Notes under the pieces: model-generated
Seen by the model: the letters and a program-made list of their open reading frames with translations, nothing else
Databases searched by the model: none
Told to the model about the DNA's origin: nothing
IMG/VR virus record: IMGVR_UViG_3300046692_000061
Span: 1 to 40,824 of that record
Direction: 5' to 3' (one strand)
DNA from: a virus
Length of the DNA stretch: 40,824 nt
Position numbers and translations under genes: made by a program
Shown: piece after piece, positions 1 to 40,824 of the stretch
How the letters are laid out: each line of letters starts with the position of its first letter
Position numbering within the stretch: the stretch's first letter is position 1

Positions 1-243
1 TCAGGGTCATTCGCACAGTTCGGTCATCACCTCGCCAGACTGAGCCCCTCAATGGCTTTCATCTGGCGCCGGTCGCCTCACAAGCGCAGCGGTTTGTTTC
101 CTTCGGTTTACTGACCTCCCACCGATGGTGCCGGGAGTGACCTAACCGGTGTGGCCGGGTAGTCGTTCATGGCGCTGGTTGTTAAAGAGCGGCGGGTCTC
201 AAGAGGCCCTGTCGCACCGTTGGTTTGTCGCTGCGATGGGTGA
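1..243 (-). other. Leader of the leftward early transcript
   Basis: This stretch lies downstream of the leftward promoter PL at 244-272 and holds no convincing gene. It contains a boxA element at 180-191 and, in the leftward reading direction just after it, a short GC hairpin (CCGG-CCACA-CCGG, about 151-163). A 20-codon minus-strand ORF starts near 170 but has no ribosome binding site, so I do not call it. The layout resembles a lambda nutL leader; that reading is inference. Confidence 0.5.
180..191 (-). promoter_or_regulatory. boxA-type antitermination element
   Basis: On the minus strand these bases read CGCTCTTTAACA, the boxA form known from proteobacterial rRNA leaders and lambdoid nut sites, where NusB/NusE bind the RNA. 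It lies about 50 bases downstream of the predicted PL start, as expected for a nut site. The small hairpin that follows could act as boxB, but its 4-bp stem is weak. No N-like protein was recognised. Confidence 0.6.
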
Positions 244-272
244 ACTATCACGCATCGTGTTTATTTCGTCAA
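244..272 (-). promoter_or_regulatory. Leftward early promoter PL
   Basis: On the minus strand a -35 TTGACG (267-272) and a -10 GATAGT (244-249) are separated by exactly 17 bp. The spacer contains the operator core CACGATGCGTG. The promoter points toward position 1, so it would drive the leftward operon that ends at the integrase if the sequence continues past the window edge. Confidence 0.6.
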
Positions 273-303
273 CACGTAATGTGATTTTATTTGAAATAAA
301 CAC
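249..303. promoter_or_regulatory. Left operator region OL
   Basis: CACGCATCGTGTT (249-261) is the reverse complement of the core of the right operator at 1632-1646. In addition, GTGTTTATTTC (257-267) and GAAATAAACAC (293-303) form a perfect 11-bp inverted repeat with a 25-bp spacer, and the related half-site AACACGTAATGTG lies between them. The cluster overlaps PL, so the CI-like and Cro-like proteins are the likely ligands. Confidence 0.65.
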
Positions 304-317
304 AGATGAAAAAGCTG

Positions 318-347
318 GTGACGTGTTCTGCAAAGGTGGGATATGCT
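318..347 (+). promoter_or_regulatory. Candidate promoter for the DUF1654 gene
   Basis: GTGACG (318-323) and TATGCT (342-347) are spaced 18 bp and match the sigma70 -35 and -10 consensus at 4 of 6 positions each. The predicted start would lie just upstream of the LexA box at 359-374, so LexA bound there would block it. Both hexamers are modest matches. Confidence 0.35.
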
Positions 348-358
348 TTTCGAAACAA

Positions 359-374
359 CTGTATATGCATACAG
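359..374. promoter_or_regulatory. LexA (SOS) box upstream of the DUF1654 gene
   Basis: CTGTATATGCATACAG is a full palindromic gammaproteobacterial SOS box (CTGT-N8-ACAG with AT-rich centre). It ends 17 bases before the start codon at 392, with the ribosome binding site AAGGAG in between. The gene is therefore expected to be repressed by host LexA and induced by DNA damage. Confidence 0.85.
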
Positions 375-391
375 CAATCAAGGAGTAGCTG

Positions 392-706
392 ATGGCAAAG
401 CCCCAGAAACAGCAACGTGAAACCAAGCCCATGACTGGCATGGAACGCTTGGTAATAAGGGTCTCGAACATGGTCAACCATCCCGTCGCGCAGCTGGATA
501 GACGGGTGACGATTCATCGCCTGGACACGGACGGTCAGCGGGAGTGGGACGAGATCCTTGGGGTTCTGTCAGACACAGATGGCATCGACCTGACGATAAA
601 CGACGAGGAAGAATCGATAACCTTGGAGTGGGAAGCGGCCAGTGATGATGATCGGCCGGTCCAGGTTGATGACGTGGAGCTGGCGGAGGCGCCGACACCT
701 TTCTAG
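392..706 (+). CDS. SOS-controlled DUF1654-family protein
   Basis: A 104-residue acidic protein without membrane segment. The core, roughly residues 18-85, has the pattern I recognise from DUF1654 proteins of Pseudomonas and their prophages (GMERL near the start, then HRLDTDG, then a TDGIDLTI stretch). The family has no established function known to me. The start is fixed by AAGGAG about 6 bases upstream. It is convergent with the repressor gene at 756-1574, with a shared terminator between, and has its own LexA box. A role in prophage induction or the SOS response is inference from position only. Confidence 0.75.
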   Translation: MAKPQKQQRETKPMTGMERLVIRVSNMVNHPVAQLDRRVTIHRLDTDGQREWDEILGVLSDTDGIDLTINDEEESITLEWEAASDDDRPVQVDDVELAEAPTPF

Positions 707-719
707 CAGGCACAAAAAA

Positions 720-744
720 GCCCGCTCCAATGGCGGGCCTTTTA
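720..744. terminator. Shared terminator between DUF1654 and repressor genes
   Basis: GCCCGC (720-725) pairs with GCGGGC (733-738) around a 7-base loop. A T-run follows on the plus strand and an A-run precedes it, so the hairpin can terminate both convergent genes. Confidence 0.8.
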
Positions 745-755
745 TTGAGGAGCTA

Positions 756-1574
756 TCAGGCTTTTCGAGCGTTCCAGATCAGTAGAACCTTCGCGTGAAT
801 CGTTACATCGTCAATTCTGGCCTGCTGATCCTTGTGCTTCTCGTTATCCGAGATCAGCCAGAAATGCTCTTCATCTGCCATCTGCAGACGTTTGATGTAC
901 AGCAAGCCATGCCAGGTGACCACGTAGATTCCATCGCCGACAAACTCCGTAACCCCGCGATCTACGATCACTGGATCCTTGTCATTAATGGTGCCCTCCA
1001 TGCTTTGCCCCCATCCAGTAATGACTGCCAAGGCATTCAGCGCCGTGTAGGTCACGCCCTTCTCGCGCAGCACATCCTCACGGACGATCAGGTTTCGCAT
1101 CGTCTCGTTGTAGTCCGGAGGTACCTGGCCGTGCCCCATGGCTGCACGGATGTCGTACTGCGGAATGAGCACCTCATCCGGCTTGACTCGGAGCCCAGAG
1201 AAATCAGCAGAGACCACGTTGCTTGATTGCTCAGAGTTCGCCTCCGCCGCAGCCAACAGTTTCTGCTTTACGTGGATCGGTAGGGATTTCCCGCTTTGGG
1301 CGAGCATCTCGCGAACCATATCAACCGCGCCTGTTGCCACTGACTGAGCTATGACTGGCGTGGCGAGGGGAGTATTCAGAATAATCTCTGACTCGGGCAC
1401 CCCCACTGCAGAAGCAATCGCCGCGAGATCCGCGAGTGTCGGCTCCCGAGTACCTGCCTCGTAATTTCCCACCCTAGATTGCGACTTCCAGCCGCAAGCC
1501 TCGGCCAGTTCAGCCTGTGAGAGGCCGGCCGCTTTTCTCAACCGCTTGATGCGTTGCGCTAAAGATTCGTTCAT
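756..1574 (-). CDS. CI-like repressor (HTH plus S24 peptidase domain)
   Basis: A 272-residue prophage repressor. Residues 8-60 form an HTH_3/XRE DNA-binding domain (LSQAELAEACGW, then NYEAGTREPT). Residues 135-268 form a LexA/S24 peptidase-like dimerisation domain with the Ser191 (GQSMEG) and Lys228 (YIKRL) dyad. In cleavable repressors the scissile bond is usually Ala-Gly or Cys-Gly; here the corresponding hinge reads AAMGHG, giving Met146-Gly147. That may make RecA-stimulated self-cleavage poor (inference). It is divergent from the Cro-like gene across a 100-bp operator region and convergent with the DUF1654 gene. Confidence 0.92.
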   Translation of the reverse strand: MNESLAQRIKRLRKAAGLSQAELAEACGWKSQSRVGNYEAGTREPTLADLAAIASAVGVPESEIILNTPLATPVIAQSVATGAVDMVREMLAQSGKSLPIHVKQKLLAAAEANSEQSSNVVSADFSGLRVKPDEVLIPQYDIRAAMGHGQVPPDYNETMRNLIVREDVLREKGVTYTALNALAVITGWGQSMEGTINDKDPVIVDRGVTEFVGDGIYVVTWHGLLYIKRLQMADEEHFWLISDNEKHKDQQARIDDVTIHAKVLLIWNARKA

Positions 1575-1582
1575 GCGCGGGA

Positions 1583-1600
1583 TTTCATCACGAAATGAAA
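1583..1600. promoter_or_regulatory. Palindrome just upstream of the repressor gene
   Basis: TTTCATCACGAAATGAAA has perfect 6-bp arms (TTTCAT and ATGAAA). It lies 9 bp upstream of the repressor start codon and differs from the AACACG-type operator at 1632. It would fall in the repressor mRNA leader or promoter, so it may bind Cro or another regulator. Confidence 0.45.
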
Positions 1601-1623
1601 TAACCGGCTTTCACTTATTGTGT

Positions 1624-1652
1624 TTGCCTTTAACACGATGCGTGTTTATCCT
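1624..1652 (+). promoter_or_regulatory. Rightward early promoter PR
   Basis: TTGCCT (1624-1629) and TATCCT (1647-1652) are spaced 17 bp, each matching consensus at 4 of 6 positions. As in PL, the operator core fills the spacer. The promoter drives the Cro-like gene at 1678 and the rightward early operon. Confidence 0.55.
1632..1646. promoter_or_regulatory. Right operator OR
   Basis: AACACG-ATG-CGTGTT is a perfect dyad in the PR spacer. Thirteen of its bases recur inverted at 249-261 inside PL. Related GTGTT half-sites lie at 1620-1624 and 1653-1657, suggesting additional weaker sites. Confidence 0.65.
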
Positions 1653-1677
1653 GTGTTCAACTATGGAGGAGCACCAA

Positions 1678-1902
1678 ATGAATCAAGTCCGAATGATCCG
1701 CGAGAGGGCTGGGGTAACTCAGGCCGCGCTACGCCGGGCGCTCGGCTGGAATCAGTCCCGCCTGGCGAACTACGAATCCGGCCTGCGAAGCCCTGGGCTT
1801 AGCGAGGCCCGCCTCATCGTCAAGGCATTGAACGCTCTAGGGGCCAAATGCGGACTCGATGATGCGTTCCCTCCTGAAAAGCAATCCCTTACTGCCGCTT
1901 AA
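1678..1902 (+). CDS. Cro-like HTH regulator
   Basis: A 74-residue single-domain protein. Residues 3-60 are an XRE-type helix-turn-helix (GVTQAALRRALGWNQSRLANYE), related to the N-terminus of the neighbouring repressor. The start is set by GGAGG 7 bases upstream; a longer reading frame back to 1546 would run through PR and is rejected. Position directly downstream of PR, divergent from the repressor, fits the Cro role of shutting down repressor synthesis and early transcription. Assignment rests on fold and position. Confidence 0.82.
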   Translation: MNQVRMIRERAGVTQAALRRALGWNQSRLANYESGLRSPGLSEARLIVKALNALGAKCGLDDAFPPEKQSLTAA

Positions 1903-1933
1903 CCATTTCATCAGCCACAAAGGAAAGATATCG

Positions 1934-2146
1934 ATGGCCTACGACAACCCCGCCCATAAACGCAGTGAGGTTTGCAAGCTCCGCTACAAGCCGGAGGACT
2001 TGCGCTACCTGCGGATGGAGGCAAAGCGCGCCGGCATGCAGCTGGCAACTTATATCCACGACCTCTCACTTCTGGCGCGTCGCCTTGGTGCCGCTGAGCT
2101 GATCCGCGAGATGAACGACCTGAGTGAGCAGGATAAGACGGCCTGA
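1934..2146 (+). CDS. Small basic protein, possible ribbon-helix-helix regulator
   Basis: A 70-residue protein starting at the ATG after AGGAAAGATATCG; an upstream in-frame extension to 1859 overlaps the Cro-like gene and lacks a binding site. The pattern strand (EVCKLRY), helix (PEDLRYLRMEAKRAG), helix (LATYIHDLSLLARRL) resembles ribbon-helix-helix DNA-binding proteins. It sits where CII lies in lambda, but no CII similarity is seen. DNA binding is inference. Confidence 0.65.
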   Translation: MAYDNPAHKRSEVCKLRYKPEDLRYLRMEAKRAGMQLATYIHDLSLLARRLGAAELIREMNDLSEQDKTA

Positions 2147-2164
2147 CGGGCCTTTGGAGGCCCA

Positions 2165-2377
2165 ATGCACGAAATGACATTCGATGCGTTGGAAGAGGGG
2201 GCGAAAGAAGAGGTTCGGCAGTTAAGCGCCGAACTCGGATGGAGCCTTGAGAAAACCGCGCAGGAATACCTGGAGGCGGGAAGGACCTTGGCGCTACAGC
2301 GTCAATTGGAGCAGATGAAGCGATCTTCTCCGGTCATCCACCTTACAGAACACAAAAAGGGCCTCGAACGGGGCTAA
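2165..2377 (+). CDS. Small hypothetical early protein
   Basis: A 70-residue, charged, probably all-helical protein, not recognised. The start has GGAGG 4 bases upstream. It follows the previous gene by 18 bases and is followed by a terminator at 2423, so these small genes form the first PR-proximal unit. Expression beyond it would need read-through or antitermination. Confidence 0.6.
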   Translation: MHEMTFDALEEGAKEEVRQLSAELGWSLEKTAQEYLEAGRTLALQRQLEQMKRSSPVIHLTEHKKGLERG

Positions 2378-2422
2378 TTGTGGAAACAGAAGGGGCTAAC
2401 CCTTTTTTCAAGACGAAAAAAA

Positions 2423-2446
2423 GCCGGGGTAGAGACCCGGCCTTTT
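2423..2446 (+). terminator. Terminator after the first early genes
   Basis: GCCGGG (2423-2428) pairs with CCCGGC (2436-2441), followed by TTTT. It lies inside the longest possible reading frame of the next gene, which is why that gene's start is placed downstream. Its position matches lambda tR1, between Cro-type and replication genes. Confidence 0.75.
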
Positions 2447-2457
2447 CAACACACTTG

Positions 2458-3291
2458 ATGGACGGATCATATATGCAACTTCACGAACAAGGCAATACCC
2501 AGCACCTCGCGCCACGAAACGGGATCAACGATTTCGTGGCGCGCATGAACACCATTGAGCTTTTGGCGCTGGTAAACCAAGCCCGTTCTGAGTTCGGCGA
2601 GAGCGAGGTTAGGCGCAATGTCTTCGTCGCTCGCTGCAAGGACGAGCTAGAAGGGGAGCACTACAAAACTTTTGTAGTGCAAAATTTGAACAATACCGAG
2701 TCGACTGAATTGGAACTGACGAAGGATCAGTGCATGTATGTGCTGATGCGAGAGTCTAAGTCTGTCCGCCGCAAGGTCGTCTCAAAGCTGAATGAGGTCG
2801 ACGCCCGTCAAGCCATCGCACTCCCTTCCTACGCCGAAACGCTGCGCCTGTATGCCGACCAGATCGAGCAAACAGCTGTTCTCCAGATTGCGAATGACCA
2901 ACAGGCCAAGAAGATCGAAAGCCTTGAGCATCTGTTCATGGCCGGCGAAACCCCGAGCCAGTTCGTGAAGCGCCTGAACGGCGTTAACGCACAGAAGATC
3001 AACGCGACCCTCCTAGAGCTGGGCTGGATCTACAACGCCGAGAGCGAACCTGACCGTAGCCCTAAATACCGCACCACCTCCAAGGCTCGCAGCCAGCTCT
3101 TGCTGACGGAACGCCCGCGCAAGATCGACGGCGAGGGCTTCGACAAGCCTCTCATCCGTTATGACCTGCAAATGCTGGAGACCGGTGCTCGCAAGCTGCA
3201 CGACCTCTACCTGGATCTGCGCCTGACCATGAAGAAAACATGGGATCAGCAGTTCTTCTACGCCAAGTTCTCAGAGGAGGCGTCCCAATGA
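2458..3291 (+). CDS. Phage antirepressor / Rha-like regulatory protein
   Basis: A 277-residue cytoplasmic protein. Residues 25-115 resemble the N-terminal part of phage regulatory (Rha/Ant-type) proteins: RRNVFVARCKDEL, then LTKDQCMYVLMRESKSVRRK. A central coiled-coil follows (about 118-158), and the C-terminal half (about 160-270) resembles an antirepressor C-terminal domain (TPSQFVKRLNGVNAQKI). Known relatives modulate repressors or phage development. Alternative start at 2473; neither has a strong binding site. The frame can be read from 2380, but that would cross the terminator. Confidence 0.7.
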   Translation: MDGSYMQLHEQGNTQHLAPRNGINDFVARMNTIELLALVNQARSEFGESEVRRNVFVARCKDELEGEHYKTFVVQNLNNTESTELELTKDQCMYVLMRESKSVRRKVVSKLNEVDARQAIALPSYAETLRLYADQIEQTAVLQIANDQQAKKIESLEHLFMAGETPSQFVKRLNGVNAQKINATLLELGWIYNAESEPDRSPKYRTTSKARSQLLLTERPRKIDGEGFDKPLIRYDLQMLETGARKLHDLYLDLRLTMKKTWDQQFFYAKFSEEASQ

Positions 3292-3566
3292 GTTCGCTAG
3301 AGACCGTCGGCCTGCGCGCCATTGAATACACCAAGGCTCTCAATGCCTTGCGCTCTGCCAAGTATGCCTTGCTGGATCGCATGGCCTTGTTCGACAAGAC
3401 TTACAACGATCACGCCAGGGTGACTCGCGACAACCCTATGTACGAGCAACTTGAAGTGTTCTGCTTCGACCAGTTCAAAGCAAAGGATGTCGCTCGCAGT
3501 GCAGTGAACAACGCGAAAAAGCGCCTCGTCAATGCGGCCCTCAAGCATCAAAGGGAGGTCGCATGA
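3288..3566 (+). CDS. Hypothetical early protein
   Basis: A 92-residue helical, basic protein, not recognised. The start codon overlaps the preceding stop (ATGA), with GAGGAGG upstream, and its own end overlaps the replication gene, so it is translationally coupled on both sides. A longer frame from 3240 is a shadow of the preceding gene. Location directly before the replication initiator suggests an early function. Confidence 0.65.
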   Translation: MSSLETVGLRAIEYTKALNALRSAKYALLDRMALFDKTYNDHARVTRDNPMYEQLEVFCFDQFKAKDVARSAVNNAKKRLVNAALKHQREVA

Positions 3567-4342
3567 TGCATTACTTCAAGCGAAACATCGGTGATTACCA
3601 CAAGAAGGCGGGGCGCCTTTCCATGCTTGAGCACGGGGCGTACACGCTCTTGCTCGATGCGTGCTACGACCGTGAACGCTTCCCCACCATGGATGAGGCG
3701 ATCGACTGGTGCTGGGCCAAAAACAACGAGGAAATCGCAGCTGTTGAGTTTGTTTTGCGCAAATTCTTCGAGGTGGTTGATGGTTTTTACGTGCAGGCCC
3801 GCATTCGGGACGAAGTAGCGGCATACCACGCTACCGCATTGAAAAACAAAGAAATTGCCGAAAAGCGCGAAGCAGACAAGCGCACGAAGCGTGCTTCAAA
3901 CAGCACGAACCGTGCACCACTCGTGCACGAACCGGCACCTAACCAAGAACCATTAACCACTAACCATAAACCATTAGAAGATCAAAAGACTTCGGCGCCA
4001 GCGCCGGCGGCCGACCTGTTCCCGAAGTTCTGGAAGCTCTACCCGAACAAGAAGGGCAAGGCAGCCGCCGAGAAAGCGTGGAAGAAACTCAAGGTCACTG
4101 AAGACCTGCTCGCCCTGATCACCCAAGGTCTCGCCAAGCAGTGCGTCTCGCCGGGCTGGACCAAGGACAACGGCCAGTTCATCCCGCACCCGGCAACCTG
4201 GCTCAATGGCAAGCGCTGGGAGGACGAGGTTCAGGCGCCGAGCAACGTCCATCACCTGCCAACCAGTCGCCACACCGGCTTCGACCAACGCGATTACAAG
4301 GCCGGGCTCACCGCTCGAGGGGATGGCACCTATGACTTCTGA
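3563..4342 (+). CDS. DUF1376/YdaU-type replication initiation protein
   Basis: A 259-residue protein. Residues 3-80 match the DUF1376 (YdaU-like) N-terminus (HYFKRNIGDYHKKAGRLSM, then HGAYTLLLDACYDRE), found in phage replication regions. Residues 100-145 are a low-complexity polar linker whose DNA carries iteron-like repeats. The C-terminal 150-240 region (FPKFWKLYPNKKGKAAAEKAWKK) resembles the replisome-organiser C-domain that contacts a helicase loader. It overlaps the loader gene by 11 bases. Likely role: origin binding, equivalent to lambda O. Start could also be the second ATG at 3566. Confidence 0.8.
   Translation: MMHYFKRNIGDYHKKAGRLSMLEHGAYTLLLDACYDRERFPTMDEAIDWCWAKNNEEIAAVEFVLRKFFEVVDGFYVQARIRDEVAAYHATALKNKEIAEKREADKRTKRASNSTNRAPLVHEPAPNQEPLTTNHKPLEDQKTSAPAPAADLFPKFWKLYPNKKGKAAAEKAWKKLKVTEDLLALITQGLAKQCVSPGWTKDNGQFIPHPATWLNGKRWEDEVQAPSNVHHLPTSRHTGFDQRDYKAGLTARGDGTYDF
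3882..3936 (+). repeat. Three 13-bp iteron-like repeats
   Basis: GCACGAAGCGTGC (3882), GCACGAACCGTGC (3903) and GCACGAACCGGC (3925) begin 21 and 22 bp apart, that is about two helical turns. They lie inside the replication initiator gene, as lambda ori lies inside O. The 22-bp step puts the third copy in another reading frame, so the peptide does not explain the repeat. Confidence 0.65.
3941..3975 (+). repeat. Five tandem 7-bp AACCANN repeats
   Basis: AACCA begins at 3941, 3948, 3955, 3962 and 3969, exactly every 7 bases. Seven is not a multiple of three, so the encoded peptide is not periodic and the repeat must be kept at the DNA level. The array is AT-rich, follows the 13-bp repeats directly, and is a candidate unwinding or initiator-binding element. 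Confidence 0.7.
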
Positions 4343-5150
4343 ATCCCCGAAGGTCGACCTGACCGTGAACGACATCGAGCGTCGTTTCAGTGTGGTTGCC
4401 AAGCAGGCCGCTGAATGCCCAAGCCACGGCGCCTATGCCGCGATCATCCGGAAGAACTCTGATGTCGCCTCCGGTTGCCCCGGCTGCGCCGCTGATGCTC
4501 AGCTGCAGCGCGATCAGGAAGAACAGCGCCTGATGTACGCACGAATCGCCGAAGAGCGCTTGGAGCGCAAGCTGGGGGCTTCCCTCATTCCTCGACGTTT
4601 CATGGGGAAGAACTTCAAGGACTACCGAGCCGAGACCGCCGACCAGAAAGCTAACCTCGCGAAGTGCATCGAGTACGCCGACAACTTCCCGCAGCACATG
4701 GCTGACGGCCGCTGCATCGTGATGACCGGCACGCCCGGAACTGGCAAGACGCATCTGGCCACGGCCATCGCTGGCTTCGTGATCGTGCAACACAAGGCAA
4801 CAGCCGTGTATCGCACCGTCGGCGGGTTGCTGCAGTACATCAAGGGCAGCTACGGCGAGAAGGCGACCTACACCGAGGCTGAAGCATTCGCCAGCCTGGT
4901 CGAACCATCGCTGCTGATCATCGACGAGGTGGGCGCCACCAAGCCCACCGAGTTCGAGCTGGCAACCCTGTTCGCCGTGATCAATGGCCGGTACGAGGAG
5001 CAGTTGCCAACCATCGTCATCTCCAACATCGACGCCAAGGAGCTCGGCACCGTGCTGGGTGATCGCAGTGTGGATCGTCTGCGCGAAGGGCGGGGCATTG
5101 GCCTGGTGTTCGAAGGGGCCTCGGCGCGCATTCCTCGGAGGGCTTCGTGA
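4332..5150 (+). CDS. DnaC-type helicase loader ATPase
   Basis: A 272-residue AAA+ protein. Cys29, His32, Cys49 and Cys52 form a putative N-terminal zinc site; Walker A is GTPGTGKT (133-140); Walker B is LLIIDEVG (194-201); a sensor-1 like VISNID lies near 229. This is the DnaC/IstB-like pattern of proteins that load the replicative helicase. Start chosen at 4332 with GAGGGG about 9 bases upstream; 4323 is also possible. Overlap with the initiator gene indicates coupled expression, an O/P-like pair. Confidence 0.88.
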   Translation: MTSESPKVDLTVNDIERRFSVVAKQAAECPSHGAYAAIIRKNSDVASGCPGCAADAQLQRDQEEQRLMYARIAEERLERKLGASLIPRRFMGKNFKDYRAETADQKANLAKCIEYADNFPQHMADGRCIVMTGTPGTGKTHLATAIAGFVIVQHKATAVYRTVGGLLQYIKGSYGEKATYTEAEAFASLVEPSLLIIDEVGATKPTEFELATLFAVINGRYEEQLPTIVISNIDAKELGTVLGDRSVDRLREGRGIGLVFEGASARIPRRAS

Positions 5151-5344
5151 TGACTGTACGTCTCGCAACCCCAGTGGAGGCGCGTCAAGCCCTCGAACTG
5201 GCAGTCACCATGACGAATCATCGGGTGCGCTATGTGAGCGTTCCAGTTTTGAGTGACGACGATTACGACCAGATGCTCGCCCTGTCGATGTCGCGTCTTG
5301 ACTCACTCATCGATCGCGCAGAGGCAGAGGAGGCCCGCCCATGA
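5150..5344 (+). CDS. Small hypothetical protein
   Basis: A 64-residue protein, not recognised. Its ATG overlaps the loader stop by one base (TGATG), with GGAGGG 7 bases upstream. The C-terminal half is acidic and helical. It is the first of a run of short, overlapping genes up to the NinG gene. Confidence 0.6.
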   Translation: MTVRLATPVEARQALELAVTMTNHRVRYVSVPVLSDDDYDQMLALSMSRLDSLIDRAEAEEARP

Positions 5345-5526
5345 CCCCCAACCAACAAAAGACAATTGATGCCCTCAAGTCTGAGGGCTTCCAGGTCTCC
5401 CGGAACTACCACGACATGACGCTCATGACCAAGGGTGCGGATAACCGCCTTGTGCGCCATGACGGCAGCCAGCGTCGGGCGGCGCAAGGGCCAACCAACG
5501 TTCGTCTGGTCAGGGGGTGCGTATGA
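5341..5526 (+). CDS. Small hypothetical protein
   Basis: A 61-residue soluble basic protein, not recognised; ATGA overlap with the preceding stop and with the next start. The layout of an N-terminal helix (IDALKSEGF) and a probable beta stretch (HDMTLMTKGADNRLVRHDG) is all that can be said. Confidence 0.6.
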   Translation: MTPNQQKTIDALKSEGFQVSRNYHDMTLMTKGADNRLVRHDGSQRRAAQGPTNVRLVRGCV

Positions 5527-5861
5527 AGAAATCGACTCAAGTTTTCACGCGCGTAATGGACGTAGCGATGCTTGCAAGCCTGGTGCTGGGCGGCGCTGAC
5601 GTGAGGACGTTCGCCTTCTGGATGGTCAGCATCATGGTTGCGTTTCTGTTCCTCGGGTGTCTCGGCATGACTCAGGATCTTGCAGAGAAGATCCAAGGCC
5701 GGTCGCTCTACAAGAAGGCATTTGGAATCCTCGTGCATACCTTTTACGTCGCTGCTTTGGTCTATGCCGGCTTCCCAATTCTGGCAGCCATCTATGCGAC
5801 TGCAGCGTCTTTCATTCGGGTGGCTGCGGAATCGAAGCTAACGCCGCGGGTGGCCTCATGA
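5523..5861 (+). CDS. Small multi-pass membrane protein
   Basis: A 112-residue protein with three hydrophobic stretches (about residues 14-48, possibly two passes, and 70-100). It probably lies in the inner membrane. The ATG at 5523 overlaps the preceding stop (ATGA). It is not a recognised holin family member and sits in the early region, so superinfection exclusion or host-takeover roles are conceivable but unproven. Confidence 0.62.
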   Translation: MKKSTQVFTRVMDVAMLASLVLGGADVRTFAFWMVSIMVAFLFLGCLGMTQDLAEKIQGRSLYKKAFGILVHTFYVAALVYAGFPILAAIYATAASFIRVAAESKLTPRVAS

Positions 5862-5974
5862 CCAACCGAATCTGGGTAGTCCTGACCATCATCGTCGTGG
5901 TAGCCGGGTATGGCCTGCACCACAAAGTTCAGCGGGTCACTGCGCCTGCGAATCTGCAGGAGATGTTCCGATGA
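5858..5974 (+). CDS. Very small single-pass membrane protein
   Basis: A 38-residue ORF with ATGA overlaps at both ends. Residues 4-22 (RIWVVLTIIVVVAGYGLHH) form one transmembrane helix with a short C-terminal tail. The tight overlaps with the previous membrane protein gene and the next gene support it being real. Function unknown. Confidence 0.55.
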   Translation: MTNRIWVVLTIIVVVAGYGLHHKVQRVTAPANLQEMFR

Positions 5975-6381
5975 GTGAGATAACCAGAGGCGTTATCGGA
6001 ATGCCATTCAAGCTAGCCATGGGTAGTGAAATGTCGCGCCGGCAGTTTCACGCATGCGCGCAGGAGGTCTTTGTCGAGAAGGAGCGGCTGGAAGCTCAGG
6101 TTGCCACGCTGAAAGCCGACCCGAATAGCTGGCAATCCGGCTATGACGAAGGCCGGAAAATGGGAACCAAGACGGCCCTGGCTGAGCGCGACCAGCTCAA
6201 GGCCGAGAACGAGGCGCTGCGCAAGGCTTTGATGAATGTCATGACCCAGGTCGACGGCAATATCCGGGAGACTGTACGCGACTGCGTGAACGGGCATGAC
6301 GATGTTCAAGACATCTACGGCTACTGCGATTCAATCGAAGGGATCATCGACGCCGCCATGAGCAAGGAGGCGCAGTCATGA
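5971..6381 (+). CDS. Hypothetical coiled-coil protein
   Basis: A 136-residue soluble protein, not recognised. Residues 35-50 and 70-95 are heptad-like coiled-coil segments (ERLEAQVATLKA; ERDQLKAENEALRKAL); the acidic C-terminus may be a separate helical bundle. It overlaps both neighbours by 4 bases and directly precedes the NinB gene. Confidence 0.62.
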   Translation: MSEITRGVIGMPFKLAMGSEMSRRQFHACAQEVFVEKERLEAQVATLKADPNSWQSGYDEGRKMGTKTALAERDQLKAENEALRKALMNVMTQVDGNIRETVRDCVNGHDDVQDIYGYCDSIEGIIDAAMSKEAQS

Positions 6382-6794
6382 TCGAGATCATCATGCAAAA
6401 CGCCCAAGACACCAGCCGCCTGTTCGGAGTGTTGCGCGGCACCGACTTCACCAAGCCCAAGCTCATCGTCATCAAGGAGCCTGACCGCAACGGGGAGCAG
6501 AACAAGAAGCTCCACGCGATGCTGGCCGATATCTCCCGCCAGGTTGAACACGCCGGCCGCAAATGGGACGTGACGGTATGGAAGCGTCTCTGCACCGCCG
6601 CCTGGCTGCGCGAGAGCGGCGAAACCATCCAGATGATCCCAGCCATCGACGGTAAGGGCATCGACGTCCTGTACGAGCGCACCAGCAAGCTCACCGTGAG
6701 CAAGTGCGCCGAGTTGATCGAGTGGGTTTCAGCGTTCGGCGCCGAGCACCAGGTGCGCTGGTCGCAGAAGGATCTGTGGGAGGGCCGGTACTGA
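6378..6794 (+). CDS. ninB: NinB-family recombination protein
   Basis: A 138-residue protein matching the NinB family throughout (KPKLIVIKEPDRNGEQNKKL near the start, WDVTVWKRLCTAAWLRE in the middle, WSQKDLWEGRY at the end). NinB (lambda Orf) is a recombination mediator that binds single-stranded DNA and SSB and can replace RecFOR functions. Location with NinG in the pre-Q region matches the lambda nin segment. Start ATG overlaps the preceding stop. Confidence 0.88.
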   Translation: MIEIIMQNAQDTSRLFGVLRGTDFTKPKLIVIKEPDRNGEQNKKLHAMLADISRQVEHAGRKWDVTVWKRLCTAAWLRESGETIQMIPAIDGKGIDVLYERTSKLTVSKCAELIEWVSAFGAEHQVRWSQKDLWEGRY

Positions 6795-7102
6795 TGAGTA
6801 ATCAATTCAAGGCGGGCGACCTGGCGATACTGAAAAGCTCGGACGCTCCGCAACTGATAGGCGCCACTGTAGAGCTAGTTGAGTATCTGGGCACAGAGTC
6901 GGGAAGTTACAAGCACTTCAACGTATTCAACAGCGCCGGTGTAAGGCTGTGGTGGGTGCGGATTTGCTCTGGAGAGATTGTCAAATTTCCAAGCGGTAAA
7001 TCCACTTTCTGTGACGAGGGGCCATGCAAAGAATCTCGGCTCATGCCTCTGCGCGGTGACTTCGCACCGGACCAGGCCAAATCCCGCGAGGTGCCAGCAT
7101 GA
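6794..7102 (+). CDS. Hypothetical phage protein, SH3-like fold possible
   Basis: A 102-residue protein starting at the TGATG overlap, with GGGAGGG upstream; the longer frame from 6704 is a shadow of the NinB gene. The N-terminal part (FKAGDLAILKSS, then IGATVELVEYL) has the repeated beta pattern of small SH3/KOW-like phage proteins. Two cysteines near the C-terminus are not in a clear metal motif. Function unknown. Confidence 0.6.
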   Translation: MSNQFKAGDLAILKSSDAPQLIGATVELVEYLGTESGSYKHFNVFNSAGVRLWWVRICSGEIVKFPSGKSTFCDEGPCKESRLMPLRGDFAPDQAKSREVPA

Positions 7103-7329
7103 GCCGCCGCGACTGGTACGACCGACGCACCGACAAGCGTGTTGCGCTGCAGATCGCTGAAGAGCAGGGCATCGTCGCAGACAGCACATCCTACCGCTCC
7201 GACCTCGTCAAGAGGATTGAGTCCGGTGAAATCACTTTGCGAGAAGGGCAGGAAGAACTGCGCAAAGTGATTCGCGACGCCAAGAAGAATGGCAAGAAGA
7301 CCCGTTCGCAGATCTGGAGGTCGGCATGA
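7099..7329 (+). CDS. Small hypothetical basic protein
   Basis: A 76-residue, highly charged, helical protein (RRDWYDRRTDKR at the N-terminus), not recognised; ATGA overlaps at both ends. The basic surface would suit nucleic acid binding but no motif is present. Confidence 0.55.
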   Translation: MSRRDWYDRRTDKRVALQIAEEQGIVADSTSYRSDLVKRIESGEITLREGQEELRKVIRDAKKNGKKTRSQIWRSA

Positions 7330-7424
7330 AGACCATTAAGTCCCTCATAAGTCACCTCGTCACCGTCCTGGAAGCTGGGTATCACGCCCAGCCAACGGCC
7401 TGCCAGTTCGGGGGTGGGCTGTGA
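7326..7424 (+). CDS. Very small hypothetical protein
   Basis: A 32-codon ORF (begins MKTIKSLISHLV, ends CQFGGGL). It has GGAGG 5 bases before ATG, overlaps the previous stop (ATGA) and ends at the GTGA overlap with the NinG start. These features fit coupled translation into ninG. It may be a leader peptide that delivers ribosomes to the next GTG start. Confidence 0.45.
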   Translation: MKTIKSLISHLVTVLEAGYHAQPTACQFGGGL

Positions 7425-8041
7425 TCGGACAGGCAGTCAAGAAGTCGCCGCCGGCACGCCGGAAGAAGCGCTGCGTGAATGCCGAATGCGGGACCGCGTT
7501 CATTCCTCAACGCCTCGGCCAGAAGGTGTGCAGCCCATCCTGCGCGCTGGCTGAGGCCAAGAACCCAGCGAATCAGGAGAAAGCCCGCAAGGCGCTGGCA
7601 GACCTGAACCGTCAAGAAATCAGGGTGCGCAAGGAGAAGCTGAAGAGCCGCGGCGATCATCTGCGCGAGGCTCAGCAGGCGTTTAACGAGTTCATCCGTT
7701 GGCGTGACCAATTGGCCGGGCACTTGTGCATCTCCAGCGGCAAGCCATTGGACTGGAGCGGGAACGCCGTAGACGCCGGGCATTACCGCAGCGTTGGCTC
7801 AGCGCCGCACCTGCGCTTCGACGAGCGCAACTGTCACGCCCAAAGCAAACAGGACAATCGGTTCTTGTCGGGCAATGCCGTGGATTATCGGATCGGGCTC
7901 ATTGACCGCATCGGCCAGGCCGCAGTCGATGAACTGGAGTCGGATCAGTCGGTGAAGAAATACACCGTGGACGACCTGAAAGAGATCAAGGCCCTGTACC
8001 GGGCAAAGACCAAAGAGCTGAAGGGGAGAGCAGCAGCATGA
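7421..8041 (+). CDS. ninG: NinG-family recombination protein (Rap-like)
   Basis: A 206-residue protein. The N-terminal zinc-finger cysteines are Cys18, Cys23, Cys37 and Cys41; residues 85-165 carry the NinG core (FNEFIRWRD, CISSGKPL, DAGHYRSVG, HLRFDERNCHAQ). Lambda NinG (Rap) is a structure-specific endonuclease acting on D-loops and Holliday-type branches. The start is a GTG overlapping the previous stop, preceded by a G-rich stretch. Adjacent ninB supports the assignment. Confidence 0.9.
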   Translation: MIGQAVKKSPPARRKKRCVNAECGTAFIPQRLGQKVCSPSCALAEAKNPANQEKARKALADLNRQEIRVRKEKLKSRGDHLREAQQAFNEFIRWRDQLAGHLCISSGKPLDWSGNAVDAGHYRSVGSAPHLRFDERNCHAQSKQDNRFLSGNAVDYRIGLIDRIGQAAVDELESDQSVKKYTVDDLKEIKALYRAKTKELKGRAAA

Positions 8042-8715
8042 GACTTATCGGAGCGCGTCAGGCATGGTCGGACGCACAGCACGAATCAAATGCCTCCATT
8101 AGCGCGATAGCGGCTGAAAAGGCGGAGACCGCAACCAAGGTCAGGACTGAGCGGGTAAAACGCCGGGAGGCTGTGTTCGCTGCGTTGGGTGATGACAAGG
8201 AGGAACGCATTCAGGTCGTTCGCCAGCGAATCAGCATCTCGGAGACTCGCCGGACACCCATCGGCCGATCAACCGCGCGTGCCGCTCACCTGGCAACCAT
8301 CGGTAAGGTGCTCCGCGCCATCGACACCTTGCCGTTCCAGGTGCAGCAGTTCGGGCACTACCTCTACCACCCATGCATGACGGCCGTGCACATGCTCAAC
8401 GCCGAGAAGCTGATTTGGAGCGAAGTGGATTTCTCAGCGCTGGCCGACGCCAAGTGCGCGAAGGTCCACTGCATGATCACGGTGGCATTGCAATCGTACA
8501 AGGCCGAGGTACATGGTGGGCCGGCATGGGGGCCAGCACGGGTAGCGGAGGGGATGCAGAAGCTGTACGGGATCACCATCGAGCCAAAACACTGGAATCG
8601 CGACTGGCTGGAGATCTGGGACTTCCTGCGCCAAGCCATCCACGAGGTAGACATCGAGGCTCAACAGCCGATCTGGCAGGTCATTCATGCAGAGAATTCG
8701 GAACATGCTGCATAA
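8038..8715 (+). CDS. Protein in the antiterminator Q position
   Basis: A 225-residue soluble protein that I do not recognise by motif. It is the last gene of the early operon and is followed by a candidate late promoter and three stacked terminators, the place and context of Q-type antiterminators in lambdoid phages. The N-terminal 60 residues are basic and helical, and the middle has scattered Trp and Cys without a clear zinc motif. The Q role is inference from context. Confidence 0.6.
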   Translation: MRLIGARQAWSDAQHESNASISAIAAEKAETATKVRTERVKRREAVFAALGDDKEERIQVVRQRISISETRRTPIGRSTARAAHLATIGKVLRAIDTLPFQVQQFGHYLYHPCMTAVHMLNAEKLIWSEVDFSALADAKCAKVHCMITVALQSYKAEVHGGPAWGPARVAEGMQKLYGITIEPKHWNRDWLEIWDFLRQAIHEVDIEAQQPIWQVIHAENSEHAA

Positions 8716-8720
8716 ACTAT

Positions 8721-8749
8721 TTGCCATGGTGGGGGTTTTGGGGTAATTT
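8721..8749 (+). promoter_or_regulatory. Candidate late promoter
   Basis: TTGCCA (8721-8726) and TAATTT (8744-8749) are spaced 17 bp. The -35 is strong (5 of 6) and the -10 weak (3 of 6). It lies right after the early operon and upstream of the first of three terminators, as lambda pR' lies before tR'. Confidence 0.35.
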
Positions 8750-8790
8750 TCCCACAGTGCGCAAATCACCCCCAGCGCAAACGCAACCCA

Positions 8791-8818
8791 AAGCCTCGCC
8801 ATCGTGCGGGGCTTTTTT
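8791..8818 (+). terminator. Terminator 1 of the late leader
   Basis: AAGCCTCGC (8791-8799) pairs with GCGGGGCTT (8806-8814), with one G-U pair, and runs into six T residues. It lies about 60 bases downstream of the predicted late start. Confidence 0.8.
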
Positions 8819-8852
8819 GTGGGCGAACGAAAATAACCTCGAGGAATGCCGA

Positions 8853-9143
8853 ATGATTAAGCGACTCTCCATGTACCTGGGTCTTGCGCTCGCCGCATGC
8901 CTGTCCTGTTTCTCCCTGACCGCCCTGGCCGATCCGGTAACCTCCGCGTATCACATGGTTCGCACCATGGGCGAGCCGCAGGGTGTGGCGTTCAAGCGTC
9001 TGGAAATGACCCTCGCTTCATGGCGAGCGGGCAGCCAGTCCACCGACGAACAGTTGAAGTCCAATCTGCGGGCATCCAGCAATCACTTCGAAATGACCTC
9101 GGCCAAGCCAAAGCCCGAAAGCTTCGCGCTGCCGATCTGCTGA
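8853..9143 (+). CDS. Small exported protein
   Basis: A 96-residue protein with an N-terminal signal sequence (basic MIKR, hydrophobic 8-24, ALA-D cleavage near residue 26). An alternative lipobox LAAC lies at residues 13-16. The mature part is polar and helical and is not recognised. Start ATG has a GAGG about 9 bases upstream. It is bracketed by terminators at 8791 and 9166, so it is an isolated unit, possibly a late or lysogenically expressed envelope protein. Confidence 0.6.
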   Translation: MIKRLSMYLGLALAACLSCFSLTALADPVTSAYHMVRTMGEPQGVAFKRLEMTLASWRAGSQSTDEQLKSNLRASSNHFEMTSAKPKPESFALPIC

Positions 9144-9165
9144 ATACGCCTGAAGGCAAGAAAAA

Positions 9166-9191
9166 GCCCGGACGCCATGCCGGGCTTTTTT
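9166..9191 (+). terminator. Terminator 2 of the late leader
   Basis: GCCCGG (9166-9171) pairs with CCGGGC (9180-9185), preceded by five A and followed by six T residues. Strong intrinsic terminator after the exported-protein gene. Confidence 0.88.
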
Positions 9192-9334
9192 GTACCTCCG
9201 AGGAAAGCCGCTACGCAGTGGATGCTTTCCCGGATGTATCTGTTTCCCTAATCCCTCGGAACCTCTGATTGCCATGTTCAGCGAGGGCCTTATTCGTCCC
9301 TGAATCCATCGTGCTGCTCCTCCAGCGCTCCTTT
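9192..9334 (+). other. Structured noncoding stretch between two terminators
   Basis: No gene is seen here. GGAAAGC (9202-9208) pairs with GCTTTCC (9224-9230), and TCCGAGG (9197-9203) can alternatively pair with CCTCGGA (9254-9260); the two stems overlap and would compete. The segment could be a late leader element or a small RNA ended by the terminator at 9335. Confidence 0.4.
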
Positions 9335-9358
9335 GCCCGTCTCCTCGCGGGCGTTTTT
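9335..9358 (+). terminator. Terminator 3 of the late leader
   Basis: GCCCG (9335-9339) pairs with CGGGC (9348-9352) around an 8-base loop, followed by GTTTTTATT. It lies directly upstream of the first late gene at 9373, so late transcription must pass it. Confidence 0.7.
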
Positions 9359-9372
9359 ATTCCGGAAAGCCC

Positions 9373-9681
9373 ATGACAGACGTATCCCGCATCGCTGACA
9401 GCACGGTGTTTAAAATCGTCGTGCCTGTCCTCCAGACAATTCTGTCTGCCGCTGCGATTGGCGCGTTCGTATATGTCGTGGGCTCGCTGTCCACGCTTCA
9501 AGCCTCGCTGAACGCCTACCAGACCAGCCAGGCGTTGTTGACCCAACGAGTGGACTCCCTTGAGCGCTCGCGCGATGCCGGTGACAAGTTCATCGACACC
9601 CTGCGTAGCTCCGACCAGCGCCAAGACTTCCGCCTGGACTCGCTCACCGAGATGGTCAAGTCGTTCGGACGGCCAAAGTGA
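9373..9681 (+). CDS. Membrane-anchored coiled-coil protein, possible i-spanin
   Basis: A 102-residue protein with one transmembrane helix (about residues 18-40) followed by a periplasmic coiled-coil-like tail (TLQASLNAYQTSQALLTQRVD onward, in shorter heptads). Its stop overlaps a lipoprotein gene and a holin-like gene follows. One membrane anchor plus a periplasmic coil and a partner outer-membrane lipoprotein is the architecture of inner-membrane spanins. A separate Rz/Rz1 pair exists at 34051, so a different accessory lysis role is possible. Confidence 0.5.
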   Translation: MTDVSRIADSTVFKIVVPVLQTILSAAAIGAFVYVVGSLSTLQASLNAYQTSQALLTQRVDSLERSRDAGDKFIDTLRSSDQRQDFRLDSLTEMVKSFGRPK

Positions 9682-9926
9682 GGTGCGCACTGGTTGTAGT
9701 GCTGTTGCTTGCCGGCTGCGCACAGCAAGACACACGAACCCGGCAACCAGCCGAGCACAAGACAACGGTTTTCCGGTTCACGTCTGCCCCGTCCGCATGT
9801 CCTGAGCCCGAACCACCAAAGGCCGCCCTGCGCCGCGTGACGAAAAGCCGTGACGACTGGAAGCGCTACGCAGAAAGCCTCGAAAAACTCACTCCCTCGG
9901 ACGCAGAACATGGCCCTCATCCCTGA
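9678..9926 (+). CDS. Small lipoprotein, possible o-spanin
   Basis: An 82-residue protein with a GTG start overlapping the previous stop (GTGA). A very short signal sequence ends in the lipobox LLAGC with the lipidated Cys14; the mature part is polar with a proline-rich piece (CPEPEPP) and a helical C-terminus. It is probably anchored to the outer membrane. Pairing with the overlapping membrane protein suggests an accessory spanin-type pair, but no family match is certain. Confidence 0.55.
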   Translation: MRCALVVVLLLAGCAQQDTRTRQPAEHKTTVFRFTSAPSACPEPEPPKAALRRVTKSRDDWKRYAESLEKLTPSDAEHGPHP

Positions 9927-10131
9927 ATGGCGTAAGGCCTGGCGAATGACCAGTGTGCAATTGGCGGTGGCCGGTGCTGTGCTCAATGCGGCAGCGGCGG
10001 GGTGGTCAGTATTTCAGGGTGCAGTTGATCCACTGGTGTTCGCTGTCGTGAACATGGGGCTCAGCATTGCTGTCGCGGTGTCCCGGGTGATCCAGCAATC
10101 GAAGCTGCGCGAACCGCCGGTTAACGAATAA
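9910..10131 (+). CDS. Holin-like membrane protein
   Basis: A 73-residue protein: a short cytosolic start (MALIPEWRKAWRM), then two hydrophobic segments (about 14-30 and 38-62) and a charged C-terminus. Size and topology fit small phage holins of Pseudomonas phages, which permeabilise the inner membrane to release endolysin. The start overlaps the lipoprotein gene by 17 bases; the frame extends back to 9850 without a binding site. The endolysin itself lies 24 kb away at 33614. Confidence 0.62.
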   Translation: MALIPEWRKAWRMTSVQLAVAGAVLNAAAAGWSVFQGAVDPLVFAVVNMGLSIAVAVSRVIQQSKLREPPVNE

Positions 10132-10180
10132 CTCGCGCCACAAATTCAGATGCGTCCATTTCGTGGCGCGAGGTGATCAC

Positions 10181-10348
10181 ATGGCAGCTTCAGCAATGAT
10201 GCTCACCATCAAGCAATCTTGGTGGGTGATGCCATACATCAACGCAGTCGTCCTGCTCAGTCAGATCACTGGCCTGGAGCCCGACTACGACAAGGTGGCA
10301 AACACTGCGCTTAAGGGAATCAGCATCAAGGCGGTAGACAGTCGATGA
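10181..10348 (+). CDS. Small hypothetical protein before the portal
   Basis: A 55-residue protein starting at ATG after the binding site GAGGTGATCAC; a GTG at 10163 is a less likely start. One hydrophobic stretch (about 12-30, KQSWWVMPYINAVVLLSQI) may be a membrane segment. It overlaps the portal start by 4 bases. Not recognised. Confidence 0.5.
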   Translation: MAASAMMLTIKQSWWVMPYINAVVLLSQITGLEPDYDKVANTALKGISIKAVDSR

Positions 10349-11751
10349 CCACACAAAAACCGCGAATCCCGGTAACTGCTGGTCAAGTCATCACAACCGA
10401 CAGTCTCTCGAACATGGTCGCCAACATCGGCACCAACCGGGACAAGCGCTCACACAGTCAATTCGGCTTCGAGTTCGTCACACCGTATGAGCTGGAAGCG
10501 GCGTATCAATCGAACTGGCTCGCACGCCGGATCGTGGACAAGCCCAACGAGGACGCCCTGAGAGAGTGGCGTGCATTCAGCGGCAAGCAGGCCAAAGAGA
10601 TTGCGAACGAAGAGCGCCGCCTGGGAGTGCAACAGGCCTACCTTGATACGTGCTGCTGGGCTGACCTGTACGGTGGTGCTGCGATCCTGATGGTGACCGG
10701 ACAGGACCTGAGCCAACCGCTCAACCTCGACAAGATCAAAAAGGGCGGGCTGAAGAACCTGGTGGTGTTCGACCGCTGGGACATTCAGCCGACCGAGTTC
10801 AACTTCACCAACCCTCTGGCGCCGAACTGGATGCTCCCAGAGTTCTACATGATGGTGAACGGGCAGCAGAAGATTCATCACAGTCACATCATTCGCCGCA
10901 CGGGTGCTCGCCTGCCGCGGCGCATGCGTCAGTTCGAACAGGGCTGGGGTGACAGTCGTCTGCGTCGTTGCATGTCAGACCTGCGCGATGTGGTTGCGAC
11001 CAAGGGGGGCATTGCCTCTCTGGTGCTGGAAGCCAACGTCGACACGATCAGCGTCAGTGGTTTGAAGGCAGCGCTTGCCAGCGCCCAGTGCGACAACGTG
11101 ACCGAGCGCTACCGAATGTTCGGCATGCTCAAGTCCATCGTTAACCTGGGCCTGCTGGACAAGGAAAGCGAGACGTACGAGCGCAACAGCATCGCGTTCT
11201 CAGGCCTGAGTTCGATCATGGAGCAATTCATGGTGTGGACGGCAGGCGCCGCCGAGATGCCGGTGACCGAGCTTTGGGGGCAATCAGCCTCCGGCCTGAG
11301 CGCCAATGGCGAAGGCGACCTAAAGACCTACCACGGAACGATCAAGGGCAAGCAGGACGGCCAGATGCGCCTGGACCTCGAAGCGCTCGATCAGGTGCTG
11401 ATCCGCTCCGCGCTGGGCACCTACCCAGACGACATCGAGTTCGAATGGAATCCGCTGGCTCAGACCTCTGGTGTCGAGCAGGCTCAGGAGGATCTGGCGG
11501 AAGCTCAGGCTGATGCTCTGTACATCGAGAACGGCGTAATCAAACCAAGCCATGCGATGCGCAAAGCTCAGGCCAAAGGCACCTACGCCATCACCGACGA
11601 GCAGATCGCCGCGCAAGAGAAGTTAGAGAAGGATCAGGCTGATGGCATTGGTGACGACGGCGACGGCCTCCCGGGTTTCTCCTTTGGCAAAACTGACGGC
11701 GCTGAACAAGACGCTGATGGAAAAACGGCCAAGGAAACCCCGAGCCCCTAA
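10345..11751 (+). CDS. Portal protein (DUF1073-type)
   Basis: A 468-residue protein matching the DUF1073 phage portal family. The N-terminus has ELEAAYQSNWLARRIVDKPNE; residues 100-300 carry the core (YGGAAILM, VFDRWDI, HHSHIIRRTG); near 325 is TELWGQSASGLSANGE; and it has an acidic C-terminal tail. Portals form the dodecameric DNA gate at a capsid vertex and the docking site for terminase and connector. No terminase genes precede it; they lie at 27634-29693. It overlaps the next head gene by 110 bases. Confidence 0.9.
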   Translation: MTTQKPRIPVTAGQVITTDSLSNMVANIGTNRDKRSHSQFGFEFVTPYELEAAYQSNWLARRIVDKPNEDALREWRAFSGKQAKEIANEERRLGVQQAYLDTCCWADLYGGAAILMVTGQDLSQPLNLDKIKKGGLKNLVVFDRWDIQPTEFNFTNPLAPNWMLPEFYMMVNGQQKIHHSHIIRRTGARLPRRMRQFEQGWGDSRLRRCMSDLRDVVATKGGIASLVLEANVDTISVSGLKAALASAQCDNVTERYRMFGMLKSIVNLGLLDKESETYERNSIAFSGLSSIMEQFMVWTAGAAEMPVTELWGQSASGLSANGEGDLKTYHGTIKGKQDGQMRLDLEALDQVLIRSALGTYPDDIEFEWNPLAQTSGVEQAQEDLAEAQADALYIENGVIKPSHAMRKAQAKGTYAITDEQIAAQEKLEKDQADGIGDDGDGLPGFSFGKTDGAEQDADGKTAKETPSP

Positions 11752-12613
11752 ACCGGTCCTGCCGAGCAAGGACGCGGAGCAGTTCTATCGTGGGCAGCTT
11801 CGAGCGATGGTCCGGTTGATGGCGGGTGAGCTGGTTGCCGCCGTCGAGCCTGAGCTGAAACGGTTGAAGCCCGACTACATCGCTGACAGTCGCATGACAC
11901 TCGATGGCAGCTGGACTGAAGAGATTCTGAAGGCGATTCGCAGCGTGTCACAGCGATTCGTCACGCCGCTGTTTGATGCGCAGGTTCAGCGGGTGGCAGC
12001 GAGCACGATAAGTCGCGCCGAGGCCGATAACGCTGAGGACTTCCGCAACTCGATCAACCGTGCTGTCGGTATCGACTTCGACCTGATCACGCGGCCCAAA
12101 GGCATGCAGGATTATCTGGAAGCCTCAATCGCTGAAAACGTCAACCTGATCAAGTCCGTCAAGGCCGAGTACTTCCAGAAAGTGGAAACGATCGTGCTGG
12201 GCGGAATGAAGAGTGGCGCTGCTCCATCAGTCATAGCCAGGCAGATTCAGGAGCAGACAGGCATCACAGCCCGCCGCGCCAAGTTGATTGCGCGAGACCA
12301 GATGTCACAGATCAACGCCGACCTGACCGAGAAGCGACAGGCTGCAGCGGGGATCGAATACTACAAGTCAGAGGACGCCGGCGACGTGCGTGTATCTGGC
12401 AACCCTGCGGGAAAATACCCGAACGCCAAGATCAGTTGTTACGGCATAGCCCGCCAAGACATCGGATTTGGCGAGGGAGTCTACAAGGTCGGTGTCGGTG
12501 CAACGTGGGCCGGACAAACCGAGCTGAAGCCAGGCAAGCATCACCCTCTCTGCCGCTGTGTCGCCATATCCATGATCCCCGGCGTGAACTACTTCCCCGA
12601 TAAGAACGGGTAA
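11642..12613 (+). CDS. Mu gpF-like minor head protein
   Basis: A 323-residue protein. The C-terminal half has the phage Mu F-type signature: RRAKLIARDQMSQINADLTEKRQ near 210-235 in two parts, and the terminal KHHPLCRC with paired His and Cys. Members are internal or portal-associated head morphogenesis proteins. The start at 11642 gives an unusually long overlap with the portal gene; an alternative is ATG 11717 (MEKRPRKP), which shortens the basic N-terminus. Neither has an ideal ribosome binding site. Confidence 0.85.
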   Translation: MALVTTATASRVSPLAKLTALNKTLMEKRPRKPRAPKPVLPSKDAEQFYRGQLRAMVRLMAGELVAAVEPELKRLKPDYIADSRMTLDGSWTEEILKAIRSVSQRFVTPLFDAQVQRVAASTISRAEADNAEDFRNSINRAVGIDFDLITRPKGMQDYLEASIAENVNLIKSVKAEYFQKVETIVLGGMKSGAAPSVIARQIQEQTGITARRAKLIARDQMSQINADLTEKRQAAAGIEYYKSEDAGDVRVSGNPAGKYPNAKISCYGIARQDIGFGEGVYKVGVGATWAGQTELKPGKHHPLCRCVAISMIPGVNYFPDKNG

Positions 12614-12616
12614 CCC

Positions 12617-13717
12617 ATGAAAAGAATGACCATCGACGAGACGTTCGCGCCTACGTCTCGCACCCTCACGCCTGAAGGTTTCCTGTGCGTGAAGGGCATT
12701 GCGGCGCGCACCGGGGTTTATCAGTACCTCTCCAGTGAGTTGGACCTGGACGGCCCCGAGCGGATCGTCAACGTGTACCGCTCCCCCGAAGAGGTGTTCG
12801 ACCCCGAATCCATGGCGACGTACCTCGACAAGGACGTCACCAATGATCACCCCGAAGACCTGGTCGATTCGAAAACCTTCAAGGAGGTCTCGGTCGGTCA
12901 CGTACGCGGCGTCGAGCGGGATGGCGACAACCTCATCGTCGACATGATCATCAAGGATCAGTCGGCCATCGACGACATCCAGTCCGGCAAGGCCGAGCTT
13001 TCCCCCGGCTACCTGGCCGAGTACGTCGAAGCGCCCGGCGTTGCCCCAGACGGCACGCCATACGAGTACGAGCAGCGCGACATCCAGATCAACCACAACG
13101 CGGTTGTACAAGCAGCGCGGGCCGGAAAGGTCGCCCGCATTTTTGACCACAAACCGAAAGGTATCCCCCATATGGCGACCCGGAAAGTCTTCCTAGACTC
13201 CAAGAAAAGCCGCTCCATCATCCTGGACGAAGAGGCCGCTACGGTAGTCGAAGACGCCGTTTCCGCCCTGCAGAAATTCGCTGACGAAGAGTCGGAGCGC
13301 GCAGACAAGGCTGAGGCCACCAAGGACGCAGCCGAAGAAGAGCTGGAGGAAGCCAAAAAGGCCACCTCTGACGCTTCTATCGGCCTGCGTGTCAAAGCCA
13401 CCCTCGACACCATCGCTCTGGCCTCCAAAGTCGTGAAGTCCTTCGACGCCAAGGGCCTGGTTTCCCCGCTGGAAATCAAGCGCGCCGCCATGGCGCAACT
13501 GAAGCCGACCCGCGACTGGGCGACCAAATCCGAGGCCTACGTTGTTGCCGCGTTCGACGCTGCCGCCGATGAAGCGGACGAGAAGGATGACGATGACGAC
13601 GACGGAACCAAAACCAACGACAGCCTGACCCAGTTCGCGAAGGACGCCGCCAAGGCTCCAAAGCTGACAACTGACGGCTCCACCGCTTACGACAAGTTCC
13701 TGCGAGGTGAAAAGTAA
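12617..13717 (+). CDS. Prohead protease and scaffold fusion (DUF2213-type)
   Basis: A 366-residue protein. Residues 1-180 match DUF2213, a capsid maturation protease-like domain with conserved His79 (NDHPEDL), Ser129 (ELSPGYL) and His160 (INHNAVV). Residues 205-265 are a charged coiled coil and the C-terminus is very acidic, as in scaffolding proteins. An internal ATG at 13172 preceded by GAAAGG would give a separate scaffold of about 180 residues, as in lambda C/Nu3. Ser-His-His catalysis is inferred by analogy. Location before cement and major capsid genes fits. Confidence 0.8.
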   Translation: MKRMTIDETFAPTSRTLTPEGFLCVKGIAARTGVYQYLSSELDLDGPERIVNVYRSPEEVFDPESMATYLDKDVTNDHPEDLVDSKTFKEVSVGHVRGVERDGDNLIVDMIIKDQSAIDDIQSGKAELSPGYLAEYVEAPGVAPDGTPYEYEQRDIQINHNAVVQAARAGKVARIFDHKPKGIPHMATRKVFLDSKKSRSIILDEEAATVVEDAVSALQKFADEESERADKAEATKDAAEEELEEAKKATSDASIGLRVKATLDTIALASKVVKSFDAKGLVSPLEIKRAAMAQLKPTRDWATKSEAYVVAAFDAAADEADEKDDDDDDGTKTNDSLTQFAKDAAKAPKLTTDGSTAYDKFLRGEK

Positions 13718-14226
13718 TGGCCACCGCAATTGATACCTTTGGCCAGTACGCTGGCAAAGCCTACGAAGGTCAGATCAATGACCTGTCTATGGCCGACGTC
13801 ACCACCGGTGTGGCAGACGTTGTCATCCCGTTCGCTCGCGCCGTGGTCTCTGGCTCCGCCGCCAAGCGTGATGCACTGCCAGGTGCAGGTGTTGGATTCT
13901 TCCTCGGCATCTCCGTGGCCAAGACCGTAGGCGTCAGCACCAGCTACGTGACCGGCCAAGGCCAGGGCAGCACGAACCTTCCAGGCAGCTACCGCGTCGG
14001 TGAGGAAACCAGCCGCGTCAGTCACGGCCGCATCTGGGTCAAGACCCTTGGTGGCGCGACCAAGGACCAACAGGTCTATGCGGTTCCGCTCACTGGTGAG
14101 CTCACCAACGCCTCTACCGCTGGCAACCATCTCCTTCCGGGTTGCTTCTTCCTCACCTCGGCTGCTGCTGGTGAGCTTGCTCTGATTCAGGTCAAGGGCC
14201 TGAATCCAACCACCATTGCCGCTTAA
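13717..14226 (+). CDS. Capsid cement (decoration) protein
   Basis: A 169-residue protein resembling phage structural cement proteins of the Gp24-like family: glycine-rich beta sequence with VADVVIPFARAVV, GGATKDQQVYAV and a C-terminal LALIQVKGL strand. Such trimers bind the outside of the capsid and stabilise it. The start overlaps the preceding stop (TAATG). It sits between protease/scaffold and major capsid, the usual place. Confidence 0.75.
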   Translation: MATAIDTFGQYAGKAYEGQINDLSMADVTTGVADVVIPFARAVVSGSAAKRDALPGAGVGFFLGISVAKTVGVSTSYVTGQGQGSTNLPGSYRVGEETSRVSHGRIWVKTLGGATKDQQVYAVPLTGELTNASTAGNHLLPGCFFLTSAAAGELALIQVKGLNPTTIAA

Positions 14227-14237
14227 GGAGCGCTCAC

Positions 14238-15215
14238 ATGAGAACAATGGACGCACAGGCCCAAGCGCAACTGGGCTTTCTGATCGGCAACCTGACGTAT
14301 ATCGAACAGGAAGTGCTGCGTCAGCCGTACCCTCAAATCCGGTATCCGACGCTGCTGAACGTCGACACATCGGCTCCAGATTACATCGAGTCGATCGGCT
14401 TCAAGGTCCTCGACTACAAGGGCGAGCCTGCTCCAATCGGCGACCTGTCCCACGACTTCCCGCTGGCTGAGATCGCATCGAAGATCGGTGGCGTTGACGT
14501 GGTCCAGGCTGGCTTGGGCTACACCTACACCCAGATCGAAGTCGGCAAGGCCATGGAAATGGCGAACGCGCAGGGCTTCGGCGGTGCGATCAACTACCTG
14601 GCCGAGAAGCCGATCGCCACCCGCACCCTGACCGAGCAGTGGCTCGACCGCGTTGCGATGGTTGGTGATGCGCGCTGGCCTTCGCTGACCACTGGCGGCC
14701 TGATCAAGTATCCGGGTGTTCCTGTACTCGCTACCGGCACTCTGCTGGGCGGCGCGAACAAGACCTTCGCTCAGATCCTCGCCCAAGCCCCGGATACGGC
14801 AGCAAGCGACATGCTGTCTTTGCTGAACAACCTGATCCTCCAGGTCTATTCGGTCCAGACCAACAGCATCTTCCGCCCGACTCACATCCTGCTCCCGCTG
14901 ACGCAGTACGGTCGTCTGACCACGTTCCGCATCCCGAACACCTCGGAAACGCTGATCAGCTATCTAGAGCGCGTGCTGAGAATCACCTTCGAGCCAGTCC
15001 TGCAGCTTGCAGGCGCCGGCGTCGGCGGCACTGACCGCATGATGGCGTACACCAAAGACGCTCAGTTCGCGAAGTTCCACCTGCCAATGCCGTACACCCT
15101 GAACGCGCCTATCCCGTCTCACGGCGGTCTGCGCTTCGAGGCGGCCGGTGTGGTGCGCACTGCTGGTACAGAGCTGCGCGTTCCGTTGTCCCACGCCTAC
15201 GTCGACGGCATCTAA
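14238..15215 (+). CDS. Major capsid protein (DUF2184-type)
   Basis: A 325-residue protein matching the DUF2184 capsid family. The N-terminal region ends with IRYPTLLNVDTSAP; the middle has the P-domain helix region (WLDRVAMVGDA); the C-terminus has RFEAAGVVRTAGTELRVPL. HK97-fold capsid subunit, forming the icosahedral shell. GGAG lies 8 bases before ATG. Flanked by cement protein and a small coiled-coil protein, followed by a terminator at 15625. Confidence 0.88.
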   Translation: MRTMDAQAQAQLGFLIGNLTYIEQEVLRQPYPQIRYPTLLNVDTSAPDYIESIGFKVLDYKGEPAPIGDLSHDFPLAEIASKIGGVDVVQAGLGYTYTQIEVGKAMEMANAQGFGGAINYLAEKPIATRTLTEQWLDRVAMVGDARWPSLTTGGLIKYPGVPVLATGTLLGGANKTFAQILAQAPDTAASDMLSLLNNLILQVYSVQTNSIFRPTHILLPLTQYGRLTTFRIPNTSETLISYLERVLRITFEPVLQLAGAGVGGTDRMMAYTKDAQFAKFHLPMPYTLNAPIPSHGGLRFEAAGVVRTAGTELRVPLSHAYVDGI

Positions 15216-15224
15216 GGAGGTCAC

Positions 15225-15605
15225 ATGACTTCGAAGAAGGTTTACACCAATACCAGCGCCAATCCGGTGGTCCTGTCGGATGGCAGCTCGGTGGGCGTCG
15301 GCGAGCAAACCACCGATGCCCAGTACGAACTGGCGAAAGGCTCATTCTGGGAAGAGCACGGCGTGCTGGTTACCGGCGCTCCGGAAGTCGCGCCTGAGAG
15401 CAATGTCCAGCTCGACGAACTGCGCGCCGAGAACGCCAAGCTGAAGGAGGATCTGTTCAACGAGCAGTCCAGCCGCCAGAAGCTGGAGACGGACCTGAAG
15501 GACCTGCCGGGCCAGCTCAAGACAGCGCAGGACAAGCTGACCGAAGAACAGGCTCGTTCTCAGAAGCTGGAGACGGACCTGAAGGCGGCGCTCGCCAAGA
15601 AGTAA
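15225..15605 (+). CDS. Hypothetical head-region coiled-coil protein
   Basis: A 126-residue protein, not recognised by family. Residues 1-45 form a small beta domain (VYTNTSANPVVLSDGSSVGV) as seen in some short capsid-associated proteins; 63-126 form a long coiled coil containing a duplicated QKLETDLK heptad whose DNA is an exact 24-base repeat. Start has AAGGAGG upstream. It may bind the capsid surface. Confidence 0.62.
   Translation: MTSKKVYTNTSANPVVLSDGSSVGVGEQTTDAQYELAKGSFWEEHGVLVTGAPEVAPESNVQLDELRAENAKLKEDLFNEQSSRQKLETDLKDLPGQLKTAQDKLTEEQARSQKLETDLKAALAKK
15477..15584 (+). repeat. Exact 24-base direct repeat in a coiled-coil gene
   Basis: The same 24 bases start at 15477 and 15561 (84 bp apart) and encode QKLETDLK both times. 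The identity includes synonymous positions, pointing to a recent internal duplication and not just protein-level selection. Confidence 0.8.
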
Positions 15606-15624
15606 GTCTGACCCGCTACACAGA

Positions 15625-15650
15625 AGCCCCGCCAAGTGCGGGGCTTATTC
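15625..15650 (+). terminator. Terminator after the capsid genes
   Basis: AGCCCCGC (15625-15632) pairs with GCGGGGCT (15638-15645), followed by TATTCATTT. The T-run is interrupted, so termination may be partial and could lower connector/tail expression relative to capsid. Confidence 0.65.
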
Positions 15651-15668
15651 ATTTCAGAGGTGCGCGAC

Positions 15669-16103
15669 GTGGCAGAAATCAATGTTGATGTGACGCCGCA
15701 GATCGTCGCGGACTTCCGCGAGTTCTACGAAGAGTTCGCAGACCCGGTCAAATGGTCGGACGCCAAGATCACCAAGGCGCTGAACATCGCCAAAAGTGAG
15801 CTCGGCGCCTGCCGCTGGGGCCTGTACCAGCCATATTCTTTCCTGCAGCGCGGATGGTTCGCCCTCACGGCTCACTACCTGACGTGGAGAGCAGCAACCT
15901 CCGATGCAACCTCGTCGGACGGTAGCGCTTCAACACCCTACGCAGTGTCCAGCAAGAGCGTGAGAGACGAATCCGTGTCTTACGCGGTTCCTGCTGCGAA
16001 CGCCTCGCTGACAGCGTGGGAGGCAGCACTGGCACTCACCCCATATGGCCTTGAGTACCTGCACCTGGTTAACCGGGCTGGCATGGGGGCCATCTGCGTA
16101 TGA
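15669..16103 (+). CDS. Head-tail connector, DUF4054-type
   Basis: A 144-residue protein starting at GTG 15669 with AGAGG upstream; upstream in-frame codons run into the terminator and are rejected. The pattern (FREFYEEFADPVKWSDAKI, then the AKSELGACRWG and RGWFALTAHYL helices) matches DUF4054 adaptor-like proteins related to gp6-type connectors. They form a ring under the portal. Overlaps the next gene by 4 bases. Confidence 0.75.
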   Translation: MAEINVDVTPQIVADFREFYEEFADPVKWSDAKITKALNIAKSELGACRWGLYQPYSFLQRGWFALTAHYLTWRAATSDATSSDGSASTPYAVSSKSVRDESVSYAVPAANASLTAWEAALALTPYGLEYLHLVNRAGMGAICV

Positions 16104-16603
16104 TCGCCCCCACCGTAAGCCTCATCGGCAAGCAGCAGGTCGAGCAGGCCCTGAAGGATCTTGCGCAACGGCTGAAGGACGACACTCGAATCCTGGTCGG
16201 TGTGCCCAAAGGCGCAGGCTCTTACGAGGATGGCAATAACATCGCCACCATCGCAGCGGTGAACAACTTCGGCTCTGCCGATGGCCATATCCCAGCGCGA
16301 CCGTTTCTCGCTCCGGCCATCGACAAGGGCGCGCCGCAGTACCGGCGCCTCGCACAAATAATGATCCCCAAGGTGCTCAGCGGTGACATGACCATGCTCA
16401 TGCTGCTGAACAAGATGGGCAACCTCGCCCAGGATCACGTCAAGAAAGAAATCATCGACCTTCGCACTCCAGCAAACGCTGCGTCGACCATCGCCAAAAA
16501 AGGGGCTGACAATCCTCTCATCGACACCGGCAACGCGGGGCTGCTCGGCTCGATTCGCTACGTCCTTGACGACGGCAGCGACCCTATCGAAGAGGGAATC
16601 TGA
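16100..16603 (+). CDS. Tail completion / virion morphogenesis protein (HK97 gp10-like)
   Basis: A 167-residue protein. The N-terminal region has LVGVPKGAG, then the family hallmark AAVNNFGS and IPARPFLAPAI (about residues 53-73), typical of HK97 gp10-like neck or tail completion proteins. A polar C-terminus (NPLIDTGNAGLLGSIRYVL) is also typical. It acts where the tail joins the head. ATGA and TGATG overlaps on both sides show a coupled connector cluster. Confidence 0.8.
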   Translation: MIAPTVSLIGKQQVEQALKDLAQRLKDDTRILVGVPKGAGSYEDGNNIATIAAVNNFGSADGHIPARPFLAPAIDKGAPQYRRLAQIMIPKVLSGDMTMLMLLNKMGNLAQDHVKKEIIDLRTPANAASTIAKKGADNPLIDTGNAGLLGSIRYVLDDGSDPIEEGI

Positions 16604-16779
16604 TGAAAGTCAAAATTGGCGACACCTGGTATTCAGCAGAAGATCAGCCTATCTCCGTCATGTTCGAAGACGAGGAACTCTCCCTGATCAAGGAAATGGA
16701 TCGAGAGTCTTCCCCGAACCTCCGCTTTACAGCCGGACGCATGGAGGACGCCGATCTGCTTGATTGGGCGAAGTCTTAA
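16603..16779 (+). CDS. Small hypothetical connector-region protein
   Basis: A 58-residue acidic protein (starts MKVKIGDTWY, ends DLLDWAKS), with TGATG overlap to the previous gene and TAATG overlap to the next one. The overlaps and compact acidic composition support a real gene. Family not recognised; position suggests a minor neck or tail assembly factor. Confidence 0.6.
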   Translation: MKVKIGDTWYSAEDQPISVMFEDEELSLIKEMDRESSPNLRFTAGRMEDADLLDWAKS

Positions 16780-17198
16780 TGGGCTTGAACATGCGCGGCC
16801 ACGTCAGCGGCCCTTTCATCACCCATAAGGGCGTGCAACTCAATCGCTACGCCAGCGCGGTGGTGGACTTCGAGCAAAAGCTGACCCTCGTCTACTTCGA
16901 CACCTTCGACGCGAACGTGCAGCCGGTGAGTGACAAGGAAATTGAATTCCTGCAGATCGGCGCCGAGCGCATCAACGACGTACGTGTAATCCATCGCAAC
17001 GACGGCAAGGGAATCGAGCCATCAACCGCTGGAAAGCTCGCCGACATCCTGGTGTTCGCTGAGACGCCCGACAAGCCTGCCACCTGGTGGAAGTCCATTG
17101 CGACCGATTTCAGGCCGTGGCACAACTTCTGCCGGGCCGTGATCGCCAAGTTGGATCCGGACGAAATATCCAAGCTGGAGGGCCAGGCCAATGCTTGA
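16779..17198 (+). CDS. Hypothetical neck or tail protein
   Basis: A 139-residue protein, start at TAATG (an upstream in-frame ATG at 16764 lies in the previous gene). The sequence is mixed alpha/beta with a conserved-looking VYFDTFDANVQPVSDKE stretch. It lies between the gp10-like and neck terminator genes, so a tail terminator or collar role is plausible. Not assigned to a family. Confidence 0.6.
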   Translation: MGLNMRGHVSGPFITHKGVQLNRYASAVVDFEQKLTLVYFDTFDANVQPVSDKEIEFLQIGAERINDVRVIHRNDGKGIEPSTAGKLADILVFAETPDKPATWWKSIATDFRPWHNFCRAVIAKLDPDEISKLEGQANA

Positions 17199-17748
17199 TA
17201 CCAAAGCGTTGTGCAAGACGGTGTGCCGCATCGTTGTCGCGGCGACCGGCCTTCCTGCTGATCACGTCATCATCGGCGACCCTGACGGCCCTTCTCCAGC
17301 GGGGGCGTATTGCGCGGTTCGCTTGCAAGACCCTGCGCAGTTCGGTCAAGCAAACGTCACTCAGCGCAACGTGCCGGCACTGGACGACCCTCAATATGAG
17401 GACGTCATCGTTCGGGTCGCTACCCAATTCACGCTGGGCTTCAGCCTGAACTTCTACCGCACGGGCGCCATGGCGTACGCAGCCTCGATCAGCGAGGCAA
17501 ACAAGCGTGAGCCCATCAAGAACATCATGCGCCGCGACAAGCTCGGATGGTCGCGCGTGTCGTCGGTGAACAACCTGACCGGCCTGTATCAGGCCGCCAT
17601 GGAAGAACGAGCCCAGCTCACCCTCTACCTCTACGGTGAATCCATCGCAGAAGACCGCGTGCAGCGGATCTATCGCGTCGGTTTCAACGTGCAAACCGAA
17701 CAATCTGGCGCGATCGCGCAAGGGGAAGTAAATGGCTTATCCGGCTGA
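17191..17748 (+). CDS. Tail/neck terminator-like protein
   Basis: A 185-residue protein whose features (DHVIIGDPDGPSPAGAYCAV; later a VRVATQFTLGFSLNFYRTG region in two strands) resemble phage neck-terminator proteins (LIC_12616-type). Such proteins cap the tail tube and sheath at the head end. Overlaps the sheath gene by 17 bases and precedes it directly, which fits. Confidence 0.65.
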   Translation: MLDTKALCKTVCRIVVAATGLPADHVIIGDPDGPSPAGAYCAVRLQDPAQFGQANVTQRNVPALDDPQYEDVIVRVATQFTLGFSLNFYRTGAMAYAASISEANKREPIKNIMRRDKLGWSRVSSVNNLTGLYQAAMEERAQLTLYLYGESIAEDRVQRIYRVGFNVQTEQSGAIAQGEVNGLSG

Positions 17749-18862
17749 AGACATCATCAACATCACCACGCTGATCAGTTCAGCCGGGCTCGGCACTGCC
17801 AACTTCGGCGCGGGCATGGTCTTCGCTGATTTCGACTCGTCCAGCGATGCGACCTTTGCGGAGGGCAGCTATCGCGATTACGGCAGCGCTGCAGCGGTAG
17901 CTGTCGACTTCAACATTGCGTCTGACCCGTACAAGGCGGCGCTGGCGTGGTTCTCGGCGATTCCAAAGCCGAAATCCCTGCGCATCTATCTGCGCCTCGA
18001 GGACGACACGCCTGTCGAGTCGATTAACGACGCGATCAACAAGGGCATCTGGTTCTACTGGTATGAGTTCGAAACAGCCATTCGCGCGAATGATGCTGAT
18101 GTTCTGGCTTTGGCGAGCGCTGGCGATGCTGCTGGCAAGTTCTACGCCTACACCACCAGCCAGGCAGCGGTGCGTGATCCATCGCTGTCGACGGACATCG
18201 TCAGCAAAGCAGTGACGCAGGGTTCGCGCCGCATGCTCGTGCTGAGCCACGCGACGGCCCCGTACGCCGGATTCGAGGCCGCTGCAGTGTTCAGCCGCGT
18301 GAACTTCAACGCGGCGAACACCACCATCACCGGTGAATTCAAGAAGCTGCCGGGCATCGACGCCGAAGACCTGACCAAGACTGCATACGCGGCCATGAAG
18401 CAGAAGGGCGCTGTGTTCTACACCAAGGTTGAGACCGGTGGCGAGGTCGACAACGGCCGCATCATCAACTCGAAAACGACCTCGACCTTCGGCGAATACA
18501 TCGATGACGTGTTCAACCTGGACGCTTTCGTGAATTTCCTCACGGTCGGCCTGTACAACGCGCTTGCCAAGGTTCCGACCAAGGTGAAGCAGACACCTGA
18601 AGGCCAGCAGATCCTGATCGATGCTGCCGCCCAGATCGGCGAGAAGTTCATCGACAACGGCTATCTCGGCGCTCGCACCTACACCAGCGACGAGACTGGC
18701 GAAGAGGTTCTGAGCCGTGGCTACGAGATCCTGACGGTAGCGACTGACATCCTCGACATCAGCGATGCCGAGCGTTCTGCCCGCGCCGCCGCCCCCATCA
18801 CCATGCGCCTGTTCCGGGCCGGTGCCATCCATACCGTCGATGTCACGGTTCAAGTTGATTAA
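17732..18862 (+). CDS. Tail sheath protein (DUF3383-type)
   Basis: A 376-residue protein matching DUF3383, the contractile sheath family of several small myophages (opening DIINITTLISSAGLG; C-terminal YEILTVATDILDISDAERSA and a final beta strand). Sheath subunits form the outer contractile tube; C-terminal strands link neighbouring subunits. This gene shows that the virion is myovirus-type. Followed 13 bases later by the tube gene. Confidence 0.88.
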   Translation: MAYPAEDIINITTLISSAGLGTANFGAGMVFADFDSSSDATFAEGSYRDYGSAAAVAVDFNIASDPYKAALAWFSAIPKPKSLRIYLRLEDDTPVESINDAINKGIWFYWYEFETAIRANDADVLALASAGDAAGKFYAYTTSQAAVRDPSLSTDIVSKAVTQGSRRMLVLSHATAPYAGFEAAAVFSRVNFNAANTTITGEFKKLPGIDAEDLTKTAYAAMKQKGAVFYTKVETGGEVDNGRIINSKTTSTFGEYIDDVFNLDAFVNFLTVGLYNALAKVPTKVKQTPEGQQILIDAAAQIGEKFIDNGYLGARTYTSDETGEEVLSRGYEILTVATDILDISDAERSARAAAPITMRLFRAGAIHTVDVTVQVD

Positions 18863-18875
18863 GGAGCAATAGAGC

Positions 18876-19280
18876 ATGGCCTTGAGCGATCTCTCAGTAG
18901 AAAACACGATTGTGGTCATCACGGGCGTAGGCGTGCTGGACGACTGGGGCCGTACAGATCCGCCGTTCACCGTCGAACCGATCGACGATCAAGCGAACCT
19001 GTCGCGCGGCCTCGGCGGTAATGCCGTGCGCTTCCACCGGAAAAACCCAGGCCTGCGCCTGACGGTCAACCTCATGCCGGGCAGTCCTCAGGCCTTGGCA
19101 CTTCAAGCGCAGATCACTGCAAAGGCAGAAATCTCCGGCTCCTACGCCTCAATTGCCGGCCTGGAAGGCGCGGTGTTCAGTGAGGGTGTGGCGACTCGCG
19201 GCAAGTCCATGGCGCGCGGCGGCCCAGGCATGAACGACGCCACCTTCGTCATGGAATTCAACAAAGGCGTGATTGTATGA
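18876..19280 (+). CDS. Tail tube protein (DUF3277-type)
   Basis: A 134-residue protein matching DUF3277 (LSVENTIVVITGVGVLDDWG; MPGSPQALALQ; GGPGMNDATFVMEFNKG). These form the inner tail tube through which DNA passes. AAGGAG upstream of ATG. Sheath-tube-chaperone-tape measure order is standard for contractile tails. Confidence 0.85.
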   Translation: MALSDLSVENTIVVITGVGVLDDWGRTDPPFTVEPIDDQANLSRGLGGNAVRFHRKNPGLRLTVNLMPGSPQALALQAQITAKAEISGSYASIAGLEGAVFSEGVATRGKSMARGGPGMNDATFVMEFNKGVIV

Positions 19281-19762
19281 ATGCCGCTGAGTCCTTGATT
19301 CGGAATATTTCGTTCGAGGGTGTGACCTACCGCTTCGCCATGCCCAGCGCAGAGAAGCAGCGCGCCGTGCTGTTCCGGCTGGGCAAGTACGGCGTCGAGC
19401 CCATGATTCGTGGCCTGGCGCTGGCGGAAGTAGGCGGCGCGTCCTCGATCGCCATTGCTGGCAGCATCGTCGGCACCATGCTCTCGCGCGTTCCGGAGGA
19501 TGACTTCAATTTCATCTGCGACAGCATGCTGGGCAAGCTGTTCAAGGAAGGCGAGAACACGCCGCTCACGCTGAATGACTTCTCCGGCCGCCTGAAGACC
19601 TACTTCACCTTGGTCGTTCTGGCGCTGGGGAATGCGTTCGAGGATTTTACCGGACTCCTGACCCTCTTCCAGAAATCTACCGATTCAGCCGAGGCGGTGG
19701 ATCAGAGTCAGGAGAACGACTCAACCCCGCAATCGACTGGGAGCTCTGGCGTCCCTGCATAG
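19277..19762 (+). CDS. Tail assembly chaperone
   Basis: A 161-residue helical protein with a compact N-terminal domain (residues 1-50) and hydrophobic helices (GGASSIAIAGSIVGTML), ending in a polar Ser/Gln-rich tail. By position, between tube and tape measure, it is the tail assembly chaperone, which coats the tape measure protein during tube polymerisation. The reading frame -1 to it stays open to 19908, as in lambda G/GT type pairs. Family-level similarity is weak; position carries the call. Confidence 0.72.
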   Translation: MNAAESLIRNISFEGVTYRFAMPSAEKQRAVLFRLGKYGVEPMIRGLALAEVGGASSIAIAGSIVGTMLSRVPEDDFNFICDSMLGKLFKEGENTPLTLNDFSGRLKTYFTLVVLALGNAFEDFTGLLTLFQKSTDSAEAVDQSQENDSTPQSTGSSGVPA

Positions 19763-19908
19763 GGATTCCCGGTCTCTGCCCGCCGCTGTGCACCTACAAG
19801 GACTTGCAGGACGGAACCTACTCGCTCGGGTGGGTGCGGCGGGCCAATCTCGCCATGGATGAAATGCTCTACGCCCGCCATCTGGCTGAAGCCAATCGCC
19901 CCAAATAG
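19579..19908 (+). CDS. -1 frame extension of the tail chaperone (GT-like)
   Basis: The -1 frame is open from 19579 (after TGA at 19576-19578) to TAG 19906-19908. It runs 146 bases past the chaperone stop and has no usable internal start except a late ATG. Its distal part encodes a compact Trp/Cys-rich domain (IDWELWRPCIGIPGLCPPLC, then YSLGWVRRANLAMDEML). It is best read as the T domain of a frameshift fusion. The slip site is not obvious: no canonical XXXYYYZ heptamer was seen; GGGGAAT at 19627-19633 is one candidate. Confidence 0.6.
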   Translation, partial: LLRPPEDLLHLGRSGAGECVRGFYRTPDPLPEIYRFSRGGGSESGERLNPAIDWELWRPCIGIPGLCPPLCTYKDLQDGTYSLGWVRRANLAMDEMLYARHLAEANRPK

Positions 19909-19923
19909 CCAGGAGAACAGCCA

Positions 19924-21741
19924 GTGAAGGTGTTGGAGTCGTTCCTTATCTCGCTCGGACTCAAGGTCGACGAGAAGTCATTCCAGAAGGCCGACGCGGC
20001 GTTCGGCGGGCTCACCAGATCCGCCCTGCAGTTCGGTGCCGTGCTGGCCAGCAAGCTCGCGATCGACAAGGTGGTAGGCGATTTCAAGAACGCTGGCACC
20101 GAGTTGAACAACTTCAACAAGCTGACCGGGCTCAGCACCCAGAACGTGCAGGCTCTCGGCCAGGCTCTGGCAGCGCAGGGAGGAAACGCTTCCGACGCCT
20201 TTTCGGCAATGAAGAAGATTCAGGACCTGATGGCATCCCCTATCACGGGGGATACCGGATGGTTTGGTGATGTGGCCAAGCTCGGGCTCAACCCCGACGT
20301 GATCATCAAGGCGCAGGATACTGCTGAAGCGCTCGCCAACATCGCAGGCGAGTTCGAACACATGACACCGCTCAATCAGCGTCTGGCCGGTAACGCGCTG
20401 GGCTTTGATGATTCCACGGTCCGCCTGCTGATGCGCGGTCGCGCCGAGGTCGAAAGGCAGCTGGACGTTCGCGGCAAGCTGGCCGTGATGACACAGAAGC
20501 AGATCGACGACTCTGCCCGGCTGACGAAGGCGTCCAGCGAACTGGATCAGGTGTTCACCGATATCGGCAACACCATCGCAGGTGAGCTGGCGCCGGCCTT
20601 CGCCGAAATGGCCGAAGACTTTGTCGCCTTCTACCGAGACAACAAGGAACTGGTCGATTCAGGCCTGCAGGAGTTCTTCGGCGGTCTGGCGAAAAACATC
20701 GAGCTTGTGTCGGTAGCCGTTGCGCTGATGGGTGGAGCGAGTGCGCTCAAGGGGCTGGCCGCGCTACGGGCGTTGGTCGGCCTTGGCGCAGCCGGTGCTG
20801 GCGCTGCTGCTACCGGCGCGGCAGGTGCAGCGGGTGCTGCCGGTGCAGGTGCCGCGGCTGGCGGGGCGTCCATGCTTGCAGTTGCCGGCGGGACTGCCGC
20901 CGCTGTGCTCTATTCGAGCAAGCTGAATGAGGGCGAAGACGGTGAACTGCTCAACAACCGCCTGAAGAAAGGCGGTGCTGAAGCGGCGGGCGCGACGATC
21001 GACTTCTTCCGGCAGAAAGGCTGGACCGAAGAGCAGGCCATGGGTATCGCTGCGAACATCGAGCAGGAAAGCGGCTTCCGGTCGGATGCTGTCGGTGACG
21101 GCGGCCAGGCTTACGGCCTGGCGCAGTGGCATAAGGACCGCCAGGACAACTTCGCGAAGTACTCAGGCAAAGACATCCGCAAGGCATCTGCCGCTGAGCA
21201 GCTGGAGTTCATCAATCATGAATTGACCCGGGGCAAGGAACGCGCCGCCGGCGACAAGCTGCGTCTCGCCGCCACCCCGCAGGAAGCCGCTGGAATCGTG
21301 TCATCTGAGTACGAGCGGCCGGCCGACCGTGTAGGTGAGGCGCAGCGCCGCGGCGAACTGGCCCAGTCATATGCGGGGTCAGGCAACACCAAGTCGGCGG
21401 CTCCCGAAGTCACCGACGAGCAACTGACGAAGCTCCGCGCCGGTTACGGAAAGCCAGAGCAGCCGCAGGAAGGCTTTCTAGACCAGACCAAGTCGTGGCT
21501 CGACTCCTACCGCAAACCGCCACGGGAATACTCAGTGGATGCGGTCGTGCAGCCCCCGGCCAAGGCCGCAGAAGCCCCGAGTCAGCAGGCCATGCCAGCC
21601 GCGGCAGCCGCTGCCTACACCGATAACCGCCAGTTCCATATCCACGGCGCCGACACGGAAAAGGTCAAGCAGCTCTACAACGAGCAGCTGAGCGGACTCA
21701 CTGAGTCGACGATGGAAGATTTCAGGAGCCCAGAACGATGA
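19924..21741 (+). CDS. Tape measure protein with tail lysozyme domain
   Basis: A 605-residue protein with GTG start and AGGAGA upstream. Residues 1-260 are helical tape measure sequence; 262-330 is a long Ala/Gly-rich hydrophobic region that may insert in the host membrane; 356-445 match a phage tail lysozyme-type domain (FFRQKGWTEEQAMGIAANIE, then QESGF, likely catalytic Glu382, and YGLAQWH); the rest is a flexible tail. It sets tail length and locally opens peptidoglycan during DNA entry. Short for a tape measure, so a short tail is expected. Confidence 0.85.
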   Translation: MKVLESFLISLGLKVDEKSFQKADAAFGGLTRSALQFGAVLASKLAIDKVVGDFKNAGTELNNFNKLTGLSTQNVQALGQALAAQGGNASDAFSAMKKIQDLMASPITGDTGWFGDVAKLGLNPDVIIKAQDTAEALANIAGEFEHMTPLNQRLAGNALGFDDSTVRLLMRGRAEVERQLDVRGKLAVMTQKQIDDSARLTKASSELDQVFTDIGNTIAGELAPAFAEMAEDFVAFYRDNKELVDSGLQEFFGGLAKNIELVSVAVALMGGASALKGLAALRALVGLGAAGAGAAATGAAGAAGAAGAGAAAGGASMLAVAGGTAAAVLYSSKLNEGEDGELLNNRLKKGGAEAAGATIDFFRQKGWTEEQAMGIAANIEQESGFRSDAVGDGGQAYGLAQWHKDRQDNFAKYSGKDIRKASAAEQLEFINHELTRGKERAAGDKLRLAATPQEAAGIVSSEYERPADRVGEAQRRGELAQSYAGSGNTKSAAPEVTDEQLTKLRAGYGKPEQPQEGFLDQTKSWLDSYRKPPREYSVDAVVQPPAKAAEAPSQQAMPAAAAAAYTDNRQFHIHGADTEKVKQLYNEQLSGLTESTMEDFRSPER

Positions 21742-22370
21742 GCGTCATGAGCGGCGTTATGAGCATCTTTTCGAAAACGCTGCCTGCTCTGGGCCTGATC
21801 GAGTTCGATGCCAAGCTTGAGGGTGTCACCAGCAAGGCGATCCAGCTGACGCAGTTCCCGGTCGAGTTCGGGGCAAACGCCAACGATCACGCAATTCTGC
21901 TTCCTGATCGCTACCTGCTGACCGGTGCCGTCTCCAACACACCGCTGGGGATTGGCCTTGACGATATCGGGATGATGGGGGCTGGAGCAGTCGCTTCGGC
22001 TGTTGGCGGCGTTGCTGGCGCGGCAATCAGTGCGGTATCGGCCTACCTGCTTGCGGGCAGCGACGAGACACGCTCGGCCACCACTTGGCGCGCGCTATCG
22101 GCCTTGCTCAAGTCGCGCGCCCCCATCGAACTGGTGACCGAGTACGAGACCATGCCCGAGATGGTCATCATTCGGCTTGATCAAAGAACGCGCCCGGAAG
22201 ACGAAGACGGCCTGATATTCATCGCCGAGCTTCAAGAGATCCGGCGCATCAGCTCCCAAGTCGGCCAGGGCGTCACCTCTGCTGACCAGCTGGCGCAGAA
22301 CGATCCAATTGCCACTCAGGGCGCGCCAATGGTCACGACAGGCTCGGCGTCCGTGGAGGTCATCGCATGA
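21738..22370 (+). CDS. Dit-like baseplate protein
   Basis: A 210-residue protein. The N-terminal part (AIQLTQFPVEFGANANDHAIL, 60-90 with RYLLTGAVSNTP) resembles the Dit-like N-terminal domain that forms a ring at the tail tube end. A hydrophobic Ala/Gly/Val region (about 75-110) is followed by a beta domain (VIIRLDQRTRPEDEDGLIF). Overlaps tape measure and plug genes by 4 bases. Located just after the tape measure as expected. Confidence 0.7.
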   Translation: MSVMSGVMSIFSKTLPALGLIEFDAKLEGVTSKAIQLTQFPVEFGANANDHAILLPDRYLLTGAVSNTPLGIGLDDIGMMGAGAVASAVGGVAGAAISAVSAYLLAGSDETRSATTWRALSALLKSRAPIELVTEYETMPEMVIIRLDQRTRPEDEDGLIFIAELQEIRRISSQVGQGVTSADQLAQNDPIATQGAPMVTTGSASVEVIA

Positions 22371-22669
22371 GTCGGTACAAGGTCGAGGTTCAGGCCCTTC
22401 CTGCCCAAACCTTCAGCGCCGCGCTGGGCGAGAACACGCTCACCATTGAGATCCAGTGGATGGTACGGCTCAGCGTGTTTCGCGTGAACATCCTGACGCC
22501 GCTGGGCGCCACACTCACGGCTGGCCGCTACTTGCTACCAGACGTCGATCTGCTCGCCGGCCTTTATCCGCCTTCGGATACTGAGTACGGGTCCCTGGTG
22601 CTGGAGGGCGAGCAGCCTACGCCCGCCAACCTTGGCATCACGAACATTCTGGTGTGGTCCGATGGCTGA
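22367..22669 (+). CDS. Baseplate plug protein
   Basis: A 100-residue all-beta protein resembling the small baseplate plug family (TLTIEIQWMVRLSVFRVNI; LTAGRYLLPDVDLL; PANLGITNILVW). In simple contractile tails such as cyanophage Pam3 the plug joins the hub and tube. Overlaps the Dit-like gene (4 bases) and the hub gene (8 bases). Confidence 0.7.
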   Translation: MSRYKVEVQALPAQTFSAALGENTLTIEIQWMVRLSVFRVNILTPLGATLTAGRYLLPDVDLLAGLYPPSDTEYGSLVLEGEQPTPANLGITNILVWSDG

Positions 22670-23597
22670 CGAAATCTACATGCGCCGGTACCGGCTGAAG
22701 GTCGGTCGCGAAACGGGGTCTCTGACCTACGAAATGGATGTCACCGGCGATGGCCTCCGGGTCACGTTCCAGGTGATCCACTTCGCCGGCGGCGCATTCA
22801 GCGTTGCTGAAATCACGATCTACAACGTCTCGGCATACACCACTCGGCAGATGCTCGGCGACGGAATTGCCAAGAAGTACGAGTTCATCTCGTTCGATGC
22901 TGGTTATGCGGGCCTGTTCGGCAACATCTTCACCGGCCAGATCACCAACGCCCAGCGCGTGCTGGAGGATGGCGGCTCTACTCGTGGCGTTCGGTTCTTC
23001 TGCAAGTCCTCCGCCAAGGAGCGGGACCAGAACATCATCAACCTGACGCTTTCCGCCGAGACAGATCCTGTTCAGATCATCGAGGCGTGCGCAGAGCCGT
23101 TCAACGCAGAAATCAGGTTCTACGGTGACTTCTCCGGGCTCAAGCGGCGGTCGCGCGGCACGGTGCTCCAAGGCAGCCCGACCGCGTGCATGAATGAACT
23201 GGCAGAGACATTCCAGTTTGATTGGATGGTTGAAAACGGCGCCATCAAGATCATCAAACGCGGATTCGCCATGCCGAATCAGGTTTACACCATCAGCTCA
23301 GCGACGGGAATGATCGGCTCCCCGGTCGTGACTGACACCGAGATCGGGATTCGCTCAGTGCTCAACCCGGCTCTGAAGCTCGGCAGCACCATCAAGCTTG
23401 AGTCGATGGCGCCTCAGTTCGAGTTCTCTGGGGCGTATTTCTACGAGGTCCCGCGCACCATCGGCGAGGGCTTCTACAAGGTCAACTCTCTGGCCTACCT
23501 GGGCGACTCCCACGGCGACCCATGGGAAACACATATCAGCTGTCTGCGCCTCAGCGCTGCCGCTCAGTCTGGGATATCCGATAGGGCCACTCGATGA
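22662..23597 (+). CDS. Baseplate hub protein (gp27-like)
   Basis: A 311-residue beta-rich protein starting at ATG 22662; the longer frame from 22632 lies in the previous gene. The internal pattern (FSVAEITIYNVSAYTTRQML; GNIFTGQITNAQRVL; later FQFDWMVENGAIKIIKRG) is that of hub proteins with two tube-like domains. It forms the trimeric base on which the spike sits. Gene order Dit-plug-hub-spike supports it. Confidence 0.78.
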   Translation: MADEIYMRRYRLKVGRETGSLTYEMDVTGDGLRVTFQVIHFAGGAFSVAEITIYNVSAYTTRQMLGDGIAKKYEFISFDAGYAGLFGNIFTGQITNAQRVLEDGGSTRGVRFFCKSSAKERDQNIINLTLSAETDPVQIIEACAEPFNAEIRFYGDFSGLKRRSRGTVLQGSPTACMNELAETFQFDWMVENGAIKIIKRGFAMPNQVYTISSATGMIGSPVVTDTEIGIRSVLNPALKLGSTIKLESMAPQFEFSGAYFYEVPRTIGEGFYKVNSLAYLGDSHGDPWETHISCLRLSAAAQSGISDRATR

Positions 23598-24280
23598 ACG
23601 ATCCGCTTTCGTCGCGCACGCAGGCGCAGTTCTCAAAGATGCTGCGGGAGATATTCGGCGAGTACCTGAAAGACAACGTACGCACCAGCGTACCTGGCCA
23701 CGTTCTGAGTTTCGACCCTGCAACCCAACTGGCCGAAGTCCAGATCGGACTGATGCTGGAGGACCGCCAAGGCGCAAAAACTGAGCGCAGGCCGATCATC
23801 CATGTGCCAGTGCAGTTCTGGGGTGCTTCCGGTGGGACCCTTGAATGCAGGGTTGATGCTGGAACAGAGGGCGCTCTGCTCTTCTCGCAGGAGTGCATCG
23901 ACTCCTGGGTCGATCAAGGCGGCGTTGCAGTGAAGTCGGAGCCACGCCGATTTTCGATCAATGACGCCTATTTCATGCCGGGAATCCGCTCGATCCCGGG
24001 CGCGATCACTGGTTTCGCTAACAACGGCATCCGGCTGAGAAATAACAGCGGATCGATGTACGCGTGGCTAAAAGATGACGCATCCATCTCGCTTAGCAAT
24101 GGAGCTGGCTTCATCACCATCGCTGCCGACGGCACTGTGAACATCAACGGCGTAACCATAACCCCTGCAAGCCTGGTCACAACCCCTAACGATGTGTTCG
24201 CTGGCGAAATCAGCCTGAAAACACACAGGACCTCCGGCGTCGAGTCGGGCGATGGAACAAGCTTGGTACCTATCCCATGA
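23594..24280 (+). CDS. Baseplate spike protein (Gp138-like)
   Basis: A 228-residue protein. Residues 1-120 match the Gp138 N-terminal OB-type domain (VPGHVLSFDPATQLAEVQIGL; PVQFWGASGGTLECRV), then a repetitive beta-helix-like segment (IRLRNNSGSMYAWLKDDAS, ITIAADGTVNINGV) and a C-terminal THRTSGVESGDGTS tip, typical of the membrane-piercing spike. The His-containing end may bind a metal at the apex. Confidence 0.82.
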   Translation: MNDPLSSRTQAQFSKMLREIFGEYLKDNVRTSVPGHVLSFDPATQLAEVQIGLMLEDRQGAKTERRPIIHVPVQFWGASGGTLECRVDAGTEGALLFSQECIDSWVDQGGVAVKSEPRRFSINDAYFMPGIRSIPGAITGFANNGIRLRNNSGSMYAWLKDDASISLSNGAGFITIAADGTVNINGVTITPASLVTTPNDVFAGEISLKTHRTSGVESGDGTSLVPIP

Positions 24281-24642
24281 CAGTCAGAAAACTAGACGCA
24301 GACGGCGATCTGGCATTGGGTCAAAACAAGCTGCTGACCGGCTACACCGCCGAAGAGGTCGCCCAGAACGTGCGCACGCGGCTCAAATTCTTCCTTGGAG
24401 AGTGGTTTCTTGATACCTCGGACGGTACCGACTGGTTCGGCAGCGTCTTGGGCAAGGGATCACGGCTCGCATCACGCGAAGCGGTCATCCGTCGCCGGAT
24501 TCTCCTTGCCCCGGGCTGCGCCGGCATGACTGCCTTCAGTGTTACCTCGGACCCTGCAACCCGCGAACTCACAGTGAGCGCGACGATCGTCAGCTCGAAT
24601 GGCGACAGCGCAGACATCAACTACGTGCAGGCGATCGTTTAA
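24277..24642 (+). CDS. Baseplate wedge protein (gp25/W-like)
   Basis: A 121-residue protein. The helix plus motif RLKFFLGEWFLDTSDGTDWF (residues 34-53) is characteristic of the gp25-like / Mu gp46-like wedge proteins. In contractile tails it initiates sheath assembly and holds the wedge. ATGA and TAATG overlaps bind it to spike and J genes. Confidence 0.75.
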   Translation: MTVRKLDADGDLALGQNKLLTGYTAEEVAQNVRTRLKFFLGEWFLDTSDGTDWFGSVLGKGSRLASREAVIRRRILLAPGCAGMTAFSVTSDPATRELTVSATIVSSNGDSADINYVQAIV

Positions 24643-25901
24643 TGGCTGAAATCACAGATCAAGGCATCACTGGCGAATCGCTCAACGATTACCTGGCGGC
24701 CCTCAAACAAAAGCTGCTGGCCATCGATCCGGATTGGAACCTTGATCCCGACTCGCCGGATGGGGAGCTGGTCGGCATTGAGGCCGAGCTCATGGCGAAC
24801 CTGGACGAGGGTGTGGTTGCGGCCTACCGCAGCAAGGATCCGGACAGCGCGACGGGCGAGGCGCTGCGCGACATAGGGAAAATCTCAGGCGTGCAGATTC
24901 GAGCCGCTACCTACTCGGTCGCGCCTATCACCATCACAGGCCCTGCCGGGACGGTCTTGCCAGCTCTTTCGCAGATTCGCAGCAAGATCGACAACACGCT
25001 TTGGCTGACAACCTCATCCATCGTTATCGGCATCAGCCAGAGCGCGACGGGATTCGCGACCTGTTCGACCTCTGGCAGAGTTCTGGCTGGGGCCGGCGAG
25101 CTGAGCATCATTGGCACTCCTTACCCAGGCTGGTCATCTGTTACCAACGGCGAGGCCACACCTGGTGAGGCGGCAGAGTCCGATGTTGAGTTCAGGGCGC
25201 GCCGAAACAACTCGGTAGCGCTGGCTGGCAGCAACATGAAAGACAACATGCTGGCCAGCATCGCCAACGTCTCAGGGGTCACCGACGTCAAGATCTTGGA
25301 GAACAACAGTGATTCGCCAACGGATCCAGATGGGATTCCGTACACGGCCATCGCGGTAATTGTGAACGGTGGATCGGATGCAGACATCGGCAAAGCGATG
25401 TATGCGAAATACAACCCAGGCACCCCGATGTATCCGCGCTATAGCACCAAGACAGACACATGGGTTGACCCACCGGGAGCTACCGGGGTGAAGGTCGAGG
25501 TGACGTCTCCCACCACCGGCAACGTGGAAACAATGACGTTCCAGCGCGCTGTCGGGCTTCCTGTGTTCGTTGCTTTGAATGTCAAAAAGGTCGGAAACCT
25601 TCCTTTCGACATCGAGGATCGTCTAAGGACGGCCATCATCGAGGACTCGACCAAGTCGCTATTTGCCGGCGAATCGGTGTCCGGATTCAACCAGGGCGGC
25701 TACGACATAGGCGAGCTTGTTCCGGTAGGCCGACTGTACACACCCGTCAACAAGATCCTTGGGCAGTACGGCGACAGCTACATCATCAGCCTGACGATCG
25801 GGACCAGCGCCGTAAGCCAAGGCTTAACGCCTATCCAGCCGGGTATCGCGCAGATGGCCACCTTCGATCCTGACAACATCGACGTTACGGTGACGCTATG
25901 A
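24642..25901 (+). CDS. Baseplate J-like protein
   Basis: A 419-residue protein. The N-terminal region has LLAIDPDWNLDPDSPDGELVG and ALRDIGKISGVQ; a beta core with VTSPTTGNVETM and the family pattern of gpJ (P2)/gp6 (T4)-type wedge proteins follows; the C-terminus (VGRLYTPVNKILGQYGDSY) is also typical. It forms the baseplate periphery, linking hub to fibres. Confidence 0.88.
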   Translation: MAEITDQGITGESLNDYLAALKQKLLAIDPDWNLDPDSPDGELVGIEAELMANLDEGVVAAYRSKDPDSATGEALRDIGKISGVQIRAATYSVAPITITGPAGTVLPALSQIRSKIDNTLWLTTSSIVIGISQSATGFATCSTSGRVLAGAGELSIIGTPYPGWSSVTNGEATPGEAAESDVEFRARRNNSVALAGSNMKDNMLASIANVSGVTDVKILENNSDSPTDPDGIPYTAIAVIVNGGSDADIGKAMYAKYNPGTPMYPRYSTKTDTWVDPPGATGVKVEVTSPTTGNVETMTFQRAVGLPVFVALNVKKVGNLPFDIEDRLRTAIIEDSTKSLFAGESVSGFNQGGYDIGELVPVGRLYTPVNKILGQYGDSYIISLTIGTSAVSQGLTPIQPGIAQMATFDPDNIDVTVTL

Positions 25902-26557
25902 ACATGGACCACGTCGAGCGGGCGAAGAAGCGGATCATCAACCAGTATCGCGGCAAGCCACTCATGCTGAAGTGGCTGACGCATCTGCCTCAGGTCGCCA
26001 ACGATAGCCTGGAACCCGCTATCGACCAGATCTACGGCAGTTACGACGTTGATACGGTAACCGGCGAACAGCTGGACGTGATCGGTCGTATTGTGGGAAT
26101 CCCTCGGCCGATCCTTCGCGGGGCAGCATATGACGTCTTCGGCTACGCAGGGAACGACAGCTACACCAATTACAACGTCGCTCCTTACATCGGTGATGGT
26201 GCCGCGGTCGACGCGCCGCTCAACAATGACCTGTACCGGAAGCTGATCAAGGCCAAGATCGCACGTAATGTCAGCGACGGCACCAGCGACAGCATCATTC
26301 AGCTTCTCGAAATTGTGATCGGCGTCAAGGTGACCGCGCTCGCAAGCAACGGCGACAAGTCATTCGACATCGGAATCGCCTCAGAGCTCGACAACACCAC
26401 GCAGTACCTGCTCGACAACTTCGACATCATTCCTCGCCCGCAAGGTACGCGCATCGGCCAGATATTCATCCTGCCGACAAACATCGCCGCGATCGAGCAG
26501 GCCTCTGACCGCATCTACAACTTTGCAAACTTCACACTGCCCGGAGATGTGTCCTGA
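25898..26557 (+). CDS. Baseplate/tail protein I-like (DUF2612-type)
   Basis: A 219-residue protein. Early motif GEQLDVIGRIVGIPRP (52-67) and YRKLIKAKIARNVSDGTSDS (near 113-132) match DUF2612, equivalent to P2 gpI or T4 gp7/gp53-type wedge factors. It connects J-like protein and fibres. Overlaps the fibre gene by one base (TGATG). Confidence 0.82.
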   Translation: MNMDHVERAKKRIINQYRGKPLMLKWLTHLPQVANDSLEPAIDQIYGSYDVDTVTGEQLDVIGRIVGIPRPILRGAAYDVFGYAGNDSYTNYNVAPYIGDGAAVDAPLNNDLYRKLIKAKIARNVSDGTSDSIIQLLEIVIGVKVTALASNGDKSFDIGIASELDNTTQYLLDNFDIIPRPQGTRIGQIFILPTNIAAIEQASDRIYNFANFTLPGDVS

Positions 26558-27438
26558 TGGCAAGACAAGCCTTTAACAAGCGCTGGGCAGAAGACGTTGA
26601 GACGCAGAATGTTTCGACGGTTTTTCAGAACCCCGGTGACCTAAGGATCGGCACCGGCTGGGAAGGCGGCCAGGACAAGGACGCACCTCCTGCCGGCCAG
26701 GAGAATTATTGGCATAACCGGGTCGACTCAGCGCTGCAGGACATCGAGCGCCATGGCGCGATGACCTGGCATAACGAGGCTGTTTACTCCATCGGGGCTC
26801 CTTGCCTTGCAGAAGACGGCCTCTATTACGAGTCGATCGCAGACGGCAATGTCGGCAATTCACCTCCCAGCAGCGCTGCGTACTGGCGTCTGATCGGCGC
26901 GAGCCTGTATTCCAGTTTCACCGTTGGTGAATATAAGGACGTCGCCCATAACGGCTCGCCTGACTCGGGCTGGCTGAAATGCAACGGGGCGTTGCTGCTC
27001 CGATCGGCATACCCGAAGCTATTCGCCAAAATCGCCACCGACTACAACACCGGCGGCGAGCTCAGCACCCAGTTCAGGCTTCCCGATTGGCGCGGCATGT
27101 TCCCACGCATGCTTGATGACGGTCGAGGCGTAGATACCGGTCGCGCATTCGGCAATACGCCACAGCCGAGCCAGAACCTTCAGCACGGTCACTCAGCCTC
27201 TACCAGTAATGCCGGGGAGCACCAGCACTCGACGACGTTTCAGCGTGAAAAAATCTTGGCTGATTCGACATCTGTCGGGGGAAACGCGGTGCTTGGGGAC
27301 CTGTCCACGGATGGCTATCAGACCATTTCAACGACTGCGGCAGGTAACCACACGCACGTCGTCAGCATTGGCTCGAATGGTGGCCCTGAAGCCCGCCCAG
27401 TCAACCTCGTTCAAGTGCGGTGGATCAGATACCTATGA
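26557..27438 (+). CDS. Tail fibre with phage tail-collar domain
   Basis: A 293-residue protein. Residues 1-60 are the baseplate-attachment end; 115-200 are a tail-collar domain (GWLKCNGALLLRSAYPKLF; FRLPDWRGMFPRMLDDG); 210-285 have His-rich repeats (QHGHSAS, EHQHST, NHTHVV) like metal-binding fibre tips; it ends with ARPVNLVQVRWIRYL. It probably binds the host surface. A small assembly protein gene overlaps its end. Short for a receptor-binding fibre. Confidence 0.82.
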   Translation: MARQAFNKRWAEDVETQNVSTVFQNPGDLRIGTGWEGGQDKDAPPAGQENYWHNRVDSALQDIERHGAMTWHNEAVYSIGAPCLAEDGLYYESIADGNVGNSPPSSAAYWRLIGASLYSSFTVGEYKDVAHNGSPDSGWLKCNGALLLRSAYPKLFAKIATDYNTGGELSTQFRLPDWRGMFPRMLDDGRGVDTGRAFGNTPQPSQNLQHGHSASTSNAGEHQHSTTFQREKILADSTSVGGNAVLGDLSTDGYQTISTTAAGNHTHVVSIGSNGGPEARPVNLVQVRWIRYL

Positions 27439-27632
27439 GCCAGAAGACTGTTTATCAGTACGACGCTGAAGGCTGGTATATGGGTGAGACGCTGGCCGAC
27501 GCCGATCCAATGGTTCCCGGAAACTGGCTGCTGCCAGCCGGAACGACCGAAACCAAACCTCCAATTTTCACAGCGAACAAGATCCCGAAGTGGGTCGGGT
27601 ACAAGTGGAAACTGGTAAGTCCTCAGGTGTGA
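27435..27632 (+). CDS. Small tail fibre assembly-type protein
   Basis: A 65-residue protein, ATGA overlap with the fibre gene. It resembles the N-terminal domain of fibre assembly proteins and of small C-terminal fibre partners (VYQYDAEGWYMGETLADADP; PGNWLLPAGTTETKPP). Acts in folding or attaching the upstream fibre (inference from family and position). Confidence 0.68.
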   Translation: MSQKTVYQYDAEGWYMGETLADADPMVPGNWLLPAGTTETKPPIFTANKIPKWVGYKWKLVSPQV

Positions 27633-27633
27633 T

Positions 27634-28083
27634 ATGGAAGTGAAGCGCAAGCGTAAATTCAGCGAAAAGATGGAAAAGTTCTGTCTTGCCTACGTTGAAA
27701 CAGCGAATGCCGCCGAGTCATACCGCATCGCCTACAGCACAGCCAACATGGCCACGGCCACGATCGGTCGCGAAGGTTACAACGTCCTGCAACTGCCTCA
27801 GGTGCAGGAGCGCCTGGCCGAGCTTCGCGAGCGTGTGATGGACCGGCACCAGATCACTGTTGACACCCTTCTGCTTGAGCTGGAAGAGGCGCGCAAGGCA
27901 GCGCTATCGGCGGAGACGCCCCAGGCAGCCGCCGCCGTAGGAGCGACTATGGGCAAGGCGAAGTTGCTCGGACTGGACAAGAAAATCGTTGAACTGACCG
28001 GCAAGAACGGCGGGGCTATTGAGACGAAGTCTCAGGTCACGGTGGACAAGAAAACGCTCGAATCTGTCCTCGATCGCTTATGA
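27634..28083 (+). CDS. terS: Terminase small subunit
   Basis: A 149-residue protein of the Terminase_2 type: N-terminal HTH (SEKMEKFCLAYVETANAAES; AYSTANMATATIGREGYNVL) then a helical oligomerisation region. It recognises the packaging site and loads the large subunit. Its stop overlaps the next start (ATGA). Its place after the tail fibre, 17 kb downstream of the portal gene, is unusual because terminases normally open the head cluster. Confidence 0.85.
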   Translation: MEVKRKRKFSEKMEKFCLAYVETANAAESYRIAYSTANMATATIGREGYNVLQLPQVQERLAELRERVMDRHQITVDTLLLELEEARKAALSAETPQAAAAVGATMGKAKLLGLDKKIVELTGKNGGAIETKSQVTVDKKTLESVLDRL

Positions 28084-29693
28084 CCGCGCTTCTCGACTGG
28101 GAAACAATGAGTCGGGAGGAAAAAGAAGCATCCAAAATGATTAGCGAGCATTCCCCGCTCGCGTTCATGCGCGTCTTTTTCCAGATCAACCAGGGGATGA
28201 AGTTCCTGTGCAACTGGCACCACCGCTACATGGACTACACCGCCCAGCAGGTCCTGCAGGGCAAGCTCAAGAACGTCGTGTTCAACATGCCGCCAGGTGG
28301 CACCAAGACCGAATACTGGTCAATCCACCTGCCTGCATACGTGATGACGAAGTTCGAACGGACGCGCAATCTGAGCGTTTCCTACTCGAAATCGCTGGTC
28401 GAAGAGAACTCCAACCGCATCAAGTCGATTATCACCAGTGCTGAATATCAGGAGCTGTGGCCCTGCGCTCTGGGGAAGGCGGACGTCGCGAACTGGATCG
28501 TCACCGACGATAACGGGCGGAACAAGCACCAGATATTCAGCCGCTCCACCGGCGGGCAGATCACCGGCGTCCGGGGCGGGTACATCTCGGAAGGGTTCAG
28601 CGGGTTCATCAACCTAGATGATCCGGAAAAAGCCGACAGCGCGTTTAGCGCGACCATGCGGGCCAAGGCCCAACGGATCGTGGTCAACACGCTACGCAGT
28701 CGGCGGGCGTCACCTGATACCCCGGTGATCTGCACTCAGCAGCGGCTGCACACCGATGACGTATCGGGCTTCCTGCTCGCCGGCGGCATGGGCCTCGATT
28801 TCTCGCACATCAAGGTTCCAGCCCTGGTGACGCGCGAGTACATAGACAGCCTGCCGCGGGAGATCCGGGAGCACGCGGAGCGCGATGTGTTCAGCGGGCC
28901 TTCCGTGGTGCGTGGCGGAGTTGAATATTGGTCCTACTGGCCAGCCAAGGAATCGGTCTTCGACCTGATGGCGCTGTGGGACCGGGATGCTTACACCCTC
29001 GTCAGTCAGTACCAGCAGTCGCCTATCGCCCTGACTGGCGGCATGATCGACGCCGACTGGTTACCGACCTACGAGCAGTTGCCGTTTCTGGTTTGGCGCG
29101 GGGTGTATGTCGACACCGCCCAGAAGACCGACGAGCAGCATGACTTCTCAGTGTTCAGTCACTGCGGGCTGGGCATCGACGGCAACCTGTACATCATCGA
29201 GATCGTTCGCGGCAAATGGGATGCCGGAGATCTGGAGACCGAAGCGCTTAAGGTCTGGCAACGCTGGCAGCCTTGGGACAACTTCCGGCCTGCAACCTTG
29301 CGCTACATGCGGGTCGAGGACAAATCGAGCGGTACCGGCCTGATCCAGACCATCAGCAAAAAGGGCTCAATCCAGATTCAGCCTCAGCCACGCGGTCCCG
29401 CCAGCAACAAAGTCGTGCGCTGCATGGATGCGGTGCCGTGGTTCAAGTCCGGCCGGGTATTCGTACCCGCCATCTACGACGAGCACGGCAACAAGATCGA
29501 CCAGGTGAAGGATCACCGGGGCGTTGCTATTGCTCCAACTGATTGGGTTCCGACGTTCCTCACTGAAGCATCAGCCTTCACAGCGGACGATACCCACGAC
29601 CACGACGACCAGATCGACACGATCTTCGACGCGGTAGCCGACATGCTCATTTCTGGCGGCGGCGACTTCTTCTCCAGCAACTGGCTTTCATAA
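28080..29693 (+). CDS. terL: Terminase large subunit
   Basis: A 537-residue packaging motor. The ATPase half has a variant Walker A (PPGGTKT, residues 71-77) and Walker B INLDDP (177-182). The nuclease half shows acidic residues of an RNase-H fold: Asp345 (VYVDTAQK), Glu413/Asp414 (VEDKSSGTG) and Asp509/Asp510 (THDHDDQID). Pumps DNA through the portal and cuts concatemers. Full-length for the family. Followed by 56 noncoding bases, then the tailspike gene. Confidence 0.92.
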   Translation: MTALLDWETMSREEKEASKMISEHSPLAFMRVFFQINQGMKFLCNWHHRYMDYTAQQVLQGKLKNVVFNMPPGGTKTEYWSIHLPAYVMTKFERTRNLSVSYSKSLVEENSNRIKSIITSAEYQELWPCALGKADVANWIVTDDNGRNKHQIFSRSTGGQITGVRGGYISEGFSGFINLDDPEKADSAFSATMRAKAQRIVVNTLRSRRASPDTPVICTQQRLHTDDVSGFLLAGGMGLDFSHIKVPALVTREYIDSLPREIREHAERDVFSGPSVVRGGVEYWSYWPAKESVFDLMALWDRDAYTLVSQYQQSPIALTGGMIDADWLPTYEQLPFLVWRGVYVDTAQKTDEQHDFSVFSHCGLGIDGNLYIIEIVRGKWDAGDLETEALKVWQRWQPWDNFRPATLRYMRVEDKSSGTGLIQTISKKGSIQIQPQPRGPASNKVVRCMDAVPWFKSGRVFVPAIYDEHGNKIDQVKDHRGVAIAPTDWVPTFLTEASAFTADDTHDHDDQIDTIFDAVADMLISGGGDFFSSNWLS

Positions 29694-29749
29694 CTCAATC
29701 CGTCGGCCGCTCATGGTCGCGCTCCTCAAATTCGCCCCAAGGAAATCAC

Positions 29750-32170
29750 ATGGCTGACCAGACTCAGCGGCTCGAGATCGCCACCGTAAGAGCGGAAGTG
29801 GGCGGCAATATCCTTTTCCGGTTCGGGAATGACGCCCTGGCAGCGGCACCTATTCCTACAGATTCTGGGCCAATCCAGAACATCAAGCAGGTTGTCGCCG
29901 ACATTCAGGAAGACGCCGCTGACAAGATCAGCATCGCCACCACTATTTATCAGACGCCCGCTGCAGGCTTGGCCGCCACGACTGACGGCGGCATCTTCCT
30001 GGTGCAGTCATCTGACGCTGATGAAATCTATGCTGTCTGGAAGAACGAGGCAGGAGCCGCAGTAAACACTGGCAAAACTGCTATGTCGTCGCAAGCAGTG
30101 CAGACCGCTCTAGACGCCTCAAATGAAGCCGCTCAGGCTGCAGAAGACGCGGCCGACGTCGCAACAACGCGAACGGCCGGGTTCTTAGCTCCAGCTGCTG
30201 TACCGCCTGTGACCCGCGACGACGGGCTTCCTCTGCAGGTAGGTGACCGATACTTCAACACCGAGGATGAGTCAGAATATCTCTACAAATCGGGCGCCTG
30301 GGCAGCCAACGACAGCATCGAAGCAATTGATGCCATCACGGATGGAGGCGATCCAGCGAAAGGAGCCGCTCTGATTCCCTATGATGGGACGGACCTCGGC
30401 GCGCAAACCCTCCTGTCTCGAAAACTCGCAAACTATGCAGCGCTCCGCGCTTATGCGGGCCTGGCTTCTCGCGTTGAAATCACCCAGAGCGGTGTTGCTG
30501 GCGATTTCATTCGTCTTGGGGTCGTTGGCGGCTACGTCGATAACGGTGCGACCATTATCGTCGGGGCTGGCGGAGTGGTCTGGATCCGGCAGTTTTACGG
30601 GGCATTGGCGCTGGACTGGTTCCAGCCAGATAAAACCGGCGTAGTTGATGCACAACCTGCGGTGGACGCCTGGCTTAAAATCCTCGGGGCGCTCGGCGGG
30701 TCGGGTGTGGTTAGCGATGGCAAGTACAGCCTTTCGACTGGTGTAACCACTGCCTTGACAGCTTCGTTCTCGGTTACGTGCTCACCGGGCGCCGAGTTCA
30801 TCGCGGCTTCGGGCTTTCCGGGCGCCGGCGTTAAGATGGTGGCAATCAGCACTGGGCTCACGCCAAATCAGTCGTTCTCATGGCGTGGTGGGCGCTTTGA
30901 CTCCCACAACCAGCCATATGATGTGGCCTACGCAAACGACACATTCAGTGTAAATGCTACGAACTGCTCGATGTGTCACGTTGAGCTGGACCGGGTTTAT
31001 TCGGGTCCTGACTGGCTGAACTCCGGCAGCGACAGCCATCTGTTTATTGGCGGACCCTCGAGCATTTTTGCGCGTATCTATGAGTCCATCGGCGCCCGGG
31101 ATACCGGGATCTACATCTCAAGGAATTTCGCTGGGACGGCCGGGCAGTTCGCTGACGTGGATGGCAACTTCAGCAAATGCAATGGCGCTGTTATCGTCAA
31201 GCGCAGATTTGAAAGCGGGAGGTTTCACGCTACAGCAGTCGATTGCGTGACCGGTGTTTCCACTGGTACCGCCGATATCACTGACTACGCATCGGCCAAC
31301 TCCGGTCATGGATTCGAAGTCGGGGTGAACGCGAAACGCGTTGAGCATCCGTTGTTTTTGAACGCTGCATCATGCGTGAAGGGTTTCGTGAACGCAGAGC
31401 AGATGGGTGTGAGCATCGCCGGATACAGCTCGGCATCTTCCTCGGCAGCAAGGTTCAGGGGCTCTAAAGGGTGCCAGATCGACGTGAATGCCCGCGGCGT
31501 CAACCCGGCGCTGACCGTAAATTCTGACTTTGTCGCCGCCTACTTTGGCCCTATCACCACTGCCCTGGACGGCACACTGAACGCCACTGAAAACCTGGTT
31601 AACATCAATTGCTCAGGGCTCGGTGTACCGTTCACTGAGTCTGGCGCGGGTACGGATAACAACACCGTCACCGGGAAAGTGGACTCGATGCTGTCTGTCT
31701 TTCCTACAATCGTTGGCTCGTCCACGAAGTACGAACTTCAGCGCGCAAACATCAAATACCAGAATGGCGCCAGGCGGATGGTAAACGCCGCGGGTGTGAC
31801 GCTGTTCAGCATCAATGACGATGGATCAGTCAGTCAGGGGCCGCAAAATACCGGCGTGTCAGGACCTGCTTTCACTGATTTCTTCAATGGACAGGCGGCG
31901 AGGGCCGCCCGCGCTATCATTTCCGGCGGCACTGGCGTGGCTGATTCTGGCACCTACCAGTTGAACGCCGCTGATGTTGTCTTCAACGCTCCATCTACCC
32001 GTACCGCCGGAGCATTCCGGCCCGGGCAGTTCACGCTTACTACCCTGCCTTCCGCTGCCGCCTTCAACGGATATGAAATCGACGTAACCAACGCGACCGG
32101 CGGCTCAAAGCGCTGCCGCTCAAACGGGACAGTCTGGCAAATCCTCAATACTACAACCACCGTGAGTTAA
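29750..32170 (+). CDS. Large tailspike / tail fibre protein
   Basis: An 806-residue protein. N-terminal 1-170 may be an attachment and linker region (NEAAQAAEDAADVA coil); 155-190 has the GDRYFNTEDESEYLY motif common in fibre stems; 285-325 (WFQPDKTGVVDAQPAVDAWL) is the entry to a right-handed beta-helix as in pectate-lyase-type spikes; the helix runs to about 640; the last 130 residues are a beta tip. Probably recognises or degrades host surface glycan. A second receptor-binding protein besides the collar fibre. Confidence 0.8.
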   Translation: MADQTQRLEIATVRAEVGGNILFRFGNDALAAAPIPTDSGPIQNIKQVVADIQEDAADKISIATTIYQTPAAGLAATTDGGIFLVQSSDADEIYAVWKNEAGAAVNTGKTAMSSQAVQTALDASNEAAQAAEDAADVATTRTAGFLAPAAVPPVTRDDGLPLQVGDRYFNTEDESEYLYKSGAWAANDSIEAIDAITDGGDPAKGAALIPYDGTDLGAQTLLSRKLANYAALRAYAGLASRVEITQSGVAGDFIRLGVVGGYVDNGATIIVGAGGVVWIRQFYGALALDWFQPDKTGVVDAQPAVDAWLKILGALGGSGVVSDGKYSLSTGVTTALTASFSVTCSPGAEFIAASGFPGAGVKMVAISTGLTPNQSFSWRGGRFDSHNQPYDVAYANDTFSVNATNCSMCHVELDRVYSGPDWLNSGSDSHLFIGGPSSIFARIYESIGARDTGIYISRNFAGTAGQFADVDGNFSKCNGAVIVKRRFESGRFHATAVDCVTGVSTGTADITDYASANSGHGFEVGVNAKRVEHPLFLNAASCVKGFVNAEQMGVSIAGYSSASSSAARFRGSKGCQIDVNARGVNPALTVNSDFVAAYFGPITTALDGTLNATENLVNINCSGLGVPFTESGAGTDNNTVTGKVDSMLSVFPTIVGSSTKYELQRANIKYQNGARRMVNAAGVTLFSINDDGSVSQGPQNTGVSGPAFTDFFNGQAARAARAIISGGTGVADSGTYQLNAADVVFNAPSTRTAGAFRPGQFTLTTLPSAAAFNGYEIDVTNATGGSKRCRSNGTVWQILNTTTTVS

Positions 32171-32173
32171 CCC

Positions 32174-32533
32174 ATGGCCCTTACCGAACGTGAACGCGAT
32201 TACGAAATACTCATCCGCATCAATGAAGATGGCAGTCTGGGGGCGCACTTCCGTAGCATCACCGAGATTCTTCGTGATGGTGATGTCGTCAGCGCCGTCG
32301 AGAACCCGCCTGTTCCATTGGCGACTGCCATCGGTCAGGAGGGCGCTTCACTTGCCGACAAGCTCGGCAGTGTTGCCAGTGCTGCGCTGCTGCAGAATGA
32401 TTCACTTCAGCGAGATCTGATCGCGGCTGGACAGCAGATCGAGTCCCTCAACACTCAGCATCAAGAGGCGCAATCGGAGATCGCCCGATTGACAGCATTG
32501 CTTAATAATGAGGCGGCAACGTCACAGTCATGA
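32174..32533 (+). CDS. Small tailspike-associated protein
   Basis: A 119-residue protein, 3 bases after the spike stop. The first half is alpha/beta (EILIRINEDGSLGAHFRSIT); residues 80-115 form a coiled coil. It is probably a chaperone or assembly partner of the preceding spike, by position. No family recognised. Confidence 0.55.
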   Translation: MALTERERDYEILIRINEDGSLGAHFRSITEILRDGDVVSAVENPPVPLATAIGQEGASLADKLGSVASAALLQNDSLQRDLIAAGQQIESLNTQHQEAQSEIARLTALLNNEAATSQS

Positions 32534-32689
32534 ACTGGCGGAGAGCCATGAGCGTAGCGCGTCACAGAATAGAGCAGTGCCTGCTGTGACGCCCTGCATC
32601 TCGGATTGACGGCTGGTCATCTGATTTGAATGGGTCAGGGTATGAAGGTATGCTGCCGCCCTGAACCTGGTTACCAGCAAGAGCACCGC
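32534..32689 (+). other. Intergenic region upstream of the glycosyltransferase gene
   Basis: No gene seen. GCGTCACAG (32559-32567) and CTGTGACGC (32584-32592) form a perfect 9-bp inverted repeat with a 16-base loop; without a T-run it is a weak terminator or a regulator site. A sigma70-like promoter follows at 32626-32654. Confidence 0.5.
32626..32654 (+). promoter_or_regulatory. Candidate promoter of the glycosyltransferase gene
   Basis: TTGAAT (32626-32631) and TATGCT (32649-32654) are spaced 17 bp, 4 of 6 consensus matches each. The start would be about 30 bases before ATG 32690. With the terminator at 33572 this isolates the gene as a moron-type unit that could be expressed in the lysogen. 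Confidence 0.45.
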
Positions 32690-33547
32690 ATGACGGATAT
32701 ACAGCCAAAAAACAAACAGAAAATTGCCTGCTGCGCGATCATGAAAAATGAGTCCCCGTATATCCATGAATGGGTTGCTCATTACACCTCTCTTGGCTTC
32801 GATCAAATCTTTGTCTACGAAAACGACAGCTCTGATCGAACTGCAACGTTGCTTAAGACCCTCGATAAGTCAGGTTCACTAACCTTCACTCCCTGGCCGT
32901 CATTAGACAAGAAGTCCCCTCAGATAAGCGCTTATGAGGATGCGATTTCTCGTACCGATGCAGACTGGATGCTCTTCTGCGATGCAGACGAATTCTTGGT
33001 TCTCAATAAGCATGAGGACGTTCACCAGTTCATGGAGGGTTTCGGTGATGACGTGTCATCTGTCTGCCTTAACTGGAGAATCTTCGGATCGTCCGGCCAT
33101 GAGAAAAGGACCAAAGGCCTGGTGCTTGAAAGGTTCCAGCAGTGCTCGGAGCCTGATTTCCCCATCAATCGGCATGTAAAATCCTTCGTTCGGCCATCGG
33201 CCGTGAAAGAAATGCATATTCACGCCCCTGTTACCACCGGAAAGCAGGTTTATTCAGATGGGCAAGAATTCGTTTTCAGTACTGGTGAGCAGGGAATTTC
33301 GCCGGAGATCCGAACCGACGTCGCAGTGATAAACCACTACTTCACCAGAAGCAAAGAAGAGTGGGCAGTCAAGAAGCTACGAGGCAACGCAAACCGGTCG
33401 ATCGACGCACGCGACAAGTTTATTCGCTATCACGAAGGCCTGTTTGATAAGCACGACAGAAACGAGATCCACAATGACTTCGCGTTGAAGTATGTCCCAG
33501 CCATTAACGATCTGGTCCAGAAGTACCTTGCAGACCTCGGTCGATAG
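32690..33547 (+). CDS. Glycosyltransferase (GT2-like) moron
   Basis: A 285-residue cytosolic protein. N-terminal CCAIMKNESPYIHEWVAHY, then DQIFVYENDSSDRT and the DxD-type metal site DAD (residues 98-100) in WMLFCDADEFLV mark a GT-A fold glycosyltransferase of the GT2/GT92-like type. The frame extends to 32630 but the ATG at 32690 is preferred. Its own promoter and terminator and a more AT-rich look suggest a recent cargo gene. Possible role: altering O-antigen or capsule in lysogens, blocking superinfection (inference). Confidence 0.8.
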   Translation: MTDIQPKNKQKIACCAIMKNESPYIHEWVAHYTSLGFDQIFVYENDSSDRTATLLKTLDKSGSLTFTPWPSLDKKSPQISAYEDAISRTDADWMLFCDADEFLVLNKHEDVHQFMEGFGDDVSSVCLNWRIFGSSGHEKRTKGLVLERFQQCSEPDFPINRHVKSFVRPSAVKEMHIHAPVTTGKQVYSDGQEFVFSTGEQGISPEIRTDVAVINHYFTRSKEEWAVKKLRGNANRSIDARDKFIRYHEGLFDKHDRNEIHNDFALKYVPAINDLVQKYLADLGR

Positions 33548-33571
33548 ACTTCCGCAAAGAATTTAAAAACA

Positions 33572-33596
33572 AACCCGCCAAGTGCGGGTTTTTTTT
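33572..33596 (+). terminator. Terminator after the glycosyltransferase gene
   Basis: AACCCGC (33572-33578) pairs with GCGGGTT (33584-33590), followed by eight T residues. A strong intrinsic terminator, directly before the endolysin gene, so lysis transcription from the late promoter must pass it. Confidence 0.88.
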
Positions 33597-33613
33597 CGCC
33601 TGGAGAAAAGTGA

Positions 33614-34054
33614 ATGCACGCATCGCAGAAAGGCATCGACTTGATCAAGTCGTCCGAAGGGCTGCGCTTGACAGCGTATCCGGATCCAGCCACCGGCGGC
33701 GAACCATGGACGATCGGATATGGCACAACTCGCGGAGTGAAGCCTGGGATGAAGATCACCGCTGAACAAGCCGAGCAATACCTCAAGGCCGATGTTGCGC
33801 GTTTCGAGCCTGAGCTGGCCGCGCTGGTGAAGGTGCCTCTGAGCCAGAACCAGTGGGACGCGCTGATGAGCTTCGTCTACAACCTTGGATCGGCCAATCT
33901 CGCATCGTCGACGCTGCTGAAGCTGCTCAACGCTGGCGATTATGCCCGCGCCGCCGATCAGTTCCCGCGCTGGAACAAGGCGGCAGGCAAGGAATTGCCC
34001 GGGCTGACCAAGCGCCGCGCCGCCGAACAAGCATTGTTCCTGAGCAAAGCATGA
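33614..34054 (+). CDS. Endolysin, GH24 lysozyme
   Basis: A 146-residue muramidase without signal peptide. The T4-lysozyme type triad is Glu15 (SSEG), Asp24 (YPDP) and Thr33 (WTIGYG); the E-to-D spacing of 9 matches T4 lysozyme. Further family parts are NQWDALMSFVYNLG and FPRWNKAAGKELPGLTKRR in two segments. It cleaves peptidoglycan after holin opens the membrane. GGAG lies upstream of ATG. Overlaps the Rz gene by 4 bases. Confidence 0.92.
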   Translation: MHASQKGIDLIKSSEGLRLTAYPDPATGGEPWTIGYGTTRGVKPGMKITAEQAEQYLKADVARFEPELAALVKVPLSQNQWDALMSFVYNLGSANLASSTLLKLLNAGDYARAADQFPRWNKAAGKELPGLTKRRAAEQALFLSKA

Positions 34055-34554
34055 TCGCCGCCCTGAAGCTGGTCCCGGTCTGGGCGTGGGGCGTGGTCGC
34101 GCTGATCATCGCGCTGGCGCTAGGACTCGGCTACCAAACCCTGACGCTGGCTCACGTCCGCGCCGAATACTCTGATTACCGGGCTGACATCGAAAAGAAG
34201 GCTGCTGTAGCCAGCGAGAAAGCCCGAGAAATCGAACAGCAACGCCAACGCGACATTGACCAGGTGCGCAACGATGCAGCCGATCAAAAACAGAAAGATG
34301 ATGCTCTTGCTGCTCAGCAGCGTGCTGATGTTGACAGCCTGCGCGGGCAAACCAACAAGCTGCTTGCCGATCGCGCCGCCCTCAATTCCCGCCTTGCCAG
34401 CAGAGGCAAAACAATCGGAGACCTTGCCGATCTGCTCGCCCAGTTGCGATCAGAAGCTGATGGATATGCGGGCGAACTGGCGACAGCGCTTACAGCAAGT
34501 CGTAGGGCCGGATTTGCCTGTGAGCGCTCCTTCGACTCCATGACCAAGCAGTGA
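34051..34554 (+). CDS. Rz: Rz-like inner membrane spanin
   Basis: A 167-residue protein with an N-terminal transmembrane helix (residues 8-28, WAWGVVALIIALALGLGY) and a long periplasmic coiled coil (30-140). It bridges to the lipoprotein Rz1 and fuses inner and outer membranes at the end of lysis. The start overlaps the endolysin stop (ATGA); the longer frame from 33853 is a shadow. The Rz1 gene lies wholly inside it in another frame. Confidence 0.85.
   Translation: MIAALKLVPVWAWGVVALIIALALGLGYQTLTLAHVRAEYSDYRADIEKKAAVASEKAREIEQQRQRDIDQVRNDAADQKQKDDALAAQQRADVDSLRGQTNKLLADRAALNSRLASRGKTIGDLADLLAQLRSEADGYAGELATALTASRRAGFACERSFDSMTKQ
34274..34543 (+). CDS. Rz1: Rz1-like outer membrane spanin, embedded in Rz
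   Basis: An 89-residue lipoprotein read +1 relative to Rz and fully nested in it. Signal sequence 9-22 is followed by lipobox LTAC with lipidated Cys23; the mature part starts proline-rich (PIAPPSIPALP), as in Rz1. ATG 34274 has AGGTG 8 bases upstream. Nested Rz1 is the lambda arrangement. Confidence 0.82.
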   Translation: MQPIKNRKMMLLLLSSVLMLTACAGKPTSCLPIAPPSIPALPAEAKQSETLPICSPSCDQKLMDMRANWRQRLQQVVGPDLPVSAPSTP

Positions 34555-34585
34555 TGTCATCTGTCGGCGGTCATCCCATACAGTA

Positions 34586-34615
34586 TTGACCCAGCTCCTG
34601 CGTGTCTCGTTAACT
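34586..34615 (+). promoter_or_regulatory. Promoter of the UmuD'-like gene
   Basis: TTGACC (34586-34591, 5 of 6 to consensus) and TTAACT (34610-34615, 3 of 6) are spaced 18 bp. The -10 runs into the LexA box at 34614-34629, so LexA would cover the promoter. Confidence 0.5.
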
Positions 34616-34629
34616 GTACGCATATACAG
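34614..34629. promoter_or_regulatory. LexA (SOS) box of the UmuD'-like gene
   Basis: CTGTACGCATATACAG matches CTGT-N8-ACAG. It is 14 bases upstream of ATG 34644. This is the second SOS box of the element; the other is at 359-374. Confidence 0.82.
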
Positions 34630-34643
34630 TTGCGAGCTTCGCC

Positions 34644-34982
34644 ATGCTTTTCGATCAACAGAAAATCTCTCTCGACCAGCTACTCAACATCCGCGCTCCT
34701 GGCACCTACCTAATAAAGGTGGAAGGCGACAGCATGCAGGGTGCCGGAATCTTTTCCGGCGACATCCTGATCGTGGATAAGGGCATGGAGCCTTCCGCCG
34801 GCAGAGTCGTGATTGCCCTGGTCAACCGCGATCCGCTGGTGAAATACCTGTCGTTCGTCGACGGAATGCCGGTGCTCACATCAGCGAATTCCAAATACCC
34901 GGCGCGCTACATCCTTGAGAACGATGAATTCGAGGTATGGGGCGTGGTCACCTACAGTATCCGGGACCACGACAGGAATTGA
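34644..34982 (+). CDS. UmuD'-like S24 protein lacking the cleavage segment
   Basis: A 112-residue protein. It aligns with E. coli UmuD from about residue 37 on (QKISLDQLL to QRIDLNQLL), keeps Ser30 (GDSM) and Lys67 (LVKYL) with the same 37-residue spacing as UmuD Ser60/Lys97, and ends GVVTYSI like UmuD GVVIHVV. The first 36 residues of UmuD, with the Cys24-Gly25 cleavage site, are absent, so it resembles processed UmuD', as phage P1 HumD does. It may partner host UmuC or modulate SOS mutagenesis. No umuC is in the window. Confidence 0.8.
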   Translation: MLFDQQKISLDQLLNIRAPGTYLIKVEGDSMQGAGIFSGDILIVDKGMEPSAGRVVIALVNRDPLVKYLSFVDGMPVLTSANSKYPARYILENDEFEVWGVVTYSIRDHDRN

Positions 34983-34984
34983 GC

Positions 34985-35248
34985 ATGGACGTCAAAGAGC
35001 GAGAATTGAAGATCTGGCACGACCTGCTCGAGCACGAGGCGCGGCGAGAGTGTGCGATCGATCATTGGGCAGGTGAACTGGCCGGGCACGCGATGGCACT
35101 GGGCAGGCTCGGAATCATCGACGAGGAAGAGCTTCGGGAAATGCTGGAGCTTGCCGACGCTGCCTACAGCCATGTCGCCGAGGAGTTGCTGACCCGGGAG
35201 TGGCTGCAGGTGAAGGCGGCGAAGAAATTGGAAAAAGGGGAAGGGTGA
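34985..35248 (+). CDS. Small helical protein in the SOS unit
   Basis: An 87-residue, acidic, all-helical protein (WHDLLEHEARRECAIDHWAG; DEEELREMLELADAAYSHVA), not recognised. It starts 3 bases after the UmuD'-like stop and is probably cotranscribed, so SOS-induced. It is the last gene before the attachment region. Confidence 0.6.
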   Translation: MDVKERELKIWHDLLEHEARRECAIDHWAGELAGHAMALGRLGIIDEEELREMLELADAAYSHVAEELLTREWLQVKAAKKLEKGEG

Positions 35249-35436
35249 ACGTCGGCAGGACGCCGGGAATGGCGCACGCGAGCGCGTGCATATAAAGAGA
35301 GGGAAATTCATGTCCGTGTACAAAACGTGAGTCACGCTGATTGCCAGCGTGTACAATGCGGCCCTTCTTGAGACAGCGTAACCGGTTGCGGGCGGCGTAT
35401 ACTGTTGATAGATAAAGCTTTTCAGTTGGTTAGGAT
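35249..35436. other. Phage arm of the attachment region
   Basis: No gene seen. It contains GCACGCG-AG-CGCGTGC (35274-35289), two copies of CGTGTACAA (35315-35323 and 35348-35356, 33 bp apart) and the inverted repeat CACGCTG-ATTGC-CAGCGTG (35333-35351). Direct repeats next to an att core are typical of integrase arm and Xis sites. Confidence 0.5.
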
Positions 35437-35491
35437 GATTTAGGTTCCAGCGCCGCAAGGTGTGAGAGTTCGAGTCTCTCCGTCCGCACCA
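35437..35491 (+). other. Attachment core (attP), 3' part of tRNA-Leu(UAG)
   Basis: These 55 bases equal the anticodon loop to CCA end of a tRNA-Leu: TTTAGGT loop with TAG anticodon, variable arm, GAGAGTTCGAGTCTCTC T-arm, and CCGCACCA end. The 5' half of a tRNA is missing; upstream sequence does not fit a D-arm. The integrase ends 9 bases away. Integration would restore an intact host tRNA. Position between late genes and int makes it attP, or the shared att of tandem prophages. Confidence 0.82.
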
Positions 35492-35500
35492 TTATATATA

Positions 35501-36610
35501 TCAAGGGCTTACGAGCTTTAGCGCTACCTTCCCTTGAGACACTGGAACATCAGCGTGAACTGAGCGTGAACTCGGCTTTTCACGCAACCCGTCCAGAACC
35601 CCGACTGCATCCCTCACCCGAGCCGGCGCCAGATGCGCATATCGCTCGGTCATGGTGATCGTCGAGTGCCCCAGCAAATCCCGAACTTCTGCCAGCGCAA
35701 CCCCCGCGCTGATCAAATGTGCCGCGCACGTATGACGCAGATCGTGAATCACGAAATCGTTGATCCCCGCCCGTTCGCACGCCGCCTCGAATCCCTTCCT
35801 TATGCATGCCACTCGTTCGCCACTGCTTCGGGCGAATACCCAGGGTGACGCCGGGCAAGCTTCAGCCCGATACGCCATCCGTCCCTTCAGCGCATCCAGC
35901 GCGCCCTCATTCAGTGGAATGCTTCGCCGCTTCCCTGCCTTCGTGTGTTTCCCTTCCAGATGAATCAGCTTGTTGACCAGATCCACCCGGCGCCATTCCA
36001 GCCCCAGCATTTCCTCCTTCCTGCACCCGGTGTTGACCGCCAGGTGGATGAAGTCATCGAGCAGGGCGCCGTTGCGTTGTTTTCGCGCGGTTCGGCAGAG
36101 TGATTCCACTTCGGCGCGCGTCAGCCAGCGCACCCGGCCTTCGGGCTCTTTCAATGTCCGACCCTTCACCGCGTTGGGCAGGCCCCATTCCAGTTCGGTG
36201 TTGCACCAGTTGATCGCCGCCGACAGCGCCGCGAGCTCCCGATTGACCGTCGCAGGTGAAGCCCCCGCATCGATCCGACTGGCGGTGTATGCCCGAATCT
36301 CCTTTGCGCCTATGTCATTCATCACCGAACCGGTAAAATAGGCGCGCAACGCTTTCACTCTGTGGGTTGTGGTTTCGTAACTGCGCTGGTGCTGGCTGGC
36401 GTGGCGCAAATATGGAAGCATGACCTCGTTGAACGACCGGGGCGGATTCACGCCCCATTCCTTTTCCTTCCAGGCATCCGCCCGGGCCTGCTGCTCTATT
36501 GCCTTTGCCGCCGCGAAGTCGGCAGTGCCAGAAGAGCGTCTAACTCGTTTTCCATCTGCTTGTTTGACGAAGATCCACCAATACGGGGAGTCTTCTCTTT
36601 TGTAGGGCAT
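35501..36610 (-). CDS. int: Tyrosine integrase
   Basis: A 369-residue site-specific recombinase. Arm-binding and SAM-like core domain at 55-155; catalytic domain with Arg197 (TGCRKEE), Lys224 (HTKAGK), His289/Arg292 (HDLRHT), His315 (LLGHSTITM) and nucleophile Tyr324 (TERYAH). Catalyses phage integration and excision at the tRNA-Leu att site next to it. The start lies inside the upstream excisionase-like gene (115-base overlap). Confidence 0.94.
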   Translation of the reverse strand: MPYKREDSPYWWIFVKQADGKRVRRSSGTADFAAAKAIEQQARADAWKEKEWGVNPPRSFNEVMLPYLRHASQHQRSYETTTHRVKALRAYFTGSVMNDIGAKEIRAYTASRIDAGASPATVNRELAALSAAINWCNTELEWGLPNAVKGRTLKEPEGRVRWLTRAEVESLCRTARKQRNGALLDDFIHLAVNTGCRKEEMLGLEWRRVDLVNKLIHLEGKHTKAGKRRSIPLNEGALDALKGRMAYRAEACPASPWVFARSSGERVACIRKGFEAACERAGINDFVIHDLRHTCAAHLISAGVALAEVRDLLGHSTITMTERYAHLAPARVRDAVGVLDGLREKPSSRSVHADVPVSQGKVALKLVSP

Positions 36611-36816
36611 ATCGGTTCCTCCGATACGCCGCCCGCGCCGTGGATACTAGCAGTGGCGGCATCGTCGATCATCTTTTGCAATTGTTCGCGGTGGATGCGC
36701 ACGCCTCGTTTCAGCATGCGAACGGTGGGGATGATGTGGTCTTGAGCCATGCGATAGGCCGTCGCCCGGCTCACGCCAAGCATTCCTGCCGCCTGCTCAA
36801 CTGAAATCAAGGACAT
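36496..36816 (-). CDS. Excisionase-like HTH protein
   Basis: A 106-residue protein starting at the ATG preceded by GGAGG; a longer frame to 36879 is less likely. Residues 3-55 are a MerR-type winged HTH (ISVEQAAGMLGVSRATAYRM; IPTVRMLKRGVRIHREQLQK), as in phage excisionases/AlpA-like proteins. The polar C-terminal 45 residues overlap the integrase start. Likely directs excision, or regulates int. Confidence 0.75.
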   Translation of the reverse strand: MSLISVEQAAGMLGVSRATAYRMAQDHIIPTVRMLKRGVRIHREQLQKMIDDAATASIHGAGGVSEEPICPTKEKTPRIGGSSSNKQMENELDALLALPTSRRQRQ

Positions 36817-36835
36817 GGCTACCTCCGTCCGGGGT

Positions 36836-37222
36836 CTATGCGGGGTTGAGTGGTGGAAACCATTCGGTCTCGTATTCAAGCTGAGTTACGCGGCGCGGCT
36901 CCACATGCGGCATTGCCTGCCTGAAGTTGTGAATCGCGCCGGGGCCGCCCTTGAAGTCTTTTGCCTCGGAGACAAACGCCCCTTTGTAAATTCTCACCAG
37001 GTGGTCGGCAGCCTTTTCGTATTCTTCCTCGCGATACCAGGCCTCAACGGTGATCCCTCCGTCGACGAGCCACACCGTTCGCCGCGGCTGCTGCTCTGCG
37101 GCCTCAATCTTGTCGTGCAGCTGTTGTCGCGCGTAGCGCATCTGGTCGAGGGTAAGTTGGCCGACCCATTCGTCCGTGCCAATGCTCATGACGTGCCCGT
37201 AGGCGCACTTTATTTCAGGCAT
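36836..37222 (-). CDS. Hypothetical early protein
   Basis: A 128-residue soluble protein, not recognised. GGGAG lies upstream of the ATG. N-terminal CAYGHVMSIGTDEWVGQLTL and a central helix with RRTVWLVDGGITVEAWYREE are notable; this combination recurs in small Pseudomonas phage proteins as far as I recall. Part of the leftward operon ahead of the excisionase-like gene. Confidence 0.6.
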   Translation of the reverse strand: MPEIKCAYGHVMSIGTDEWVGQLTLDQMRYARQQLHDKIEAAEQQPRRTVWLVDGGITVEAWYREEEYEKAADHLVRIYKGAFVSEAKDFKGGPGAIHNFRQAMPHVEPRRVTQLEYETEWFPPLNPA

Positions 37223-37276
37223 GCGTATCTCCCGCCCGCCGTACAGCGGCAGGCATGTGGATGGATGGGGAAGGGG

Positions 37277-37465
37277 TTATGGGTACTGGCGTTTGATGCG
37301 GTCGGCGATGCCTTCCAGCTTTTCGGCCATGTAGCCCATGTCGTTGTTGTCGCGGCGCGAGACGACGCCGGCCCGCTGGACGTTGCGCCCGGCGAGCAGC
37401 CAGGCCGCTAGAAGGGTCAGCGCCGCTTCGAGGCGGCGACGCAGGAAGCCGGTGCGCGGGATCAT
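37277..37465 (-). CDS. Small membrane-anchored protein
   Basis: A 62-residue protein with a hydrophobic segment at about 14-26 (ALTLLAAWLLAG) flanked by basic residues, then a charged helix. ATGA overlap with the upstream gene stop. Function unknown; inner membrane location likely. Confidence 0.5.
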   Translation of the reverse strand: MIPRTGFLRRRLEAALTLLAAWLLAGRNVQRAGVVSRRDNNDMGYMAEKLEGIADRIKRQYP

Positions 37466-37836
37466 AGAAGGTCGGCTCCTGCTTCCAGCAGCGCGTCCCG
37501 ATCCGCCCGAACCCGGTCGAGTTCAGTCTTGAGCTCGTTGCGCTCCCTGATCAGACATTTGATCGCGGTGGAGATGTTCGCGTGGCCGAGGGTGAGGGTG
37601 ATTGCCTGCGCCTCGTCGAAAAGACGGACCTTCTGTTCTCGTTCTTCAGCTGCCCGGGCGGCCAGCTCCTTCGCCCGGATATTGAGACAGCGCTTGCAGG
37701 TCACGTAACGCCAGTCGCCCGTAAGCTGCTCGTCTTCCATGCTTCCTTCGGTGCCACAGTAGACGTGCTCGGGCGGATCCTGATCCGCCTCGGTCCCGCC
37801 ATCCCAGGGGTACATGTGAACCGCGCGCTTACTCAC
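37462..37836 (-). CDS. Hypothetical protein with Cys pairs and coiled coil
   Basis: A 124-residue protein, GTG start (GTGA overlap with the preceding stop). Cys27 (VYCGTEG), Cys47 and Cys50 (VTCKRC) may form a zinc site; residues 55-120 are helical with a coiled coil near the end (RNELKTELDRVRADRDAL). Not recognised. Leftward-operon early gene, candidate host-takeover or counter-defence factor by location only. Confidence 0.55.
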   Translation of the reverse strand: MSKRAVHMYPWDGGTEADQDPPEHVYCGTEGSMEDEQLTGDWRYVTCKRCLNIRAKELAARAAEEREQKVRLFDEAQAITLTLGHANISTAIKCLIRERNELKTELDRVRADRDALLEAGADLL

Positions 37837-38393
37837 AGCGGCGCCTGTTGGCTGACGTACTCCGGCGGAACAGGAAGCGGCATCCAGTGTGTTGGCTCGT
37901 ATTCGTCGCTTGCGTCCCCGTCAAAAGCATCCCATTTGCCATCTGCGAAGAAATGCCCGTAGCAGGCTGACCACATCCAGCCGTCGGTGCTCGATCCGCG
38001 CTCAGCGATGACGATGAGGTCGTCAGCGGTGCGAATCCACACAGGGGTGTCCAGCTCTGGAAGCTGGTCTGCGCATACGATCCAAGCATTTGCCGGGTCG
38101 CATCCGGCATTGATCATCACCCTTGGCAAAGCCGCCCGGAACTGATTGAGGTACTGGTCAGTGGTCGAACCCCAGCTGTTGAGCAGACACTCGTCAGAAT
38201 GCTCGAAGCCCTCGTCGTCAGGATCGCCCGATGGCTTTCCTGGCACTGTGAAAAACTGCCGCTCGACCGCATGGAGCAGGTCTGAATGCCGCTTACAGTT
38301 CTCGACGTTGGCTAGCAGCGTCGAAAGGGAATGGTTGCTGCTCAGGCCGAACAGATTGAAGAGCGGGGCAAGTTCAGGGTTATGTTGAGGCAT
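37833..38393 (-). CDS. DUF551-containing hypothetical protein
   Basis: A 186-residue protein starting at ATG 38393 with GAGGA upstream; the frame extends to 38597 inside the neighbouring gene and is rejected there. The C-terminal part (TPVWIRTADDLIVIAERG; WDAFDG; PTHWMPLPVPPE) matches DUF551, a small domain common in phage early genes of unknown function. The N-terminal half is helical and unassigned. Confidence 0.68.
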   Translation of the reverse strand: MPQHNPELAPLFNLFGLSSNHSLSTLLANVENCKRHSDLLHAVERQFFTVPGKPSGDPDDEGFEHSDECLLNSWGSTTDQYLNQFRAALPRVMINAGCDPANAWIVCADQLPELDTPVWIRTADDLIVIAERGSSTDGWMWSACYGHFFADGKWDAFDGDASDEYEPTHWMPLPVPPEYVSQQAPL

Positions 38394-38458
38394 GACTTCG
38401 TCCTCGCCGCATACGCAGCAGGCAATAGGGATAGGGTGGGGCCGAACGGGCGGCGGGG

Positions 38459-39238
38459 TTATTGCGGGGCGACTGGGTGCGTTGCGTTCCACTGCTCGAA
38501 GGCTTTTTGAGTCGTGGCCGCAGTAATCGTCTCGTCGCAGGTGTGACAGAAGGCCTTGCCGCCGCACGCACCGACATCGCGATGCCCGAGCTTGCATGGG
38601 TTCATATGCCAGTCTTCGTCGCTCAACGCCACATCGAGTTGCGGATATTCCGGCCGCTCTGGCGGGTAGGCATCTGCCGTCATTGCCTGGTCAATGGCAG
38701 CGCGCAGGTTCTCGTCGTAGTTCTCTCCGATCACGCGCTCATGCGGTTTGTCCATCCAGCGCCCGAAGATCTCAACGCAGGACGTATAGTCGCCGGTATC
38801 GCCAAGCGCGCTGCTGTGATGACGCACGTCCCAGAAGTTCGCCTCCAGCGAGTCCAGCCGCTCCTTGTCCTTTTTCAGGTCGTCAACAAGCTGATCCGCC
38901 ACGTTCAAGCGCTGCTGGAGTGCGGCGTTCTCGGCCTGGAAACGGGTGACGTACCCGCCAAGGTCTATTTCAGAATCACAGGCAGGACAGCACCCGTCGT
39001 TTGACTCCATAGCCTCAAGAGCAAACTCGCTTCGGCATGCCCAGCACTGGATTATGCCAACCTCCCCGCCAGCAGACGGCACAGGGGCTGCGGCGGTGAG
39101 CAGCCGATCAACGAACAGGTCAAACTCTTCGGCGGTGAACAGATAGCCGTCGCCATTTTCTGCTGGCTGACCTTCTTCAAAAGCCATTTGGTGAATCTGA
39201 TCCGGCTCAACCGGCACCAATTTCCATTCCTGATTCAT
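38459..39238 (-). CDS. Hypothetical protein with zinc-ribbon motifs
   Basis: A 259-residue protein. First Cys set at about 65-87 (CWACRSEFA, then CCPACDSE) and a second near the C-terminus (CKLGHRDVGACG, FCHTCDE) each look like zinc ribbons of the Lar type; a coiled coil lies at 98-135 (ENAALQQRLNVADQLVDDLK). AAAGG precedes ATG, which overlaps the next upstream gene stop. Lar-type restriction alleviation is a possibility for the C-terminal ribbon, not established. Confidence 0.58.
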   Translation of the reverse strand: MNQEWKLVPVEPDQIHQMAFEEGQPAENGDGYLFTAEEFDLFVDRLLTAAAPVPSAGGEVGIIQCWACRSEFALEAMESNDGCCPACDSEIDLGGYVTRFQAENAALQQRLNVADQLVDDLKKDKERLDSLEANFWDVRHHSSALGDTGDYTSCVEIFGRWMDKPHERVIGENYDENLRAAIDQAMTADAYPPERPEYPQLDVALSDEDWHMNPCKLGHRDVGACGGKAFCHTCDETITAATTQKAFEQWNATHPVAPQ

Positions 39239-39468
39239 CGCCTTTGCTCCAGGTCAGTGGTTATTGCCTGGACGACAACCGGTCCGAGCAAGCGAATGCC
39301 CTGCTTGTCGTCTTTGAAGGCACGATTGATTCGACCCTCTGCCGCCTCAAGTGCCTGTTTGTAAACCTGCTCGAGATTGCAACCTGGCCCCCAGGAGCCG
39401 AGGTTGCTCAACTCGATGGTCAGAGTGACCTTTGCACCTGTCCTGGTTCGTACGACTGGCTTTGCCAT
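39235..39468 (-). CDS. Small hypothetical protein
   Basis: A 77-residue basic protein with a beta-rich start (AKVTLTIELSNLGSWGPG) and a helix (LEQVYKQALEAAEGRI), not recognised. ATGA and TAATG overlaps on either side place it in the leftward operon. Confidence 0.58.
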   Translation of the reverse strand: MAKPVVRTRTGAKVTLTIELSNLGSWGPGCNLEQVYKQALEAAEGRINRAFKDDKQGIRLLGPVVVQAITTDLEQRR

Positions 39469-39785
39469 TACGCCTCCTGCGGATACGTGCCCACTTCGCC
39501 CTGGTCGGCGGCGTTGGCGGCTTGGATGATTGCCTCGCGGCGAGACTTGATCAGCGCGACCAGTTCGTGTCGGTCTATTTCCTTGGCGCCCAGCTGTACG
39601 GCGCGGGCGCGCTTGGTCAGGCAGATGTCATAGTGGCTCTTCACCGAGCCGGGGAACTGATGCCCGCGCCGCGCTATGCCGATCTTGGCGGCCATGGCGT
39701 GCAGCTCTTCCTCGGTGTCGGCGAGCATGTGGCACATCTTCATGCGCCGGTAGGGGATCTGTTCGTTGTCGACATAGACGGTCAT
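39468..39785 (-). CDS. DUF4031-family protein
   Basis: A 105-residue protein matching DUF4031: MTVYVDN at the start, MCHMLADTEEELHAMAAKIG, then HYDICLTKRARAVQLGA. Family of unknown function, common in phages and some bacteria. Overlaps the cupin-like gene (ATGA) and the next gene (one base). Confidence 0.78.
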   Translation of the reverse strand: MTVYVDNEQIPYRRMKMCHMLADTEEELHAMAAKIGIARRGHQFPGSVKSHYDICLTKRARAVQLGAKEIDRHELVALIKSRREAIIQAANAADQGEVGTYPQEA

Positions 39786-40309
39786 GGCTTCTCACCTGTG
39801 TAGATGCGCCAATCAACCTTCTTGCCGTTCACCATGAAGCCCCAGTCAACTTTCCAGCGGCTGGTGATGAATAGAGTCCACACTCCATTCGGCGACACCT
39901 CGTCGATGCGGTGGAATTCGCCATGTTGCAACTCGGCTGTGTCACCAGGTTCTCGCCATACCGGGATGTCGGTATATCCGCCAACCACCCAGAACCTTCG
40001 GCGCTCTTCTTTGTAGAAGCCCCGCAATATCACGGTACGGGCGTTCCATGGGTGATCATGAAGATCGCGATCAGCGTCCGGCCGCTTGATGTGGTGAATC
40101 CGAATCGACCACGGGAACCACACCAGCTTCCCTTTGTGAGTCATGCGGTCGTACGGGTTGAACAGCCACCAGCGGCCCATGTACATCTCGGTGCCGTCGG
40201 CGGACATGATGTGCTGGTAAGGCGTGCGCTGGGCGCGGGCAATCAACCAGTCGGCAACCGCAGGGCGCGCCAGCAGCTTGGCAAGCAGGCGCCAGATCAG
40301 ATCTTTCAT
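39782..40309 (-). CDS. Cupin-like phage protein
   Basis: A 175-residue protein starting at ATG 40309 with AGGGA upstream (40330 is an alternative). Residues 60-165 have cupin motifs: DLHDHPWNARTVILRGFY with two His, and GEFHRIDE, then VWTLFITSR. Likely a small-molecule or metal-binding beta barrel; function unknown. Two palindromes lie directly before its start and may control it. Confidence 0.65.
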   Translation of the reverse strand: MKDLIWRLLAKLLARPAVADWLIARAQRTPYQHIMSADGTEMYMGRWWLFNPYDRMTHKGKLVWFPWSIRIHHIKRPDADRDLHDHPWNARTVILRGFYKEERRRFWVVGGYTDIPVWREPGDTAELQHGEFHRIDEVSPNGVWTLFITSRWKVDWGFMVNGKKVDWRIYTGEKP

Positions 40310-40321
40310 TTGAGTGTCCCT

Positions 40322-40367
40322 GTAACCCATTCAGGTTACTTTTCGAGATGTAACCTCTGGAGGTTAC
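40322..40367. promoter_or_regulatory. Twin GTAACC palindromes
   Basis: GTAACC-N6-GGTTAC occurs at 40322-40339 and again at 40350-40367, exactly 28 bp apart, each followed by TTTT on the plus strand. The second is nearly a perfect 18-bp palindrome (8-bp arms). They lie in the 85 bp between the PAPS-reductase-like and cupin-like genes, just before the latter's binding site. A dimeric regulator site is the likely reading. Confidence 0.65.
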
Positions 40368-40394
40368 TTTTGGGTTGGTCAGGCGGATGGCTGG

Positions 40395-40824
40395 TCAGCC
40401 ACCGCAATAGCCTGAGTCGCATTTGTTGATCGGAAACAACTGCATCTGATCTCGCGCTCTTGGAGCGTCCGCCCACTTCAGAACGGCGCGAATACCCACG
40501 GCATTCTTTCTACGCCCAGGCCGGAACATGACCCGCGCCTTGCCTTTCTTGGTGAACCCAAGCTGCTGCTCGGTGATGTCGATGATCTGTATGCGGTCCT
40601 CGGTCAGCACCCGAAGTTCGTCAATGTTCGCATTGATGCACGGATAGCACTCGTTGGACCGGTGCGGCAGTGGCTCGAATCCAGCCCTGGACAACAATTG
40701 ATTACGCATCACGTCGTCGTGGCGAACCAGCGGCTGCCACAGCTCTCGACCACCATGCCGCTCCGACTCGATAACGTGTTCAGGCGCATCTGCTCGATGG
40801 GCGCTTTCCGATCTGCGAACGCCT
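40395..40824 (-). CDS. PAPS-reductase-like protein, 3' part only
   Basis: The reading frame is open from the window's right edge to 40395, 143 codons. The visible part has GVRRSESAHRADAPEHVIES, then HGGRELWQPLV, RNQLLSRAGFEPL and the Cys motif ECYPCINAN, as in phage phosphoadenosine phosphosulfate reductase-family proteins. The N-terminal P-loop domain (SGGKDS-type) must lie beyond the edge. Phage members may act in nucleic acid or sulfur metabolism; the true role is unknown. An ATG at 40712 is internal, not the start. Confidence 0.75.
   Translation of the reverse strand, partial: GVRRSESAHRADAPEHVIESERHGGRELWQPLVRHDDVMRNQLLSRAGFEPLPHRSNECYPCINANIDELRVLTEDRIQIIDITEQQLGFTKKGKARVMFRPGRRKNAVGIRAVLKWADAPRARDQMQLFPINKCDSGYCGG

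Follow-up and report, generated by a model that had tools for sequence, protein, structure and literature searches.

What could an SOS-controlled, UmuD'-like protein do in a virus that carries no UmuC of its own? The locus at positions 34586-35248 of a 40,824-base virus record (the whole stretch analysed, hereafter the window) raises this question. The source is a temperate Pseudomonas phage, whose integrase is akin to that of D3-type phages. According to the original prediction, the locus encodes a pre-processed UmuD' analogue that is active in the manner of P1 HumD and may redirect host Pol V-type mutagenesis. The features of the locus and of the adjoining prophage edge are as follows.

34586-34591, plus strand: -35-like hexamer TTGACC, 17 nt before GTTAAC, kept in relatives
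34614-34629, no strand assigned: LexA box CTGTACGCATATACAG, exact palindrome match, conserved in relatives
34644-34982, plus strand: armless UmuD'-like S24 protein, 112 aa, Ser30/Lys67 (ATG 34644, TGA 34982)
34985-35248, plus strand: sml, small helical gene, 87 aa, in last position in the cassette and in some umuDC operons
35437-35491, plus strand: core of 55 bases identical to the tRNA-Leu(tag) 3' end, likely attP
35501-36610, minus strand: tyrosine integrase (context), Phage_integrase match of 122 bits

SOS promoter and boundaries of the umuD' gene

The predicted LexA control was borne out at the level of sequence by a perfect box at 34614-34629. The expected number of exact CTGT-N8-ACAG sites was 0.53 for the whole window, against two found, and ~0.0008 per 60 nt. 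The box is kept at the same place in relatives that are 97-99% identical, and in most relatives it is conserved or heads the operon. The arrangement TTGACC-N17-GTTAACTGTAC also recurs in relatives whose DNA further upstream is unrelated; a generic promoter scan did not report the TTGACC hexamer at 34586.

The in-frame sequence upstream of the ATG consists of just ten codons (LYAYTVASFA) after the preceding stop; they include no start codon and span the LexA box. A longer N-terminus, which would have undermined the original prediction, was therefore ruled out. The dN/dS ratio between near-identical phage copies of the short umuD' gene was 0.02-0.06, indicating that the gene is under strong purifying selection; the possibility of a non-coding remnant was rejected on the same values.

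The second perfect LexA box of the window, CTGTATATGCATACAG, is located at 359-374, and the same 16-mer precedes many host umuD genes. A DUF1654 gene (window 392-706) lies 17 nt downstream of it and, judging from this arrangement, is likely to be a second SOS-controlled phage gene.

Fold and ancestry of the 112-residue protein

The 112-residue protein matched Peptidase_S24, the 'UmuD-like' family phrog_811 and solved UmuD', the last of which was its best sequence match. The partial match to UmuD was found as predicted, starting at residue 35. The Ser/Lys dyad has the expected spacing of 37 from Ser30 to Lys67, identical to that from Ser60 to Lys97 of UmuD. The dyad is invariant among the Pseudomonas short forms, and in the pocket of the phage protein the acidic residue Asp63 is also retained beside it. 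The predicted structure of the phage protein has a pLDDT of 91, and in the fold comparison the crystal structure of UmuD' (1umu) was the best match (TM 0.86/0.90), with the LexA C-domains at ~0.74. The fold thus groups with UmuD' ahead of LexA or CI, as the original prediction needed, and this ranking ruled out a LexA/CI-type S24 identity.

The NCBIfam UmuD model gave 95.8 bits (cut-off 110), and the HumD model NF051876 gave 46.3 bits (cut-off 120), compared with 221.5 bits for P1 HumD. In the tree, the short proteins fall inside the Pseudomonas UmuD radiation and HumD groups with enterobacterial UmuD; HumD and a protein of Pantoea phage G19 are paired (99/94), apart from the Pseudomonas group (95/89). 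In AU tests, one clade of HumD with the Pseudomonas short forms was not firmly rejected (p 0.056-0.16), and a single origin of all short forms was neither shown nor rejected (p 0.19-0.29). Taken together, a UmuD' fold and an ancestry within Pseudomonas UmuD are supported for the phage protein.

The short Pseudomonas proteins lack the N-terminal arm

The phage protein begins MLFDQQK-ISLDQ, and its Met1 aligns with Ala31 of UmuD. The self-cleavage region (Cys24-Gly25) is missing, as had been claimed, and so is the UmuD' arm (G25FPSPAAD). The N-termini of the other short copies are unrelated and vary in length. P1 HumD starts MGFPSPAAD and the Pantoea G19 protein MGFPSPATD, that is, exactly at the cleavage product, so both retain the arm. 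The claim of HumD-like activity was not supported in that form: HumD keeps the arm that the phage protein lacks, and the tree places the phage protein away from HumD.

Searches of viral contigs and genomes turned up relatives of two kinds. Chromosomal and many plasmid-borne UmuD proteins contain both the cleavage site and the arm (VPAGFPSPAADH), mostly with umuC following the gene; short proteins, which are encoded by phages, by prophages and by certain plasmids, contain neither. Counting distinct proteins with enough downstream sequence, we found that none of the 29 UmuC-less short proteins from Pseudomonas has the GFPSPA arm motif, and that 63 of the 66 with an adjacent umuC do. The association of the arm with an adjacent umuC (Fisher p ~1e-15) applies to this set only, as its rows are related to one another and were collected with the window protein. 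The 29 remained from 31 proteins without arm and without umuC, after two that are not Pseudomonas short forms were dropped: one without the UmuD N-terminal core, fetched beside a weak Y-family match, and one from a Pseudoalteromonas phage. Seven proteins, P1 HumD and Pantoea G19 among them, have the arm and no adjacent umuC. The motif is absent beside umuC in three cases, two of which are apparently frameshifted or mutated, while the third, L108 (G104:C7), is apparently genuine. At L108 an armless UmuD gene adjoins an intact umuC, and pattern matching found no LexA box; this locus would test whether loss of the arm always inactivates Pol V.

In a published model of Pol V, one UmuD' arm is located in UmuC near the active site and the other in solvent, and the UmuC C-terminus docks on S36, T71, K73 and E69 of UmuD' (PMC11791011). 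We read these residues, with an offset of 24, as Ser60, Thr95, Lys97 and Glu93 of full-length UmuD. A passage of the same paper, citing Peat 1996, describes E. coli UmuD' without the arm as dimeric and fully defective in mutagenesis (PMC11791011). The UmuC tails of the hosts end LWTVKC, resembling LLRVK of E. coli. On that basis, the short proteins would still offer a pocket to the UmuC tail and would be missing the element through which UmuC is activated. Such docking would also account for the retention of the dyad where there is no cleavage site, with cleavage in trans as an alternative.

The cassette with sml and orfX

The predicted small helical gene, sml, does follow umuD', although the gap is 2 bases and not 3. 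In operons of the P. putida group, the sml profile also matches a small gene that overlaps the end of umuC (profile comparison p 5e-5; phrog_6137 common to both). The annotated phage collection yielded no match to sml, a fold search with the small helical protein returned nothing at E <= 0.001, and a relation of sml to the upstream 74-aa family (phrog_9523) beside other short copies was not detectable. Elsewhere, sml is also the final gene behind a full umuDC, or is found near LexA boxes without umuD (L165, L052:7570-7791, L214-L224).

In P. putida 700447 and several viral contigs, a SRAP gene is divergent from orfX-umuD'-sml, and a LexA box separates SRAP from orfX; two conjugative plasmids, pMG2 of P. 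syringae and PP1 of P. cerasi, have the same order. Other contigs have LexA-umuD'-sml, as in the window, or LexA-orfX-sml without umuD', and L165 has SRAP, a LexA box and a full umuD-umuC-sml. Given these varied forms, the window, which contains umuD'-sml only and no orfX, represents a pared-down version of a modular set of SOS genes.

The orfX gene was detected in 55 of 299 Pseudomonas genomes and, in the loci read, was nearly always directly behind a LexA box. Its product has 98 aa, belongs to phrog_5560 and ends SWWCRFE (e.g. L148:3691-3987); in nearly all of 30 Pseudomonas loci (L175-L204) it directly follows an exact LexA box. It apparently represents an undescribed SOS gene family. No link with host UmuC was seen (35/55 against 142/244, p 0.54). 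Since LexA-orfX-sml often occurs without umuD' and is not linked to host UmuC, these neighbours may have another job.

The umuD' end of the cassette adjoins the tRNA-Leu(tag) attachment core, and the edge of a prophage is a usual place for accessory genes. Another possible accessory gene, encoding a family 92/2 glycosyltransferase, is located upstream of the lysis genes (window 32630-33547).

UmuC in the related elements and in the hosts

The absence of UmuC, which the original prediction had noted, extends beyond the window: a search of this record and of 14 related viral records, which may be fragments, returned no Y-family polymerase. UmuC is present in seven of the eight sampled Pseudomonas genomes that hold short copies, against a background of 59% (p ~0.10, a trend only). 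The P. putida 700447 genome, which holds a 77% copy, carries its own umuDC; in G161 a short copy is present and UmuC was not detected. Two genomes (G199 and G037) hold UmuC copies without a detected adjacent UmuD, together with an armless short UmuD'.

Proposed role of the armless UmuD' and its alternatives

Our tentative proposal is that the SOS-induced armless UmuD' engages host UmuD/UmuC and tunes, or more likely restrains, Pol V. DNA damage would lower LexA, and the short protein would then be made at once, with no need for RecA-dependent cleavage. It could pair with host UmuD or UmuD', accommodate the C-terminal tail of UmuC in the pocket that it has kept, or both. With no arm to place near the active site of UmuC, the protein would leave Pol V restrained or re-tuned rather than active, and its most likely role during the handling of phage or prophage DNA would be that of a decoy or brake acting on SOS mutagenesis in the host. 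The single arm used in the models could still come from the host protomer if the dimer is mixed, and the arm rule itself derives from E. coli data and from AlphaFold models built for other proteins. We keep the proposal tentative because the co-occurrence with UmuC is only a trend and because the neighbouring genes act without umuD' elsewhere; G161, with no detected UmuC, and L108, where a short copy lies beside umuC, are points against a brake. We are more doubtful of a wider version, in which a modular LexA-controlled cassette on Pseudomonas prophages and conjugative plasmids supplies an armless UmuD' that inhibits host Pol V, alongside orfX and sml as two SOS proteins not described before.

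Four other explanations were weighed. The UmuD'-fold domain might damp the SOS response, by competing for the RecA filament with LexA, UmuD or CI, or by otherwise lowering SOS expression. The plasmid-borne Pseudomonas protein UmuDpR is reported to be anti-SOS (PMC6636244), and structures of UmuD and LexA on RecA filaments have been solved (8gmt, 8gms); however, UmuDpR, which is encoded on pUM505, is a full-length protein in which both cleavage site and arm are present, and damping would leave the retention of the dyad pocket unexplained; we regard this reading as unlikely. We think it quite unlikely that the protein is a HumD-like activator. Such a protein, by itself or paired with host UmuD' in a mixed dimer, would join host UmuC in a functional Pol V, with no need for RecA-dependent cleavage, and so raise mutagenesis and lesion bypass. 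The regulation and the absence of umuC are as for P1 HumD, which database annotation describes as functionally complementing UmuD'; relatives of the phage gene adjoin SRAP, a known Pol V neighbour (PMC3765255); and, as the Pol V model leaves one of the two arms exposed to solvent, a mixed dimer could work (PMC11791011). The arm of HumD and full-length UmuD is nevertheless missing here, and the passage citing Peat 1996 reports armless UmuD' to be defective.

The dyad could instead cut host UmuD, or phage CI, in trans and speed the conversion of UmuD to UmuD'. The invariance of the dyad in the Pseudomonas short forms fits such a protease, as does the cleavage of UmuD S60A in trans by UmuD 18, a truncation that cleaves itself poorly (PMC5342242). 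Yet the docking of the UmuC tail would also account for the dyad, and Pantoea G19 has lost the dyad; we consider cleavage in trans improbable. Most improbable of all, in our estimate, is a role independent of UmuC, in which the protein would serve an SOS-controlled function of the element with sml and orfX. Although orfX and sml travel behind LexA boxes without umuD', irrespective of host UmuC, orfX is absent from the window, the umuD' fold is strongly constrained, and sml also follows full umuDC.

If the armless protein does restrain Pol V, mobile elements would limit, not raise, host mutagenesis during DNA damage, and the cassette would be a possible mobile-element brake on SOS mutagenesis. 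Phage homologues of UmuD' are readily taken for HumD-like boosters of mutagenesis, and a conserved armless version would put the asymmetric-arm model of Pol V to a natural test. Two families of small LexA-controlled genes that recur around Pseudomonas SOS loci are also revealed by the analysis.

Comparison with known systems

UmuD and UmuD' of Pol V (E. coli; Pseudomonas UmuD/RulA) share the fold, the dyad spacing and LexA control with the phage protein, which differs in having no counterpart of residues 1-30 and no UmuC partner in the element. UmuDpR of pUM505, the reported anti-SOS effector (PMC6636244), is also a UmuD on a Pseudomonas mobile element, divergent from SRAP and with no adjacent umuC annotated, but unlike the window protein it is full length and has both cleavage site and arm. 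SOS operons of the SRAP-umuDC type have been described (PMC3765255); as there, SRAP and a umuD-type gene diverge on either side of a LexA box in relatives, but umuC is missing, orfX and sml are found instead, and the window retains umuD'-sml only. P1 HumD, which is LexA-controlled, and the Pantoea phage G19 protein are likewise phage-borne, short and of UmuD' fold, without umuC. Both retain the MGFPSPA arm, in contrast to the phage protein described here, and G19 (L137), which keeps the arm and has lost the dyad (Thr/Ala), is the reverse of the window protein. We did not find a description of an armless branch in a modular SOS context in the literature searched, most subscription papers being outside the search. 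An orphan phage UmuD' is already known in HumD; what is new here is a conserved armless branch in a modular SOS context.
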